Part shown: piece by piece, positions 1 through 64,000 of the stretch
Layout: each line of letters opens with the position of its first letter
How positions within the stretch are numbered: position 1 is the stretch's first letter
DNA from: Cyanobium sp. Aljojuca 7A6
GTDB taxonomy: Bacteria > Cyanobacteriota > Cyanobacteriia > PCC-6307 > Cyanobiaceae
DNA: 64,000 nucleotides
Reading direction: 5' to 3'
Assembly: GCF_024346455.1 (NCBI RefSeq)
Contig: NZ_JAGQCY010000013.1
Span: forward strand, 1 to 64,000
The notes under the pieces: model-generated
Told to the model about the DNA's origin: nothing
The model's database searches: none
The model's input: only the letters and a program-made list of their open reading frames with translations
Program-made: the position numbers and the translations under genes

Positions 1-279
1 AGGAGAGGGAAAGGAGCTCGAAAAGCGGAGCCAATCAGGCTGTCCATGCCTCAACCAGTCGTGCAGGTTCAAGCCGAACAATTTGCCGCCCAAGGCGCTG
101 TTCGTAGCCTTGTTGCCCAGAGTTTCCCTAAGGACACGGACGCTATTGAAATCTCTAGCGTGCAGTTTGGCCGGTCATCAAGCAAATTGGGGAAACGCCA
201 GTTTCACTTGTTCAGCGGGTGCAACTGCAGCAGGCCTCGAGCTCATACTCCTCGCTTCGCACCCGAGCGGGTCTGCCCC
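1..279. other. Leader region with no supported gene
   Basis: An open frame runs through this stretch into the DUF4236 gene at 280, but its first 78 codons do not look like a conserved protein and base composition is less GC-rich than the gene that follows. I see no RNA gene or repeat. It may hold the promoter of the next gene or the tail of something outside the window. Confidence 0.4.
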
Positions 280-807
280 ATGCCCTTCCGCTTCCGCCGC
301 AGCGCCCGCCTCGGCCCGCTGCGCTTCAACTTCGCCAGCAGCGGCCTCAGCTCCATCTCGGTGGGTGGCCGCGGGGCGTCCTTCAACATCCCGGTGGCCC
401 GCGCCGGCGGCCCTCGCAGCACCGTGGGGCTGCCGGGATCCGGTCTGAGCTGGAGCGTCGAGCACGGCCCCGCCGCGGGCCTGCCCAACAGCCGCCGCCT
501 GCGGCCCGGCCAGCTGGATGCCTTCCAGCAGGAGTGCCTGGGCCTGTTGCAAAAGAAGCTGTTCGCTGCCGGTTCCCAGGGCCAGCTGCTGTGGGACCTG
601 AATCTGATCACCCGCCTGCTGGCCGATCCCGCCATCGGCGTTCGCACCCAGGGGCTGCTGGCCGTGATCGAAACCCCGGAAGCGCTGCAGGCCTACCTGC
701 TCCGCGCCCGCAGCCAGGACGACGTGAAACGCCGGGCCCATCGCTGCGTGGAGGCGGTGCAGGAAGTGCTGCGGCTGGCGAAGGCCCGGGGCTGGCTCAG
801 GGCGTAG
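280..807 (+). CDS. DUF4236 domain protein
   Basis: Protein of 175 residues. The start is placed at the ATG at 280 because residues 1-60 then match the DUF4236 pattern: an N-terminal MPFRFRRS stretch rich in Arg and Phe, followed by a Gly/Ser-rich block (SSISVGGRGASFN) and a GLPGSGLSWS segment. This domain is usually N-terminal in small bacterial proteins of unknown function. The remaining 100 residues are helical and charged with no motif I recognise. No signal peptide or membrane segment is obvious. The next gene lies 114 bases downstream across an AT-richer gap, so a shared transcript is uncertain. Family call is from the N-terminal pattern; function unknown. Confidence 0.6.
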   Translation: MPFRFRRSARLGPLRFNFASSGLSSISVGGRGASFNIPVARAGGPRSTVGLPGSGLSWSVEHGPAAGLPNSRRLRPGQLDAFQQECLGLLQKKLFAAGSQGQLLWDLNLITRLLADPAIGVRTQGLLAVIETPEALQAYLLRARSQDDVKRRAHRCVEAVQEVLRLAKARGWLRA

Positions 808-921
808 GTCGCCAGGGTGCTCCTCCAGGCGTGTGATCCTGCTGTTGCGCCGCATGCGGCGGCATTTACAGAGACTTATGGCTCGGCCATAATTATTTCC
901 CTTCCATAAACCTCCATAGCC

Positions 922-2076
922 TTGGCCGCCGTCTTCCGCCGTCCCCGGCTGGCCGCTGAGTTGGCCGGCCGTCTGCTCCATCCCGGCGTCCTTGACGAGG
1001 GCCTGCGGTCGGGGCTGTTCCTGTCGGGGCTGCGTCGTACGGGCAAAACCACCTTCCTCCTGACGGATCTTGTGCCCGAACTGGAGGCCCAGGGGGCGGT
1101 GGTGATCTACGTGGACCTATGGAGCGACATCAAGGTCAGCCCGGCGACGCTGGTCTATGCCGCCGTTCGCCGGATGCTGACGGATCTGGTCACGCCAGCT
1201 TCGACGCCCCTGGCCCGGTTGGGCCGGCTAAGGGGACTGGATCTCGGTGGGATGGGCTTTCGTTTCGGGTTCCAGTTGGAGCTGCTGGGGGAAACCGGTG
1301 GGGCAACCCTGGCTCAGGCCCTCACAGAGGTGGTCGATCAGGCCAGGGGCGATGTGGTGCTGATCGTGGATGAGGTCCAACAGGCCATCACCACCGAGGA
1401 GGGCCATCAACTGTTGCTGGCCCTCAAAGCCGCCCGGGACGCCATCAACCCCAGACCAGGCACGCCGGGGCACTTTCTGTTTCTCGGCACCGGCTCCCAC
1501 AGGGCCCTGGTGGGTGAACTGACGGCCCGGCGCAATCAGGCCTTCACCGGGGCCACGTCGCTGCCCTACCCCTTGCTGGATCTGGAGTACGTGCGCCATG
1601 TGCTGCAGCGTCTCGCCCAGGAGGATGGGGCGTCGCTGCCGTCGGAGCCGGTGGCCTGGGACGCGTTTCAGACCCTGGGCCATCGACCTGAGGAGTTTCT
1701 GCGGGCCCTGGCTCAACTCAGGTTCAGCAGCCGCAGTGGCGCGGGGCTGGAGCCGGATCAGCTGTTGCCCGTGATTGCCGCCACCCTGCGCGGCACGGCC
1801 GCTGACCTGGAGCTCCAGAAGGTGGAACAACTGGGCGGGCTGGCCATGGCGATCTTCGAGCGGGTGGCCCGGGAGGAGGGCCCTGCCAAGGGCCTGTTCT
1901 CAGCGGAGGCCGCGTCGGCCTATGCCGCTGCGATCGGCCGGGAGGTACGGGTGGAGGAGATTCAGCCGGTGGTCAACGAACTTCTTGCCGACAACCTGCT
2001 GATGCGGCTGGGCCACGGCCTGTACGGCGTCGCCGATCCGCTGGTGCAGGAGATCTGGCGGGAACGGCGGCGCTGA
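922..2076 (+). CDS. P-loop ATPase (AAA/STAND-like), unknown role
   Basis: Protein of 384 residues. A Walker A loop (GLRRTGKTT, residues 36-44) and a Walker B strand (VVLIVDE, acidic pair D150-E151) identify an NTPase. The layout, P-loop near the N-terminus followed by about 100 residues to a DEVQQ box and a helical C-terminal half that looks like a winged-helix region (about 300-375), resembles the archaeal/bacterial DExx-type AAA ATPases often linked to DNA or regulation. The start is a TTG at 922; an in-frame stop at 907-909 and no ATG or GTG between leave few alternatives. It is preceded by an AT-rich segment (about 870-920) that could hold its promoter. No partner gene is recognisable, so the substrate cannot be named. 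Confidence 0.6.
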   Translation: MAAVFRRPRLAAELAGRLLHPGVLDEGLRSGLFLSGLRRTGKTTFLLTDLVPELEAQGAVVIYVDLWSDIKVSPATLVYAAVRRMLTDLVTPASTPLARLGRLRGLDLGGMGFRFGFQLELLGETGGATLAQALTEVVDQARGDVVLIVDEVQQAITTEEGHQLLLALKAARDAINPRPGTPGHFLFLGTGSHRALVGELTARRNQAFTGATSLPYPLLDLEYVRHVLQRLAQEDGASLPSEPVAWDAFQTLGHRPEEFLRALAQLRFSSRSGAGLEPDQLLPVIAATLRGTAADLELQKVEQLGGLAMAIFERVAREEGPAKGLFSAEAASAYAAAIGREVRVEEIQPVVNELLADNLLMRLGHGLYGVADPLVQEIWRERRR

Positions 2077-2209
2077 TGGCAGGACATCGATCTCAGGGTT
2101 CCGTCTGGATCGTGACGTCCAGATCGGCGTCTCGGTTTGAGAAATGTGAATGGATCTGTGGCCTTCCCTCCATCTCCGGTGCTGTGCTGGTGGTCGCGTC
2201 ACTGATCCG

Positions 2210-2719
2210 ATGACCAACAGCGAGCAAGGGGAGCTGAGCCTCCTCCTGCCAGATCCTGAAGCGATGCCGGTGGCGTCCGATCCAGCCCAAGCCGCGCTGG
2301 CCTGCAAGGGCATTCGCTCCACCAGCGATTTCCCCGCCGATCTCAGCGCCCTGAGCCGTGAGCAGATCGAGCACCACTACCAGGCGATGCGCAACAGCCA
2401 CGCCTCGCTCACCCGTTCGAGGGCCCAGCTGCAACGCCGCTCCAGGGAGCTCACGGTGGCTCGCGAGCGTTTTCTGGAGACCCTGCGCAGCTACGAGGGC
2501 CGATTGATGGCCCTGGGCCAGGAGAAGGCGGAGGCCCTCCGCATCGCCCAGGACATGCACCGGGAGCTGGAGGCCTTCGAAGACAAACAACAGGCCCTCG
2601 ATGGGCTGCTGCAAGAACTCGATGCCGCCAAGGAGGAGTCCGGCTACTGGAGCATCTTCAGCATCACACGGCTGATCGAGCGCATGCGCCGGCTGCTGCG
2701 CGGAGGGAGTGAGGGCTGA
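2210..2719 (+). CDS. Coiled-coil protein, unknown
   Basis: Protein of 169 residues starting at the ATG at 2210. Residues about 55-145 are dominated by Arg, Glu, Gln, Leu and Ala with heptad-like spacing, so a long coiled coil is likely; the C-terminal 25 residues (GYWSIFSITRLIERMRRLL) form an amphipathic helix that could touch a membrane or a partner. No catalytic motif is visible. Its stop overlaps the next start (TGATG at 2717-2721), which implies translational coupling and probably a joint complex with the following protein. I do not recognise the family. Confidence 0.55.
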   Translation: MTNSEQGELSLLLPDPEAMPVASDPAQAALACKGIRSTSDFPADLSALSREQIEHHYQAMRNSHASLTRSRAQLQRRSRELTVARERFLETLRSYEGRLMALGQEKAEALRIAQDMHRELEAFEDKQQALDGLLQELDAAKEESGYWSIFSITRLIERMRRLLRGGSEG

Positions 2720-3198
2720 TGGGGGAACTGAGCGATCGCTTCGGCGAGCTGATGGCGCGCATGGCCAAGGGCGACGCCGATCTGTTCCGCACCGTGGGCC
2801 AACAGAACGCCGCGATTCGCCAGCTGGTGGAGGAAATGGCACCGGCGGAGGCCATCGCTGCATTGAGTGAGTCCCCCCAGCCCTTGCTGCCGAAGGACCA
2901 ATGCCATCCGGCAGCGCTCAAGGCCCGCTTCCGCACGGCCGCAGCGGCCCATGCCCATCTGGAGGCCGCCCTGGGCCCAGCGCCCACCAAGAAGAAAACC
3001 TGGGACCATCTGAGCTCCGTGTTCGCCAATGGCGCCTGGCCCGTCCCTGCACGCTCGCTGGCACGATCGGGAGGTGGCCACGTTGGCATCAGTGAGGAAG
3101 CTCTTGGCCAACTGGAAGCGCGGCTGATGCGGCGTATCGATCAGCTGGAAGAACGCGTGATTGGTTTGATCGAAACGCTGCTGTCAGATAAGCCCTGA
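2719..3198 (+). CDS. Unknown protein coupled to the coiled-coil gene
   Basis: Protein of 159 residues whose ATG overlaps the stop of the preceding gene by one base. It is mostly helical: an N-terminal charged segment, a middle Ala-rich stretch (about residues 65-95), and a C-terminal helix ending in LEERVIGLIETLL that could form a second short coiled coil. No signal peptide, membrane span or enzyme motif is seen. With its partner it makes a two-gene unit that may assemble through helical contacts; this is inference from the coupling and composition only. Confidence 0.5.
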   Translation: MGELSDRFGELMARMAKGDADLFRTVGQQNAAIRQLVEEMAPAEAIAALSESPQPLLPKDQCHPAALKARFRTAAAAHAHLEAALGPAPTKKKTWDHLSSVFANGAWPVPARSLARSGGGHVGISEEALGQLEARLMRRIDQLEERVIGLIETLLSDKP

Positions 3199-3312
3199 TG
3201 ACAGCGCAGACAGAGCCCAGTTCTCAACCACCACGACCAAGGCGAGCGATCGGGCAGATCAGGATCTGCCGAACAAGCTGAGACGGGAGACCGTTCTTCC
3301 TGGCCGAAAGGC

Positions 3313-3972
3313 TCACCCCCCCAGCACCCCCCGCAGAAACCGATCACTCCAAGCCACCGCCGTCGCCCAGTTCTCCGCCTCGCTGAGCCCCGAACTCCGC
3401 GTGGGCTTGAAGCTGTGGTCCCCACTGGGGATCCAGCCCAGCTGCACCGCCGCCGAGAGGCTGTAGCCCTCCACCTCCTCCCGCCGCCCGAACGTGTCCC
3501 GCTCCCCCTGCAGGATCAGGGTGGGTGTGCGCAGGGCGGCCAGGTGCTCGGTGCGCAGCTGCAGCGGCTTGCCGGGCGGATGGAAGGGATAGCCCAGGCA
3601 CAGGCAGCCGCGCACCCCATCGCTGGCGGCCAGCTCATCCACCAGCAGGCTGGCCACCCGCCCGCCCATCGACTTGCCGCCGATGAACAGCGGCCGCTGC
3701 GGGCTCTCGCTCGTCTCCTGCCGCACCTGCTGGCGGAACGCCTCCTGCAGCACCGGCATCCGCTCGGGCCCCTGGCGGCGGCCCGTTTCCCGCATCCGGG
3801 CCATGTAGCCGAACTCGAAGCGCACCACCCGCCAGCCCGCCGCGGCCAGTCCACAGGCGATCGCCGCCATGAACGGGCTGTCCATCGGCGCCCCGGCCCC
3901 ATGGGCCAGCAGCACCGTGGCCGGGGCGTCGTCGGCGCCGTCGATCAGGCGGGGGGAGGAACTGGTGCCCAT
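3313..3972 (-). CDS. Alpha/beta hydrolase, KANL3/Tex30-like
   Basis: Protein of 219 residues of the dienelactone-hydrolase-like alpha/beta fold. Visible marks are an oxyanion-hole region LLAHGAGAPMDSPFM (residues 21-35), the nucleophile elbow GGKSMGGR with Ser101, an acid candidate in LILQGERDTFG, and a C-terminal GDHSFKP that supplies the catalytic His. The combination of GKSMGGR and GDHSFKP is typical of the KANL3/Tex30 family, whose bacterial substrates are not known. The ATG at 3972 is preferred; a start at 3990 would lengthen the overlap with the divergent gene at 3984. Confidence 0.75.
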   Translation of the reverse strand: MGTSSSPRLIDGADDAPATVLLAHGAGAPMDSPFMAAIACGLAAAGWRVVRFEFGYMARMRETGRRQGPERMPVLQEAFRQQVRQETSESPQRPLFIGGKSMGGRVASLLVDELAASDGVRGCLCLGYPFHPPGKPLQLRTEHLAALRTPTLILQGERDTFGRREEVEGYSLSAAVQLGWIPSGDHSFKPTRSSGLSEAENWATAVAWSDRFLRGVLGG

Positions 3973-3983
3973 ACAGTCAGACC

Positions 3984-4352
3984 ATGACACGCCGGATCGG
4001 CATGGGCCGAGCCGAAGCCGTCGCCACCGGCTGGCTCTCCGATTCGGGCATCGGTTGTGAGCTCGGCGGGCCGCCGCTGCCTGTCGTCTACAGGCTCAAA
4101 GGGCCCAAGGCGCCGGCCGGCATCGTCGGCACGGCCCAGTTCGAACGGGGTACGTTGCGGGTCTTCGCCTTCTCGGCCGGGGTGCGGACGACGTTCGGCG
4201 TCGCCGGACTCACCGCCACCTCGGTCTACGACGAGACCATCGCCGGGCGGTTCGTCACGGTGAACCGGGGCGGCCAGCAGGTGCTCGGTGCCTTTGCCAA
4301 TTCGAGCGCGATCGCCACGCTCGCGGTGCCCTACGTGCCCGTCTGCGAATAG
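3984..4352 (+). CDS. Hypothetical protein, uncertain
   Basis: A 122-residue frame divergent from the hydrolase and overlapping the end of the vapC-like gene by 22 bases. From about residue 30 the sequence alternates hydrophobic and Gly/Thr/Val residues in a beta-rich pattern (for example GRFVTVNRGGQQVLGAF), but I recognise no family. No signal peptide. Squeezed between two opposing genes, it may be a real small protein or a fragment; a start at 4002 is equally possible. Confidence 0.35.
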   Translation: MTRRIGMGRAEAVATGWLSDSGIGCELGGPPLPVVYRLKGPKAPAGIVGTAQFERGTLRVFAFSAGVRTTFGVAGLTATSVYDETIAGRFVTVNRGGQQVLGAFANSSAIATLAVPYVPVCE

Positions 4353-4750
4353 GGGCGTACCAGGCGGTTCAGACGCAGCTCGCTCACCGAGGCGATGGCA
4401 TCGAAATCGGCATCGAAGCTCACCAGCACGGCGTCATGGTGCAGCGCCACGGCGGCCACGAGCAGATCAAGGCTCAGCACCGTGCGGCCAATCTGGCGGC
4501 AGGCCTGGCCCAGGCCGATCGCCTGCTGCCAGAGAGCCACTGGCGTGGGCAGTGAGGGCAGGGTGGCGAACTGCGCCTCCAGCAGCCGGGCCTCTTCTGG
4601 TCGGGCTGAACGCAACACCTCAAAGCGCACCGGCTCGGCCAGGTGGGCCTGGGGGTCGAGGACAAAGGGGGCGATGAACTGCTTCAGGTGGCTCGGGCTG
4701 CGCGACCGGGTGAAGTCGATCCACAGGCTGGTGTCGAGCAGCAGCGTCAT
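4331..4750 (-). CDS. vapC: PIN-domain toxin, VapC type
   Basis: Protein of 139 residues with the PIN RNase arrangement of acidic residues: D6 in LLLDTSLWID, E44 in VRFEVLRS, D95 in LSLDLLVAA, and D113/D115 near SFDADFDAI. VapC toxins cut RNA, often tRNA, and are held inactive by a VapB antitoxin. The ATG at 4750 overlaps the stop of the upstream antitoxin gene by four bases (ATGA), the usual toxin-antitoxin layout. Whether it is active cannot be judged from sequence, but all expected acidic residues are present. Confidence 0.8.
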   Translation of the reverse strand: MTLLLDTSLWIDFTRSRSPSHLKQFIAPFVLDPQAHLAEPVRFEVLRSARPEEARLLEAQFATLPSLPTPVALWQQAIGLGQACRQIGRTVLSLDLLVAAVALHHDAVLVSFDADFDAIASVSELRLNRLVRPYSQTGT

Positions 4751-4977
4751 GGATCGATCGTCTGCGCCTGGCGGCGATCGCGCTCCTGGTCGGACTCGAA
4801 GCTCTCCAGCTCCACGCCCCATTCGCCGCTGAGGAAGCGCTGGGCCACGTCGGAGCGCCGCCGCTGCTGCAGGGCCTCCTCCATCAGCCGGCGGATGGCA
4901 GGACCTTTCTTGCGCTCACCGGTGAACGCAAGGATTTCGCCCATCTCTTTGTCTGAGAGCTCGACGGTGACTTTCAT
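4747..4977 (-). CDS. vapB: Antitoxin, VapB type
   Basis: Protein of 76 residues directly upstream of and coupled to the PIN toxin. The N-terminus (MKVTVELSDKEM) looks like the short DNA-binding strand and helix used by ribbon-helix-helix or related antitoxins; the C-terminal third is charged and probably disordered until it wraps the toxin. VapB-VapC complexes usually repress their own promoter, which here would lie between 4978 and 5084. The exact antitoxin family is not certain. Confidence 0.65.
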   Translation of the reverse strand: MKVTVELSDKEMGEILAFTGERKKGPAIRRLMEEALQQRRRSDVAQRFLSGEWGVELESFESDQERDRRQAQTIDP

Positions 4978-5084
4978 GCTTTGAGCGCCCCCGCGTCAGA
5001 CTCTCGGCCAGCATGGCAGACCTGGCCGGCTGTGGCCCCAGCGGCTGGCTGGCGCACCAGAATCCAAGAGCCTGCCTTCCTGCC

Positions 5085-5345
5085 ATGGGCGCGATCCTGC
5101 TCACCGTTCTGACCGTGCTGCTGGGCTATGGCCTGGGCAAGGGCGTGCCCCGCCTGGTGCAGGGCTCAGGCCGCCTGGCGCGCCGCTCCCGCTTCAGCCA
5201 GCTGGCCTTCGGCAGCCTGCTGCTGCTGCCCTGGCTGGTGGGTATCGCCCTGGTGGTGCAGATCCCCCTGAACCTCGGGTTGCTGCTGCCGGCGATCGGT
5301 TACGCGGCGGGCATGGCCTGGGGCCGCCGCAAGGTGGGGCTGTAG
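5085..5345 (+). CDS. Small two-span membrane protein
   Basis: Protein of 86 residues starting at the ATG at 5085. Two hydrophobic segments (about residues 2-20, AILLTVLTVLLGYGLGKG, and about 48-72, with LLLLPWLVGIALVVQI) suggest a small inner-membrane or thylakoid protein, with an Arg-rich loop between them and a basic tail. A further in-frame stretch upstream is not hydrophobic in the right way to be coding. No function can be assigned. Confidence 0.55.
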   Translation: MGAILLTVLTVLLGYGLGKGVPRLVQGSGRLARRSRFSQLAFGSLLLLPWLVGIALVVQIPLNLGLLLPAIGYAAGMAWGRRKVGL

Positions 5346-5358
5346 CCCGACCCACCAC

Positions 5359-5670
5359 TCACCGCGGCAACTGCGATTCCAGCTCCCGCAGCCGCCCCTC
5401 GAGGGCCTCGATGCGCTCCAGGTAGGTGAGGGCCAGGGCCATCCCGGAGACGTTGAGGCCGAAGTCGTCGCGGAGGCGGGCGGCGCGGCAGGCCAGGCTC
5501 AGCGTATGGACGTGGAAGGTCCACACCGGCGCGTGCTGGGCGCAGCGGAAGACCCCGAACTGCACCAGTTCGATCACCTCCTCGTGGCCCAGCCCGGAGG
5601 CGGCCAGCAGTTCCTCGAGGGCCACGGTGCACCCTTCGTTGTCGTCGGGAATCAGCAGGTCGTCATCCAT
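5359..5670 (-). CDS. cbpM: Chaperone modulator CbpM-like
   Basis: Protein of 103 residues following the CbpA-type gene with an 8-base overlap. CbpM binds the J domain of CbpA and restrains its co-chaperone activity. The sequence has the expected acidic N-terminus, a short winged-helix-like core ([19 protein letters not shown]), and a helical tail ending in [14 protein letters not shown]. The start at 5670 is chosen because upstream in-frame residues are low-complexity and lie inside cbpA. The identification rests as much on position after cbpA as on sequence. Confidence 0.75.
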
Positions 5671-6613
5671 CGGTCGTGGGTCCTTCGAGGTGGTGGCGGG
5701 GGCTGAAGGAGGAAGCTTCGGCGAGTTCGCGGTAGAGCGCCTGCTCCCGCTCACCGATCCGCTCGGGCAGCATGATCTGAATCACACCGTAGAGATCGCC
5801 CGCCCCGTCGCGCCGGTGGGGCAGGCCCTTGCCGGCCAGCCGCAGCTTCTGGCCGCTGCGCATCCCTGGCTTGAGGCTCACCGCCACAGGCCCATCGAGG
5901 CTGGGCACGGTGATGTCGGCCCCCAGGGCCGCCTCCCAGGGGGCGATCGGCAGCTCCAGGTAGAGGTCGTGGCCCACGGCCTTGAAGCGGGGATGGGGCG
6001 CCAGCCGCACCTCCAGATAGAGATCGCCGGGGGCACCGCCGGCGATGCCGTCGCCCCCCTTGCCCGGCACCCGCAGCCGCTCCCCTTCCACCACGCCGCG
6101 GGGGACCCGGATGCGGCCGCTGCGGGTCTGCGTCTCGACCCGGCCATCGGCCCGCAGGGCGGGGACGCTGAGCGAGAACGACACCTCGGTGCCGCGGGCC
6201 GCCTGCTCCAGGCTGAGTTCGGTGGCCACCTCCACGTCCTGGCCGCGGATCGGGAAATCGGCCGCCTGGCGCCTGGATCCGCCGCCGGTGGCAAAACCCA
6301 TCCGCTCGAACAGATCGGCCAGGTCGACCTCCTGCTGGCCGCCGCCGCGTGAGAAGCGGGTCTCCCATTCCGGGGAGGGGTGGAACTCCTCGCCCGGGCC
6401 GTGGCGGCCGAGGTCGTCATAGGCCTGGCGCTTTTCCTGATCAGAAAGGGTCTGATAGGCCTCGCTGATCTCCTTGAATCGCTCCTCGGCCCCCTCCTGT
6501 TTGGCGACGTCGGGGTGATACTGGCGCGCCAGTTTTCGGTAGGCCTTTTTGATCTCCTCGCCCGTGGCGTCGCGCTCAACTCCCAGGCTGGCGTAGTAGT
6601 CCTTGAACTTCAT
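5663..6613 (-). CDS. cbpA: DnaJ/Hsp40 co-chaperone CbpA-like
   Basis: Protein of 316 residues. Residues 1-70 are a J domain with the HPD motif at 33-35 (QYHPDVAK), which stimulates the ATPase of DnaK. There is no Cys-rich zinc domain; instead a short Gly/Phe-poor linker leads to two beta-sandwich substrate-binding domains (about 120-300), so this is the class II Hsp40 layout of CbpA rather than DnaJ. The downstream overlapping cbpM gene supports this. One ATG at 6613 is the clear start. It is divergent from the exporter gene at 6658 with 44 bases between, so both promoters share that gap. Confidence 0.85.
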
Positions 6614-6657
6614 CCCAGCATCCCCGCCCGGCTCCCGAGATCCGCGGCCATCCTCCT

Positions 6658-7398
6658 ATGCCCCTGCTGATCGCCCTGGCGGCGGTGGCCTTTCTCTATG
6701 CCTCGGTGGGCCACGCCGGTGCCTCCGGCTACATCGCCGTGCTGGCCCTGGCGGGTCTGCCGGCCCCGGAGATCCGCGCGATCGCCCTGGTGCTCAACGT
6801 GCTGGTGGCGAGCGTCGGCACGCTGCAGTTCGTCTCCGCCGGCCACTTCCGCCGGGATGTCTTTGTGCCGCTGGCCCTGGTGTCGGTGCCCGCGGCCCTG
6901 GTCGGCGGCACCATCACCCTGCCGGCCGTTCTGCTGCGCCAGCTGATCGGGGTGGTGTTGCTGTTCTCCGCCTGGCGGCTGGCCGCCCATAGGACGCCGA
7001 GCGATCCGGAGGCGATGCGCGTGCCGCGCCGCCGGGTCGTGGCCCTCACCGGCGCCACCCTGGGGCTGCTGGCCGGGCTCACCGGCACCGGGGGCGGTAT
7101 CTTCCTGACCCCCTGGATGATCCTTCGCTCCTGGCTGCTGCCGAAACAGGCCGCCGCCGTCTCGGTGGCCTTCATCCTGGTCAACTCGATCGCCGGCCTG
7201 GCCGGCCTGGTGCTGCGCCAAGGCCTCACCGCCCTGCCGGATCCTGGGGCTCTCGCACCGCTGCTGGTGGTGGTGCTGATCGGCGGCACCTTGGGGGCCT
7301 ACGGGGGCAGCCGGCGCTTCCCGTCGCCCTGGATCCGCCGGCTGCTGGCGGTGGTGCTGCTGATCGCCGCCTGGAAACTGCTCAGCGTCGGCGCCTGA
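6658..7398 (+). CDS. TauE/SafE-family sulfite/organosulfur exporter
   Basis: Protein of 246 residues with about eight membrane segments and the two internal repeats of the TauE/SafE family: each half begins with a Gly-rich helix, ASVGHAGASGYIA near residue 18 and LAGLTGTGGGIFLTP near residue 138. Family members move sulfite, sulfoacetate or similar anions across the inner membrane. Nothing nearby points to a specific substrate. The start is the ATG at 6658. Confidence 0.8.
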   Translation: MPLLIALAAVAFLYASVGHAGASGYIAVLALAGLPAPEIRAIALVLNVLVASVGTLQFVSAGHFRRDVFVPLALVSVPAALVGGTITLPAVLLRQLIGVVLLFSAWRLAAHRTPSDPEAMRVPRRRVVALTGATLGLLAGLTGTGGGIFLTPWMILRSWLLPKQAAAVSVAFILVNSIAGLAGLVLRQGLTALPDPGALAPLLVVVLIGGTLGAYGGSRRFPSPWIRRLLAVVLLIAAWKLLSVGA

Positions 7399-7441
7399 AG
7401 CGGCTGCCCTGGTGCAGCCAGCTCGGCCTGCCAGGGGTGCC

Positions 7442-8227
7442 TCAGCCGGCCTCCGCCACGCGCTGCAGCCGCTGCACGGCATCGGCGACGGGCCGCAACG
7501 AGACGTTCTCCACCGACAGCGCCTGGGCGGCCCCGAAAGGGTTATCGAGATCAGTGATCAGCAGCAGCAGCTTGATCAGCAGGAAGCAGATCACGCCGAT
7601 GAAAAAGAGGGATTCGGCGAAGGGCTCAATCCGGGAAAACACAAGCCCGATGGTGAGAACCCCAGTTCCGATGTAGGCCATCCCATAGACAGAGGGCACG
7701 AACGTGGTGCTGCGAATCACGTCGATGCGCTGCACCCCTCGGCGGATCTGGGCCAGCTCGAGCAGCAGGCGGGCCTGCAGCGGTGCCGGATACAGGCAGC
7801 CGAGCTGCTCAATCGCTAACTGCAGTTCGTTGAGCCGCTCCAGCAGCGCCAGGGTCGGCCCGGCCTCCTGCATCCAGGCCAGGAGGGCTCCGCTGAAACC
7901 CGCCAGCAGCGCCAGGCTCCCCTTCACCTCGGCATCCGGCTGCAGCAACGGCAGGCCTTTCACCTCCAGGGCGATGCACTCCAGGGCAGCGGCCAGCTCA
8001 CCGGGGAGCTTCTCCCCTTCCTTGTAATCGGTCAGAACCCCATTGAGCAGGAAGCCCAGCAGAAACACCTCGGAGGCCACCAGGGCCGAGAAGAGGGGAT
8101 TGGGGGTCAGCACCTCCCAGTGCTGCCGGTGCACCAGAACCCTGCAGGCTTCAATCCCCAGCAGAACCAGGCACACCCGGCCGAAGAACCAGACGCGCCT
8201 CAGCTGAGGCATGGCACTGGAGTACAT
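7442..8227 (-). CDS. Membrane protein of DUF4239/bestrophin-like type
   Basis: Protein of 261 residues with two N-terminal and two C-terminal hydrophobic segments (about 14-33, 45-66, 180-200, 205-226) separated by a long helical soluble part. The helix pair followed by LLLITDLDNPFGA near residue 230 resembles the DxDxPF signature of DUF4239/bestrophin-like anion-channel proteins. Either ATG (8227 or 8212) could be the start. Role not known; a channel is the best guess. Confidence 0.5.
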   Translation of the reverse strand: MYSSAMPQLRRVWFFGRVCLVLLGIEACRVLVHRQHWEVLTPNPLFSALVASEVFLLGFLLNGVLTDYKEGEKLPGELAAALECIALEVKGLPLLQPDAEVKGSLALLAGFSGALLAWMQEAGPTLALLERLNELQLAIEQLGCLYPAPLQARLLLELAQIRRGVQRIDVIRSTTFVPSVYGMAYIGTGVLTIGLVFSRIEPFAESLFFIGVICFLLIKLLLLITDLDNPFGAAQALSVENVSLRPVADAVQRLQRVAEAG

Positions 8228-8277
8228 CGACGCGGGGCGAACCGCTGGCAGTCTGGGCGTTCACGCTGGCGGCTGGA

Positions 8278-9318
8278 TCAGCCCTTGATCTTGGCCACCT
8301 CTTCGCGGGCCCGCTTGAGCACGTTGCCGGTGAGGGGAACGAAGCCCAGTTCGGCGGCCTGCTGCTGGGGACCTTCCTCCAGTGCCCAGAGCAGGAAGGT
8401 GCGCATCGCTTCGGCCTTTTCCTCCCCCTGCCCGCCCTGGTAGGCCAGGATCCAGGTGAAGGCCACGATCGGGAAGCTTTCGGCTCCTGCGGGGTTGCAG
8501 TCTTCCCCACCCAGGCGCTCATCGAGGGTGATGTTGTTCAGCGCCGCCGCTCCCGTCTTGGAATCGGCCAGCACGAACTGCCCGTCTTTGTTCTGCACGG
8601 CCGCCGGCTTCACGGCGCCCCGCAGGAAGGCCTGGTTCACGTAGCCGAGCGAGCCGGGGGTGTTCTGGATCAGACCGGCCACGCCTTCGTTCCCCCTGGC
8701 GCCCAGCCCCACAGGCCACTGCACCGCCTTACCAACGCCCACCCTCTTCTTCCATTCCGGCGAGAAGCAGGCGAGGGAATTGGTGAAGTTGAAGGTGGTG
8801 CCGGAGCCATCGGAGCGGTGCGCCACCGTGATCTTCTTGGACGGACAGCCCAGGGCGCTCCAGTTGGTGATCTTGCCGAGGAAGATGTCGGCCAGCTGGG
8901 TCTGGGTCAGCTTGAGATCGGGGCAGTCGGGATTGTTGTAGGCCGGGCTGATCGTGCCGCCCAGCATCGGGATCTGCACGGCGCCTCTCTGGCCGGCCAT
9001 GCCCTCTTTGAAATTCGCGTCGCTGAGCTGTTCGTCGGTGGCGCCGAAATCAACCGAGCCGGCCAGGAACGAGCGCACGCCCTGCCCGGAACCCACCGAC
9101 TGGTAGTTCACCAGGTAGCCCTTGTCGGCCTTGTAGTCGGCCGCCCAGCGTTGGTAGGCCGGAGCGGGGAAGGAGGCTCCGGCGCCGTTGAGCGACGGCA
9201 GCCGGCGACCACCGCCGCAGGCGCTGATGCTGAGCGTCAGGGCGACCAGCCCAACCGGCAGGGACGCTCGACGCAGATGGGCAATGGTCAGCTGGGGGGG
9301 AAGGGACAAGGGATTCAC
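8278..9318 (-). CDS. pstS: Phosphate-binding protein PstS
   Basis: Protein of 346 residues, the periplasmic receptor of the high-affinity phosphate ABC transporter. A basic N-terminus and hydrophobic stretch end at Cys34 in LSISACGGG, a lipobox, so it is likely a lipoprotein. The mature part has GAGASFPAPAYQRW and SVGSGQGVRSFLAGSVDFGATD, which form the phosphate pocket, and SDGSGTTFNF in the second lobe. The start is a GTG at 9318 preceded by an AGAGG ribosome site. pstC, pstA and pstB are not adjacent, as in many picocyanobacteria with scattered pstS copies. Expression under phosphate limitation is expected from the family, but I could not find a convincing Pho box. Confidence 0.92.
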   Translation of the reverse strand: MNPLSLPPQLTIAHLRRASLPVGLVALTLSISACGGGRRLPSLNGAGASFPAPAYQRWAADYKADKGYLVNYQSVGSGQGVRSFLAGSVDFGATDEQLSDANFKEGMAGQRGAVQIPMLGGTISPAYNNPDCPDLKLTQTQLADIFLGKITNWSALGCPSKKITVAHRSDGSGTTFNFTNSLACFSPEWKKRVGVGKAVQWPVGLGARGNEGVAGLIQNTPGSLGYVNQAFLRGAVKPAAVQNKDGQFVLADSKTGAAALNNITLDERLGGEDCNPAGAESFPIVAFTWILAYQGGQGEEKAEAMRTFLLWALEEGPQQQAAELGFVPLTGNVLKRAREEVAKIKG

Positions 9319-9421
9319 AACCTCTATATGGGTTCATCTAACCCGACGTTGAGGGGGCTTTTGGTTAAGACATGGCGCAGAGGTGCCGAAAGCGACAGCG
9401 AGATGGCCTGAGGTGCCCCTG

Positions 9422-10531
9422 CTAAGGCGTCACGTCCTCGTCCTCCTCGTCCTGCTCACGCGGCAGGGGCGGCAGGGGCGGGGGCGGCAGCGGCAGCACC
9501 TCCAGCTCGGGGGGATTGGGTGGGGTGTCCGGTCCGATCAGGTCCACGGCGGTGCGTTGCACCACCAGCCGGAAGCGCAAGGGAGCCTGGCTTGTGTTGA
9601 TGAACTCCTGCACGCTGGCCACCTGCCAGGCCGTGGGCAGGGCCGGATCGGTCACCCGCACCCGGGCCCGGATCAGCGGCGGGTTCTGCTGCCAGTTGAT
9701 GGAAATGCCCACCAGATCGATGGCGGGATCGCCACCGAGGGTGATCGTGCTGCTGCGCAGCCGTTGCTCGATCACCGACTCCAGCTTCTGGGCCTGGGTT
9801 TCCCGCTGGGATCGGCTCACCAGGGCGAAGAAACTGCTGCCCAGGGGGATCACCAGCAAGGCGGTGAGGGCCACGCTGGTGAGGCCCAGCCGGCTGCGGA
9901 ACAGCCGGCGGCGGTACACCTTCTCAAGAATCCCCAGGGCCGCCATCGCCCCCACCATGATCCCCAGCAGGTTGGTGGCGAACAGCAGCAGCGCTCCGTA
10001 GGCCTGCGCCCAGAACGAGGAGGCCAGCAGGATCCCCACCACGCACATCGGCGGCACCAGGGCCACGGCGATGGCCAGACCGGCCAGGGCCGAGATGGCC
10101 TCCTTGCGCAGCTTGGCGTACATCGCCACGGCTCCGGCCACCAGCGCCACCCCCAGATCCAGCAGGTTGGGACTGGTGCGGTTCATCACCTCGCTGCCGA
10201 AGCTGGAGAAGGCCACCAGATGGCCCACCGCCATCGCCAGCAGCACGCAGATCGCCACCCCCAGCATCAAGGTGCGCAGAGCCCGCAGGAACATCGGCAG
10301 CCGCCCCCGCAGGATCTCGAAGGCCATCGCCTGCAGCGGCATGATCCAGGGGGCCACCACCATGGCGCCGATCACCACCCCAGGGCTGTTGGCCAGCAGG
10401 CCCAGGGTGGCGATCAAGGTGGCCCCCACGGTGAGCACCACGAACACCTGGTTGAACGTGGCGTCGTGCTCGAACTCATGCCTCAGCGCGACAAGCCGTC
10501 CCTCTTCGGAGATGGTGGTGGGGGAGTTCAT
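9422..10531 (-). CDS. DUF389 family membrane protein
   Basis: Protein of 369 residues. The first 230 residues contain six to seven membrane segments with the DUF389 hallmarks: GVVIGAMVVAPWIMPLQAMA near residue 50, NLLDLGVALVAGAVAMYA near 121 and ALVPPMCVVGILLA near 157. The last 130 residues are soluble and end in a Pro-rich and then acidic tail (PPPPLPPLP, EQDEEDEDV). Family function is unknown. The tail may be an adaptor or simply disordered. Clear ATG at 10531; the gap to pstS is about 100 bases. Confidence 0.85.
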   Translation of the reverse strand: MNSPTTISEEGRLVALRHEFEHDATFNQVFVVLTVGATLIATLGLLANSPGVVIGAMVVAPWIMPLQAMAFEILRGRLPMFLRALRTLMLGVAICVLLAMAVGHLVAFSSFGSEVMNRTSPNLLDLGVALVAGAVAMYAKLRKEAISALAGLAIAVALVPPMCVVGILLASSFWAQAYGALLLFATNLLGIMVGAMAALGILEKVYRRRLFRSRLGLTSVALTALLVIPLGSSFFALVSRSQRETQAQKLESVIEQRLRSSTITLGGDPAIDLVGISINWQQNPPLIRARVRVTDPALPTAWQVASVQEFINTSQAPLRFRLVVQRTAVDLIGPDTPPNPPELEVLPLPPPPLPPLPREQDEEDEDVTP

Positions 10532-10614
10532 GGCCGGAGTGCTGGTAACAGGTCACTCAGCCTGCTGCTTCTCGGGGATACCTTCAAGACTCTGCCCAGC
10601 CCATCACCGTCTCC

Positions 10615-11136
10615 ATGGCACGGCTGAATCCTGCGGTGGCGAGCTTGGTGCTGGCGGCCCTCGTACCCCTCGCCGCCCGGGCGGAGACCTGGTCGTACCA
10701 GCGGCTGGTGGACGCCTTCGAGCAGCGGGGCTTCCGTGTGCTGGGCAGCCACCCCCGGTGCGTCGAGCGCGGTCTGTACGGGCTCTACCTGCGTGAGAGC
10801 CGGCGGATCGTCGTCTGCCCCCGTGGCAACCTCAACGACACGCTGCTGCATGAGGGGTGGCACGCGGTGCAGTCGCGGTGTCTGCGGGGGACGCCGCTGC
10901 TGGGCGCGGACGAATTGCGCCGGGGCCTGAGCCGCCGCGACCAGCAAGACCTGGCCCGGCTCTACGGCGGTGAACGCTGGCAGCGGGAGGCCGAGGCCCG
11001 GGTCATGGCCCGCCGGGACCCGGTGTCCTACTTCCGCGTTGTGGACGAGCTTTGCGTTTCACCAACTGCCCCACCAATCCCCGCGCCGCCCGTGAGCGCG
11101 CCTCAGGGCCAGGGACTGAAACGCACCGGCTCATAG
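10615..11136 (+). CDS. Secreted protein with HEGWH motif, putative metallopeptidase
   Basis: Protein of 173 residues with a signal peptide (MARLNPAVASLVLAALVPLA, cleavage probably after ARA near 23). The exported part contains LLHEGWHAVQSRC at about residues 78-90, an HExxH zinc motif in a helix, preceded by a strand IVVCPRGN. This is the core of many small metallopeptidase domains; a third ligand could be Glu in the helix REAEARVMA near 130. The C-terminus is Pro-rich. Several Cys residues could form disulphides. No family name is recognised and activity is inferred only from the motif. Confidence 0.6.
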   Translation: MARLNPAVASLVLAALVPLAARAETWSYQRLVDAFEQRGFRVLGSHPRCVERGLYGLYLRESRRIVVCPRGNLNDTLLHEGWHAVQSRCLRGTPLLGADELRRGLSRRDQQDLARLYGGERWQREAEARVMARRDPVSYFRVVDELCVSPTAPPIPAPPVSAPQGQGLKRTGS

Positions 11137-11498
11137 CGGGCGATCGACACACTCCAGCCCCGGATCGCCAGGGCGTCCAGCTCGGCATGGAAGTCGGCGG
11201 TCCTTCCTCCGCCGACCCAGCGGGCCTTGAGACGGGGCAACTGCTCCTGCAGCGCCTCCAGGGGCAGCTCCACCAGCAGCAGGCTGGGTTCCCCGGCGGC
11301 CCGTCGCAGGGCGCCGGCCTCGCTGCGCTGCCAGAGGCGTAGCAGCAGTTCCAGCACCAGGGTGCGGCCGTCGTCGCCTGGATCCGTCGCTTCAGCCGCC
11401 GCTGGGGGCACCGACTTGCCATTCAACGGCAGGGCTCGCGTCCCCTCCTGTTCCAGCAAGGCCAGCGCCAACAGATAGGGAGCATCCGCCATGACCAT
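11103..11498 (-). CDS. Hypothetical soluble protein
   Basis: Protein of 131 residues from the ATG at 11498 (a TTG at 11615 would extend it over an unlikely N-terminus that runs into the divergent glycosyltransferase). It alternates Leu/Ala-rich helices and strands, for example LLLVELPLEALQEQLPRLKARW near the middle, and ends in SIARYEPVRFSPWP. No motif is recognised. It overlaps the end of the HEGWH gene by 34 bases in the opposite direction. Confidence 0.45.
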   Translation of the reverse strand: MVMADAPYLLALALLEQEGTRALPLNGKSVPPAAAEATDPGDDGRTLVLELLLRLWQRSEAGALRRAAGEPSLLLVELPLEALQEQLPRLKARWVGGGRTADFHAELDALAIRGWSVSIARYEPVRFSPWP

Positions 11499-11622
11499 CG
11501 CCTGCAAAGAGTCCCCAGCCTGCAGGATCGGCAGGGGGCCTGCGCCGGTGCTTGAGGAGGCTTCGGGGTGACGTGACCCGACAACCTCCGGCGATCTGGT
11601 GCAAAAATGGCGCAACTTACCG

Positions 11623-12612
11623 ATGGTTATGACTCAGGCCAACGTCACCGTGGTGGTCGTCCCACGCGAACGCTTCAGCTACGCCCTTGCATCGCTCGAT
11701 TCCATTTTTCGGAACACCGATGAGCCTTTCGAGCTGATTTACATTGATGGGAACTCTCCGCCAGATATTGCCAGCGCGCTTCAGGAGCAATCCGTAGCAA
11801 AGAACTTTCAGCTGATTCGCTCCGACCACTATCTCTCGCCCAATGCCGCCCGCAACCTTGCACTTCCCTTCATCAAAACAGAATATCTGGTCTTCGTTGA
11901 TAATGATGTGATCGCCAGCCGGGGCTGGCTTCAGGCTCTGGTCGCCTGCGCGCAACAACATGGCTGCACCGCCGTCTGCCCCCTCACGTTTGAAGACGAA
12001 GCCTTCAGCGTTGTTCATCATGCCGGCGGCGAGCTCCTCTGGAGGTCCATGGGCCAGGGCCGTCGCTGGCTGACCGAGCGGCGGCCTTGGAACCATCTGC
12101 CCCTGGTCAAGGTGAACAAGCCCCTGGTGGCTGGACCCACCGAATTAAACGAATTCCATTGTGTCCTGGTTCGGAAAGACTTCTTCGCCCATAACGGACC
12201 CCTCGACGAAAAGCTGCTGAGCATGGCAGAAGAGACAGATTTCTCAATTTCCGTCTCCAGTAACGGCGGCTCCATGTTTTTCGAACCTGCCAGCAAGGTG
12301 AGTTACATCCCCCCTTCCCCCGAGCAGCTGCTCCCCTCCGATATGCCGTTCTTCTCTCTGCGTTGGTCCACCGAGTGGGTGAGAAGAAGCGTTGAGTACA
12401 TGGTGGATAAACACAACCTGGACCCCACGTCGCCCGTGGTCAAGCACTGGCCGCGATTTGTGTTCCAGCACCGCTATTCCTGTTCCACGGGATCAAAGAA
12501 AATGCCGGCGCTCAACCTTCTGTTCGGCGACTACAGCACAACCCTTGACATGCGGGAGAAATTTGATCATCTCCGCCGTCAGCTTTCCCCAGATCTGGTC
12601 CGCGATCGCTGA
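11623..12612 (+). CDS. Family 2-type glycosyltransferase
   Basis: Protein of 329 residues. The N-terminal GT-A fold starts with a strand (NVTVVVVPRERF), then ELIYIDGNSPPD and YLVFVDNDVIASRGWL, where DND is the metal-binding DxD equivalent. A later acidic pair in MAEETDFSISV may be the catalytic base region. The acceptor is unknown; cell-surface polysaccharide or glycolipid is usual. The gene is visibly less GC-rich than its neighbours (many TTT, AAT and ATT codons), which suggests recent acquisition or different ancestry. Start at ATG 11623 or 11629; the upstream GTG at 11599 is less likely. Confidence 0.7.
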   Translation: MVMTQANVTVVVVPRERFSYALASLDSIFRNTDEPFELIYIDGNSPPDIASALQEQSVAKNFQLIRSDHYLSPNAARNLALPFIKTEYLVFVDNDVIASRGWLQALVACAQQHGCTAVCPLTFEDEAFSVVHHAGGELLWRSMGQGRRWLTERRPWNHLPLVKVNKPLVAGPTELNEFHCVLVRKDFFAHNGPLDEKLLSMAEETDFSISVSSNGGSMFFEPASKVSYIPPSPEQLLPSDMPFFSLRWSTEWVRRSVEYMVDKHNLDPTSPVVKHWPRFVFQHRYSCSTGSKKMPALNLLFGDYSTTLDMREKFDHLRRQLSPDLVRDR

Positions 12613-12701
12613 ACTCTCCCTCGGCCTCCTGTCGACAACGGCCTGGCGAGTGGCGAGCATGGCGGTTCGTGGGCTCGCCCTACGCCACCCGAGCCGGATC
12701 C

Positions 12702-14117
12702 ATGGACAGCTTCGACGGCAAGATCATTGTGGGCAGCGAGGAGTGGTGCAGCTTCCCGGACGCCGGGCTGCCGGCGATCAAGGCGCGGGTCGATTCCGGT
12801 GCGGCCACCTCCGCCCTCCATGCCACCAACATCGTTCCCTTCGACCGCGATGGGAAGCCCTGGGTGAGCTTCGAGGTGCACCCGCTCCAGGGCGATCGGG
12901 TCGTGGTGGTGCGCCATGAGGCCCCCGTGGTGGCCAAGCGGGAGGTGCGCAACACCAGCGGCGTCCCGGAGAGCCGCTACGTGATCCGGGAGCGCCTGGT
13001 GCTGGGGGAGCAGAGCTGGGACGTGGAGCTGACCCTCGCCAACCGGGATGCCATGGGCTACCGGATGCTGCTTGGCCGCCAGGCCATGGTGGGCCGGATC
13101 CTGGTGGACCCGGAGGGCAGCCACCACCTGCGCAGCCTCAGCGCCGAGGAGAGCCGGGCCCTCTATTCCCATGTCCGCAAGCGTGACGACGGCCTGCGGA
13201 TCGTGCTGCTGGCCAGCAACCCTGATCTTTACAGCAACCGCCGCCTGATCGAGGCCGGCGAGGAACGGGGCCATCACATGCAGTTCCTCAACATCCGGCA
13301 GTGCTACATCCGCCTGGATCCCCGCAACCCCGAAGTTCACTACCGCGGCGGCGACGTGCTCGGCACGGTGGACGCCGTCATCCCGCGCATCCGCCCCAGC
13401 GTCACCTTCTACGGCTGCGCCGTCACGCGGCAGTTCGAATCGATGGGGGTGCCGTCCCTCAACAGCGCCCAGGCGATCACCGTCTCCCGCGACAAGCTCT
13501 TCGCCTCCCAGGAGTTCGTCCGCGCCGGGCTCAACACCCCCGTCACCGGATTCGCCGATTCCCCCCTCGACACCGTGGACCTGATCCGCATGGTGGGCGG
13601 CGCCCCCCTGATCGTGAAGCTGCTGGAGGGGGCCCAGGGCAAGGGCGTCGTGCTGGCTGAAACCCAGAAGGCGGCGGAAAGTGTCATCAATGCGCTCCAG
13701 AGTCTCGACGCCAACCTGCTGGTGCAGGAGTTCATCAAGGAGGCCGGGGGCACGGATCTGCGCTGCTTCGTGGTCGGCGGCAAGGTGGTGGCCGCCATCG
13801 AACGCCGGGCTGCCGAGGGGGAGTTCCGGGCCAACCTGCACCAGGGGGGAACGGCCCGGATGGTTCAGCTCGATGCCCCCGAAAAGCAGATGGCGATCAA
13901 GGCCTGCAAGGCCCTCGGGCTTGATGTGGCCGGCGTCGACATCCTCCGCTCCCACCGCGGGCCCCTGCTGCTGGAGGTGAACTCCAGCCCCGGGCTTGAG
14001 GGGATCGAAGCGGCCACCGGTCTGGATCTGGCCGGCAAGATGATCCAGAAGCTGGAGCGCAAGCTCGGCTGGGGCCGTCCGGCGGCCCAGGAGGCCGCCG
14101 TCGACGTGAGGTCGTGA
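12702..14117 (+). CDS. RimB-like protease domain fused to RimK-type ATP-grasp ligase
   Basis: Protein of 471 residues with two domains. Residues 1-150 match the putative ATP-dependent zinc protease/RimB family: KARVDSGAATSAL places a retropepsin-like Asp-Ser-Gly at 31-33, and MGYRMLLGRQAM lies near 120. Residues about 165-465 are a RimK-type ATP-grasp ligase, with the nucleotide site in LIVKLLEGAQGKGVVLAE and the metal site in LLLEVNSSPGLEG. RimK adds glutamate residues to a protein C-terminus (S6 in E. coli) and RimB can remove them, so the fusion may be a self-contained writer-eraser. The ATG at 12702 is chosen over upstream codons that look random. Its stop overlaps the next start (GTGA, 14114-14117). 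Confidence 0.8.
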   Translation: MDSFDGKIIVGSEEWCSFPDAGLPAIKARVDSGAATSALHATNIVPFDRDGKPWVSFEVHPLQGDRVVVVRHEAPVVAKREVRNTSGVPESRYVIRERLVLGEQSWDVELTLANRDAMGYRMLLGRQAMVGRILVDPEGSHHLRSLSAEESRALYSHVRKRDDGLRIVLLASNPDLYSNRRLIEAGEERGHHMQFLNIRQCYIRLDPRNPEVHYRGGDVLGTVDAVIPRIRPSVTFYGCAVTRQFESMGVPSLNSAQAITVSRDKLFASQEFVRAGLNTPVTGFADSPLDTVDLIRMVGGAPLIVKLLEGAQGKGVVLAETQKAAESVINALQSLDANLLVQEFIKEAGGTDLRCFVVGGKVVAAIERRAAEGEFRANLHQGGTARMVQLDAPEKQMAIKACKALGLDVAGVDILRSHRGPLLLEVNSSPGLEGIEAATGLDLAGKMIQKLERKLGWGRPAAQEAAVDVRS

Positions 14118-14917
14118 TCGAAGCTGCGGGTGCCATTCCCTACCTGGAGCTGCAGGCCGTTGAGGCCTGGCTCGGCCCCCGCCGCGTCTTCGAGGATCTC
14201 TCCCTGCGGCTGCACCGCGGCGAGCACACGGTGGTGCTCGGCCCCAACGGCTCGGGCAAGAGCTCGCTGGTGAAGCTGCTCAGCCGTGAGCTCTACCCCG
14301 TGGTGAAGCCCGGGTCCTCCCTGCGGATCTTCGGCAGCGAAACGGTGAATCTCTGGCAGCTTCGCGGCCGCATCGGCCTGGTGTCCCAGGACCTGAACGC
14401 CGCCTACGTCGGCCGTGTTCCCGCCGAGGACGTGGTGCTCTCGGGCTTCTTCGGTTCCGTGGGCATCGGCCGCAGCCAGGTGGCCAGCACGGCCCAGCGG
14501 GAGCGCGTGGTGGCGCTGATGGAGCAGCTGGGGCTGGCCGATCTGGCGGAGCGCCCCTACGGCCAGCTCTCCGAGGGCCAGCGGCGGCGCCTGCTCCTGG
14601 CCCGGGCCCTGGTGCATGGCCCCGAAGTGCTGGTGCTGGATGAACCCACCAACGGCCTCGACCTGAAGGCCAGACACCAGCTGCTGGCGATCCTGCGCGA
14701 TCTGGCCCGCGCCGGCACCACCCTGCTGCTGGTGACCCACCAGATCGAGGCGATCCTGCCCGAGATCCGCCGTTGCGTGCTGCTGCGTGAGGGGAAAGTG
14801 GTGGGCGACGGCCCCAGCGACGCCTTGCTGCAGGACGCCCCCCTCAGCGCCCTGTTCGCCACCCCGCTGCGGGTGTGCGAGGCGAACGGCTATCGCCAGG
14901 TGCTGCCGGCGGCTTGA
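14114..14917 (+). CDS. ABC transporter ATP-binding protein, orphan
   Basis: Protein of 267 residues with a Walker A at 43-50 (GPNGSGKS), a signature LSEGQRRRLLLARAL, a Walker B VLVLDEPTNGLD and a switch His in LLLVTHQIEAI. It has no membrane domain and no permease or binding protein lies beside it. The sequence style is close to single-domain ATPases of the ModF/PhrA kind. It starts at a GTG overlapping the RimK-type gene, so it is translated with it. Substrate cannot be named. Confidence 0.75.
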   Translation: MIEAAGAIPYLELQAVEAWLGPRRVFEDLSLRLHRGEHTVVLGPNGSGKSSLVKLLSRELYPVVKPGSSLRIFGSETVNLWQLRGRIGLVSQDLNAAYVGRVPAEDVVLSGFFGSVGIGRSQVASTAQRERVVALMEQLGLADLAERPYGQLSEGQRRRLLLARALVHGPEVLVLDEPTNGLDLKARHQLLAILRDLARAGTTLLLVTHQIEAILPEIRRCVLLREGKVVGDGPSDALLQDAPLSALFATPLRVCEANGYRQVLPAA

Positions 14918-14934
14918 GCCGTCATCATTCGGAC

Positions 14935-17142
14935 ATGTGCCGTGGCTTCCGGGTGCCCCGTCCGATCCGTCTGCTGCTGGCCTTCCTGATCGCCTGTCTG
15001 CTGCCGCTGATGGGTCTCTCCACGGCGGCGCTCTGGGCTGCGCCGGCGGCCGCTCCCCCCGCCTCCGCCACGGGCCGGCCGTCCTATGTGCCCCTGGAGA
15101 GCCAGCCGTTCCACGGCCAGCTGCTGGAACTGCAGCAGCAATGGATCGATGCTCCCCTCAACCAGGTGGTGGGGGACAGTCCGCGGGCGACCCTGCTCAA
15201 CTTCTATGTGGTGATGGCCCAGGTGAACCGCGACATCACGCGGATTGAAGCCAAGGCCATGGCGACACCCGGGCTGTTCTGGTCGAGCGCGGTGCAGAGC
15301 GAACTGGAGCTCATCACCAGCTATTTCGATGAGGCGGTGAAAGCCCTGGATGTGTCGGAGATCCCCCAGAGCATCCGGGCGGATTTCGCCGATGAGTATG
15401 CCCTCAAGCTCAAGGTGATTCTCGATTACGTCTTCACCCACAGCCGCAAGCCTTTCGAGATTCCTGATGCGGCCGGGATGAAGGCCTTGAACGAGGGGCG
15501 GGTGAATCCGAGTGCCAGCTGGACCATCCCTGGCACCTCCATCACCCTGACGGATGTGGGGACGGAAGGAGGGCGCGATCGCGGCTTTCTGTTCTCTGCC
15601 TACACAGTGGCCCAGATCCCCAGCCTCTATGAGGAGATCAAGGATCAGCTGAGGCCATCCGACAGCCGCTCCACGTTGCTGACGCCGGCGATCTACGACG
15701 CCTTCAGCCTCAGGCCCGGCTACCTCCTGCCGCCCAAGTGGTACCTGATGCTGCCCCGGGGCTTCCGGCAACAGGTGCTGGAAGCCCATCTCTGGGACCA
15801 GACCCTGTTCCAGATCGTGGTGGGGCTGGTGGTGATAGCGGCCTTCGCCTTGGTTCAGTTCCGGCTGGTGCTGGCCCTTCTGGCCACCTATCGGATGACC
15901 AAAAAGGCCGCCAGGCAGCAGCTCACACCCCTGGAGGTCTGGAAACTCGACAACATCGCCTGGCACCGGGTGCTGCTGGCGGTGGTGGCCCTGCCCATCA
16001 CCCGGCTGGTGGAACTGCTGCTGGACCACTACGTCAACGTCACCGGCCTGCCCCTGCAGGTGCTGATGTACCTGCTCTACACGCTCTATTTCTGCTGGGC
16101 GGGATTATTCAGCTTCTTCCTGATGGAGGCCCTCGGCCGCAGCCTGGCGGAATGGGTCACGATCCTGCGGGGCCGCCGCAATGCCCTGCAATTGAGCCGT
16201 GTCAGCAATCTGGTGATGCCCGTGTGTCGGGTGCTGGGGGCCATCATCGGCATCTCCCTGATGTACCGGCTGCTGATCCTGCTGGGCCTGCCAGGCTCCA
16301 CCGTGCTGGCCTTCTCCGCCGTGCCCGGCCTGGCCATCGGCCTCGGGGCTTCCAAGCTGCTGGGCAACCTGTTCGCCGGTCTGTCGATCCAGACCGACCG
16401 TCCGCTGCGGGTGGGGGAGTTCTGCCGCATCGGCAGCAATCTGGGCTATGTCACCAAGATCGGCCTGCGCTCCCTGGAGCTGCAGACCCATGAAAGTCGC
16501 GTCACGATCCCCAATTCGGTCGTCGATGAGGAGACGATCGTCAACTATTCCCTGCGCTCGGATCAGGCGCATGATGCGGTGCAGCATGTCTTCGAGCTGC
16601 ACCTGCCCCTGCCGGCCGAGCTCACCCCCGACCAGCTGGACGACCTGGTGCATTACGGCCGCCTGCACCTCACCGAGCTGCCGGGTCTGTCCGCCGCCCA
16701 GGTGTTCCTCGACCAGGCCCCTGGGGATGGGGAGTTGCTGCTGCGCTGTTGCGGCCAGATTCATGCCCCCAGCTGGACCGATTACCTCACCCTGCGGGAA
16801 GCGATCCTGCTGCGGTTGCGGCAGCTCCTGGATCAGGTGATCCGCTCCCGCATGGTGATCGGCGTGGCCTACGACACCACCCAGGAGCAACTGCAACGCA
16901 TCCCGGACCTGATCGCCTCCCTGTTCGAAGCCGAACCCCTGGCCACCTTCCGGGCCTGTCGCCTCCTGGCCATCAGCGACTTCAGCTACGACTTCACCTA
17001 CGACTACCGCTCCTCCCAGCCCACCTACGCGGCGTTCAAGGATGAGGTGGCCCGCCTCAACCGGGCCCTGCTGGCCCTGTTCGCCGCGGAAGCTATCGAG
17101 ATCCCCTACCCCACCCAGGCGGAGGTCCAGCGCGATGGCTGA
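14935..17142 (+). CDS. MscS-family mechanosensitive channel, large form
   Basis: Protein of 735 residues, much longer than E. coli MscS (286). A signal peptide or first span (residues about 8-38) leads into a 260-residue mostly helical exported region, then several membrane segments (about 300-330, 360-385, 395-420, 440-470) and the MscS core: the pore-lining helix is in STVLAFSAVPGLAIGLGASK and LLGNLFAGLSIQTDRPLRVG, followed by the beta domain with ESRVTIPNSVV. Such channels release solutes under osmotic downshock. The ATG at 14935 follows the ABC gene by 17 bases. Confidence 0.85.
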   Translation: MCRGFRVPRPIRLLLAFLIACLLPLMGLSTAALWAAPAAAPPASATGRPSYVPLESQPFHGQLLELQQQWIDAPLNQVVGDSPRATLLNFYVVMAQVNRDITRIEAKAMATPGLFWSSAVQSELELITSYFDEAVKALDVSEIPQSIRADFADEYALKLKVILDYVFTHSRKPFEIPDAAGMKALNEGRVNPSASWTIPGTSITLTDVGTEGGRDRGFLFSAYTVAQIPSLYEEIKDQLRPSDSRSTLLTPAIYDAFSLRPGYLLPPKWYLMLPRGFRQQVLEAHLWDQTLFQIVVGLVVIAAFALVQFRLVLALLATYRMTKKAARQQLTPLEVWKLDNIAWHRVLLAVVALPITRLVELLLDHYVNVTGLPLQVLMYLLYTLYFCWAGLFSFFLMEALGRSLAEWVTILRGRRNALQLSRVSNLVMPVCRVLGAIIGISLMYRLLILLGLPGSTVLAFSAVPGLAIGLGASKLLGNLFAGLSIQTDRPLRVGEFCRIGSNLGYVTKIGLRSLELQTHESRVTIPNSVVDEETIVNYSLRSDQAHDAVQHVFELHLPLPAELTPDQLDDLVHYGRLHLTELPGLSAAQVFLDQAPGDGELLLRCCGQIHAPSWTDYLTLREAILLRLRQLLDQVIRSRMVIGVAYDTTQEQLQRIPDLIASLFEAEPLATFRACRLLAISDFSYDFTYDYRSSQPTYAAFKDEVARLNRALLALFAAEAIEIPYPTQAEVQRDG

Positions 17143-17704
17143 ACTGGCGCTCCAGACCCTGGCGGCCTGCGGTCTGGTGATCGGTGCCTATCCCCGCTTT
17201 CGCTACGACGCCCGTGGCGGCGGCGGTGTGGGGCGGCTCAGCGAGGGGGACAGCACCGGTTCGCAGCGGCTCCTCTTCGACCCCGATGCTTTGAACATCC
17301 CCCCGCTCCACTGGCGCACCACCCGGTTCCTGGGCCTGCCGTTGCCCCCGGGGCTGGTGATCACGATCCACCCCCAACGATTCGACGGCAGCCTCGATGG
17401 CGCCACCGGCGCGATGGCGCTGCGGTTCTGCGCCCGCTTCCGTTTCGCCATCGGCTCGCTCTATCGGGCACCGGATCTGATCGTCGACACCATGCTCAGC
17501 ACTGGCCCTGTGCGGGGTCGCCGCCACCAGGCCATGGGCCAGCCCCTCGATGGCGATGGCCTGGCACAGCTGGTGGGGGTGGCCACCATCGCCCCCAGTG
17601 GTGATCCCTTTCTCGACCGGTTCCTGGGCCTGCCCGATGAGGCCCTGGCGCTGCTGCGCTGCCGGTTCGGGCCGCTGGCGCCGGACGCTCGGGACTTACC
17701 TTGA
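17135..17704 (+). CDS. Hypothetical protein in the MscS operon
   Basis: Protein of 189 residues overlapping the end of the MscS gene by 8 bases; start at the ATG at 17135. Its composition is mixed alpha/beta with conserved-looking blocks such as PPLHWRTTRFLGLPLPPGL and LRFCARFRFAIGSLY, and no membrane span, signal peptide or enzyme motif that I recognise. The many aromatic and Pro residues in the middle suggest a compact beta fold binding a ligand or lipid-like surface. Position implies co-expression with the channel and the DUF296-glutaredoxin gene. Confidence 0.55.
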   Translation: MAELALQTLAACGLVIGAYPRFRYDARGGGGVGRLSEGDSTGSQRLLFDPDALNIPPLHWRTTRFLGLPLPPGLVITIHPQRFDGSLDGATGAMALRFCARFRFAIGSLYRAPDLIVDTMLSTGPVRGRRHQAMGQPLDGDGLAQLVGVATIAPSGDPFLDRFLGLPDEALALLRCRFGPLAPDARDLP

Positions 17705-17712
17705 CCCCCTTG

Positions 17713-18342
17713 ATGCCCGATCCCGCCATGCATCCCCTGCCGTTGCATCTCGGAGCGGGCAGTGATCTGCGAGCCAGCCTCGAGCAGCTGGGGACCCAGG
17801 CCGGCGCCTCCGGGTTCGTGCTCGGGGTGGTGGGCGACCTCTCCCAGGCAGCCTTCCAGTGCCCCGGCCAGGCCGAGCCCACCTTGCTTCAGGGGCACCT
17901 GGAGATCATCACCCTGCAGGGCACGGTGGCGCCCCAGGGGGTGCACCTGCACCTGAGCCTGTCCGATGGCGAGTGCCAGGTCTGGGGCGGCCACCTCGAG
18001 CACGGCAGCCTGGTGCTCAGGGGCGCCGACCTGCTGGTGGGCTTCCTGCCCACGGCCGCAGCCCAGGAGCCAGCTGCCGCGGCGGCCAGCCCCGCCCAAC
18101 CACGGGTGGAGATCGCCGTGCTCAGCGGCTGCCCCTTTTCGGCCCGGGCCCTGCGCATGCTGCGCACCCTCGGCATCCCCCATCGGGTGCAGCTGGCCGA
18201 CGACGCGCACGTCCGTCAGCAGGTCGCCGAACGCAGCGGCAGCGGTTCGATGCCCCAGGTGTTCATCGATGGCCAGCCCATCGGCGGCTACGACGCCCTG
18301 GCCGATCTGCACGGCCGGGGCGCCCTCGACCATCTGCGCTGA
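17713..18342 (+). CDS. DUF296 (PPC) domain fused to monothiol glutaredoxin domain
   Basis: Protein of 209 residues. Residues about 5-113 look like a DUF296/PPC domain: LHLGAGSDLRASLEQL, ASGFVLGVVGDLSQA, a GHLEIITLQGTV strand, and HLHLSLSDGECQVWGGHL. A Pro/Ala linker (115-130) leads to a glutaredoxin domain with the active site CPFS at 140-143, the cis-Pro motif SMPQVFIDG near 179 and a glutathione-site GGYDAL near 191. CPxS makes it a monothiol-type glutaredoxin. PPC domains trimerise, so the fusion would display three redox domains on one core. The ATG at 17713 is used; a TTG at 17701 would overlap the previous stop. Confidence 0.75.
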   Translation: MPDPAMHPLPLHLGAGSDLRASLEQLGTQAGASGFVLGVVGDLSQAAFQCPGQAEPTLLQGHLEIITLQGTVAPQGVHLHLSLSDGECQVWGGHLEHGSLVLRGADLLVGFLPTAAAQEPAAAAASPAQPRVEIAVLSGCPFSARALRMLRTLGIPHRVQLADDAHVRQQVAERSGSGSMPQVFIDGQPIGGYDALADLHGRGALDHLR

Positions 18343-18363
18343 GGGCCCGCCGCCTAGCGGGCC
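18343..18363. terminator. Hairpin between converging genes, possible bidirectional terminator
   Basis: Arms GGCCCGC (18344-18350) and GCGGGCC (18357-18363) form a perfect 7-bp stem with a 6-base loop at the junction of the converging DUF296-glutaredoxin and msrA genes. It overlaps the last codons of msrA. There is no T tract on either side, so termination is only suggested by position. Confidence 0.35.
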
Positions 18364-19055
18364 AGCTCCGGAAACTGCGCCTTTAGCTGGGCCACCTTGG
18401 GTTGGTCATGGATCACGACGTAGGGGTGGGTCGGGTTGCGGGCGACGAAGTTCTGGTGGTAGGCCTCGGCGGGGGTGAAGCCACGCCACTCCTCCACCGT
18501 CGTGGCGATCGGCCGGGGCAGGGCGCCGGAGCGGTTCAGCTGGCTGATGTAGGCCGCAGCCACCCGGCGCTGCTCCGGGTCGGTGGGGAAGATCGCCGAG
18601 CGGTACTGGGAGCCCACGTCCGGACCCTGGCGGTTCAGCTCGGTGGGGTCGTGGGCGACGGAGAAGAAGACCTTCAGCAGCTGGCCGTAGCTCACCCGGG
18701 CCGGGTCGTAGGTGATGCGGATGCCCTCGGCGTGGCCGGTGTCGCCGCCACTCACCCGCTCGTAGGCGGCGGTGGCCGGATTGCCGCCGGTGTAGCCGTT
18801 CACCACCTCGGTGACGCCTTTGACGTGCTCGAACACCGCCTCCATGCCCCAGAAGCAACCCCCGGCCAGCACCGCCGTGGCGCGTGGGCCGGCCGCCAGG
18901 GTGAGCCCGGTGTCCGGATCGGGCAGGCTGGCGGCTGCGGCGCTGGAGCCTCCATGGCGGGGCAGAAGGCCCGCCGCGATCAGCGGCAACGCCAGCAGGC
19001 CGGCAGCCAACGCCGAGAGGGCGGCGGCTGTGGTGAGGCGTGGCGACAGTCGCAT
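18354..19055 (-). CDS. msrA: Peptide methionine-S-sulfoxide reductase MsrA, exported form
   Basis: Protein of 233 residues. The MsrA domain (about 58-225) has the active site GGCFWGME with Cys67, GYTGGNPATAAYERVSGGDTGHAE split by short loops, and YRSAIF. It reduces methionine-S-sulfoxide in proteins using thioredoxin. Unlike the cytosolic enzyme it has a 45-residue extension with a basic start and a hydrophobic core (ALSALAAGLLALPLIAAGLL), so export to the periplasm or thylakoid lumen is likely. msrB is not nearby. Clear ATG at 19055. Confidence 0.88.
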   Translation of the reverse strand: MRLSPRLTTAAALSALAAGLLALPLIAAGLLPRHGGSSAAAASLPDPDTGLTLAAGPRATAVLAGGCFWGMEAVFEHVKGVTEVVNGYTGGNPATAAYERVSGGDTGHAEGIRITYDPARVSYGQLLKVFFSVAHDPTELNRQGPDVGSQYRSAIFPTDPEQRRVAAAYISQLNRSGALPRPIATTVEEWRGFTPAEAYHQNFVARNPTHPYVVIHDQPKVAQLKAQFPELAR

Positions 19056-19141
19056 CGGAGGGGAAGCGGGTGCTGCAGGAACTACCGGCCAGGGCCCCCG
19101 GCGGATTCCCCCGTAAGGTCAATCCAAGAGATGGAACCTCC

Positions 19142-19423
19142 ATGGCAGCCCGCCTCGCCATCGGCCCGGTGGACGTGAGTCCCGAAGTGCGCGAGTGGGT
19201 GGATGGCGAAACCCTGCAGCGTCTGGTGGCCCGCCACCGCCGCGGCGACTGGGGGGTGGTCGATGCCCGCGATGCCCGCGACAACACCATCGCCGCCTAT
19301 CGCCAGCAGGGCTCCCTGCGCAGCGTCTTCGATCTCGGCCAGGGCCTGCAGGTCTGGATCCTCACCCATGACCTTGGCACCGACCGGCTGCACACGCTGG
19401 TGTTGCTGCCGAGTGACGAATAG
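19142..19423 (+). CDS. Small conserved hypothetical protein
   Basis: Protein of 93 residues from the ATG at 19142; the open frame extends upstream over the msrA promoter but those residues look non-coding. The core LVARHRRGDWGVVDARDARDN and LGQGLQVWILTHDLG resembles a family of small plasmid- or phage-related bacterial proteins of unknown role with a GDWG...D..N pattern. No membrane or signal sequence. Monocistronic as far as can be seen. Confidence 0.55.
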   Translation: MAARLAIGPVDVSPEVREWVDGETLQRLVARHRRGDWGVVDARDARDNTIAAYRQQGSLRSVFDLGQGLQVWILTHDLGTDRLHTLVLLPSDE

Positions 19424-19513
19424 AGGCTTGAGGCTTGGTTGGGTGCTTTTGCTCCTGCATGATCGGGACCATTCGTCAGTTCTAATCACATTGAGCGGGC
19501 CTGACTTGTCAGG

Positions 19514-20053
19514 TTGCTGATAACAGTCAGGACTCACTACCGTCTGCATTCACAGCTTGATTATCGCCTGCACTGGAGCCTCAACCACACCCATCCCCGG
19601 CGTCAGGTCTGGGGAGTCTTGGCTGTTCCCCAGAGCCCCTTATGTCCACGATGGCACCGTCTTCATGATTTCTTCCGTCAGCATGTGTTGCCTCGCCCCT
19701 GGACGCGGCGGCGGGATGGCTTAAAAGTGGTCACCAGATTGTTGGGAGCTGAAAAATTGATTGAGCTTCCCCAGCCCAGGCGTCAGTCCCCGTCCAGGCT
19801 TCAGGGCCTCCAGCCCCAACGGTCTCAGGTGCGTCCTGCTGAAGCAGGCTCGGCTGGGCTGGGCTGGTCTCCGGCCGACGAGTTGGCTGCCCTTGAGACC
19901 GTCTGGGAAAGCCTCTGTCAGGACGCCACCGGTCCAGGCCCTTCTCCACAGCTGCCGAACCTTCCCAGCCCCAGTCTGGTCCGTGGAGCTGTCCAGCGCC
20001 CCCTTCGCCAGCGGAATCGCCTCGCCGGCACCAACGGAAGGCTGGCCTCCTGA
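19514..20053 (+). CDS. Doubtful open frame
   Basis: A 179-residue frame from a TTG in an otherwise gene-poor stretch (19424-20302). The first 95 residues are rich in His, Arg and Trp with no recognisable domain, and the last 80 are Pro/Ser/Gln-rich and look like translated non-coding DNA. There is no clear ribosome site. It may be spurious or the remains of a gene. Confidence 0.15.
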   Translation: MLITVRTHYRLHSQLDYRLHWSLNHTHPRRQVWGVLAVPQSPLCPRWHRLHDFFRQHVLPRPWTRRRDGLKVVTRLLGAEKLIELPQPRRQSPSRLQGLQPQRSQVRPAEAGSAGLGWSPADELAALETVWESLCQDATGPGPSPQLPNLPSPSLVRGAVQRPLRQRNRLAGTNGRLAS

Positions 20054-20082
20054 GCGTTTTCTTCTCTTTTCTCAATTCTTCG

Positions 20083-20123
20083 TGGTGAAGGAATGTATGG
20101 ATCCTTCACCAGGCGCTTAGCGC
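20083..20123 (+). promoter_or_regulatory. Two adjacent inverted repeats upstream of the rod linker gene
   Basis: A perfect 10-bp inverted repeat (TGGTGAAGGA at 20083-20092 and TCCTTCACCA at 20102-20111, 9-base loop) is followed at once by a second (GCGCT at 20113-20117 and AGCGC at 20119-20123). Both lie about 180-220 bases before the linker start with no T tract after them, so they look more like an operator or leader structure than a terminator. A polypyrimidine run precedes them. Confidence 0.4.
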
Positions 20124-20302
20124 TGTAACGATCTTGGTTTCTTCGCTCCGAATCGGGTAAGACTCGCGGCTTGACATCGTCGATGGGCGGGCCTTCCGGA
20201 GAAAACTTTTCTGTCGTGCGCCTGCACCGGTTGCCGTTGGAAGCCGCCACCTCCCCTGCCCATGGCGATGTTCTTCTCTCTGCCCTTTGCGTTGTTTTCA
20301 CC

Positions 20303-21238
20303 ATGGCCCTGGTCCAAGCCCCTTCCCTTGGCATCGAGCGTTTCGCGGATGATCGCAACAAGGAGAACTGGTCGAAGGCGTCGCCGCAGGATCGTGATGG
20401 CATCATCCGGCTGGTGTATCAGCAGGTGCTCGGCCAGCAGTATGTGATGCAGAATGAACGCCTTGTCGGTGCCGAATCTCTCTTCCGAAACGGCTACCTC
20501 ACCGTGCAGGAATTCGTCCGCACCCTGGCCAGAAGCGGGCTCTATCGCGCTCGTTTCTTTGAATCCTGCAATCCTTACCGCTTCATCGAGCTCAACCACA
20601 AACATCTCCTCGGCCGGGCACCCCACAACAAGGCCGAGATGCTGCACCACTTCACGATCCTGCAGGAGCAGGGCTACGACGCCGAAATCGATTCCTACAT
20701 CGACAGTCACGAATATCAGGAGCGCTTCGGCTCCGATGTGGTGCCCTATCTCCACGGCTGGGACTATTCAGCTGGTCACCAGGGTCAGCAGTTTTCCTGG
20801 CTGATGCAGCTGGCCGGTGGAGCGGCCGCCTCGGTCAAGGGAGACAGCGCCGGCACCCGCTTCAAGCTCGGCCGGGCCCTGCACCAGGATCGGGCCGTAA
20901 CGGTGTCGGTCAAGAGTCCCCGATTCAGCGGTGAATCCTTCTTCCAGGCCAACCTGGTCCAGGGGGGCACCAGTGTCGATGGTCCGGTTTCCCGGAGCGG
21001 CCAGCTCACCGATACCTCCCGTGGCCACCGTGCAGAGGCCCTGGTGGTGTCGGCGGGGGTGCGCAGCACCAGCACATCCAGTGGTCGGGTGGCCACCATC
21101 ACGGCCACCGGGCTGGTGAACAACGCGGTGGTGCGCAGCGGTGCCTATGTGATGCGGGTGCCCTACAGCCGCATGAACGAGGCCCTGCAGCGGGCGCAGC
21201 GTCTCGGTGGCCGGGTGGTGCGGGTCAGCGTCAACTGA
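20303..21238 (+). CDS. Phycobilisome rod linker polypeptide
   Basis: Protein of 311 residues. Residues about 10-180 are a phycobilisome linker domain, with QQVLGQQYVMQNERLVGAES in parts, VREFVRTLA-like TVQEFVRTLARSGLYR, FFESCNPYRFIELNHKHLLG and the loop GRAPHNKAEM. Residues about 255-311 are a CpcD-type domain ending in VPYSRMNEALQRAQRLGG. This layout is that of rod linkers (CpcC/CpeC type), which sit inside phycobiliprotein hexamers and join discs. The start ATG at 20303 gives the usual short N-terminus; the open frame upstream is not linker-like. The gene is far from the bilin genes at 55-64 kb. Whether it serves phycocyanin or phycoerythrin cannot be told. Confidence 0.85.
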   Translation: MALVQAPSLGIERFADDRNKENWSKASPQDRDGIIRLVYQQVLGQQYVMQNERLVGAESLFRNGYLTVQEFVRTLARSGLYRARFFESCNPYRFIELNHKHLLGRAPHNKAEMLHHFTILQEQGYDAEIDSYIDSHEYQERFGSDVVPYLHGWDYSAGHQGQQFSWLMQLAGGAAASVKGDSAGTRFKLGRALHQDRAVTVSVKSPRFSGESFFQANLVQGGTSVDGPVSRSGQLTDTSRGHRAEALVVSAGVRSTSTSSGRVATITATGLVNNAVVRSGAYVMRVPYSRMNEALQRAQRLGGRVVRVSVN

Positions 21239-21254
21239 TTCAGAGCCCGGGGGG

Positions 21255-22814
21255 TCAGGGCCGCAGGTCCACCCCCCTCAGGGCCAGCAACTGGCGGCAG
21301 ACCATCAGGGCCGAGAGGCTCACCCCGGCGGTGCCCTCGCCGGGGTGGATGGCATCCCCGCACAGCCACAGGCCCGCCAGGGGAGTGCGGCTGGCCAGGC
21401 CGAAAGGCCCGAAACGGCTGGGGTGCTGGCCCAGGCCGCCCACATACCCCCAGGGCCGGCCGGTCCAGCCGGAAAAGCCCCGGGGGGTGGCCAGTTCTCC
21501 ATGCAGCCAGTCGGCAGGCCCCACCCCCAGCAGTTGCTGCAGGCCCTCCTGGATCGCGGCCATCGCCTGCTGCTTGCGGGCCTGATAGTCGGCCTCCTCC
21601 CCACCGAACCAGGGCCGGGCCGGGGTGAACACACTGGCGATCACCGTGGCCCGCCCGGCGGGGGCCCGGCCATCGCCGTCCTGGCTCACCGAGACGAACA
21701 GGGAGCCCGGTTCAGGGGCCGCCAGCTGCAGATGGCTGGGGCAGCCCGTCGGCAGCTTGTCCCGCTCGACGGCCCCGTAGAACACCAAGGCCCCACTGGG
21801 TTCGTGCAGGGTCTCGAGCCGCCGGCGGTAGCCGGCTGGCAGGCCGTCCCCGAGCAGGGCCGGCAGGGTCTGGGGGGGCAGGGTCACCACCACCTCAGCG
21901 GCCGTCAGATTGAAGTCCGCTTCTGTCGCCCCGGGATCGCCAGGGCGAACCGATGGGCGCCGGCCCGTGATCTGCCAGAGCGCGTCCGCCTGGGCGGGAG
22001 GCCGCAGCTGTTCGACGCGGTGTCGCAGCCGCAGCCGACCGCTGTGCAGGGCCACGGCCTGCTCAAGGCTGTCGCTGAGGGCCTGCATCGAGCCCTCCAG
22101 GTGCCAGAGACCCAGCGGCTCCTGCACCATCGCCAGCACTGTGGCCCCGTACAGCGCGGCCGTGCGATTGGCGGGCTCCTGGGAGTAGAGCTTCAGCTGC
22201 AGATCCAGGAAGCGCCGCAGCCTGGCGTCGGCGGCGCAGCCGCAGATCCGCAACAGGTCGGCCACCGTGGCGGTGGTCAGCAGACCGCTGGCCAGCGTCC
22301 CTGGTCCCACCGCTCCCAGCAGTTGGCCCAGATCCCACCAGCTGCGCGGCGGCAGCACCGGATCTTGCGAAGCGAAGGCCCAGTTGGCCCGGTGCACCGC
22401 GTCGCAGAGGGCCCAGAAGCGTTCACTGCCGGGGAACTGTCTCAGCCGTTCCTGGCGCCAGCGCTCCGGGTCGCGCCAGATCGACACCGGCTCGCGTCCA
22501 TCACCCAGGTCCACCACGCAGCCGGGATCCAGCGGCACGGCCGCCGGCGGCGCCACCCCCAGATGGCGGAACAACCGGGCGTGGATGCCGACGGGGGTGC
22601 CGTCTCCCTGCTCCAGGCCCGCCACCTGGGTAGCCCCCACGTCGAACACGTAGGGCCCGCGCCGGAATGTGCCGGCGCAGCCGCCGCTCTGGCGATGGGC
22701 CTCCAACAGCTCCACATTGAGCCCCTGCTTCGCCAGCAGTGCGGCCGCCGTGAGGCCAGCGATGCCGGCGCCCACCACCACCACATCTGGTTTGGGCCTG
22801 TTGCTGGAGGTCAA
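21255..22814 (-). CDS. crtD: FAD-dependent carotenoid desaturase, CrtD-like
   Basis: Protein of 519 residues. An N-terminal FAD-binding strand [17 protein letters not shown] (residues 11-27) is followed by the carotenoid desaturase/isomerase pattern [20 protein letters not shown], and a C-terminal [23 protein letters not shown]-type segment split across about 480-505 binds FAD. Within this family the sequence most resembles the cyanobacterial C-3',4' desaturase CrtD, which acts in myxol-type carotenoid synthesis, though CrtISO-like or CrtO-like roles are alternatives. The start is a TTG at 22814 inside a small hairpin (22812-22838), so translation may be weak or controlled. Only 16 bases separate its end from the linker gene. 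Confidence 0.7.
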
Positions 22815-23279
22815 CGCAGCACCGAGATTGGTGCGTTGATGCTGGCAGGCTTGATTCCAGTGCCGCGGTTCCAGGCCTTGTCGACAGGACGGAGGACCTG
22901 GTGCTCAGGCTGGACGACGCATCGCAAGAGACCTTGAGGTAGTTCTGAGGCAGATGTGCAGCCGATGAATCTGAGCGGGAAATGACATATCAGAGTGGTC
23001 AGGTTCCACGCATTGGGGAGAAGTCAGTAACCGACTAAAGGCTGCTTTCTCTGTATCCCAAATGTGACTTTGTGAGAAGTTTCGTTTGGCTGAGAGTGTC
23101 ATGCTGCTGCAAACCTGCTGGACTCAATCAGCCTCACGCATCACAGTGATGCCTTGGTCGCACAGCGTGTGAATGGTCTTGCAGCCCTTGTGCAGGAAGG
23201 CAATGGTCAAGCGAAATGTCTGAAAAATATGAAGAGAACTGCAGCACTTCATTGGCGTCAAGAAATCCCAGTAAAATCC
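22815..23279. other. Intergenic region between crtD-like and PEP-CTERM-type genes
   Basis: This 465-base divergent spacer is less GC-rich than the genes around it and has no supported gene. It begins with an imperfect hairpin (CAACGCA at 22812-22818 and TGCGTTG at 22832-22838) over the crtD-like start. The rest presumably carries the two divergent promoters; I see no tRNA or repeat. Confidence 0.5.
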
Positions 23280-23978
23280 ATGAAAATGTCACTTTCTTCC
23301 TCCGCACTCGGCCTTCTGGATAAGGCCTCCTCTTGTCAATTCCTTTCCAAGTCGTTGTTCGGAGCAGCCGTTGCAACGGTCTTCGCTTCTGCGTTGTCGG
23401 CCGGCTCTGCCAGCGCAGCCACCACTACGACCTGTGGCATCGCCGCAGATCTGACGTTGGGGGACAAGATCATCTCCAACATCCTCTGCAGTGGCGTTGG
23501 TGCAGAGACTGAGATCCGATTCGGTGCAGCCGGACCCATCTACGATTTTGGAACCACGATCGATCCACCAGCTCAATCGGGATCCATCGCATACACGATT
23601 GCTATCACAGATCCTCGGGCTTTTGAATTTCAGGCCGTTGGTCTTGGGGCTGGTTGTGCGTTTGCCGAATTGGGCGGTTGCACCGTGACCAAGACGGTCC
23701 GTTGGGCTGGTGGTTTCACTTCTCTGGTGGCCGTCAACGGTATCCCCCCGTCCAGTTACCTGTTCGCCCCTGGAGTTTCGACGCTCGAGATTGAGGATGT
23801 GTTCTTTGCCCATGGGCAAACGGTCATTTCCGTTGTCAACAACTCCTTCATCCAGAGGGCAGCGCAAGTTCCGCCGGACTCCGTCCCCGGACCTCTCCCC
23901 GTCCTTGGCGCGGCTGCTGCCTTCGGGTTCAGCCGCAAGCTCAGGGCCCGGATCAGGAAGCCCGCCCCAGCGCTCTGA
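23280..23978 (+). CDS. Exported protein with PEP-CTERM-type sorting tail
   Basis: Protein of 232 residues. A signal peptide covers about residues 1-46, with a hydrophobic core around SLFGAAVATVFASALSAG and cleavage near ASA. The C-terminus VPGPLPVLGAAAAFGFSRKLRARIRK has the three parts of the cyanobacterial PEP-CTERM signal: a VPGPLP motif, a hydrophobic helix and a basic end. Such tails direct processing by an exosortase (XrtH-like in cyanobacteria), usually for surface proteins. The middle is beta-rich with a few Cys. The ATG at 23280 gives the best signal peptide. A terminator follows at 24005-24029. Confidence 0.75.
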   Translation: MKMSLSSSALGLLDKASSCQFLSKSLFGAAVATVFASALSAGSASAATTTTCGIAADLTLGDKIISNILCSGVGAETEIRFGAAGPIYDFGTTIDPPAQSGSIAYTIAITDPRAFEFQAVGLGAGCAFAELGGCTVTKTVRWAGGFTSLVAVNGIPPSSYLFAPGVSTLEIEDVFFAHGQTVISVVNNSFIQRAAQVPPDSVPGPLPVLGAAAAFGFSRKLRARIRKPAPAL

Positions 23979-24004
23979 AGCCTGTCCCGCCATCGCCTCT
24001 GCGT

Positions 24005-24029
24005 CCTTGCCGTCAGGCAGGGATTTTTT
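24005..24029 (+). terminator. Rho-independent terminator of the PEP-CTERM-type gene
   Basis: CCTTGCC (24005-24011), loop GTCA, GGCAGGG (24016-24022), one A, then six T residues. The 7-bp stem has one T-G pair. It lies 27 bases after the stop codon. Confidence 0.75.
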
Positions 24030-24095
24030 ACAGGCTCCTCTCAAAGGGCCGAGCGGGGCCGCCGGGTCAGGCTGGAGCCATGCCTCGCACCACCC

Positions 24096-25028
24096 ATGCC
24101 TCCCCCTGATCCCCTGGCCCCCTGGCTGAAGGAGCGGCTCGGTGTGGAGCTACGCGGCCGGAGGCCCGTCGGTGGCGGCTGCATCCATAGCGCCTGGTGT
24201 CTGGAACTTGTCGACGGCAGCCGGCTGTTCGTCAAAACCAATGGGGCCTCCGCCCTGCCGCTTTTGGAGGCGGAAGCCGAGGGCCTGCAGGCTCTGGCAG
24301 TGGCGGCGTGCGAGGCAGGGCCGCTCGTGCCCGTGCCCCTGGCCTGGGGCACGGCGGGACCATTGGCCGTGCTGGTGCTCTCCTGGCTGGCGCTGGAGGG
24401 CGGCCGTTCTGCTGCAGCAGCGCCGCAGTGGCACCGTCTGGGGGCCGCCCTGGCGGGGCTGCACCGGCGCAGCCTCACGCGGTGCTGCGTGGCAGAGGAT
24501 CGGCCTGGGTCAGCCTTCGGCTGGCCCCGGGACAACGTCATCGGGGCCTTCCCCCAGCGCAACGGCTGGGACGAGGACTGGGGCCGCTTCTTCGTGGAAC
24601 GGCGTCTGGCGCCCCAGCTGGAGCACCTGGCCCTCCGGGGCACCCCCCTCGCTCAGGCCCGATCGCTGTTGGAGGGCGCCGGCCAGTGGCTGGACAACCA
24701 CCACCCCGACCCCTGCCTGGTGCACGGTGATCTCTGGAGCGGCAACGCCGCCATCTGTGCCGGCGGCCAGGGGGCGATCTTCGATCCGGCGGTCTACCGG
24801 GCCGATCGGGAAGTGGACCTCGCCATGGCAAGGCTGTTCGGGGGCTTCCCCGCCCCATTCTTCGCTGGTTACGAAGCGGAATGGCCCCTGCCCTCAGGCC
24901 ACCGATTCCGTAGCGATCTCTACAACCTGTATCACCTGCTCAACCACGCCAACCTTTTCGGTGGCTCCTACCTGGGCCAGTGCCAGGAGCGCATCGAAGA
25001 ACTCCTGAACCAGGGGACGCCCCAGTAG
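24096..25028 (+). CDS. Fructosamine kinase family protein
   Basis: Protein of 310 residues of the fructosamine/ketosamine-3-kinase family, which phosphorylates sugar adducts on lysines and so starts their removal from glycated proteins. Visible are the Gly-rich entry GRRPVGGGCIHSAW (residues 21-34), the ATP lysine in LFVKTN, the catalytic loop HGDLWSGN (210-217) and the metal-binding D230 in IFDPAVY. Clear ATG at 24096 and a full-length kinase. It ends just before the convergent CAAD gene. Confidence 0.9.
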   Translation: MPPPDPLAPWLKERLGVELRGRRPVGGGCIHSAWCLELVDGSRLFVKTNGASALPLLEAEAEGLQALAVAACEAGPLVPVPLAWGTAGPLAVLVLSWLALEGGRSAAAAPQWHRLGAALAGLHRRSLTRCCVAEDRPGSAFGWPRDNVIGAFPQRNGWDEDWGRFFVERRLAPQLEHLALRGTPLAQARSLLEGAGQWLDNHHPDPCLVHGDLWSGNAAICAGGQGAIFDPAVYRADREVDLAMARLFGGFPAPFFAGYEAEWPLPSGHRFRSDLYNLYHLLNHANLFGGSYLGQCQERIEELLNQGTPQ

Positions 25029-25049
25029 GGAAGTTGATGGTGCTGGCGC

Positions 25050-25421
25050 TCAGCTCAGGTATTCCTTGCGCAGGGTCTGAAGCTTGGCCATCACGGCCGA
25101 GCGCTTTTCACCCGTGGTGAGGTTGTTCCAGCTCCAGTTGCCCACCACCACCAGCCCGAGCAGTTCGAGCAGGCCCGGCACGATCGGCAGCAGGTTGATG
25201 GTGTCGAGCACGCCCTTGATCAGGATCTGGGCCACGATCACGGCCAGCAGAACGCCGGAAGCCTTGCCGATGCGGCCCACCTGGCTCCAGTCCACCTTGT
25301 CGAGGGTTTCGTTGACCTTGCCGATCACCTTGCTGTAGCGCTCCGTGAAATCCACCTCTGCGGCGCTGGTGCTGGTGTCGTCCTGCATGGTCTCCTTCTC
25401 CTCGGTCGTGCTGTCGATCAT
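25050..25421 (-). CDS. CAAD-domain thylakoid membrane protein
   Basis: Protein of 123 residues with an acidic N-terminus, an amphipathic helix (YSKVIGKVNETLDKVDW) and two adjacent hydrophobic helices (about 56-75 and 80-98), the layout of the CAAD domain. In cyanobacteria this domain also occurs inserted in aminoacyl-tRNA synthetases and resembles the plant CURT1 proteins that curve thylakoid membranes. A free-standing copy is normal. A perfect inverted repeat AGGAGA-GG-TCTCCT (25425-25438) covers its ribosome site. Confidence 0.8.
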   Translation of the reverse strand: MIDSTTEEKETMQDDTSTSAAEVDFTERYSKVIGKVNETLDKVDWSQVGRIGKASGVLLAVIVAQILIKGVLDTINLLPIVPGLLELLGLVVVGNWSWNNLTTGEKRSAVMAKLQTLRKEYLS

Positions 25422-25464
25422 GGAAGGAGAGGTCTCCTAACGGAATGATGCATAACGTACCGGT

Positions 25465-25911
25465 GTGAACCCACAGACGCCAGCGGAATTGCGTCTCGGT
25501 CGGCAGGCGCTGACGGTGCTCGAAGCCGTCCTGGTGGCGGTCGCCCCGGAAGAGGGCTGTGCCTTGCTGCTCGGCGGCCGTGATCCCTGGTGTGTCCGGC
25601 GCATCTGGCCCTGCCTCAACGTCTGGGTGCCACCGGCCGAGCGTTGCCGCCGCTTCGCCCTTGATCCGCGCGAACAGCTGCTGGCCCAGAAGTGGGCCCG
25701 ATCCCGGGGGCTGACCGTGCTGGGATCGGCCCACAGCCATCCGTTCTCGGAGCCCGTGCCCTCGGCCCTCGACCTCTCCCTGGCCTTCACCCCCACCCTG
25801 ATGCTGATCCTGGGGCAGGGGCCTGCAGAGGGGGAGCCCCGTTCCCTGGCCTGCTGGTGGTTGCCGGAACAGGGCAGCCCCCGGCGGTTGGCGTGGAGAA
25901 TGGTGGATTAG
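25465..25911 (+). CDS. JAMM/M67-family metallopeptidase
   Basis: Protein of 148 residues starting at GTG 25465. It has a JAMM motif: an upstream Glu in EEGCALLLGG, then AHSHPFSEPVPSALDL, which fits HxH-x7-S-x2-D exactly. Such zinc peptidases cut ubiquitin-like or sulfur-carrier proteins from adducts (for example Mec+ on CysO-cysteine). The gene lies 22 bases before moeB, an E1-like activating enzyme, the usual functional pairing. No ThiS/MoaD/CysO-like gene is between or next to them. Confidence 0.85.
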   Translation: MNPQTPAELRLGRQALTVLEAVLVAVAPEEGCALLLGGRDPWCVRRIWPCLNVWVPPAERCRRFALDPREQLLAQKWARSRGLTVLGSAHSHPFSEPVPSALDLSLAFTPTLMLILGQGPAEGEPRSLACWWLPEQGSPRRLAWRMVD

Positions 25912-25933
25912 TGCGTCGTGGGTCTCCACCGCC

Positions 25934-27103
25934 ATGCTTCCTCCCGACACCAGCACCGTCCAACTCAGCCCCGATGAGGTGGTGCGCTTCTCCCGCCACC
26001 TGATTCTGCCGGAGATCGGCATGGAGGGGCAGAAGCGGCTCAAGGCGGCCTCGGTGCTGTGCGTCGGAACCGGCGGCCTCGGTTCGCCCCTGTTGCTCTA
26101 TCTGGCCGCCGCCGGCGTGGGCAGGCTCGGCATCGTCGATTTCGACGTGGTGGACCACAGCAACCTGCAGCGCCAGGTGATCCATGGCACCAGCTGGGTG
26201 GGCAAGCCCAAGATCGAGTCGGCCAAAGCCCGGATCCACGAGATCAACCCCCACTGCCAGGTGGATCTCTACGAAACAGCCCTCACCAGCGAGAACGCCC
26301 TCGAGATCATCGCCGGCTACGACATCGTCTGCGACGGCACTGACAACTTCCCCACCCGCTACCTGGTCAACGACGCCTGCGTGCTGCTGGGCAAGCCGAA
26401 CGTCTACGGGTCGATTTTCCGCTTCGAGGGCCAGGCCACGGTCTTCAACTTCGAGGGCGGCCCCAACTACAGGGATCTCTTTCCCGAACCGCCACCGCCG
26501 GGGATGGTGCCCTCCTGCGCCGAAGGCGGTGTGGTGGGGGTGCTCCCCGGGATCATCGGCGTGATCCAGGCCACTGAAACGGTCAAGCTGATCACCGGCA
26601 TCGGCACCAGCCTCAGCGGCCGGCTGCTGCTTTTCGATGCCCTCAAGATGAGCTTCCGGGAGCTGAAGCTGCGCCCCAATCCGGAGCGCCCCGTGATCGA
26701 CAAGCTGATCGACTACCAGGAGTTCTGCGGCGTGGGCGGCTCGGCCCCCGGCCAGGAGGAGGCGGGCAGTGTGCCTGCCATCACCGTGACCGAACTCAAG
26801 ACCCTGCTCGACGGCCCGCAGGACGATCTGCTTCTGCTCGATGTGCGCAATCCACCGGAAGTCGAGATTGCCGTGATCTCCGGTGCGGTGCTGGTGCCCC
26901 TCGATCGCATCGAGAGTGGCGAGGCGATCGAGGAGGTGCGCCGCCTGGCCAACGGCAAGCGGCTCTATGTCCACTGCAAGCTGGGGGGGCGTTCCGCCAA
27001 GGCCCTGATCGCCCTCGGCCGCCACGGCATCGAGGGAGTGAACGTGCAGGGCGGCATCGACGCCTGGAGCCAGGAGGTGGATCCTGACGTCCCGCGCTAC
27101 TGA
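25934..27103 (+). CDS. moeB: MoeB/ThiF-family adenylyltransferase with rhodanese domain
   Basis: Protein of 389 residues. Residues about 12-260 are the E1-like domain, with nucleotide loop VGTGGLGSP (44-52), the Mg/Asp segment VDFDVVDHSNLQRQ, and the cysteine C195 in MVPSCAEGG. Residues about 285-385 are a rhodanese domain with active Cys348 in VHCKLGGRS. It adenylates the C-terminal Gly of a sulfur carrier (MoaD, ThiS or CysO) and can supply sulfur through the rhodanese part, as in MOCS3. The paired CxxC zinc ligands of E. coli MoeB are not evident. The JAMM gene just upstream is its likely partner. Confidence 0.9.
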   Translation: MLPPDTSTVQLSPDEVVRFSRHLILPEIGMEGQKRLKAASVLCVGTGGLGSPLLLYLAAAGVGRLGIVDFDVVDHSNLQRQVIHGTSWVGKPKIESAKARIHEINPHCQVDLYETALTSENALEIIAGYDIVCDGTDNFPTRYLVNDACVLLGKPNVYGSIFRFEGQATVFNFEGGPNYRDLFPEPPPPGMVPSCAEGGVVGVLPGIIGVIQATETVKLITGIGTSLSGRLLLFDALKMSFRELKLRPNPERPVIDKLIDYQEFCGVGGSAPGQEEAGSVPAITVTELKTLLDGPQDDLLLLDVRNPPEVEIAVISGAVLVPLDRIESGEAIEEVRRLANGKRLYVHCKLGGRSAKALIALGRHGIEGVNVQGGIDAWSQEVDPDVPRY

Positions 27104-27882
27104 GCCCCTCACCCCGGCCAGGCGGCGCTGGCTGGAGCGGCGGCGGCAGGAAGCCCGCCGCCTGATCGCCCTCGAGACGCGCTTCCTGCCGCTGTTGCTC
27201 TCGGCCCTGCTGCCGGTCCTGGTGATGCCGTTGACGGCCACGCGGGGGTGGCAGGGCCAGGTCCTTCTGGCCCTGGTCTTCAATCTGCTGATCCTGCAGT
27301 CGATCCTCACCCTGCCGGTGATCGGCGGGGTGAGCTACGCCAGGCTACGCCAGGCTGCGCCAGGAGATCTTCCGGGGGATCGGGGTGGTGGGGGGCGCCG
27401 GACTCTGGTTGCCGGTGCTCACCGGGACCTGGCACGGCGGTCTGTTCCGGGCCGTGGAAATGGTGCTGCTGAGTCTCTTTTTCCTGCTCACCTCGATGCG
27501 GCTGGTGCGCCTGCTGGCCCGGGTGCCCCGGGTCAATGTGCAGGTGATGGCTGGGGCCGCCGCCGGTTACCTGCACCTGGGCCTCACCGGCGGGGTGCTC
27601 GCCACCGCCACCCAGGTGCTGGTGCCCGGCAGCTTCAGTCTCGGTGAGGGCGCCAGCCACCAGCTGCTGCTCGATCGCCTCACCTACTTCAGCTTTGTCA
27701 CCATCGCCGGCGTCGGCTATGGCGACGTGCTGCCGGCAAATGCGGTGGGGGAGCGCTTCGTGATCCTGCTCAGCGTGGCCAGCACCCTTTATGTCGCCCT
27801 GCTGGTGGGCCTGCTGCTGGGGCGCTTCATCGCCTCGGAGGAGGTGGAGATGCTCGAGGATGACCAGCTCGACCTCGACTGA
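27084..27882 (+). pseudogene. Potassium-channel-like gene, frame broken by a 10-bp tandem duplication
   Basis: The 5' part (start unresolved: a CTG at 27084 overlapping moeB or a TTG at 27195) encodes a basic N-terminus and two membrane helices. The 3' part, in another frame from about 27355 to 27882, encodes further helices and an ion-channel pore, FSFVTIAGVGYGDVLP, with a GVGYG selectivity filter, then a last helix and an acidic tail. The two parts join perfectly as VSYARLRQEIFRGIGVV if one of the 10-bp units at 27335-27364 is removed. As written, translation ends soon after the repeat. It may be a true mutation, a reversible switch or a sequencing error. Confidence 0.8.
27335..27364 (+). 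repeat. Three tandem 10-bp units causing the channel frameshift
   Basis: Units CTACGCCAGG (27335-27344), CTACGCCAGG (27345-27354) and CTGCGCCAGG (27355-27364). The first two are identical and the third differs at one base. Two units would keep the reading frame; three break it. Confidence 0.9.
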
Positions 27883-27901
27883 ACGCCAAGGGCCAGCGGG
27901 C

Positions 27902-29065
27902 TCAGTAGTCGACGCCGCGTTTGAGATCCACGCCCCGCTCGGCGTAGTGCTTGTGGCACACCATCTCGGAGTGGACGCTGGCCAGATCGAAGTAGGCCGG
28001 CCGGCTCTTGCAGCGGCCCGTGATGATCACCTCAGTTTCGGTGGGCTTGCGCAGCAGGGTCTGGACGATGGGCTCCACCGGGAGCAGTTCCAGATCCACG
28101 GTGGGGTTGAGTTCGTCGAGGATCACGGTCTTGTAGAGGCCGCTGGCGATCGCGGCCCGGGCGATCTCCCAGGCCCGTTCCGCCTCCACGTAGTCGATCG
28201 GCTGCTGCTGCCCGCGCCAGACGATGGCGTCGCGCCCTGAGCGCAGGTGATCCACCAGATGGGGGTAGCTCTCCCGCAGGGCGGCGATCGCCGCGTCCTC
28301 GGTATAACCCGCGCCGCCCTTGAGCCACTGCAGGATCAGCACCCGGTGGCTCTTGTCCTGGCTGATGCCCCGGCCGATGGCCTGCAGGCCCTTGCCCAGG
28401 GCGCTGGTGGATTTCCCCTTGCCCTCTCCGGTGTAGATCTCCAGCCCTTCCAGCCCCTGCTGGGGCCCGCTGTGGGCCCGCATCTCCGAGTGCAGATCGG
28501 CCAGCTGCACCAGCTGCCGCGGCGCGCCCCGGCCGGTGCAGATCATTTCCATTCCCGCCGGCTTGGTGGCCAGGGTGCGCACCACCTCCTCGGTGTCGAG
28601 CAGGCCCAGGTCGAGCACAGGGTTGAGTTCGTCGAGCACCACCACCGAATAGAGGTTGCTGGCGATCGCCCCCTTGGCGATGTCCCAGCCCCGCTGGGCC
28701 TCCTGGTGGTCGAAGCGGGTGGCCTCCGCGGCGCTGAAGTAGTCGCCCCGGCCCGTGCGCACCTGGTCGATCAGGTGGGGGAAACCCTGCTGCAGGGCCT
28801 CGATGGCGCTGTCCTCGTCGTAGGCGCGGCCGGGACCCTTGAGGAACCGCAGCAGCAGCACCCGTGTGCGCTTCTGCTCGCAGATGCCCAGCCCGATGGT
28901 GCGCAGCACCACCCCCAGGGCCGCCTGGCTCTTGCCCTTGCCTTCCCCGTCGTAGACGTGCAGCTGGCCGTGGGCGCGTTCGTCGCTGCCGGCGGCCGTG
29001 CGGATGCCGATGCCCCGCCCGGTGCCGCGCTGCGGGGTCTGGGTGCTGCGGGCGGCGGGGGGCAT
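27902..29065 (-). CDS. cobO: CobO/BtuR-type corrinoid adenosyltransferase, tandem-domain form
   Basis: Protein of 387 residues made of two CobO-like domains in tandem. Each has its own P-loop: YDGEGKGKSQAALG near residue 40 and YTGEGKGKSTSALG near 213, followed by matching LDELNPVLDL / LDELNPTVDL and TGRGAPRQL / TGRCKSRPA motifs. CobO transfers the adenosyl group of ATP to cobalt in cobalamin synthesis or salvage, and normally works as a dimer of single-domain subunits about 200 residues long. Here the dimer may be built into one chain. Both P-loops look intact. Clear ATG at 29065. Confidence 0.9.
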   Translation of the reverse strand: MPPAARSTQTPQRGTGRGIGIRTAAGSDERAHGQLHVYDGEGKGKSQAALGVVLRTIGLGICEQKRTRVLLLRFLKGPGRAYDEDSAIEALQQGFPHLIDQVRTGRGDYFSAAEATRFDHQEAQRGWDIAKGAIASNLYSVVVLDELNPVLDLGLLDTEEVVRTLATKPAGMEMICTGRGAPRQLVQLADLHSEMRAHSGPQQGLEGLEIYTGEGKGKSTSALGKGLQAIGRGISQDKSHRVLILQWLKGGAGYTEDAAIAALRESYPHLVDHLRSGRDAIVWRGQQQPIDYVEAERAWEIARAAIASGLYKTVILDELNPTVDLELLPVEPIVQTLLRKPTETEVIITGRCKSRPAYFDLASVHSEMVCHKHYAERGVDLKRGVDY

Positions 29066-29116
29066 GGGCGGGGGGATCTGACCCGGATGCTACCCAGCCT
29101 TGCCAGGATCGACGCC

Positions 29117-30001
29117 ATGCCCACACCCGGTCGCCTCCACCTGCTCGAAGCCCTGCCCGGCCCCCTGGAGCGGGGTCTGGAGTCCCTCTGCCGGCAGCTT
29201 GATGGCTTCGCCCAGGTGGTGGTGGCCTACTCCGGCGGTGTCGACAGCGCCCTGGTGGCCGCCTTGGCCGGCGATCGGCTGGGGGAGAGGGCCCTGGCGA
29301 TCACCGGCGTCTCGCCGGCCCTGGCGCCCCATCTGCGCCGGGAGGCCAGTGCCCAGGCCCGCTGGCTGGGCCTGCGCCATCGCGAGTTGCCCACCGCCGA
29401 GCTGGCGGATCCCACCTATGCCAGCAACCCCGAAGACCGCTGCTACGCCTGCAAGCGGGAGCTGCATCGCCTGCTGGCCCCGATCGCCGCCGCCGCCGAG
29501 GGGGCCCAGGTGCTGGACGGGGTCAACCGCGACGACCTGGGCGACCACCGGCCCGGTATCCGTGCCGCCCGCGAATTCGGTGTGCGCTCGCCCCTGGCCG
29601 AGGTCGGCATCGACAAGGCGGGGGTGCGCCAGCTCTCCCGGGCCCTGGGCCTGCCCTGGTGGGACAAGCCGGCCCAGCCCTGCCTGGCCTCCCGTTTCCC
29701 CTACGGCGAGCCGATCGACGCCCCCCGGCTGGTCCGGGTGGCCGCCGCCGAGGACTGGTTGCGCCAGCGCGGCTTCCCCGAACTGCGGGTCCGCAGCCAG
29801 GGGGAGACGGCGCGCATTGAAATCCCCGCCGCCGGCTTACCGGCGGCGCTGGAGTGTCTGGCCCATGGGGAGCTTCGCCCCCAGCTGGTGGGCGCCTTCA
29901 GGGACCTTGGCTTCACGGCCGTGGCCCTGGACCTTGAAGGGCTGGTGAGCGGCAAGCTGAACCGCTCCCTGGAGGGGCATCGGGGCCGACCGACACCCTG
30001 A
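29117..30001 (+). CDS. larE: LarE-type sulfur transferase (PP-loop)
   Basis: Protein of 294 residues. The PP-loop SGGVDS lies at 39-44 and binds ATP; the motif CLASRFPYGE contains Cys189, matching the sacrificial cysteine of LarE, which gives its sulfur to the nickel-pincer cofactor precursor of lactate racemase. Other members act in different sulfur chemistry, and no larB, larC or larA gene is in the window, so the target is uncertain. The ATG at 29117 is preferred; the long open frame upstream is the antisense of cobO. Confidence 0.85.
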   Translation: MPTPGRLHLLEALPGPLERGLESLCRQLDGFAQVVVAYSGGVDSALVAALAGDRLGERALAITGVSPALAPHLRREASAQARWLGLRHRELPTAELADPTYASNPEDRCYACKRELHRLLAPIAAAAEGAQVLDGVNRDDLGDHRPGIRAAREFGVRSPLAEVGIDKAGVRQLSRALGLPWWDKPAQPCLASRFPYGEPIDAPRLVRVAAAEDWLRQRGFPELRVRSQGETARIEIPAAGLPAALECLAHGELRPQLVGAFRDLGFTAVALDLEGLVSGKLNRSLEGHRGRPTP

Positions 30002-30019
30002 TTGGTCCTGCCCCTGCGC

Positions 30020-30514
30020 TCAGGCGCTGGCCAGGAGAGGTTCCCTCTGGCTGTCGATCAGGGCCTCGGGCGTCTCCCGGCGGAAGCTGGTGAGCTTGTG
30101 TCGGCCAGACCCCAGCTCCTCCCACAGGACCTGACAGGCCCTCTCGGGCATGGTGTGGTCACCGCAGGTGAACACATCCACCGCCGCATAGCCCGATTCG
30201 GGCCAGGTGTGGATGGAGATGTGGGATTCCGCGAGCAAGGCCAGGCCGGTGACGCCCTGGGGTTCGAAGCGGTGGGTGATCAGGTTGAGCAGGGTGGCAC
30301 CAGCGCGTTTGGCTGCTGTCGTGATGGTGTCCCTGAGGAAAGCTTCGTCGTCGAGCCTTGCGCAATCGCAGTCGTAGAGCTCGAGGATGCAGTGTTTCCC
30401 TACCGCGTCGGTGGTGTCGCCTGGAGAGGAGACGGGTCGTGCAATGGCGTGGATGGGGGAGGCGGCGGGCTTCCATCCCGGGTTGGGATGCAGGCTGGAA
30501 AGGGTTTGGTTCAT
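30020..30514 (-). CDS. speD: S-adenosylmethionine decarboxylase proenzyme
   Basis: Protein of 164 residues. The self-cleavage site [14 protein letters not shown] places Glu96-Ser97, the serine becoming the pyruvoyl group; Cys near 117 (FTCGDH) is the usual proton donor. The enzyme makes decarboxylated SAM for spermidine synthesis. It is the short bacterial class 1b form, here with an N-terminal extension of about 35 residues before [10 protein letters not shown]. The ATG at 30514 is used; a GTG or other start upstream is less likely. Convergent with larE. Confidence 0.9.
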
Positions 30515-30603
30515 CGAATCCGGGTAAACACAACTCACCATACGCGCTGGGAGCGCTGGTCAGTTGTGCGCTAGGTCGCCTGCGGCGACAGGGGGATCGG
30601 GCC

Positions 30604-31773
30604 TCAGGCCACCAGGGCGCCGCTATGGAGCTCCACCACCTGGCTGTGGGCCCGCCAACCGCTGCTGAAGGCTTCCACGTGGGTGGCGCTGACCAGGCAC
30701 TGGTGACCGTCCCCCACCGCCTCCAGCAGCAGCTGCTGGCGACCCGGGTCAAGCTCGGCCAGCACATCGTCGAGCAGCAGCAGCGGCGGCTGACCCACCA
30801 CCTGGCCCACCAGGTCGAGTTCCCCCAACTTCAGGGCCAGCACCAGGGTGCGCTGCTGGCCGGCGGAGCCGTAGCGTCGCGCGGCCTGGCCGCCGATCAG
30901 CAGCGCCACCTCGTCCCGGTGGGGACCCACCTGGCACTGCCCGAGCCGTTCCTCCTCGGGACGCTGCTGACGCAGTTGTTCCGCCAGGGCCTGGCGCCAG
31001 GGCCCCTCCTCGTCGCTGGCCTCCGCCAGCACGGTGCCGCTGATGTAGTCGAGCTGGAGGAGTTCGGCGGCTCCGCCGATGCGCTGCTGCCAGGCCACCG
31101 CCAGCGGCTCCAGGCGCCGCAGGGCCCGCTGGCGCCGCCGATGCAGGCGGGCGCCAACCAGGGCCATCTGTTGATCAAAGGCGTCCAGCAGCTCCTGCCG
31201 CTGGCCGGCCGCCAGGCCCCGGCGCAGCAGCTGGCTGCGCTGCCGCAGCAGCCGTCCGTAGCGGCTCAGCAGGGCGCCATAGACGGGTTCGAGCTGCAGC
31301 ACCACCCGGTCCAGCCACTGGCGCCGCAGGGCGGGCTCCCCCCGCACCAGGTCCAGGTCGAGGGCGCTGAAGCCGACACAGCGGAGGGGGCCGATCAGGT
31401 CAAGCTGTCGCTCCAGCCGTTTGCCGTTGCGGAACGCCTGGCGACCGCCGCTGCGGCGCAGTTCCAGTTGCAGGCTGTCGGCCTCGTCGGTGAGGGCGCC
31501 CAGCCGGCACCACGGGTGGCCATGGCCGATCAGATCCCGGTCAACGCTGCAGCGGTGCGAGCGAAGGCTGGTGAGCAGTTCCACCCCTTCCAGCAGGTTC
31601 GACTTGCCCTGGCCATTGCTGCCGGTCACGAGCAGGCGGGGCGCCTCCAGCGTCAGCTGCAGGCCGTCGATGTTGCGGAAATGCCGGAGGTCCAGGCGGT
31701 GCAGCCGGATGGTTCTGGGGCGGTCAGCCGCTAAGGTACCGCCATCGGAGGGAAAGGTCCTGTGGGACCCCAA
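30604..31773 (-). CDS. recF: DNA repair ATPase RecF
   Basis: Protein of 389 residues. An SMC-like ATPase with [14 protein letters not shown] at the N-terminus, Walker [10 protein letters not shown] near residue 52, a helical arm region, and the C-terminal signature and Walker B ([26 protein letters not shown]). RecF loads RecA at gaps with RecO and RecR. No ATG gives a full N-terminus, so TTG at 31773 or another non-ATG codon nearby is the start. It is divergent from the tRNA-Arg gene 11 bases away. Confidence 0.92.
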
Positions 31774-31784
31774 CCGCCGTGGCA

Positions 31785-31858
31785 GGGCATGTAGCTCAGT
31801 TGGATAGAGCGTCAGATTCCGGTTCTGAATGTCGGGGGTTCGAGTCCCTCCATGCTCG
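31785..31858 (+). tRNA. tRNA-Arg (anticodon CCG)
   Basis: A 74-base cloverleaf: acceptor GGGCATG (31785-31791) pairs with CATGCTC (31851-31857), discriminator G at 31858. The D arm is GCTC...GAGC, the anticodon stem TCAGA/TCTGA encloses the loop TTCCGGT with anticodon CCG, and the T arm is GGGGG TTCGAGT CCCTC. CCA is not encoded. Confidence 0.95.
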
Positions 31859-31881
31859 TCAGCCCCGTCCCCCTTTCTCGG

Positions 31882-32364
31882 TCAGTTGTCTGTCTGGGGC
31901 CGCAGGTCCAGGCCCATGGCCCGGATGCCACCGGGATCCACCACGAACCCCGCCCGGGCGAGGGCGTTGAGGGCCTCGGGTGGGGCTGACAGGGAGATGC
32001 TGCAGCCGCTCAGTTCCCGTCGCAGGCGGGCCAGGGCGGCCTGCACCAGGGTCCCGATCACCTCATCCCGGCAAGGATCGGCCGGATCGGCCACCAGGTC
32101 CCAGAGATTGGCGTTGAGGGCCTGATCGCTGGTGGCCCGCACGAAGCCCACCAGCCGGCCGCCCGGGTCGAGGACCACCAGGTGCCAGGCGCTGCGCGCC
32201 AGCACCCGCTCCCAGCGGTCGCTGCTGCGGGGGGCGTCGCCGCAGGCCTCCAACAGGCGGTTGAGGCCGGCCGGTTCGGGGTCGTGCTGATGCAGCAGGG
32301 CGTAACCCTCCCGCAGGCGTGGGGTCGGAGGCTGGCTGCGGAAGGGGATCAACAGAGAGTTCAT
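31882..32364 (-). CDS. GNAT-family acetyltransferase
   Basis: Protein of 160 residues with the GNAT fold: LVVLDPGGRLVGFVRATSD forms the central strands and LWDLVADPADPCRDEVIGTLVQAAL carries a degenerate acetyl-CoA loop (RDEVIG for the usual Q/RxxGxG/A). The substrate is unknown. It is the last gene of the trpE-gshA-ppc unit, four bases after ppc, with ATG at 32364. The weak CoA loop makes activity less sure than the fold. Confidence 0.75.
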   Translation of the reverse strand: MNSLLIPFRSQPPTPRLREGYALLHQHDPEPAGLNRLLEACGDAPRSSDRWERVLARSAWHLVVLDPGGRLVGFVRATSDQALNANLWDLVADPADPCRDEVIGTLVQAALARLRRELSGCSISLSAPPEALNALARAGFVVDPGGIRAMGLDLRPQTDN

Positions 32365-32368
32365 GGAA

Positions 32369-35300
32369 TCAGCCCGTGTTGCGCATGCCTGCGGCGATGC
32401 CGTTGATGGTAAGCAGGGCGCCGCGCAGCAGTTCGCTGCGGCTGTAGGTGCGGCCGTCGCCGGCGCCGCCCGGCCCGTCGCTCGGCCCCTCGCTCATCGG
32501 GGGTTGGCGTTTCTGCTCCCGCAGCCGCCGCAGCAGCGCCACCTGCAGATAGCCCAGGGGAATGATCGTTCGGTTGCGCAGGTCGACCGACAGCTGCAGG
32601 GCCGGGTCGCCGTCGAGGAGCCGGCTGTGGTTGCTGATGCGCAGCACCAGGGAATGGGTGAGGGCGAACTCGCTGGCGATCGACGCGAAGATCTGCTCAA
32701 AGACCTCCTTGTTCTGGGGTCGGCCCAGGGAGGTGACGTAGTGGCCGGCCAGCTCCAGGTCAACCTTGGACAGGGTCATCTCCACCTTGGAGATCAGCAT
32801 GCGGAAGAACGGCCAGCGCTGGTAGAGCAGCTGCAGCAGCTCCATCTGCTCCCCGTCGGCATCGAGTTCGGCCTGCAGGGCCGTGCCCACCCCGTACCAG
32901 CTGGGCAGCAGGAAGCGGCTCTGGGTCCAGCCGAACACCCACGGGATGGCCCGCAGGCTGGAGAGATCCTTGGCACCGCTCTTGCGCCGTGCCGGCCGGC
33001 TGGAGATCTGCAGCTTGCTGATCTCCTCGATCGGTGTCACCTGCTGGAAGAAGGCCACCAGGTCGGGGTTGTCGTGCACCAGGGCTCGGTAGTGGTCGCG
33101 GGAGCGGGCCGCGAGCCGCTCCATCAGCACGTTCCAGGTGGGGGTGTCGTCCACCGGGGTGCTCACCATGCTGTTCTGAAGCACGGCGGTGGTGACCGTC
33201 TCGAGGTTGTAGAGGGCCAGCTCGGGCAGGGAGTACTTGGAGGCCAGCACCTCCCCCTGCTCGGTGATCTTGATGCGTCCCTTGAGGGTGCCGCTGGGCT
33301 GGGCCAGGATCGCCTGGTAGGCGGGACCGCCACCCCGGCCCACCGAGCCGCCGCGGCCATGGAAGATGCGCAGGGCGACGTCGTGGGCATCGGCGAGCGA
33401 CTGGAGGGCGATCTGGGCCCGGTGGATCTCCCAGTTGCTGGAGAGGAAGCCGGAATCCTTGTTGCTGTCGGAGTAGCCCAGCATCACCTCCTGCAGGGGC
33501 TGCTCGCCATCGCTCGTACTGATCAGCAGCTGGCGGTAGAAGGGATCGGCGAACAGGCGACCCATCACCGCCGGGGCTCCCTGCAGGTCTTCCACCGTTT
33601 CGAACAGGGGGATCACCAGCAGGGCCGATTTCTGGGCCATCGGATCCACCAGCCCCGCCTCCTTGGCCAGCAGCACCACCTCCAGCAGGTCGGACACCGT
33701 GTGACTCATGGAGATCACGTAGGTGCGGCAGATGCGGCGGCCGAATTCCTGCTGCAGTCGCTGCAGCATCCGGAACACGGCAAAGGTTTCGGCCGTGGAG
33801 GCGCTCCAGCGGGCGGCAGGCGGCAACAGGGGGCGGCGGGTCTTGAGCTCGTTCAGCAGCCACTCCACCCGCTGCTCCTCGTCCATCTCCCCGTAGGGCA
33901 CCGGCAGCAGCAGGTAGCGGCTGAGTTCGTCGATGGCGTCGCTGTGGCGGGTGCTCTCCTGGCGGATGTCGAGGCTGGCCAGGGAGAAGGCGAAGATGTG
34001 CACCTGGCTCAGCAGGTCCTGCAGGGCTTCGCAACTCAGACCCGTGGCATCGAGGCTCTCCTTGATCAGCTCCAAGTCGGTGCGGAATTCCTCCACCGAG
34101 GCGTAATGGAGCTCCTGGGGTGGGGCCGGCTCCATCAGGCTGGTGAGCCCGGCTTCATGGCCAGAGGAGCCGTCGCAGGGGGATTCCCAGCCCGCGTCCG
34201 CCTGCTGTTGGTTGCGCTGCTGGGTGAGCCGCAGCCGCTCAAGGGTGTAGCTCAGCTTCAGCCGGTAGGGCTCGAGCCGGTAGCGGGCGGCCCGTTCCTC
34301 ATAGATCTCGGGGAAGCGCAGCCGGTCCATCTCCAGGGATTCCAGCAGGGCGGCGCTCACCTGGCTCCATTGCATCGAGATGCTGAGCTGGTCGCGCAGG
34401 ATCGACACCGCCTGGATGTAGCGGGCCAGCATCAGCTGCCGCTGGAAGCAGGCCGTGCGCCAGGTCACATCCGGCGTCACCGAGGGGTTGCCGTCCCGGT
34501 CGGAGCCCACCCAGGAGCCGAAGGTGCAGAAGGCGTCCCGGGGGGGCTGCACGTCGGGGTAGCTGGCCGCCAGGGCGGCGCGGATGCGCTGACGCAGCTG
34601 GGGCAGAGCATCGAAGAGCACCTGCTGGAAGTAGTGCAGGGCGTAGTCGACCTCGTCGATCACCGACGGCTTGAACTGGTGCAGCTCATCGGTGCGCCAC
34701 CACAGCCGGATCTCCTCCTCCAGCTGCTGGCGCAGCCGGTCGTTGTCGTCCGGATTGCCCTGGCCGTTCACCTGCAGCTTCTGGATCAGGGCCGCCACCC
34801 GCCGCTGCTTGTGCCGCACGGTGTGGCGCACGATCTCGGTGGGGTGGGCGGTGAACACCAGTCGGATGTCGAGCTCCCGCAGCAGGTTCTCGAGCTGGCC
34901 CGGCGGCACGTTCAGGGCCCGCAGGCGCTCGAACAACTGGCGGAAGGTGGCTGGATCGCTCTGGCTGGCCAGGGCGGGCAGGAAGGGGTCATTGCTGGCC
35001 GGGGCGGGGGCCCGTTTGATGCTTTCGAGGTAGCTGTCTTCCTCGATGTGCTGCTCGAGGATGTTGACGAGCTGGAAATAGAGGGAAAAGGCCCGGGCCG
35101 CGGCGATGCCCTCGGCCAGATCCATCGCCTTGATCAGCGCCACGATGCCGTCGGTGTCGACGGCGGAGGAGGCCTCCGGATCCAGACCCGGTGCCACCGG
35201 ACCGCTCAGTTCCTTCAGCCGCAGCAGGCGCTCCACCTGTTCGGGCGGGCATTCGCTGCGCAGCACCGTCTGCCAGAGATCCTCCACCAGTTCGAGCCGC

Positions 35301-35404
35301 TCGGTGAGCAGCCGGATCACCCCGGGGGAGGCCTCGGCCGGAACGACCGAAGGCTCGGTCAGGTGGAGCCGCATGGGGGCGGTGGGAGCGGGGGTGCTGT
35401 TCAT
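32369..35404 (-). CDS. ppc: Phosphoenolpyruvate carboxylase
   Basis: Protein of 1011 residues, the usual cyanobacterial length. It adds bicarbonate to phosphoenolpyruvate to give oxaloacetate, feeding aspartate and other four-carbon pathways. Diagnostic motifs are [14 protein letters not shown] with the catalytic His, [26 protein letters not shown] and the C-terminal AAGMRNTG with its buried terminal Gly. The start ATG at 35404 overlaps the stop of gshA by four bases; an in-frame ATG at 35443 would add 13 unlikely residues. Confidence 0.97.
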
Positions 35405-36564
35405 GATCCTCCAGGGACCTGGGCGGCTTCTGTCACCAGCCATGCGTCCAGGGCCTTCTCCCGTGTCTCGAGAGCCACGGCGTCGCTGCCGATGATGGCA
35501 CCGATGCTTTCGCCGCGCCGTTCACGGGCGAGCCAGCGCATCGCCTGGTTGCCCGTGGCGAGCAGCTCGTGCAGCGGGGCCAACCAGCGCTCCAGCCCCA
35601 GCTCAGCCGCCAGCGCAGCCATGGTTTCCAGTTCGGCGGCGATCCAGGCGCGGGCTCCAACCGTCTCTCCGCTGCGCCAGTGCACCAGCTGGGCCTCGAG
35701 GCTGGAGCGGGCCGCCGCCCGGTCGTTGGCATCGGCGATGGCTTCGAGTTCGCCTGCGGCGAGCTGGCTGGCGGTCAGGGGATCCTGGCCACCGGGATCC
35801 CGCAGCAGCTGCTGCAGGCGCAGTTCGGTGAAGGCGGTGACCGCCAGCAGCAGCAGAGGATCGTCGATCAGGTCGCAGATGCGGATCTCCAGGCGGTTGA
35901 GGCCATGGGGCCGGTCGTCTCCGTTGGGGCGCACCGAGGTCCACAGGTGGCGCACGTTGCGCATTGCCCCGGCGGCCAGCTGCTCCTCCATCCAATGGAT
36001 GTAATGGGCGTGGTCACGGAACAGGGGCACCTGGGGCGGGGTGATCGGAAATTGCAGCCAACGCTGGGAGTGGGCCCCGGTGGCGACGCCATCGAGGAAG
36101 GGGGAGCAGGCACTGAGGGCCAGCAGCAGGGCCGCCTCGCAGCGCAGCAGGCGCAGACCGGCGAACAGGGCGTCCATGTCCGTCAGGCCCAGGTTGATGT
36201 GGACACTGGCGGTCACGACCCGGGTGCCGTAGGTGGCCTCGATGTAGGCGTGGTAGGGGTTGCTGGGGTCGGAGCGCTCGAAGCGGTGGCTGTCCCCCAG
36301 GCTCAGGGTGCTGCCCGGCAGCAGGGTGAGCTGGCGGGGCTGGAGCCAGCGGCGCAGGCGACGGCGCGGTTCGAGCAGCAGCTCCAGCTGGGCGGCGTAG
36401 GAGGCCTCAGGCGGGGTGACGTACTCCAGGTTGCGCTGGTCCGGTTCGGTCATGAAGCCCGCCAGCTCGGCGGCCGCTTCGGCGGAGCAACCCACCACCG
36501 TGCCATCGGCCCGGCCGGTGTACATCTCCACTTCGAAGCCCTTGAGCAGCAGGGGGGCGCTCAT
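35401..36564 (-). CDS. gshA: Glutamate-cysteine ligase, cyanobacterial type
   Basis: Protein of 387 residues, matching the cyanobacterial/plant-related class of glutamate-cysteine ligase, the first step of glutathione synthesis. Conserved-looking blocks are [12 protein letters not shown] at the N-terminus, [13 protein letters not shown] near 45, SVHINLGL near 125 and [11 protein letters not shown] near 225. It overlaps trpE upstream and ppc downstream by four bases each (ATGA), so the three are translated in series. Glutathione supply fits with the monothiol glutaredoxin fusion elsewhere in the window. Confidence 0.9.
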
Positions 36565-38126
36565 GGTGTGGGGTCCGCCGCATCGGCCACGGCTGGCTCC
36601 AGGCAGGCGAGGGCCTTGAGCATTCCGCGCGCCTTGTTGCGGGTTTCCTGGTACTCCGCCTCCGGACGGGAATCGGCCACGATCCCGGCACCGGCCTGCA
36701 CCTGCACCCGCCAGCCGCCGTCGGGGTGGGGCAGCACCACCATGGTGCGGATTGTGATCGCCGTGTTCAGCGCCCCGCAGAGATCCACGGCCCCGTAGAC
36801 CCCCGAGTACGGCCCACGGGCATCCGGTTCGAGGCCATGGATCAGCTGCATGGCGCGGATCTTGGGGGCTCCGCTCACGGTGCCGGCTGGGAAGGAGGCC
36901 ATCAGCAGGTCCCAGATGTCGTGATCCTCGCTCAGCAGCCCCTCCACCTCGCTGACGATGTGCATCACGTGGGAGTACTTCTCGATCACCATCAGCTCGG
37001 TGACCTGCACCGTGCCGGGTCGGCAGACCCGGCCCAGGTCGTTCCGGCCCAGGTCGACCAGCATCACGTGCTCGGCTCGCTCCTTCGGATCGGCCAGCAG
37101 CTCCTCGGCCAGGGCCGCATCACGGCGGGCATCCTCTCCGCGAGGGCGGGTGCCGGCGATGGGCCGCAGGGAGGCCCTCACCCCTTCGGCGCAGGGTTCC
37201 GCCTTCACCATCACCTCAGGACTGGAGCCGATCAGATGCCAGTCGCCGAAGTTGAAGAACGCCATGTAGGGCGAAGGATTCACCATCCGCAGGCTGCGGT
37301 AGAGATCGAAGGGATCGTGGCTCACCCGGGTTTCCAGCCGCTGGCTCAGCACCAGCTGGAACACGTCGCCGGCGGCGATGTGCTCGGCGGCGGTCGCCAC
37401 CGCGGCTTCGAAGTCGACCTGGCTGCGGTTGCTGCGGGTGGCCAGTTCGGCGCCGCTCGCCTCGTGCCAGGCCAGGGGTTTGACAGTGCCGGGCAGGGGG
37501 GCGTGCATGCGGGCTTCAAGGGCCTCGATGCGCGCCGCCGCCCGGTCGTAGGCCTCGCCGGGATCGGCTCCTGTCGAGAGATCCACGTAGGCCACCGCCG
37601 TGATCTGGCGCTTCACCTGGTCGAACACCAGCAGGCTGTCGGCCAGCATCCAGCAGCCGTCGGGTGGGGCCCCTTCGGCGGCACCGTGCACCGGCACGCT
37701 GGGCTCGATCCACTGGATCAGCTCATAGCCCCAGAAGCCGAACAGCTGGGCCACTTTCGGCAGGCCCTCCACCGGGCCGGGGCGCAGCGGCGTCAGGGCG
37801 TCGCGCAGCAGGGTGAAGGGATTGCCCTGGAGCTGCTCGCTGCGGCCATCCCGCCAGCACCTTTCGCCCCGATCACCGCGGCAGGTGAGGGTCCAGAGGG
37901 GGTCGCTGACGACGAAACTCCAGCGGCCCAACTGCTCGCCACCCTCCACCGATTCCAGCAGCACACCATGGCTACGGCCCGCCCCCACCTTCAGCCAGGT
38001 GGTCAGGGGGGTTTCCAGGTCAGCGGGCCAGCGCTTCCAGACGGGCAGAAGATTGACGGCCAAGTCAGCACCTGCGTCCCCACCGGCGATCCGGTCGAGG
38101 AAGGCGCTGCGATCAGAACCGGACAT
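36561..38126 (-). CDS. trpE: Anthranilate synthase component I
   Basis: Protein of 521 residues. It makes anthranilate from chorismate with glutamine amidotransferase TrpG. The chorismate-binding core has PSPYMAFFNFGDWHLIGSSPE, RPIAGTRPRGEDARRD, DLGRNDLGRVC and SFPAGTVSGAPKIRAMQ, each typical. It is separate from trpG, which is not in the window. Start at ATG 38126; a GTG lies just before it. First gene of the trpE-gshA-ppc-GNAT unit, with its promoter probably in 38127-38195 next to the psaD terminator. Confidence 0.93.
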   Translation of the reverse strand: MSGSDRSAFLDRIAGGDAGADLAVNLLPVWKRWPADLETPLTTWLKVGAGRSHGVLLESVEGGEQLGRWSFVVSDPLWTLTCRGDRGERCWRDGRSEQLQGNPFTLLRDALTPLRPGPVEGLPKVAQLFGFWGYELIQWIEPSVPVHGAAEGAPPDGCWMLADSLLVFDQVKRQITAVAYVDLSTGADPGEAYDRAAARIEALEARMHAPLPGTVKPLAWHEASGAELATRSNRSQVDFEAAVATAAEHIAAGDVFQLVLSQRLETRVSHDPFDLYRSLRMVNPSPYMAFFNFGDWHLIGSSPEVMVKAEPCAEGVRASLRPIAGTRPRGEDARRDAALAEELLADPKERAEHVMLVDLGRNDLGRVCRPGTVQVTELMVIEKYSHVMHIVSEVEGLLSEDHDIWDLLMASFPAGTVSGAPKIRAMQLIHGLEPDARGPYSGVYGAVDLCGALNTAITIRTMVVLPHPDGGWRVQVQAGAGIVADSRPEAEYQETRNKARGMLKALACLEPAVADAADPTP

Positions 38127-38143
38127 CACGGCGACAGGCAGGC

Positions 38144-38168
38144 AAAAAAAACGGGGCTCTCGGCCCCG
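38144..38168 (-). terminator. Rho-independent terminator of psaD
   Basis: On the minus strand the hairpin CGGGGC-CGAGA-GCCCCG (38168-38152) is followed by eight T residues (38151-38144). The 6-bp stem is perfect. It lies 26 bases after the psaD stop and before trpE, so it separates the two transcripts. Confidence 0.9.
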
Positions 38169-38194
38169 CCGTTATAGGTGCTGGCCGTTGAGGC

Positions 38195-38626
38195 TCAGGC
38201 TTCGTGGGTTTCCTTGCCGCTGAACTTGAGGCTGGCGGGGTTGGGGTTGGCGCCGATGCTGCGGGGGGTGTGGCCCACCATGGCCCGGCCTTCGTTGACC
38301 TTCTCGGGGAAGACGCCGTCTTTGGGGTGGAGGTATTCGGTGTCGCCGCCGGGGTAGATCCGGTAGATCTTGTAGTCCTCGATCCGGGGCTTGAACTTGG
38401 TGCGCAGCTGGGTGCCCAGGGCCAGGCACTGCTCCTTGCGGGCGAAGTACATGAGGTTGTCGCCTTCGTGCATCTCCGCGGCGCCGCCGGTGGGGAGTTC
38501 GAACGCCTGGGCCTTGGTGCTGCTCCAGGTGATGGCGTACTTCTCCTCGGTTTCGGCCGAGTTCAGCAAGCCACCGGTGCTGCCGATGGACTTCGGAAGT
38601 TGACCGTGGAGGGCCGTATCAGGCAT
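38195..38626 (-). CDS. psaD: Photosystem I subunit II, PsaD
   Basis: Protein of 143 residues, a peripheral subunit on the stromal side of photosystem I that holds PsaC and forms the ferredoxin docking site. Recognised from [20 protein letters not shown] near the N-terminus, [38 protein letters not shown] and [19 protein letters not shown]. Clear ATG at 38626. It is transcribed alone: its own terminator follows and a 100-base promoter region precedes it. Confidence 0.98.
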
Positions 38627-38727
38627 GACTTGCAGACCGTTTCAGGCGGAAACTAGCACCGTGTTTTTCGCCTTCCCGGCGCCCCCGGCGGACTCTTCAC
38701 ACCCGTCAACAAACCCGGCCTCGCGCC

Positions 38728-40146
38728 TCAGCCGCTGTGCTCGGCGGCCGGGAAGAAGACGGTCAGGTTGCTGCCGCCCCGCTCGGTGAGCCGGCCCCCG
38801 AGGCGGTGGAAGAGCCGCTGGGTGGCCTGGCGGCTGAGTTGCAGGCTGCCGGTCTCCGGATTCCAGCTCAGCACCGGCCCCACCGGCATCGGCACGGCGG
38901 CCGCCAGCCCATCGGCCTCGCGGCTCTCGGGGTCGTCGCTGCTGAGCTGCAGTTTCAGCCGCGACCCCGCCGGCAGCAGCCGCAGCCGCACCTCGCTGCC
39001 GCTGGGCAGGCTGCGGCTGAACCGGTCCATCAGTCCGCCGAGCATGGTCTCCAGCCGGCTGGGGTCGCTCATCACCGGCGGCAGGTCGGCGGCGATCTCG
39101 AGCACCAGCTTGAGCTCCCGCCGACCCAGCTGGCGTTGCCAGAACGCCTCCAGCTGATACAGGAGCCGGCTCAGGTCCGTGCGGGCCAGTTCGCTGTCGC
39201 TCAGAGGCTGGCCACTGCCGGGCTGACGCTGCAGTTCCGCTGCCAGAAAGATGAGGCCGAAGCGGTCGATCTGTTCGCTGCACTCTCCGTCGATCTGCTC
39301 CAGCCGCTGGCGCACCACCGCCGGCAGGTCGGTGCGGCGCAGCAGGGAGCGGATCAGGGTGCGGATCGTGGCCAGCGGGGTGCGCACTTCATGGGTGAGG
39401 GCCTCGAGCAAGGCCAGTTCGCTGCTCACCGCATCGCTGCCCTCGCTGCGTTTCTCACCGTGCACCAGCGGCTGCAGCGTGACGCTGGGCGCCATGGCCG
39501 CCAGCCGCTGGGCCAGCAGGGGCCAGAAGCGGGTAGCCAGATCGGGCGCGTTGCGGAGCGGGCCCAGCAGCTGCAGCCGGCGGCGCAGCCCCAGGCCCTC
39601 AGCCGGATCGTCCTGGGCCAGGCGGCGATCGAGCAGCTCCAGGGCGGCCGACAGGATCGAGGCCTCGAAGCGCACCACCAGTCGGCGCTGGTGCGGGGGA
39701 CCATCGAGGGCCAGGGCCACCTGCAGCACCGGCGTGATCAGCACCAGCAGCGGATCGGTGCCGTCGTCCTCGCGCAGGCTGAGGCGCCGGAAGCCCCCCG
39801 GCCGTCCGGCCGTTCCCCGGGGGGCGCGTCCCTGGGGGGGCGTGCCTGGTTCCCCCGGCAGGGGGGGCAGGCCGGGCAGCAACGGCAGCCCCGATGGCAT
39901 CAGGTTGCCCACCTCCGCGGGTGTCCAGACCCAACCGTCCAGCCACTCCAGCAGGGAGGGTTCATAAAGGGCCGGCAGGGGGGCCGCCAGCCAGACGCCC
40001 GGCTGGGGTGGGGCCGCCCCAAGCAGATCGGCCTGGACGGTGGCCAGGGCCGCCCACCACTGGCGACGCACGCTGTCTTCGTCCCCTCGCCCCGCCGGCA
40101 CGCCGTCCGCCAGAAGTGCACGCAGTTCCCCGAGGCTCACCACCAT
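38728..40146 (-). CDS. Histidine-kinase-like protein with degenerate ATP domain
   Basis: Protein of 472 residues. A dimerisation/phosphoacceptor segment contains ALTHEVRTPLATIRTLIRSL with His252. Before it, about 230 residues include a Pro/Gly-rich linker (85-115) and a region that resembles a PAS/GAF-like fold. The C-terminal ATP domain is poor: the N box reads TMLGGLMDRFSRSLP without the expected Asn, and no DxGxG motif is visible. Phosphotransfer may therefore be lost or unusual. The ATG at 40146 is used; the frame open further upstream is antisense-shifted rodA. It overlaps rodA by ten bases. Confidence 0.75.
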   Translation of the reverse strand: MVVSLGELRALLADGVPAGRGDEDSVRRQWWAALATVQADLLGAAPPQPGVWLAAPLPALYEPSLLEWLDGWVWTPAEVGNLMPSGLPLLPGLPPLPGEPGTPPQGRAPRGTAGRPGGFRRLSLREDDGTDPLLVLITPVLQVALALDGPPHQRRLVVRFEASILSAALELLDRRLAQDDPAEGLGLRRRLQLLGPLRNAPDLATRFWPLLAQRLAAMAPSVTLQPLVHGEKRSEGSDAVSSELALLEALTHEVRTPLATIRTLIRSLLRRTDLPAVVRQRLEQIDGECSEQIDRFGLIFLAAELQRQPGSGQPLSDSELARTDLSRLLYQLEAFWQRQLGRRELKLVLEIAADLPPVMSDPSRLETMLGGLMDRFSRSLPSGSEVRLRLLPAGSRLKLQLSSDDPESREADGLAAAVPMPVGPVLSWNPETGSLQLSRQATQRLFHRLGGRLTERGGSNLTVFFPAAEHSG

Positions 40147-41405
40147 CGCCGCAGGCTGCGGCTGCGCCTCGCCACGGAGGCGCAGAGCCCGAGGCTGATG
40201 CAGTTGACGAGCATGGCCGAACGGCCGTAGCTCAGGAAGGGGAGGGGAATGCCGGTGATGGGTCCAAGTCCGATGGTCATGTTGACGTTCACCACCACCT
40301 GGAACATCAGCATGGCGCCGATCCCCACCACCACGAGTGATTCGTAATCGCTGCCCGCTCGACCGGCGATCTGAAGCAGGCGCCAGATCAGCACCACGAA
40401 GCCCACCACCACCAGCATCGAACCGATGAACCCGGTTTCCTCCCCCAGGGCACTGAAGATGAAATCGGTGTGCTGTTCGGGGATGAAGCGCAGCTTGGTG
40501 AGCGAGCCGTTCATCAGGCCGGTGCCCCAGAGCTGGCCGGAGCCGATCCCCACGGTGCTCTGCAGCAGGTGGTAGCCGCCACCGAGGGGATCCTGGGCCG
40601 GATCGAGGAACAGGGTGAGCCGGTCCCTCTGGTGGGGCCGCAGCCCGTGCTCCCACAGCCAGGGCGTCCCCACGGCGAACACTCCCTGGACGGCCAGCGC
40701 CAGCGCCAGTCCGATCGCCTTCCAGGGCAGGGAGCGCCAGGCCACCCACCCCATCAGGGGGATCCAGCCCACCAGCAGCCAGGGCACGGTCCCGGCCATG
40801 ATCGCGGTGAACAGTGGTGAGAGCAGCAGCAGCAGCCAGGTGGCGGGCATGCCCGACCAGAACAGCATCACCAGCAGCACGGCACCGAAGACCAGTGACG
40901 TGCCCAGATCGGGCTGTACGAACACCAGCAACCAGGGCAGGCTGATGATCCCCACCGGCCGCAGCAGGTCGATCGGCCGCTCCACCGGGTACTTCGAGAG
41001 AACACCCGCCAGCAACAGGATGGCGGCCACCTTGGCGAATTCCGACGGCTGCACATAGAAGCCGCCGATGTTGATCCAGCTCTGGGCCCCGAGGGCGCTG
41101 ACCCCGACGATCCGCACCGCGATCAGGCTCGCCACCATCAGGACATAGATCGGCCACTGGAACCGGGCGATGCGCTCCAGGGGCACCCTGGACAGCAGCA
41201 CGGCCACCACCAGGCCCACCGCCGCGGTGATCCAGTGCTGGTACCAGTCGGTGGTGGCCTGCTGGCGCTGGGTGCTGGCGATCAGGATCCCCGCCAGCAG
41301 GGTGAGGGCGATGGGAATGCCCCACAGAATCGGATCGAAGCCGAGGCCACGCCGCTTCGCCCCCTTGACGGCGAACCCACCGCGCCGGGGGCTGAGAACC
41401 GCCAT
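40137..41405 (-). CDS. rodA: Rod-shape peptidoglycan polymerase RodA
   Basis: Protein of 422 residues with about ten membrane segments, of the SEDS family (RodA/FtsW), which polymerises lipid II into glycan strands for side-wall growth. Typical blocks are VQPDLGTSLVFGAV, LNPAQDPLG-like FLDPAQDPLGGGYHLLQS, and FSALGEETGFIGSMLV with the conserved acidic pair, and IGLGPITGIPLPFLSYG near the C-terminus. Located between apbC (4-base gap) and the kinase-like gene. Confidence 0.9.
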   Translation of the reverse strand: MAVLSPRRGGFAVKGAKRRGLGFDPILWGIPIALTLLAGILIASTQRQQATTDWYQHWITAAVGLVVAVLLSRVPLERIARFQWPIYVLMVASLIAVRIVGVSALGAQSWINIGGFYVQPSEFAKVAAILLLAGVLSKYPVERPIDLLRPVGIISLPWLLVFVQPDLGTSLVFGAVLLVMLFWSGMPATWLLLLLSPLFTAIMAGTVPWLLVGWIPLMGWVAWRSLPWKAIGLALALAVQGVFAVGTPWLWEHGLRPHQRDRLTLFLDPAQDPLGGGYHLLQSTVGIGSGQLWGTGLMNGSLTKLRFIPEQHTDFIFSALGEETGFIGSMLVVVGFVVLIWRLLQIAGRAGSDYESLVVVGIGAMLMFQVVVNVNMTIGLGPITGIPLPFLSYGRSAMLVNCISLGLCASVARRSRSLRRWW

Positions 41406-41409
41406 CGCT

Positions 41410-42516
41410 TCAGGCGAGGGCCGGGCTGAGGGCGCAGCTGGCGCTCAGCCGCTCGGCGAGCTCGGTGAACGCACGGCCGCTGGCGGAGGTGGGTGCCGAG
41501 AGCACCACCGGCCGGCCCCGCTCCCCGCCCTCGAGCACGGGCATCTCCATCGGCAGCTGGGCCAGCAGGGGCACACCCGCCTCATCGGCCAGCAGCCGGC
41601 CGCCGCCGCTGCCGAAGAGCGCATAGCGGCGATCGGGCAGATCGGGGGGGATGAAGGCGGTCATGTTCTCCACCACTCCCAGCACCGACACCCCCATCTG
41701 CAGGAACATCGCCAGGCCGCGGCGGGCATCCTGCAGCGACACCTGCTGAGGCGTGGTGACGATCACCACGCCGGCCATGGGTACGGCCTGGGCGAGGGTG
41801 AGCTGGGCGTCGCCGGTGCCGGGCGGCAGGTCCACCACCAGCACGTCGCGCTCGCCCCAGTTCACCTGGTAGAGGAACTGGCGGATGATTCCGTTCAACA
41901 TCGGTCCGCGCCAGACCACCGGCTGGTTCTCCTGGATCAGCAGGCCCATCGACACCATGACGAGGCCGCAGCTCTCGATCGGCTCCAGCACCTGCTCATT
42001 GCCGCTGCCCGTCACCTGGGGGCTGCGGTCGGCCACGCCGAGCATGGTGGGGGCATTGGGGCCGTAGATGTCGGCATCGAGCAGTCCCACCCGCAGGCCG
42101 GAAGCGGCCAGGGCACAGGCCAGGTTCACGGCCACGGTGCTCTTGCCCACGCCGCCTTTGCCGCTGCTGACGGCGATCACCTGGCGCACGCCGGGGATGC
42201 CCTGCCGTTCAGGCAGCTGGCCCCCACCGGGGCCGTGGCCGGCGGCGCCGATCGGCCCCGACGAGGGGGCGGCGGCGGGCTGGGCCAGTTCGATCTGCAC
42301 GTCGTTGATGCCCTCCACGGCCAGCAGGGCATCGCGGGCCTCAGCGGCGATGCGCTCCCGCTGGCTGTTGGCGAACCCGGGCAGGGCCAGCCGGAACACC
42401 GCACGGCTGCCCTGATGACGCAGGTCGGTGATCCAGCCCAGCTCCACCAGGCTCCGGCCGCTGCCGGCATCGCAGAGCGACTGCAGGGCCTTCAAGAGGG
42501 TGTCGGCGCTGGCCAT
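41410..42516 (-). CDS. apbC: Iron-sulfur cluster carrier ATPase ApbC/Mrp
   Basis: Protein of 368 residues. An N-terminal MIP18-like domain (about 1-90) precedes the P-loop ATPase with the deviant Walker A SSGKGGVGKSTVAVNLA near 117, DADIYGPNAPTMLG and LPPGTGDAQLTL. The family carries and delivers 4Fe-4S clusters. The usual CxxC motif near the C-terminus is not seen; in this part the sequence has AFIPPDLPDRRYALFGSGGG instead, which needs attention when predicting cluster binding. First gene of the apbC-rodA-kinase unit. Confidence 0.88.
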   Translation of the reverse strand: MASADTLLKALQSLCDAGSGRSLVELGWITDLRHQGSRAVFRLALPGFANSQRERIAAEARDALLAVEGINDVQIELAQPAAAPSSGPIGAAGHGPGGGQLPERQGIPGVRQVIAVSSGKGGVGKSTVAVNLACALAASGLRVGLLDADIYGPNAPTMLGVADRSPQVTGSGNEQVLEPIESCGLVMVSMGLLIQENQPVVWRGPMLNGIIRQFLYQVNWGERDVLVVDLPPGTGDAQLTLAQAVPMAGVVIVTTPQQVSLQDARRGLAMFLQMGVSVLGVVENMTAFIPPDLPDRRYALFGSGGGRLLADEAGVPLLAQLPMEMPVLEGGERGRPVVLSAPTSASGRAFTELAERLSASCALSPALA

Positions 42517-42709
42517 TCGTCGACGTTACGGGCGTTCTGAACCGGGATCCTAGGGGCCGTGCCCCGGGGAGGTCGGGGCGGCTCCGGTACCCCCATGGCG
42601 GCCGCCCGGAACTTCTGCAGCCCGTGACAGAGGCTCTCGAACCCTTGTGAGACCCCCCGGCGGGCTGAAAAGGTGTGCGGATGTTCCGCGTCCGACGCGC
42701 TGCCGTTCC

Positions 42710-43735
42710 ATGGAGATGCCACCTGCCGATTCCCGCAGCCGCGCCAAGGCCCTGCTGATGGGCCTGCAGGATTCCATCTGTGCCGGCCTGGCCAGCCTCG
42801 ATGGTGAAGCCGGCTTCGAGGAACAGAGCTGGGAGCGGCCGGAGGGCGGCGGCGGCCGCTCCCGGGTGATGAAGGACGGCCGGGTGTTCGAGCAGGGCGG
42901 GGTCAACTTCTCCGAGGTGGAGGGCGAGCGCTTGCCTCCCTCGATCCTTTCCCAGCGCCCCGAAGCGGAGGGCCACCGCTGGTTTGCCACCGGTACCTCC
43001 ATGGTGCTGCACCCGCGCAGTCCCTTCCTGCCCACGGTGCACCTCAACTACCGCTACTTCGAGGCCGGGCCGGTGTGGTGGTTCGGAGGCGGCGCCGACC
43101 TCACTCCCTACTACCCCTTCCTGGAGGATGCCCGCCACTTCCATCGCACCCTCAAGGGGGCCTGCGATGGGGTGGATCCGGCCTACTACAAGGTGTTCAA
43201 GCCCTGGTGTGATGACTACTTCTTCCTGAAGCACCGGGGTGAGACCAGGGGTGTGGGCGGGATCTTTTACGACTACCAGGACCCCGGCGGGGTCCTCTAC
43301 AAGGGCGGCGATTCCGAGGGTCCGGCGGCGGCGGCCAGCGCGGCCGTCGGGCCCCTGCACCAGGACTGGGAGCAGCTGTTCGCCCTGGCCTCGGCCTGCG
43401 GCAACGCCTTCCTGCCGAGCTATGTGCCGATCGTGGAGCGCCGCCAGGGGCTGCCCTGGGGCGAGGTCGAGCGCCAGTTCCAGCTCTACCGCCGGGGCCG
43501 GTACGTGGAGTTCAACCTGGTGTTCGACCGCGGCACGATCTTCGGCCTGCAGACCAATGGCCGCACCGAGTCGATCCTGATGTCGCTGCCGCCCCTGGTG
43601 CGCTGGGAGTACGGCTACACGCCAGACGCCGGCAGCCGGGAGGCCCTGCTCACCGACCTGTTCACTCGTCCCCAGAACTGGCTTGAAGACCCTTCCCTGG
43701 AGGAGCGCTGCCGACCCCACCAGGCGGTGGGCTGA
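42710..43735 (+). CDS. hemF: Oxygen-dependent coproporphyrinogen III oxidase
   Basis: Protein of 341 residues. It converts coproporphyrinogen III to protoporphyrinogen IX with O2, on the route to haem, chlorophyll and bilins. Motifs are [46 protein letters not shown] and [19 protein letters not shown]. The ATG at 42710 starts a normal-length protein; the open frame back to 42647 is not conserved in pattern. Its last 74 bases overlap the end of the convergent amidase-like gene. Confidence 0.96.
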
Positions 43736-44543
43736 GCGGCAGGGTGGTGGTGGGGCTGCGGCCCAGGCCGTTCTCCAGGGCTGTCACGATCCGGTTGGCG
43801 ATGGCCATCACCGTGTCGGCACGGGTGGCTGGGTTGCGCAAGGAGCGCTCCAGGCTGCCTTCCAGCTTGCCCACCTCCAGCAGGGCAATGCCGCGCCTGG
43901 GTCCCCCCAGGCCGCCACGGAAGGCCATGGGAAAGGCACCGAAGGCCTCAGCCAGGCTCTCGTCGAGACGGCCGAAGGGCCGGTGCAGCGGTGGGATCAG
44001 CCCCGATCCGACGCCGGTGGGCCCCCAGGCATCGAAGTGGATCTCCATGGCGTAGCCGCCGCTGGCGGCGTGCTGCCGGCCCACACTCCAGTTGGTGCGG
44101 GGATCGTCGCCGTCGCTGATGCTGCGGAAGGGGGGGCGGTAGTAGCTGATGCGCAAGCCCCGCTGCTGGCCCACGGCCACCACCGTCTCGGCGACGACCA
44201 TGTTCCAGTACAGCTCATCGCTGATGCCCGGGTACATCGGCGCCGCCCCGGCGGCCACGGCGGCGCCAGGGGTTCCTGAACCAGCCATGCCCTGGGAATC
44301 GGCATGGCCGGCCAGCACCAGGATCGGGGTGTCCGGATCGATGGGGCGGAGGCCGATCCAGTCCCGCGGCAGGGGGCTGCGGGGCCCGGTGATCGGATCG
44401 ACGCTGGGCCGCGCGGGCGCGAGGGTCCGGCTCTGGCTGCCCAGCACGATGGCTTCGGCGCTGCGGGCGGGTGCTGCCAGGGGACCAAGGCTGCCGATCA
44501 GGAGGGCTGGTCCCACCAGCCAGGCCGCAGAACGGGAACGCAT
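43662..44543 (-). CDS. Exported N-acetylmuramoyl-L-alanine amidase-like protein
   Basis: Protein of 293 residues with a signal peptide ([20 protein letters not shown]). The exported part has the amidase_3 arrangement: [10 protein letters not shown] (zinc His), a Glu in [20 protein letters not shown] (second His) and [11 protein letters not shown] (catalytic Glu). Such enzymes cut the bond between stem peptide and muramic acid during division or wall turnover. The match to each motif is loose, and the C-terminal 30 residues are low-complexity. Translation start at ATG 44543. Confidence 0.6.
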
Positions 44544-44547
44544 CGGC

Positions 44548-45099
44548 TCAGATCGGGGAGGAGAGCAGGGCGCCGTCGCTGGCCAGTTGCAGCCCGGGCC
44601 CCAGCTCCCGTTCGATGGCGATCAGTTCGTCGCGGTGAGCCCGCAGGCGCAGGGTGCTGCCGCTGCCGGCGCCCTCGTCCATCAGGCGCAGCTCCAGGCT
44701 CTCGGGCCTGGCCGCTCGCCGGCTGTACAGCACACCCGCCATCGGACCGGCCAGGGCCAGCAGCAGGGGCCACCAGCCGAGGGAGGGAAGCACCTGGCGC
44801 AGCACCAGGCCCAGGCAGGCGGCCCCTACGCTGCCCAGCAGCGACAGCAGCAGGGCGAGGGGCAGGCTGGAGCGCACCTGGCCGCGGAAGCGCAGCAGCT
44901 GGCGCTCGGGATCGCCGGTTTCGGTCTGCCAGCCCCGGGCCGTGAGCCAGTTGGAGAGGCCCTCGAGCACCTGCACCGGCGGCTGGGGGGAGTGGACGTC
45001 CACCACCGTGGTGCGGTCCTTGCTGGCGGCCCTCAGGAAGAAGACCAGGCCGATGGCCATCAGCAGGGTGAGCAGAAGGGTGGAACCCAGGGTGGGCAT
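44548..45099 (-). CDS. Cofactor assembly of complex C subunit B-like (CCB)
   Basis: Protein of 183 residues starting at ATG 45099. An N-terminal hydrophobic segment (STLLLTLLMAIGLVFFL) and a central pair of helices (about 78-118) frame a soluble part. The overall pattern fits the CCB2/CCB4-related proteins that attach haem c-i to cytochrome b6 in oxygenic phototrophs. The call comes from general similarity and position in a cyanobacterial genome, not from a catalytic motif. It lies four bases before the amidase-like gene, so both may share a transcript. Confidence 0.55.
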   Translation of the reverse strand: MPTLGSTLLLTLLMAIGLVFFLRAASKDRTTVVDVHSPQPPVQVLEGLSNWLTARGWQTETGDPERQLLRFRGQVRSSLPLALLLSLLGSVGAACLGLVLRQVLPSLGWWPLLLALAGPMAGVLYSRRAARPESLELRLMDEGAGSGSTLRLRAHRDELIAIERELGPGLQLASDGALLSSPI

Positions 45100-45191
45100 G
45101 GCGGCGGAACCTTGGCAGGTCGCATTCTGGCCCGGGCGGGCCGGCCGGTGTCCGCGCTGGGCCACGATGGCCCCCAACTCCTTGTCCCACG

Positions 45192-45857
45192 ATGGCCCAG
45201 ACCCCTTCCAGCGTCAGTGCCAGCCCCGGCCCACCGGCCCGTTTCGCCGTCTTCGACCATGACCTCGACGCGGCCTGGCAGGAGCTCTACGGCAAGGCCC
45301 GGGCCCTGGCCATCGACACCGAGGCCATGGGACTGATCCATGGTCGCGACCGCCTCTGCCTGGTGCAGATCTGCGATGACGCCGACAACGTCTGCTGCAT
45401 CCGACTGGCACGGGGGCAGACGCAGGCGCCGCGGCTGAAGGCCCTCTGCGAGGACCCGGCGATCGAGAAGGTGTTCCACTTCGCCCGCTTCGATGTGGCC
45501 GCGCTGGCGGAGAACCTCGGCATCGCCGTGGACCCGATCTTCTGCACCAAGGTCGCCAGCCGCCTGGCCCGCACCTATGCCCCGCGTCACGGCCTCAAGG
45601 ACGTGGTCAACGAGCTGGTGGGTGTGGAGCTCGACAAGCAGGCCCAGAGTTCCGACTGGGGCCGGGTGGAGGAGCTGAGTGACACCCAGCTGGCCTACGC
45701 CGCCGGTGACGTGCGCTGGCTGCTGGCCGCCCGGGACCGGCTGGAGGTGATGCTGCGCCGGGAGGAGCGTTGGGCGCTGGCCCGCCGCTGTTTCGCCTGC
45801 GTGCCGGTGTTCGCCGCCCTCGACCGGCAGCGGTTCAACCAGGTCTTCGAACACTGA
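45192..45857 (+). CDS. rnd: Ribonuclease D-type 3'-5' exonuclease
   Basis: Protein of 221 residues with the DEDD exonuclease motifs: ALAIDTEAMGL (D-x-E), VFHFARFDVAAL (second Asp) and LAYAAGDVRWLL (last Asp with Tyr, DEDDy). RNase D trims 3' ends of tRNA and other small RNAs. The HRDC domain of E. coli RNase D is absent, which is common in short bacterial forms. Clear ATG at 45192. Confidence 0.88.
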   Translation: MAQTPSSVSASPGPPARFAVFDHDLDAAWQELYGKARALAIDTEAMGLIHGRDRLCLVQICDDADNVCCIRLARGQTQAPRLKALCEDPAIEKVFHFARFDVAALAENLGIAVDPIFCTKVASRLARTYAPRHGLKDVVNELVGVELDKQAQSSDWGRVEELSDTQLAYAAGDVRWLLAARDRLEVMLRREERWALARRCFACVPVFAALDRQRFNQVFEH

Positions 45858-45890
45858 GTCCGGGCGCGCTGATGCCGCCTGCCGTGGTGC

Positions 45891-46148
45891 TCAGTCCTCG
45901 ATCATGAACAGGTCGTCTTCCCCCACCGACCGCAGCTGGCCATCGAACAGCTGGCCCCGGTCGAGGCCACTGGCCCTGGTTTCCTCCAGCAGCCGCTCCG
46001 CCAGGGCCAGCTTGGCGGCGGTGTCCCGCAGGCCCTCCTTGGCCGCCTGGATCTCCACCCGCCGGCGGGCCGACGCCAGGCTGATGCCCAGTTTCGTGGC
46101 CAGATGACCGCAGGCGGCGTTGAAGCTGCGGTCGGGGATGCCGGGCAT
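45891..46148 (-). CDS. Small helical hypothetical protein
   Basis: Protein of 85 residues from the ATG at 46148; a start at 46184, five bases after the LpxB-related stop, is also possible. It is helical with a basic middle (SLASARRRVEIQAAKEGLRD) and an acidic end (GEDDLFMIED). It resembles short conserved proteins of Synechococcus with no known role. Co-transcription with the LpxB-related gene is likely. Confidence 0.55.
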   Translation of the reverse strand: MPGIPDRSFNAACGHLATKLGISLASARRRVEIQAAKEGLRDTAAKLALAERLLEETRASGLDRGQLFDGQLRSVGEDDLFMIED

Positions 46149-46188
46149 CGGTGCGTGGGACAAGGGGGCGAGCGAGCCCATCATCCCC

Positions 46189-47442
46189 CTACCCCGGCAG
46201 CAACCGCTCCCGGATCAGGGCCGCCAACCTGGCGCTGCCACCGGACGGTCCCATGCGTCGCCGGCCGATGCGGCCCAGCCGGGCCCGCTCGTTGTCGTCG
46301 TCGAGCAGGGCGATCAGCCGCCGTTGCAGCTCCCTGCTGCCATGGCAGGGCTGCACAGCGCCCCCCAGGAGCCGACTCTGGCGGCGGGCGAAGCCGGCCT
46401 TGAACTGCGGTCCTGGCCCCGGCAGTGACAGGGCCGGCACCCCCAGACCCACCAGCTGTTCGGTGGCCGTGCCGGCGGTGGCCAGTCCCAGCTCCGCCAA
46501 CGGCGCCCAGGCCGCGAACCGGCCTGGGCCCACCAGCAGCTCCAGCGGGCCGCGCCGCCAGAGGGCCGAGGCAGCCGAGCCCTCCGGCGGCGCTCCTGGG
46601 ATGAAGCCCGCCGCGCCGAGGGGGGCGGCCAGCTCGGCGTCACTGGGGCGGGAGCCGGTGGCCAGCAGCAGGCTGATCGGCTGGGTCGCGCTGGCGGCAG
46701 GCAGGGCGTCGAGCAGGCCGCGCAGATTGCCCAGGGCCTCGGGCAGGCGGCTGCCGGGCAGCAGCAGCAGGCGGCGCCGTCCCTGCAGCCAGCCGGGAAG
46801 AGCCCCAGGGGCGGGAGCGAATCCATCCATCATTGGATTGCCCGGAGCGACGGCCCGAACCCCGTGGCGCCGCAGCCCCCTGGCGGTGAGGCGATCGCGC
46901 ACCGCCACCAGATGGCAGCGGTGGTGGCCCATCAGGGCCCACTCCCAGGGATCCCATTCGCTGCCCTTGGCCCGGTGGTAGCCATCGGCCAGGGGGGAGC
47001 GGCCCCAGCCGGCTGGAGGCGGCGACGCCCAGGTGTGATCACTCTTCGGGGTGCCCAGGAAGCCGTACGGCCCCCCGCCCGCCCAGGCCAGCAGCAGGGG
47101 CAGAAGGTCGCCCACCGCCAGGATCGGCAGACCCTGCCGGCCCCAGCGGCGCACGATCCGCCATTGGCGCCAGCTCAGCAGCGGCAGCCCTGCCGCCAGA
47201 TCGTTGAGCAGTCCGCGCAGGCTCTGGTTGCTGAAGCCGCCGCTGGGCAGCGGCAGCCGCGGGCCGACCCGTCGCAGCTCTCCGGCTGCTTCTGCACAGG
47301 CGTAGGCCTGGCCCAGCCCCACCAGGGGCAGCACCTGCACCTGAAGACCAGGGACCTGATGCCGGAGGGCCTCGATCAGCCGCAGGGCGATCAGGTCCTC
47401 CCCATGGCCGTTGCTCAGAACCAGCAGACGGGGGGTGGACAT
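46189..47442 (-). CDS. Lipid-A-disaccharide synthase-related glycosyltransferase
   Basis: Protein of 417 residues. The N-terminus LLVLSNGHGEDLIALRLIEAL is the start of the first Rossmann domain of the LpxB-related GT-B family found in cyanobacteria; LLLLPGSRLPEALGNL and TAGTATEQLVGLGVPALSLPG form the second domain and nucleotide-sugar site. Many cyanobacteria have this protein in addition to true LpxB, and its acceptor is unknown. The ATG at 47442 is preferred; the frame open to 47622 crosses the tRNA-Cys gene. Confidence 0.8.
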   Translation of the reverse strand: MSTPRLLVLSNGHGEDLIALRLIEALRHQVPGLQVQVLPLVGLGQAYACAEAAGELRRVGPRLPLPSGGFSNQSLRGLLNDLAAGLPLLSWRQWRIVRRWGRQGLPILAVGDLLPLLLAWAGGGPYGFLGTPKSDHTWASPPPAGWGRSPLADGYHRAKGSEWDPWEWALMGHHRCHLVAVRDRLTARGLRRHGVRAVAPGNPMMDGFAPAPGALPGWLQGRRRLLLLPGSRLPEALGNLRGLLDALPAASATQPISLLLATGSRPSDAELAAPLGAAGFIPGAPPEGSAASALWRRGPLELLVGPGRFAAWAPLAELGLATAGTATEQLVGLGVPALSLPGPGPQFKAGFARRQSRLLGGAVQPCHGSRELQRRLIALLDDDNERARLGRIGRRRMGPSGGSARLAALIRERLLPG

Positions 47443-47486
47443 GCCATGGCTGATACGATCCGCTGCGGGGAGTTTGCTCCCCGGCA

Positions 47487-47557
47487 GGCGGCATGGCCAA
47501 GTGGTAAGGCAGAGGATTGCAAATCCTTTATCCCCAGTTCGAATCTGGGTGCCGCCT
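47487..47557 (+). tRNA. tRNA-Cys (anticodon GCA)
   Basis: A 71-base cloverleaf: acceptor GGCGGCA (47487-47493) pairs with TGCCGCC (47550-47556), discriminator T at 47557. The anticodon loop TTGCAAA carries GCA, and the T loop is TTCGAAT. CCA is not encoded. It is divergent from the LpxB-related gene. Confidence 0.95.
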
Positions 47558-47637
47558 CTGCAACAACCGACGTTCTCCTGCTCGCCCCGCTGCGCAGGAG
47601 TCACGGCCCAACGGCAGGCCATCGGTGGCAGACTGCG

Positions 47638-47847
47638 ATGGACTTGCCAATGAGGACTGAGGTGGGAGTCAATTCCACGGAAGAGCCGGATCCGTTCGTG
47701 GCGCTGCTCAGCGAAGACTGCCTGGCGATGATTGAAAAGATCCAGGCCTATCGCGAAAGAATGCAGCTGCCTTCCACCCCCACGGCGATTCTTGAAGATG
47801 CCATTATCGAGTACTACACCGCTCTAAAAAGAGTCGGCAACTGGTGA
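47638..47847 (+). CDS. Small hypothetical protein
   Basis: Protein of 69 residues from the ATG at 47638 (or 47650). Acidic N-terminus, then a helical core CLAMIEKIQAYRERMQLPST and ILEDAIIEYYTALKRVG that looks like a small helix-turn-helix or ribbon-helix-helix-like fold. It is less GC-rich than neighbouring genes. No partner gene is adjacent. Confidence 0.45.
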   Translation: MDLPMRTEVGVNSTEEPDPFVALLSEDCLAMIEKIQAYRERMQLPSTPTAILEDAIIEYYTALKRVGNW

Positions 47848-47905
47848 TAATTGCGCGGCAGATCTCTCAGCGGATCTCGCAGCACGATGACAGCCTGGTC
47901 CGGTT

Positions 47906-48544
47906 TCATTCCTGCTGAGCTCCAGGCCTGCGCTGCGGCTGGCGTGCTCCTGCTCCAAGGATCAATTCCGCCCGTTTCCTGTGCAGGCTCATCGAGGCTT
48001 CGGTGAGCACCACCCATTGCGCCAGGGTGGAGCAATGCTCCTCAAAGGGGGGCAGGTCCAGCCGCAGCGGCCGCCAGGCTCCTGCGTCGATGTTCCGGTT
48101 GAGCTCCGCGTGGGGCAGATCGTCGTTGGTGATGATCAGCCAGCGGTAGTGGGCCTTGAAATGGTCGAGATATTCCCGCACCAATTGGTTGGGAAGGTGT
48201 TGCAGCACATCCTTCACCAGAATCAGATCGGCGGGCGGCAGGCTGGCCAGGTCCTCGAAGAGCTCGAAGCGAATCGAGTCGCTGGCGTGGAGGTCACGGT
48301 TGGCTGCCACCACGGAGTCGACGATGTCAATCCCTGTGTAGGTGATGTCGCCCCAGTGGATCAGCCGGGAGAACTGCCAGTCGCCACAGCCGAAATCGAC
48401 GACGCTGCGGATGTCATTGAGCCGCAGAAAGCGCTGCAGGGTGGCGATGTACTCGCCATTGAACTCAGGTCTGGAGCCCTGGCCCGAGCCTCCCCCCCAT
48501 GTGTCGCGTTGATAGATGCGTGTGAAGGCGTCCTTGGTCGACAT
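47906..48544 (-). CDS. Class I SAM-dependent methyltransferase
   Basis: Protein of 212 residues. Motif I is SVVDFGCGDWQFSRLI (near residue 48), followed by an acidic end of strand 2 in YTGIDIVDS and a motif IV region ADLILVKDVLQHLPN. The start of the protein, AFTRIYQRDTWGGGSG, is a typical substrate-side element in methyltransferases acting on sugars or small molecules in surface clusters. The substrate is not known. ATG at 48544; an upstream in-frame start adds unlikely residues. Confidence 0.8.
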   Translation of the reverse strand: MSTKDAFTRIYQRDTWGGGSGQGSRPEFNGEYIATLQRFLRLNDIRSVVDFGCGDWQFSRLIHWGDITYTGIDIVDSVVAANRDLHASDSIRFELFEDLASLPPADLILVKDVLQHLPNQLVREYLDHFKAHYRWLIITNDDLPHAELNRNIDAGAWRPLRLDLPPFEEHCSTLAQWVVLTEASMSLHRKRAELILGAGARQPQRRPGAQQE

Positions 48545-48602
48545 GCCGGATGGTGGGTGGCGGCACCCTAGCGGCGGCGTCCCTTGGGCCACTCGCGACG
48601 GC

Positions 48603-48692
48603 TCAGGGAAGGACGCCCAGGAGCAGGGAGATCAGGGCGAACCCGACGACGCCCACCAGGGCCAGCAGCGATGTGGACTGGGGCATGACCAT
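48603..48692 (-). CDS. Possible 29-residue membrane protein
   Basis: A 29-codon frame starting MVMPQSTS and continuing as a single uninterrupted hydrophobic helix (SLLALVGVVGFALISLLLG). The size and shape resemble the one-span subunits of photosystems and cytochrome b6f, but the sequence does not match one I know. The ribosome site (GGGTG just before the ATG) is weak. Too short for firm assignment. Confidence 0.3.
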   Translation of the reverse strand: MVMPQSTSLLALVGVVGFALISLLLGVLP

Positions 48693-48797
48693 CACCCGAA
48701 CGAACGAATCATAAAGAGAACCTGAAGAAGGTCAGGGTTGTCTGTGGCGTTCGTTGCCGATCGTCATTTCCCCCGCCCACCCGGCTCGCAGGTCCGC

Positions 48798-49325
48798 TCA
48801 GGGAGAGGCTTCCGCCTGCCACCGCTCCCCTTCCGAGCCGACGGCCTCGCAGCGGAAGGCGCGGCCGTCCAGCTGGCAGTGGCCGCTGGCGAGCTGGGCC
48901 CTGGTCAGCCCCAGGGCCGCCGTTGCCTCGCCGAAGCCCGTCTGGCCCACGGCACTCACGCGCAGCCGCAGGGGCCAGCGCGGCTCGCAGCGGCTTGCCT
49001 GGCATTGCATGCCCCTGGTGCCTTCCGCCAGCACCCCGGCGAAGACCAGCTGGCGATCCAGGAAGGCGCCGCTGCCGGCCGGTTGCACAAACCGGACCGT
49101 GAGCAGTCCCTCCATCTGCTGATCCAGGCGCAGAACCCTGCAACTGCTCGTCTGCTGCTGCGAGGCCTGGCGGGACGTGCTGACGATGCGGCAGCGCCGC
49201 AGGCCCCCTTCCCAGCGGCCGAAATCCTCGCCCCGCAGCTCCTGGCCCTCCAGGGGCGCCCAGGGGCCGGTGAGGGCCAGCAGCAGCAGGCCTGAGGTCC
49301 ATCCCCGGCCAAGCCACCGCTTCAA
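48798..49325 (-). CDS. Exported hypothetical protein
   Basis: Protein of 175 residues starting at a TTG whose bases overlap the stop of the upstream gene (TTGA, 49322-49325). The N-terminus (RGWTSGLLLLALTGPWAP) is a signal peptide; the mature part has six Cys in pairs (RRCR, SSCR, MQC, SRC, HCQ, FRC), which would form disulphides outside the cytoplasm. Beta-rich; no family recognised. Confidence 0.5.
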   Translation of the reverse strand: MKRWLGRGWTSGLLLLALTGPWAPLEGQELRGEDFGRWEGGLRRCRIVSTSRQASQQQTSSCRVLRLDQQMEGLLTVRFVQPAGSGAFLDRQLVFAGVLAEGTRGMQCQASRCEPRWPLRLRVSAVGQTGFGEATAALGLTRAQLASGHCQLDGRAFRCEAVGSEGERWQAEASP

Positions 49326-49507
49326 TAGCCCGAGTCGGCAACGCAGATCCCCTGGCAGCTGATTCCGTTGCTGGCTGTGCGGCCGCAATGGGAGCAGAGC
49401 ACCGGCTCGGGGGCGGGCGCGGTCGGCGCGTTGCCGGCGGCCAACGGGATGGGGGCGTTCGCTCCGGCGGTGGGCAGGGGCGGCCGGCCGCCGGGATGGG
49501 TGGTCAT
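49322..49507 (-). CDS. Small protein with C-terminal Cys motif
   Basis: Protein of 61 residues (ATG 49507; a GTG one codon earlier is possible). The N-terminal half is Pro/Ala-rich and probably disordered. The end, LCSHCGRTASNGISCQGICVADSGY, has four Cys in CxxC-x8-CxxxC spacing and looks like a small zinc-binding or redox element seen in short cyanobacterial proteins. Coupled to the following exported protein by a four-base overlap. Confidence 0.55.
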   Translation of the reverse strand: MTTHPGGRPPLPTAGANAPIPLAAGNAPTAPAPEPVLCSHCGRTASNGISCQGICVADSGY

Positions 49508-49591
49508 CACAGGCCCCCTGAGGACGGTTCGGTTCGATCATGGCAACAGCGTGAGAGTGTCGCGATCGACTGGGCCGACCCTGCCACCCCC

Positions 49592-50572
49592 GTGTCCTCG
49601 CCCGTGCCGCCAGGTGCCCCCGGCATCGGGGTGGGCACCTGGGCCTGGGGCAACCAGTTTCTCTGGGGCTACGACCCGGCCCAGGACGCGGAGCTGGCCG
49701 CCTGTTTTCGCCGGGCGGTGGACCTGGGGCTGACCCTGTTCGACACGGCCGATTCCTACGGCACCGGTCGCTTCGGAGGCCGCAGCGAGTCGCTGCTGGG
49801 CGGCTTCGTCGCCGATCTGCCGCCGGCCCGGCGCCAGCGGCTCACCGTGGCCACCAAGCTGGCCCCCTTCCCCTGGCGCCTGGGCCGCCGTGGATTCGAG
49901 GGGGCCTTCGAAGCCTCCCTGCGACGGTTGGGGGGCCATCTTGATCGGGTTCAGCTGCACTGGAGCACGGCCCGCTACGCCCCCTGGCAGGAGGGGCCCC
50001 TCCTGGAGGGGCTGGCGGATCTGCTCGAACAGGGCCGGGTGGGCAGCCTGGGGGTGTCCAACCTGGGCCCTCGCCGGTTGCGGCTGGTGCACGAACGGCT
50101 GGCCCGGCGGGGGCTGCGGTTGTCCAGCCTGCAGGTGCAGCTGTCCCTGCTGGCGCCCGATGCGCTCGCGGCTGACGGCGTGGCGTCGGTCTGCCGGGAG
50201 CTGGGCATTGACCTGCTGGCCTACAGCCCCCTGGCCCTCGGTCTGCTGGGCCGGCCCCCGGGGGAGGACCAGGGACGGCCTGCCGGACCCCGGGGCCTGC
50301 TGTTCCGCCGGCTGCAGCCCCGCATCCAGCCCTTGCTGCAGACCATGCAGCGGATCGCCCAGGCCCACGACGCCCCCATGGCCGCCGTGGCGATCAACTG
50401 GTGCCGGTCCCACGGGGCCATTCCCCTGGTGGGGTTGCGCCGCGTTGACCAGGCCGAAGCGGCGGCCGCGGCCGCCAGTTGGTGCCTGGACGACGGGGAA
50501 CGACGGGATCTGGACCGGGTGGCGCAGCGGTGCGAGGGGCGCATGCCCGCCAATCCGTTTCAGAGCGCCTGA
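49592..50572 (+). CDS. Aldo/keto reductase family protein
   Basis: Protein of 326 residues with the AKR barrel: GTWAWGNQFLWGYDPA near the N-terminus, the catalytic Asp and Tyr in LFDTADSYGTGR, catalytic Lys in VATKLAPFPWR, His in VQLHWSTARY, and the NADPH-site region near IPLVGLRRVDQAEAA. Family members reduce carbonyls with NADPH; similar cyanobacterial proteins are uncharacterised. Start assigned to the GTG at 49592 because the conserved barrel begins nine residues later. Confidence 0.85.
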   Translation: MSSPVPPGAPGIGVGTWAWGNQFLWGYDPAQDAELAACFRRAVDLGLTLFDTADSYGTGRFGGRSESLLGGFVADLPPARRQRLTVATKLAPFPWRLGRRGFEGAFEASLRRLGGHLDRVQLHWSTARYAPWQEGPLLEGLADLLEQGRVGSLGVSNLGPRRLRLVHERLARRGLRLSSLQVQLSLLAPDALAADGVASVCRELGIDLLAYSPLALGLLGRPPGEDQGRPAGPRGLLFRRLQPRIQPLLQTMQRIAQAHDAPMAAVAINWCRSHGAIPLVGLRRVDQAEAAAAAASWCLDDGERRDLDRVAQRCEGRMPANPFQSA

Positions 50573-50577
50573 GGCCG

Positions 50578-51246
50578 TCAGGCGCTGAGGGCGTCGCTTG
50601 GATCCGGGCTCAGCACCACCGGCAGGGCGGCGGGGCGAGGCTGGGGGGCCTCGGCCCGCTGCAGCAGCCTCACCACCTGGGGGTCGGCCGTTTCGCCGGC
50701 GAGGGCGCCGTCTTCGCCGGGGCCGCAGGCACTGAGGGCCTCCTGCAGCAGGGAATCGAAGGTGGAGCCTGGCAGCCGGTGGCGGGCCAGTTCCAGGAAG
50801 GCGCGGGAGAGGGATTCGCCCGCAGCCGCCCGCAGGGCCGGGTTGGAGCGGCGCAGTTCCTGCTCCTGGGCGATCGAGTTGAGGAACCGCTGGGTGATGT
50901 CCCGTTTGGTGGTGGCCCGGATGCGGGTGTCCTGGTCGGCCTCGCTGAGAAAGGTCTGGGCCTCCAGTTCCTGCAGGCGACGGTTGAGGCTGTCGAGAAC
51001 GTCCTGGGCTTCCTTATTGATATGGGTGAGCTGGCCGTCGGACAGGCGGGGCAGGTCGGCCACATAGACCTTGCCGTGGTCCCGCAGGGTCAGGAAGGTC
51101 GGCCGCTGGCCACCGGTGCCCTCGCGCTGCTGGAGCATGGGGGCGGCGCCGTCGCGCAGGCGGGGGCGCGGCTGCTGGGGGCGCTGGGGCGGCATCGGGC
51201 CTGCGGAACTGCGGCGGCGGGTGATGCGTCTGGACGTATCGAACAT
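50578..51246 (-). CDS. Conserved-type hypothetical protein
   Basis: Protein of 222 residues, basic at the start (MFDTSRRITRRRSS), then LTLRDHGKVYVADLPRLSDGQLTHINKEAQ and a helical part (VLDSLNRRLQELEAQ, about 85-165), ending in a Pro/Ala-rich tail. No signal peptide or enzyme motif. Convergent with the aldo/keto reductase gene, five bases apart. Function unknown. Confidence 0.5.
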   Translation of the reverse strand: MFDTSRRITRRRSSAGPMPPQRPQQPRPRLRDGAAPMLQQREGTGGQRPTFLTLRDHGKVYVADLPRLSDGQLTHINKEAQDVLDSLNRRLQELEAQTFLSEADQDTRIRATTKRDITQRFLNSIAQEQELRRSNPALRAAAGESLSRAFLELARHRLPGSTFDSLLQEALSACGPGEDGALAGETADPQVVRLLQRAEAPQPRPAALPVVLSPDPSDALSA

Positions 51247-51353
51247 CGGGCAACGAAATCTTGGGAGCGTCTTGGGAGCGAGAGGGGCCTGGTCATGACG
51301 GAAATAACGCCGACGACCCTAGGGACATGGGCGGGTTCAGGACCAGCGTCGCT

Positions 51354-52388
51354 TCAGTGCGGCAATCCGGCCAGGGGGGGCTCCCCAGGCTCACCTGCCG
51401 CGATCCTGCCGAGTTCCCAGGCCTGATGACCCGAGGACCGGCAGATGTCGATGATGCCAGGCAAGGCCGCCTGCGGCACCACCAGGCAGAAACCGACCCC
51501 CAGATTGAAGGTGTTCCACAGATCGGCCTCCGGCACCTGGCCCCGCTCCTGCAGCCATCGAAACAGGGACGGACGCTCCCAGCTGTCCGGGTCGACCACG
51601 GCATGGACTCCCGGAGGCAGGCAGCGGGGCAGGTTCTCCGGCAAGCCGCCGCCGGTGATGTGGGCCATGGCGTGGAGGGGCAACCCGGAGCGGCGCAGGT
51701 CCTTCACCAGCGAGGCATAAAGAAGTGTCGGGGTCAGCAGGGCGTCGATCAGTCCTTGCCCGGTTGCCGGCAACAGGGTGGTGGCGTCGACCGTTTCGGC
51801 CTCCAGGATGCGCCGCACCAGGCTGAAGCCATTGCTGTGGATGCCGCTGCTGGCCACGGCGACGATCCGGTCGCCCGCGCTCACCCGTGCGCCGTTGATC
51901 CGCTCGTCCTCTTCCACCACCGCCACGCAGAACCCGGCCAGGTCGTAGCGGCCGGCACCGTAGAAGCCGGGCATCTCGGCGGTTTCGCCGCCCAGCAGGG
52001 CGCAGCCGCTCTGGCGGCAGCCGTCGGCGATGCCTTCCACCACCTCGGCCATGGCCTCGGGGCCGAGCTTGCCGGTGGCGATGTAATCGAGGAAGAAGAG
52101 CGGGTCCGCGCCGCTGGTGATCACGTCGTTGACGCACATGGCCACCAGGTCAATGCCCACGCCGTGGTGGCCGCCATGGGCCTGGGCGAGCTCGAGCTTG
52201 GTGCCCACACCGTCGGTGCCGGCCACGAGCAGGGGGCGTTTCATCCCGGCCGGCAGGCGGCAGAGCCCGCCGAAGCCCCCCAGTCCGCCGATCACCTCCG
52301 GCCGCCGGGTCGTCTCGACACTGGTTCGGATGCGTTCCACGAAGGCGCGGCCGGCGGCGACGTCCACGCCGGCAGAGCGGTAGTCCAT
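51354..52388 (-). CDS. purM: Phosphoribosylformylglycinamidine cyclo-ligase
   Basis: Protein of 344 residues, the fifth step of purine synthesis (AIR synthase). Motifs are [13 protein letters not shown] at the start, [53 protein letters not shown] and [12 protein letters not shown]. The ATG at 52388 starts this signature directly. Monocistronic, with a long spacer upstream. Confidence 0.96.
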
Positions 52389-52812
52389 GGGGCAAGGGTC
52401 AGCGCTGCACCGATCCTGCACCGGCATGGGGCCGCGGGGGGCGCCTGGAGAGCCCTGGGTATGGACGATTGCCCGATTGGCCCACATTCCCATCGCCTGG
52501 ACTTATGTCATGGATCAAATCCACTGATGTTTCGCTAGCGCCGGTGGGCCAGTCAGGCCAGTGGACGCCTGGAGGGGTGGCAAAGATGAAGAAAACTGAT
52601 CGGTCCTGAGGCCTGTCTGCAGCGCATTTGAGCCCTGTGCAGTTCGGATAGTTTTCCGGGGTCGTCATTTTCTCTTAGGAATTCGCCAGGCCATTTCGGC
52701 CGCGTTCGACTCAGTCACCGCCGTTTCTGGTCTGGTTGTCGTCAACGCCCGAATGCAGTCATCGGGAACGTCGTTCCTCGATCTCTTGCTCAGCCAGTGT
52801 CTTCCGCTTGTC
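52389..52812. other. Intergenic region between purM and rlpA-like genes
   Basis: About 420 bases of divergent spacer with lower GC than the genes. It contains no supported gene; the purM promoter and the promoter of the RlpA-type gene should be here. No tRNA, hairpin with T tract or repeat stands out. Confidence 0.45.
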
Positions 52813-53307
52813 ATGCGAGTCACTCAACTCCTGGGCGCCGCCGCCCTCCTCTTCACCAGCACCATCTCTCCGGCCCAGGCCGGCTCCCTTACTGCCCTGC
52901 AGGCCCCAGGGAGTTCCGTTGCCATCCGCCCCGCCGGCTTTCCCTCCACTTGGGACCGCTTCGTCGAGGACATCCGCACCGTGCCCACGGCGAGCAATCT
53001 GATCGCCTCCGCGGGCAGGGTCACCACCGGTCAAGCCAGCTGGTACGGCCCTGGCTTCTTCGGCAACCGCACCGCCAGCGGTGAAGTCTTCCGCCCCGGC
53101 ACACTCACCGCTGCCCATCGCACCCTTCCCTTCGGCACCAAGGTGCGCGTCACCAACCTCTGGAACGGACGTTCCACCGTGGTGCGCATCAATGACCGTG
53201 GTCCTTTCCACGGCAACCGGGTGATCGACCTGGCCCACGGAGCCGCCCAGGAACTGGGCCTCACCGCCAGCGGCGTTGCCCAGGTGAAGCTCGAAGTGCT
53301 GCCCTGA
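52813..53307 (+). CDS. rlpA: RlpA-type septal ring lytic transglycosylase-like protein
   Basis: Protein of 164 residues. A signal peptide (VTQLLGAAALLFTSTISPAQA) is followed by a short spacer and the double-psi beta-barrel of RlpA: GQASWYGPGFFGNRTASGEVF, AAHRTLPFGTKVRVTNL and VVRINDRGPFHGNRVIDLAHGAA, with the catalytic Asp in NDRGPF. RlpA cleaves denuded peptidoglycan at the septum; many cyanobacteria carry short versions without the SPOR domain, as here. The ATG at 52813 gives the best signal peptide; 52753 is an alternative. Confidence 0.88.
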   Translation: MRVTQLLGAAALLFTSTISPAQAGSLTALQAPGSSVAIRPAGFPSTWDRFVEDIRTVPTASNLIASAGRVTTGQASWYGPGFFGNRTASGEVFRPGTLTAAHRTLPFGTKVRVTNLWNGRSTVVRINDRGPFHGNRVIDLAHGAAQELGLTASGVAQVKLEVLP

Positions 53308-53343
53308 GCCTTCCTGTTGGCTGCGTGCGGCCTGATTCCGTTC

Positions 53344-53380
53344 AGCCCATCCGCCAATCTGGCGGGTGGGCTTTCTTTCT
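53344..53380 (+). terminator. Rho-independent terminator after the RlpA-type gene
   Basis: AGCCCATCCGCC (53344-53355), loop AATCT, GGCGGGTGGGCT (53361-53372), then TTTCTTTCT to 53380 (partly shared with the stem). The 12-bp stem has one T-G pair. It directly abuts the panC-cmk start, which helps decide that start. Confidence 0.9.
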
Positions 53381-54949
53381 GTGCCGGTGCAACTGCTTCA
53401 GACCCTGGCCGAGCTGAACGACTGGCGCCGCGAGCAGGTCGGCCGGCCGCTCCATTTCGTTCCCACCATGGGCAGCCTGCATCAGGGCCACCGGCAGCTG
53501 CTGCAGCGGGCCTGCGCAGCCGTGCCGGCTGGCCGGCCAGCGGTCCTGCTCAGTGTCTTCGTCAATCCGCTCCAGTTCGGACCGGCTGAAGATTTCGACC
53601 GTTACCCCAGGGATCTGGCCGCCGATGCCGCCCTGGGGGAGGCAGCCGGTGCCGAGGCCCTGTTGGCCCCGTCGGTGCAGGAGCTGTTCCCTGGCGGTGA
53701 GGCCCAGCTCACCGGCGTGGTTCCCCCGGCTGCCCTGCGCCAGTCCCTGTGCGGTCCCGGCCGGCCCGGCCATTTCGAGGGTGTGGCCACCGTGGTCTGC
53801 CGGCTGCTGGCCCTGGTGCGGCCGGATCGGCTTCTGCTCGGGGAGAAGGACTGGCAGCAGCTGACGATCCTGCGCCGCGTGGTGGCCGACCTGGCCCTGC
53901 CGGTGACGGTGCAGGGCTGCGCCACCGTGCGGGAGGCCGATGGGCTCGCCTGCAGTTCCCGCCATCGCTACCTCAGCGCCAGCGAGCGCGATCGGGCGGC
54001 GGCCCTGCCGGCGGCCCTGGGGGCGGCGCGGACGCGCTGGCGCGACGGCACCGACAGCGCGGCGCTGCTTTCCGTTTCGGTGCGCCGCGACCTGGAGGCG
54101 GCGGGCCTGACCGTGGAGTACGTGCAGCTCGTGCAGCCCTCTACCCTGAGCCCCATGACCGCCACCGCTGGCGGCCTCGCGCTGCTGGCCGCGGCCGCCC
54201 GTTGCGGCAGCACGCGCTTGATCGACCATGTCTTCCTGATGAACCGCCCGCCGATCGTCGCCATCGATGGCCCCGCCGGGGCGGGCAAGAGCACCGTCAC
54301 CAGGGCCTTCGCCCGCCGCCTCGGCCTCCTCTATCTCGACACCGGCGCCATGTACCGGGCCCTCACCTGGTGGGTGCTGCACCGGGGTGTGGACCCGGCC
54401 GATGCCGCCGCCATCGCCCCCCTGCTCGACGACCTCGATCTGCAGCTGGAGAGCGACGCCGCTGGTGAGCAGCGGGTGCGGGTGAATGGCCAGGATGTGA
54501 GCGAGCCCATCCGGGGGCCTGAGGTCACCGCTGCGGTGTCCACCGTGGCCGCCCATGCCTGCGTGCGGGCGGCCCTCACCGGGCAGCAGCGGGCCATGGG
54601 TCAGCGGGGCGGCCTGGTGGCGGAAGGGCGCGACATCGGCACCGCCGTCTTCCCGGAGGCGGAGTGCAAGGTGTTCCTCACCGCCACGGTGGCGGAGCGG
54701 GCCCGCCGCCGGGCAGCGGATCTGGCCCAGCGGGGCTTCACCGTGCCGCCCCTGGCGGAACTGGAAGCCCAGATCGCCGAGCGGGATCGCCTGGATTCCA
54801 GCCGGGTCGAGGCACCCCTGCGGCAGGCGGCCGACGCGGTGGAGCTGGTCACCGACGGCCTGGGCATCGACGCCGTGATCGAGCGCCTGGTGGATCTGTT
54901 CCGCGAGCGGGTGCCGGAGGATGCCTGGCCGGGCCCTGGGGCCCCCTAG
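53381..54949 (+). CDS. panC-cmk: Bifunctional pantoate-beta-alanine ligase / cytidylate kinase
   Basis: Protein of 522 residues, the two-enzyme fusion found in cyanobacteria. Residues 1 to about 280 are PanC (HFVPTMGSLHQGH, FVNPLQFGP, VREADGLACSSRH), which makes pantothenate. Residues about 285-515 are Cmk: PPIVAIDGPAGAGKST with the P-loop, YLDTGAMYRA, and GLVAEGRDIGTAVFP, which phosphorylates CMP and dCMP. The GTG at 53381 is chosen because an earlier in-frame GTG (53366) sits inside the terminator stem of the gene before. Confidence 0.94.
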   Translation: MPVQLLQTLAELNDWRREQVGRPLHFVPTMGSLHQGHRQLLQRACAAVPAGRPAVLLSVFVNPLQFGPAEDFDRYPRDLAADAALGEAAGAEALLAPSVQELFPGGEAQLTGVVPPAALRQSLCGPGRPGHFEGVATVVCRLLALVRPDRLLLGEKDWQQLTILRRVVADLALPVTVQGCATVREADGLACSSRHRYLSASERDRAAALPAALGAARTRWRDGTDSAALLSVSVRRDLEAAGLTVEYVQLVQPSTLSPMTATAGGLALLAAAARCGSTRLIDHVFLMNRPPIVAIDGPAGAGKSTVTRAFARRLGLLYLDTGAMYRALTWWVLHRGVDPADAAAIAPLLDDLDLQLESDAAGEQRVRVNGQDVSEPIRGPEVTAAVSTVAAHACVRAALTGQQRAMGQRGGLVAEGRDIGTAVFPEAECKVFLTATVAERARRRAADLAQRGFTVPPLAELEAQIAERDRLDSSRVEAPLRQAADAVELVTDGLGIDAVIERLVDLFRERVPEDAWPGPGAP

Positions 54950-55458
54950 TCGCCCGCCCGTTCAGCCTTCAGGGTCTCAAGCAGGCCCCCGCAGGCGTCC
55001 TCCAGCAGATCCAGCACCCGATCAAAGCCCTCCTCCCCGCCGTAGTAGGGATCGGGCACCTCTTCGGTGCCGTAGCGGCGGCAGTAGCGGGTGAGGGGGG
55101 TGATCTGGGCGGCGGCCCCAGGCCCGGCCAGGCTCCGCACCGCCTTCAGGTTCTGCCGGTCCATCGTCAGCAAGTGGTCGAAGCGGCCCAGGTCGTCCGC
55201 CGTGATCTGGCGGGCCCGGCTGGGCAGGGCGATGCCCCGTCGGGTGGCGGCGCTGCGCATGCGCGCGTCGGCGGGCCGTCCCACGTGCCAGTCGCCGGTG
55301 CCGGCGGAATCAACCTCGAAGGCATGCTCCAGGCCCTGCTGGGCCAGCAGATGCAGAAACACCCCCTCGGCGGCCGGTGAGCGGCAGATGTTGCCCAGAC
55401 AGACGAACAGGACCCTGGTGGGCTTGGGTGTCGCTTCCTGGCTGGAGGTGGCACTCAT
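54946..55458 (-). CDS. Low-molecular-weight protein tyrosine phosphatase
   Basis: Protein of 170 residues with the phosphatase loop VLFVCLGNICRSP (C(X)5R, residues about 15-27) and the general-acid motif VPDPYYGGEEGFD near 130. Such enzymes remove phosphate from tyrosine in regulatory and polysaccharide proteins. It is the third gene of a unit with two phycobilin lyase genes, its ATG overlapping the cpcF-like stop (ATGA at 55455-55458). Convergent with panC-cmk with a four-base overlap. Confidence 0.88.
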   Translation of the reverse strand: MSATSSQEATPKPTRVLFVCLGNICRSPAAEGVFLHLLAQQGLEHAFEVDSAGTGDWHVGRPADARMRSAATRRGIALPSRARQITADDLGRFDHLLTMDRQNLKAVRSLAGPGAAAQITPLTRYCRRYGTEEVPDPYYGGEEGFDRVLDLLEDACGGLLETLKAERAGD

Positions 55459-56150
55459 CGGGATCCCCCATCACCAGCTCGTTCATTCAGACGGCGCAGG
55501 GCCAACTCGGCCCGTAGCCGCACCACGGGCGTGTCTTCGAGGCAAGGCTTCGCCAGGCTGCTCAAGGAATCCTGGGCCCGCCTGCGCAGATCGCTCTCCG
55601 GGGAGAGTGTGAGGGCCAGCGATTCCAGACCCACCACCACGGCGTAGCGCACCACCCATTCGCCATCGCGGCAGGCGGCCTCGAGCGCCGTCAGGCAACG
55701 CCCGTTGAGGCGCTCCCGTTCTTCGCCCTGAAGGCCTTCATGGCTCAGTTGCCCCAGGCCCCTGGCGGCGGCCCGGCGCACACTGGGTCCGACGTCCTTG
55801 CCAAGGGCCCCCTCCAGCAGCTCCAGTCCCCGCACATCCCGGATTCCCGCCAACGCGCGCACGGCCCAGGCGCGCGCCCCATAGTTGTGCTCATCCAGGG
55901 TGGCCAGCAGGGGTTGCACCGCTGCCGTTCCGATGGCGATCAGGCCCTCCACGGCGGCGACGGAGGCCCCAGGGTTGTTGAAGCCCAGCACCCGGATCAG
56001 ACAGTCGATCGCCTCCGCATCCCCGGCCCCACCAGTCATGCCGGCCAGGTTCTCGGTGGCCACTAGCAGAGCATCGGAGCTGTCGGCCTGCTCCACCGCT
56101 GCGATCAGATCCTGAAACGGACGCATCATCTGGCCTCGGTGCGTGTTCAA
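55455..56150 (-). CDS. cpcF: CpcF-like phycobilin lyase subunit (HEAT repeats)
   Basis: Protein of 231 residues made of HEAT-like helical repeats from about residue 45 (for example AVEGLIAIGTAAVQPLLATLDE and RAWAVRALAGIRDVRGLELLEGAL). CpcF with CpcE attaches phycocyanobilin to Cys84 of the phycocyanin alpha subunit, and related pairs handle other bilins. Translation starts at a TTG overlapping the CpcE stop (TTGA) or at ATG 56129. Which bilin and subunit it uses cannot be decided here. Confidence 0.75.
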   Translation of the reverse strand: MNTHRGQMMRPFQDLIAAVEQADSSDALLVATENLAGMTGGAGDAEAIDCLIRVLGFNNPGASVAAVEGLIAIGTAAVQPLLATLDEHNYGARAWAVRALAGIRDVRGLELLEGALGKDVGPSVRRAAARGLGQLSHEGLQGEERERLNGRCLTALEAACRDGEWVVRYAVVVGLESLALTLSPESDLRRRAQDSLSSLAKPCLEDTPVVRLRAELALRRLNERAGDGGSR

Positions 56151-56980
56151 AGCAGTTCGTCCATGGCCGCCAGAAGGCTTTCCGTGTCGGGTTCCCCTTG
56201 GCCCTTCTCCACCAGCCCTCGCAGGGCGATCAGCTTGAGGCTGTTCTCCGCCAGCGTGCGGCGGATCGGTTCGAGGGCCGGACGCCAGCCCACGGCCCCA
56301 AGGTCCATCAGGGCGGCGCGACGCACCTGGAGTTGGGGATGCTCAAGAAGGCTCACCAATCCCTCAGCCCGCCGAGGATCGCCGCTGAGCAGGAAAAGGG
56401 CACGCCCGGCCGCACTGCGGATCAGGGGGCGATCATGGTCAAGGAAGGGCTCGATCACCGCCAGTACGGTGGTTTCCGCCACACCGATGTCTCCCAGGGC
56501 CTCCAGCATGGCCTCACAGGGCTCCCTCAGGCGGGGGCTGCGAGGATCGAGCGGTGCACCCGCCCCGGCCAGGCCACTGGCCAGACGTTGACAGAGGACG
56601 GCGACCGCCCCTTCGGCCCGCAACTCGCCCAGGGCGCGGGCGGCAGCCTCACGCAAGCCGTCGTCCTCGTCCTCCAGGGCGGCGAGCAGATCCGGGATCG
56701 CCTGGGGATCCCCCAGCTTCCCGAGGGCCCGGGCGGCATTGCGGGCCACGGCGTTGTGCTCCACTCCGGAGGCCGCTTCGCGGGGCTGCCTTCGGCGCAG
56801 GGCCGCCTGAAGCAGGGGCACCGCCTCGGGGTGCCGACTGCGCATGCGCCCCAGCCACCAAGCGGCATAGTACTGATCCGAATGATCGTCGATCTGGCGA
56901 AGTCGCTGCAGTGCTTCCGATTCGCTGATCGGTTCGCCGGCCCCGGCACGTGGGGAGGCCGGATCGGTCGTGCCAGTCAT
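56147..56980 (-). CDS. cpcE: CpcE-like phycobilin lyase subunit (HEAT repeats)
   Basis: Protein of 277 residues, recognised by YYAAWWLGRMRSRHPEAVPLLQAAL near residue 37, close to the start of CpcE proteins, followed by HEAT repeats such as NAARALGKLGDPQAIPDLLAALEDE. CpcE and CpcF work as a heterodimer that adds or isomerises the bilin on a phycobiliprotein alpha subunit. Here the pair is followed by a tyrosine phosphatase. The ATG at 56980 is clear. No phycobiliprotein gene lies nearby. Confidence 0.8.
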   Translation of the reverse strand: MTGTTDPASPRAGAGEPISESEALQRLRQIDDHSDQYYAAWWLGRMRSRHPEAVPLLQAALRRRQPREAASGVEHNAVARNAARALGKLGDPQAIPDLLAALEDEDDGLREAAARALGELRAEGAVAVLCQRLASGLAGAGAPLDPRSPRLREPCEAMLEALGDIGVAETTVLAVIEPFLDHDRPLIRSAAGRALFLLSGDPRRAEGLVSLLEHPQLQVRRAALMDLGAVGWRPALEPIRRTLAENSLKLIALRGLVEKGQGEPDTESLLAAMDELL

Positions 56981-57064
56981 GGACTGCAGATGGCCTGGGT
57001 ACAGACCTCTGATACTGCCATTGCGGTGATTCCGCCCCTGGCCCGTTGGTGTTAGGAGGAACCA

Positions 57065-57616
57065 GTGGTGTCAATGATCCTTGGTCGTCATGAACTCCGT
57101 GCCTGCCCCAGAGCCCCCAGAGGCCTGCTTCGGGGCGATCCCGACGCCTTGTCTCGACGCCTGTGGAGTGGCCCTCGTGTTCCGTCGCATTTTGCGCTCA
57201 GGGAGGGTATCGCCGGGCGGATCACCACCGAAGGCCACTGCATCGACACCGATCGTGTGAGGGTGCAGATCACCATCGAGGCGAACGATTACGTACAGAC
57301 CAACACGGTGCGGATTGATACTCCGTCCGAAGTCGTGGCGCAATATCAAGGCCATTTCCTCGACGGAACGCTTGCCTTTCCGCTCACTGACGAGGGTTAT
57401 ACCCTCTCCGGAGAAAAAGCCACAGCTTTCTCAGGAATCGCCTGGCCCATCAGCGATCATGTCATCGTCTACTGCGGCAGTCGCACCCTGTGAGGGGTCC
57501 GTACTCACTACAATGAGATCATTATGCTGCTCTCCGATGACCAGCGGGTGCTCACCACCCAGCTCTACGAAAATGGTATCTACACGCACGTCACGATGAT
57601 CCAAGAGTGGCGTTAG
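57065..57616 (+). pseudogene. Gene of unknown (calycin/DUF3598-like?) type with an in-frame stop
   Basis: A reading frame from about 57065 to 57616 is interrupted only by TGA at 57491-57493. Before it lies a beta-rich stretch (GRITTEGHCIDTDRVRVQIT, DYVQTNTVRIDTPSEVVAQY); after it the same frame goes on as THYNEIIMLLSDDQRVLTTQ and ends HVTMIQEWR before TAG. The alternation of strands and the LSDDQRVLTTQLY ending resemble a small calycin-type beta barrel, perhaps DUF3598, but I am not sure of the family. The first 45 residues look less convincing. Confidence 0.5.
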
Positions 57617-57782
57617 ACCGGTGGCTGAATTGCACGGCGACAACTAGTGTGCCGTCCCAGAGATTTGCGAGCAAAGTCGCTGGAGCTTCTCCAGGATTGA
57701 GTCCGCCGTCCCGGTCCAGTTGAACGGGGCCTTGGTCTTGTTGTAGGCCGCCACGAATTGCTCAATCTTGGCGATCAGCTCC

Positions 57783-57809
57783 TACCGCTGCGCGGAAGCC
57801 TCCGGCTAG
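57783..57809. repeat. Double mini-hairpin insertion E2 in the transposase
   Basis: Twenty-seven bases that interrupt the transposase frame further on. On the minus strand: AGCC-GGA-GGCT and CCGC-GCA-GCGG, again two tandem C-GNA-G hairpins. E1 and E2 share GCCGGAGGC and both end in GTA at the same relative side. Confidence 0.7.
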
Positions 57810-57876
57810 GACACTCGAGAAGCTTCCCCGTCGGATCGCCCGCTGGGTGATGCTCCCAAACCAGTGCTCCACCTGG

Positions 57877-57901
57877 TACGGCCTCCGGCCGACTTCGTCT
57901 A
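57877..57901. repeat. Double mini-hairpin insertion E1 in the transposase
   Basis: Twenty-five bases that interrupt the transposase frame. On the minus strand they read as two tandem hairpins with three-base loops: GAC-GAA-GTC and GGCC-GGA-GGCC. Both loops are of the C-GNA-G kind known to make very stable DNA mini-hairpins. Confidence 0.7.
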
Positions 57902-58891
57902 CAGCCAGGAGGCGTAGGTGGGTGTGTAGTGGACGTGGAAGCGGGGCCGCTGCGCCAGCCAGGCGCGGACCCTGGCGTGCTTGTGGGTGCAGTAGTTGTC
58001 CACGATCAGGTGGACGTCCAGATCCTCGGGAACGGACCTTTCGATCTGGCGCAGGAACCCCAGGAATTCCTGATGCCGATGGCGCGGTCTGCACCGGGTA
58101 AGCACCTCGCCGGTGGCGACGTCCAGGGCAGCGAACAGGGTGGTGGTGCCGTGACGGATGTAGTCGTGGGTAACTCCCTCCACGTAGCCAAGGCCCATGG
58201 GCAGTAGCGGCTGAGTCAGGTCTAGGGCCTGGATCTGTGTCTTCTCGTCGACGCAGAGCACCATCGCCTTGTCCGGTGGGTTCAGGTACAGGCCGACGAT
58301 GTCCCTGACCTTTTCAACGAAGAAGGGGTCGGTCGAGAGCTTGAACATCTTCTGCCGGTGAGGCTGCACCGAGAAGGTCTGCAGCCAGCGGTGAACCGTG
58401 GTTTTAGAAATGCCTGTCGCAGCGGCGAGGGTGCGGGCGCTCCAGTGGGTGCTGCCATCGGTGGGTTTGGTCTGCAGAGCCCGGTTGATCACCTCGGCCA
58501 CTGTGTCGTCCTCGTAGGTTCGAGGCCGGCCGGGACGCAGCTCATCGTGCAACCCCTCCAGGCCCAGCTCCCGATAACGCTTGCGCCACTTGCCGACGGT
58601 CATGCCCGTCAGCCCCATTCGCTTGGCGATGGCCGTGTTGGCTTCGCCAGCTCCGCAGGCCAGCACGATCTGAGCGCGCTGCACGATCGAATGAGGTAGC
58701 TAGCGAGAGCTGGCGATGCCCTGCAGTTGCTGAACCTCGTCATCGCTGAGGACCAGCGGTGGCATCGGACGGCCAAGCGCCACGGAGCACCTCGGATAAC
58801 ACTCCTGATTCTAGCTGTTATTTCCGGGACCGGACACTAAGTAGGCGTGAGATAATCAACTTCTGACGACCCAGATCCTGGCCTGATCACC

Positions 58892-59722
58892 ATGGCAAGC
58901 ACAACCAACCCGCGCAACGCAGGAGCTGATCGTCAGTGGGATCTGATGAGAGCCAGCTTTGATGGCGACTGGCAGGGGGTAACGACCTGGTATGGGCGAG
59001 ACAGCACAGGAATGGATCTGACCCGTGGAAAATCAGATCCAGCTGGATCGATGTATGCGATCCGTTTTACAGATGCCAACACGGGACTTTGGCACGGCAC
59101 GGGCTTGCGCTTCTCTCCAGGCGGGGAACGCAAGTTTCCGCTTATTCGGCATCGCTATAACTTGAGTAATCACTGTTGGCATTTTCCCCATACGGCAGGT
59201 CAGTCAAGTCTGGAGATGGATGGACGTGATGGCCGCGCAGGCCATGAAGTGAACTTCTTCAACTGCCGTTCTAGATCCATGCTCATAACTCTCTATCAGC
59301 GGCAAGAGGATCAAACTATGCTCCTGTAATCAATCGCTGCAACCCCCTTTCTCTGCCAGCGAGCGGCCGTGGATCCGGTTCGAGATCAACCAGCTTCCTC
59401 GCACGAACTCTTCCAGGTAATCACCGGCTGGCCTGGATTAGAGCAGGAACTGCGACCAGGACAATGGCCCGCTTGCACCCCTGCCGGCCGAAAAATCGCT
59501 GGTTTCGATATCAGATCCTTCCAAAAGTATGAGGTGGAGGGGCTATTTGGCGACAATCTCTTGTGTAGCTTGCCAAAAAGATTGCCCGATGGGCCCTTCG
59601 ATCTTAATTTTGGTTGCCTCTTAAGCTCCAGTGAATTTATACATCTTATGATGGAATACAATGAAAGTCATCAGCTGGTTCGTTGGGTCGAAAGTCGCTA
59701 TCAACCAACCATCGATGGATGA
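58892..59722 (+). pseudogene. Gene of unknown (DUF3598-like?) type with one in-frame TAA
   Basis: A frame of 277 codons from ATG 58892 to 59722 is interrupted by a single TAA at 59327-59329 (CAA to TAA would explain it). The first part has QWDLMRASFDGDWQGVTTWY and NCRSRSMLITLYQR; the second has EGLFGDNLLCSLPKRLPDG and FDLNFGCLLSSSEFIHLMM. The WxG...W...Y start and the alternating strands fit a calycin-type barrel of the DUF3598 kind, a guess I hold loosely. Alternatively these are two short genes, the second starting at GTG 59369. Its end overlaps the epimerase gene by 22 bases. Confidence 0.5.
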
Positions 59723-60618
59723 GTAAAAGTGAAGCCTGTTTGCTTAAGCTTTTCATTGCTCACTCTGGCGTTGAGTACACGATCAGTCGTGTCAACCGAG
59801 AGCCATTTTGCCAGTGGCAGGCCAGCTTGCTCACACAGACGATCGGTGAGCTCTTGACCGGTGAACTGGGTGTCGTTCACCAGATTGTAAGTGTCATTGA
59901 GGTTGCGCTCGAAAGCGAATGACACTCCTCGGACAATATCATCAAGATGAATCCAGCAAGGCACATTCTGCCCATTGCGCTGCACGAGGCTGCCTGCCGC
60001 TGAGAGGAGCATGCCAGGAATATCGCGGCCAGGTCCGTAGATGCCGCCAAGACGAAGAATGCAGACCTTGACTTTGTCTGAGCGTACGGATTGAACCATC
60101 TCTTCGGCTCTCGCAAGCACCTCATTGACGGGGTGAAGAATGTCTAGCTGGGAACCCTCGTCGGTTAATGCCCCACGTCGATTACCATAGACTCCACAAC
60201 TACTCAGATGGACCAACTGAAGTGGTCTTTTGTTTGGGCGTCGATCCAGCACATCAAGTAGTACTTGAATTCCGCCAAAAAACGTTTCCCGGTATTGACT
60301 CACATCTACCTGAGAACTCTTTGACGGTGCAAACGACACCAAGATGCCATCAAGGTCTTCAGTAAAGGAGAGGCTGGTGCGGGAATCTGTGGAATCAAAA
60401 ATCACTGGATTATCAACAAGATCAGCCAATTCAGCTAGGCGTTCACGGCGGGTTGTCGTTCCCCAGAGTTCATGTCCCTCCTGCCTCCAGGCCTTGGCAA
60501 CCGCTTCACCCACGTAGCCACAGCCAAGAATGGCGCGCTGTTCACCGGAAGGCAGGATCGGGCGTTGCTCCTTGGCTAGCAACTGGTAAAGCGATGCCAG
60601 ATCGGGAGAGGACGTCAT
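59701..60618 (-). CDS. NAD-dependent epimerase/dehydratase (SDR family)
   Basis: Protein of 305 residues. The Rossmann nucleotide motif is AILGCGYVGEAVAKAW near residue 29 (GxGxxG of atypical SDRs), with a strand SFAPSK near 93, HLSSCGVYGNRRG near 139 holding Ser and Tyr, and LRLGGIYGPGRD near 190. It acts on nucleotide sugars or similar compounds; related proteins occur near phycobilisome genes of picocyanobacteria, with unknown role. Lys of the YxxxK set is not obvious. ATG at 60618. The gene is visibly less GC-rich than most here. Confidence 0.75.
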   Translation of the reverse strand: MTSSPDLASLYQLLAKEQRPILPSGEQRAILGCGYVGEAVAKAWRQEGHELWGTTTRRERLAELADLVDNPVIFDSTDSRTSLSFTEDLDGILVSFAPSKSSQVDVSQYRETFFGGIQVLLDVLDRRPNKRPLQLVHLSSCGVYGNRRGALTDEGSQLDILHPVNEVLARAEEMVQSVRSDKVKVCILRLGGIYGPGRDIPGMLLSAAGSLVQRNGQNVPCWIHLDDIVRGVSFAFERNLNDTYNLVNDTQFTGQELTDRLCEQAGLPLAKWLSVDTTDRVLNARVSNEKLKQTGFTFTHPSMVG

Positions 60619-60753
60619 GCGATCGTTACATTTCGTAAAGGCTAGCCGGTGTGTCAACGGGGTGTGAGGCAAGGGATGTGTCGACCCTCCCCTTGCCGAG
60701 AGATGTTCCAGCTCCGCCTCGCGTGAGAGGGTGGTTTCAGGCGCTCCATCGCA

Positions 60754-60996
60754 ATGCCCACTTACCAGATCACAGCGGAGGGACTGGAGGACTTGCAGGT
60801 GAACTGTCCAGGTTGCAGCGGCGACGCCCTCGTTCTGGCCCTGAGGAACCGGGAAATGCAGAGCTATCAGACGCTCCGGCGCAGCGATGACGGTCGCCAA
60901 TGGTGGTTTCAGGTGACCTTGAAGCTCGGAGGGGCTGGAGTCAGTGAAGACAGTGCCGTCATCAGGGTGGTCAGCGTCTGTCGAATCGACGACTGA
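60754..60996 (+). CDS. Small hypothetical protein
   Basis: Protein of 80 residues starting at ATG 60754. MPTYQITAEGLEDLQVNCPGC begins with a strand and a CPGC pair; a second block, DDGRQWWFQVTLKL, is beta-rich. It may be a small zinc-binding or bilin-region protein, but I know no match. It is followed within 50 bases by an IS21 remnant. Confidence 0.4.
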   Translation: MPTYQITAEGLEDLQVNCPGCSGDALVLALRNREMQSYQTLRRSDDGRQWWFQVTLKLGGAGVSEDSAVIRVVSVCRIDD

Positions 60997-61036
60997 TGTT
61001 GCGATTGACACCACGGGCCAGTCTCACCACCGCTGC

Positions 61037-61222
61037 GAACGGAAATCTCCGCTGGTACCCAGCAACCAGCCGATCAGCGAGTGGGAGAACGCCTTCTCCA
61101 CCAGCGCCATGACGGAGGCGGCGATCGTCCTGCTGGTGGACCACAGCACCATCGTTCAAATAAGTGGCGAGAGCTACCGCCGCAAGCGGGCAGGGCGAAC
61201 AGGCCGCTCCGCTGCGGGCTGA
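61037..61222 (+). pseudogene. Remnant of IS21 helper gene istB (C-terminal part)
   Basis: The frame reads SPLVPSNQPISEWENAF, then TEAAIVLLVDHSTIVQISGE and SYRRKRA, closely following the end of IstB ATPases (SNLPFSEW..., RLVHHATI..., SYRRK). The start of the gene with its P-loop and istA are absent. The window shows no second end of the element. Confidence 0.75.
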
Positions 61223-61446
61223 TTCCGTGCATTCACGCCGTTGCCTTTGGCTGTGGCCTCCTCCAAGGTTGTGTTCAGCAGGCGGCAGCGCGGAAGCAGA
61301 CCTTTTGCATGCAGTTGTTCACGACAGGCCTCGACCATCGATCCGCTGGGCTCGACCACGCTGAGTCGTGCCTGAGGCAGACGACACCTCAGGAGGATCA
61401 GCTCCCCCCCTGGGCCCGGCCCCACCACAAGCGCCTGGGCGGCCTA
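61174..61446 (-). pseudogene. Methyltransferase fragment
   Basis: A frame contains VVGPGPGGELILLRCRLPQA, the SAM-binding Gly loop (motif I), and LSVVEPSGSMVEACREQL, the acidic end of the second strand, as in class I methyltransferases. It has an in-frame TAG just before the Gly loop and no C-terminal domain; the frame then runs into the istB remnant. A truncated relic, probably cut by the IS21 insertion. Confidence 0.6.
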
Positions 61447-61574
61447 AGGAGACTTGCTGACGGCACAGCTCGGGCCAGCTTCGTGCGGTGTGCCGTGGCC
61501 AGGCACGGCGTGGCCGATGCTGCGAGCGCAGGTACGGCCGAAATCCCCCTCGAAGTCGAGTCTGTCTGCGGGAT

Positions 61575-62011
61575 TTATGCTTCCACGGGCTCAGGGTGCA
61601 GCCCCTGCGGCTTGGTGCGCCCGGTCCGGTTGCTGACTTCCCGGCTTCGGCGCTGATCGTTGTGAACCACCGGCAGCCGCTCGGCCTCGTAAGTCTGAGG
61701 AGCTTCAGTGCGGCGGCCTCCGCCGACAGCTTGGCCAGGACCTCCCGCGGAATCGGTTCCTGCAGAAGCCGGCGCTGCTTCTGCAGGCCTTCGGGGAGGT
61801 CCCCCTTCTTGAAGAAAGCCCCAGTGGGTTCGCGCGATGCCCTTGTCATCGGAGCGAGGTGGAAGAAGTTGGTGTAGATGTCGCGGCTGCGGGCATTGTC
61901 GAGGACCACCCTCTCTCGACAAAAGTGGTCGTCGGCCACCGCTACCACCCCGCGCCACCCCCCTTCCACCCTGTCGCAGCTCCTGCTGCGGTCCTGGCCT
62001 GCCAGGGGCAT
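61575..62011 (-). pseudogene. Gene of unknown function coupled to pebB, one-base frameshift
   Basis: The ATG at 62011 follows the pebB stop directly (TGAATG). The protein reads ERVVLDNARSRDIYTNFFHL, EPTGAFFKKGDLPEG and QEPIPREVLAKLSAEAAALK in one frame. After about 61700 the sense moves to another frame, QTYEAERLPVVHNDQRRSRE, ending at TAA 61575. Joining them needs one extra base near 61697-61700. The reconstructed protein is about 145 residues. I do not recognise it. It is either a recent frameshift or an error. Position makes it part of the cpeS-pebA-pebB transcript. Confidence 0.5.

Positions 62012-64000
<1,989 letters not shown>

Follow-up and report, generated by a model that had tools for sequence, protein, structure and literature searches.

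Tiny Mobile DNA Elements in an IS630 Transposase of Cyanobium sp. Aljojuca 7A6 Are of Kinds Scattered in a Freshwater Picocyanobacterial Group

Introduction

The closest described counterparts of the elements considered here are the short dispersed repeats (SDRs) of filamentous cyanobacteria. Those of Nostoc punctiforme, which go back to the work of Elhai and colleagues in 2008, are reportedly 21-27 nt long, dispersed and apparently mobile; several SDR families are said to share a predicted secondary structure that is backed by compensatory changes, and copies reportedly lie in heptamer repeats and in mini-transposons. To our knowledge, how repeats of 20-odd bases move has been an open question since that description. 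MITEs such as Nezha are far larger than the 24-25 nt elements of the present locus, and the byl mobile bypassing elements of yeast mitochondria are tiny hairpin inserts in genes. According to the accessible portion of PMC4390886, SDR5 inserts between nucleotides 3 and 4 of HIP1. The accessible portion of PMC3733652 reports GTAG REPs in filamentous cyanobacteria and Cyanothece, states that they are thought to require RAYT, and names Nezha as a MITE.

The locus analyzed here lies in a 64,000-nt stretch of DNA from Cyanobium sp. Aljojuca 7A6 (contig NZ_JAGQCY010000013.1), which we refer to as the window. Our analysis shows that a broken IS630-type transposase in the window carries two tiny mobile DNA elements of kinds that are scattered in a freshwater picocyanobacterial group, and that their location within a transposase is incidental. 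The idea of tiny inserting elements had been put forward in an initial annotation made from the DNA letters, and it is supported and was right in kind.

Results

The host insertion sequence occupies 57646..58838 on the minus strand (ends approximate and set by eye, similarity to other copies stopping about there). The IS630-type assignment of its gene comes from Pfam DDE_3 and HTH_29/32 matches, and several plasmid matches of the gene carry the annotation 'IS630 family transposase'; the window's genome has only two further matches to this IS, both partial. The two insertions lie on the minus strand after ...YASWL and ...SFSSV, exactly where they had been annotated, and measure 24 and 25 nt rather than the 25 and 27 nt first given. 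One is a type I element (TAGACGAAGTCGGCCGGAGGCCGT, 57878..57901, minus strand) that replaces the first A of the AAC codon following YASWL and creates an in-frame TAG, which terminates the main remaining open stretch of the transposase (57899..58684, minus strand). The other is a type II element (TAGCCGGAGGCTTCCGCGCAGCGGT, 57784..57808, minus strand) that follows SFSSV and is preceded by one extra base; the type I insertion adds +23 net and the type II insertion +25. On the minus strand the junctions read CTG before TAGACGAAGTCGGCCGGAGGCCGT and ACCAG after it, and GTCC before TAGCCGGAGGCTTCCGCGCAGCGGT and AGGAG after it. An additional in-frame TAG near the N-terminus of the transposase (58700..58702, minus strand) is not part of any element. 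Elsewhere in the window, positions 57065-57616 hold an open frame that, by eye, apparently resumes in frame past a TGA at 57491-57493 and looks like a gene split by a single nonsense codon, the first part of which has no Pfam match, and positions 56147-56980, near the IS630, hold a HEAT/PBS-lyase-like repeat protein.

Each element consists of two tandem hairpins, GAC-GAA-GTC and GGCC-GGA-GGCC in type I and GCC-GGA-GGC and CCGC-GCA-GCGG in type II, and all four have the C-GNA-G loops that the initial annotation described. The common layout, from 5' to 3', is TAG, a hairpin with a C-GNA-G loop, either TT or nothing, a second such hairpin, and a final T. Both elements do contain GCCGGAGGC, as had been noted, but it is part of hairpin 2 in one and of hairpin 1 in the other, and they hence represent two different sequence types. 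The earlier view of one kind of inserting element stands, but the two are not copies of one sequence. A known RNA family was considered and rejected, as Rfam gave no match within 57600-58900.

Confinement of the motif to this place had been named as the observation that would speak against insertion, and the motifs are widespread elsewhere, with unrelated flanks and clean edges. With up to three mismatches allowed, 14 of 31 genus genomes contain type I, at 22 places in all and with varied flanks (the reversed-pattern control gave 2), and the near-exact type I pattern is found in 40 stretches of an 84,980-species genome collection, every title being cyanobacterial and including Synechococcus, Synechococcaceae, Cyanobium, Vulcanococcus, Microcystis elabens FACHB-917 and other cyanobacteria. 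The type II pattern occurs at 86 places in 38 of 42 genus genomes (control 4), about a quarter of these places being, by eye, look-alikes without pairing. A covariance model of type II (R1), built from 22 sequences with the window copy included, gave matches in all 42 genus genomes at E 0.05, 1-42 in each and 465 in sum, with at most 150 candidates scored per genome and a few genomes having weak matches only; the window copy itself scores E 1.5e-8 against this model, whose training set includes it. The window's own genome has eight R1 matches, imperfect ones among them, and the type I sequence once. A strict structural scan of 459 kb (the window and 395 kb of its own genome) gave nine overlapping matches that amount to five places, namely the two elements of the window and three doubtful ones, versus two in one simulated control, and this genome is therefore poor in strict copies. 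Phage carriage was considered and rejected in so far as the three exact element patterns had no match in IMG/VR, which leaves room for diverged copies. A native coding sequence and chance were also considered as explanations of the two stretches, and are ruled out by the empty relatives described below and by the controls.

Intact IS630 relatives carrying the same bases had likewise been named as evidence against insertion, and an alignment of the genus IS630 copies shows that both window sites are empty in several copies and filled in others. In the other copies the empty type I site (site A) reads CTGAACC, CTCAACC, CTTAACC or near variants, and the empty type II site (site B) reads GTCAAAGAG or near variants, while a third site (site C; GCCAAG and variants) is occupied in copies other than that of the window. 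An element is present at site A in the window, L034 and L038, at site B in the window, L088, L007, L010 and L024, and at site C in L007, L010, L024, L026 and L038. For each pair among the three sites all four combinations of presence and absence are seen, which requires repeated insertion, loss or recombination; the filled copies that were compared have no similarity outside the IS, and shared sites could stem partly from recombination between IS copies. At sites B and C one additional base stands before TAG, which is not given by the simple exchange rule described next.

That rule comes from 36 hand-picked filled sites whose flanks were joined and searched for empty relatives in 42 genomes, leaving out relatives with gaps of more than 12 bases (counted as filled) or with fewer than 17 of 24 flank positions matching. 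An empty relative is present for 27 of the 36 sites, the other nine having none among the loci compared. Each of these 27 has a best empty form in which precisely one base separates the flanks (A at 24, T at 2 and C at 1). An A occupies the target base in some relative for 26 of the 27; at other sites, C, T or no base takes its place in a few relatives. Hence X-TAG...T-Y stands for X-A-Y, with a net gain of +23 (type I) or +24 (type II), and with one base exchanged at 27 of 27 sites there is no target duplication. In examples, the flanks with and without the element are 98-99% alike. At the L046 site, the target base of the empty relative L178 is T and not A (TGTACG for TGAACG); this may be a footprint left by excision or simply a substitution.

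As the dinucleotide upstream of the element, 34 of 38 type I contexts have TG, 50 of 55 contexts of type II have TG, CG, TC or CC, and 40 of 46 contexts of a 22-nt relative discussed below have TG or CG; the starting TAG was imposed by the search pattern, as was the final T for type II and the 22-nt form. Insertion would thus occur mostly at Y-S-A (T/C, G/C, A), with the single A being replaced and no target duplication made. At position +1, 5% of type I contexts have C. HIP1 was rejected as a target of these families, as none of the 139 contexts is a HIP1 site. TAG is preceded by G in 92% of type I contexts, in 62% of those of type II and in 89% of those of the 22-nt form, and this G is host DNA. 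With this usual preceding G the element reads as GTAG followed by a hairpin, which is the tag of GTAG REPs, and this together with the small size agrees with a REP/REPIN-like element moved as single-stranded DNA by a Y1 (RAYT) transposase of the IS200/IS605 type. However, the unit is made of two small tandem hairpins and is often intragenic, rather than being one imperfect extragenic palindrome, and we know of no one-base exchange in the REP/REPIN-Y1 group, which counts against such an origin.

The distribution of candidate enzymes bears on this as well. Of 42 genus genomes, only 6 have Y1_Tnp (PF01797; IS200/605, RAYT), 11 have reverse transcriptase (RVT_1) and 4 have Cas1, and the window's genome has no match to any of them, with the caveats that draft genomes can miss genes and that past activity or a transposase can be lost. 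Among the nine genomes with at least 20 R1 matches, one has Y1 (G021, a weak partial match), four have RT and two have Cas1, while G047, G007, G015 and G011 have none of the three. The survey covered these three families, none of which looks like the required enzyme. We therefore regard movement by a Y1 transposase as quite unlikely. Target-primed reverse transcription, or Cas1-like integration of short fragments, would fit a short structured unit with precise joins, but four of the nine copy-richest genomes lack both enzymes and Cas1 would be expected to leave the target duplication that is absent here, and we consider this route very unlikely.

The pairing of the hairpins is conserved. The search pattern leaves three stem pairs of type II unconstrained; among 55 distinct contexts these are Watson-Crick in 55, 54 and 53 versus 28.6, 28.9 and 38.5 expected, and the middle base of the loop is A, C or G. 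In the 22-sequence R1 alignment 98.1% of cells are paired, and none of 500 shuffles attains this percentage or the covariation score, whereas two of the five measures fall within the shuffles, 72 of 500 being as good for pairs changed on both sides and 168 of 500 for further pair types. The loci were gathered by sequence pattern or model, which favors well-paired copies and biases all such figures upwards. The folding energy as single-stranded DNA is modest (z -0.8 to -2.2), and the predicted DNA fold of the type I element retains hairpin 2 only. The case for the elements is hence one of dispersal, empty sites and covariation and not of folding energy. The structure-driven spread that had been suggested is supported by the covariation; its driving enzyme is putative. 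Replication errors of an enzyme-free nature, in the form of template switching or hairpin-primed repair synthesis, could conceivably yield both hairpins and a single-base exchange. A donor copy is needed, however, because the same sequence families recur at many unrelated sites, and the bases up- and downstream of these sites vary beyond the short YSA-like motif, so we consider such an enzyme-free origin unlikely.

Relatives of the elements extend into the wider class. R1 has matches, mostly weak, in 83 of 242 class genomes, and 47 of 291 class genomes contain, with at most one mismatch, a recurring form of 22 nt, TAGCTTGCTTC[CT]GCGNAGC[AG]GT, at up to 58 places (G150), the control giving one match (G237). 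The open stem pair of this form covaries (C-G in 24 and T-A in 22 of 46 contexts). The likeness to the short dispersed repeats of filamentous cyanobacteria drawn at the outset was apt, in that this relative resembles them in layout, inserts by the same rule as types I and II and is also found on a Nostoc plasmid. In several genomes, 22-nt copies lie, by eye, within heptamer-like tandem repeats.

Other 22-nt copies lie within the T-loops of various tRNA genes and follow the same exchange rule. When the element is replaced by one A, ARAGORN predicts a tRNA that is new or of normal length at 14 of 23 places. In six arrays of 24-29 tRNA genes (L332-L337), selected for having matches, 18 of 160 tRNAs counted after this replacement are interrupted in the T-loop, 2 to 5 per array, and on six Nostoc and Tolypothrix plasmids chosen by similarity the figure is 1 of 138, the identity of that tRNA being unclear. 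Over-long tRNA-Arg(acg) predictions of 100 nt in L332 and L337 and of 97 nt in L341 may hide another kind of insert. An HNH endonuclease gene lies close behind the tRNA array in four of six annotated plasmids (L338, L339, L340 and L341; Nostoc, Tolypothrix). We found no report of tRNA T-loop insertions of this kind in the open-access literature, which was searched in part.

Turning to the hosts of types I and II, ten stop-to-stop frames that span or touch empty sites (a filled one in L155) were compared with Pfam and comprise two IS3-type integrase cores, one IS66, one each of AAA ATPase, alpha/beta hydrolase, ChrR cupin and DUF4357, and three with no match; for the non-IS frames the site may lie outside the true gene. 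Several hosts are transposases (IS630, IS3-type and IS66) and, by eye, the same IS site is occupied in several genomes, as would be expected if a rare ancient insertion had since been copied solely as a passenger of insertion sequences, with no recent mobility of its own. Against this stand the four combinations across the three IS630 sites, the frames matching AAA ATPase and alpha/beta hydrolase, the 22-nt relative in many different tRNA genes and the near identity of flanks with and without the element, and we judge a purely passenger history to be decidedly improbable.

Orientation was assigned for the 93 type I and II contexts from third-position GC, giving 36 sense, 32 antisense, 15 unassigned and 10 with flanks too short. 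The TAG is exactly in frame in 25 of the 36 sense contexts, and by codon position the sense insertions number 25/11/0 versus 410/400/96 occurrences of the target motif in the same stretches, the contexts not being independent of each other. The motif accounts for part of the excess at codon position 1, though perhaps not for the whole of it; selection for an in-frame stop was rejected as an explanation, the excess being at least partly a matter of where the motif falls in codons. A leading TAG followed by hairpins resembles a bypass signal, and the in-frame count is somewhat above the motif-only prediction, as might be so for tolerated inserts that, in the manner of mobile bypassing elements or introns, are skipped by ribosomes or taken out of the RNA. 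Nevertheless, 32 of the 68 assigned insertions are antisense, which is evidence against ribosome bypass and a difference from byl elements, no landing codon is apparent, and some host genes are, by eye and among the matches listed, visibly decayed; an origin of this type is exceedingly unlikely. Two different epimerase-like genes (L039 and L043, by eye) are interrupted in antisense at the same GxxGY^IG spot, and neither has an empty relative among the loci compared.

Discussion

The two elements of the window and their relatives are dispersed, have clean edges, exchange one base, conserve their pairing and recur at identical sites of different IS copies. We propose, with a probability of about 0.8, that both stretches are tiny, non-autonomous mobile elements of the SDR kind that exchange one A and move as a folded strand. 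The element would travel probably as single-stranded DNA, or possibly as RNA, and a putative trans-acting enzyme of the cell or of another mobile element would cut and join the folded strand. In such a scheme the hairpins would be the recognized feature and the one-base exchange the mark of the joining step, and insertion sequences that carry an element would multiply it further by hitch-hiking.

The likeness to SDRs is considerable. The window elements, at 24 and 25 nt, lie inside the size range reportedly spanned by SDRs, types I and II are dispersed in many copies at unrelated sites, they have a common structure with compensatory changes (as far as collection by pattern, which biases this upwards, allows), their filled and empty sites indicate past mobility (an empty relative exists for 27 of 36 sites), and the 22-nt relative lies in heptamer-like repeats (by eye). 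The insertion point that PMC4390886 gives for SDR5 in HIP1 corresponds to GCG^ATCGC, the same G^A junction as that of the picocyanobacterial elements. In contrast to SDRs, types I and II come from a different clade, the freshwater Synechococcus/Cyanobium/Vulcanococcus, and do not lie at HIP1 sites. On the SDR features compared, types I and II are of the SDR kind, but they probably represent other sequence families and reside in picocyanobacteria.

Other known systems are more distant. As far as the accessible portions of PMC3733652 and PMC3116915 describe them, GTAG REPs and REPINs with RAYT are similarly small, hairpin-forming and dispersed, and most copies here share the GTAG end, but the present elements are tandem mini-hairpins, are often intragenic, and occur in a genus in which 36 of 42 genomes have no Y1/RAYT match. 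MITEs such as Nezha are also non-autonomous and dispersed, but the elements here make no target duplication and, by eye, have no terminal inverted repeats. We found no report of such elements in picocyanobacteria in the open-access literature, part of which was searched.

On a broader level, we tentatively suggest, at somewhat less than even odds, that the elements of 22-25 nt reflect an as yet undescribed activity, present in parts of the cyanobacterial class, that recognizes tandem C-GNA-G mini-hairpins and swaps an A at YSA for the folded strand. They would then belong to the smallest mobile DNA that integrates by a precise chemistry of its own, and they repeatedly hit tRNA T-loops. Worth following up are the exchange of one base, the distribution and the insertions into tRNA T-loops. 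With a one-A exchange, a YSA target, several copy-rich genomes that lack Y1, RT and Cas1, and carriers that are in culture, such as Synechococcus sp. WH 5701, the mechanism is directly testable. Short 'frameshifts' in cyanobacterial insertion sequences, genes and tRNAs may be mobile elements and not random decay.
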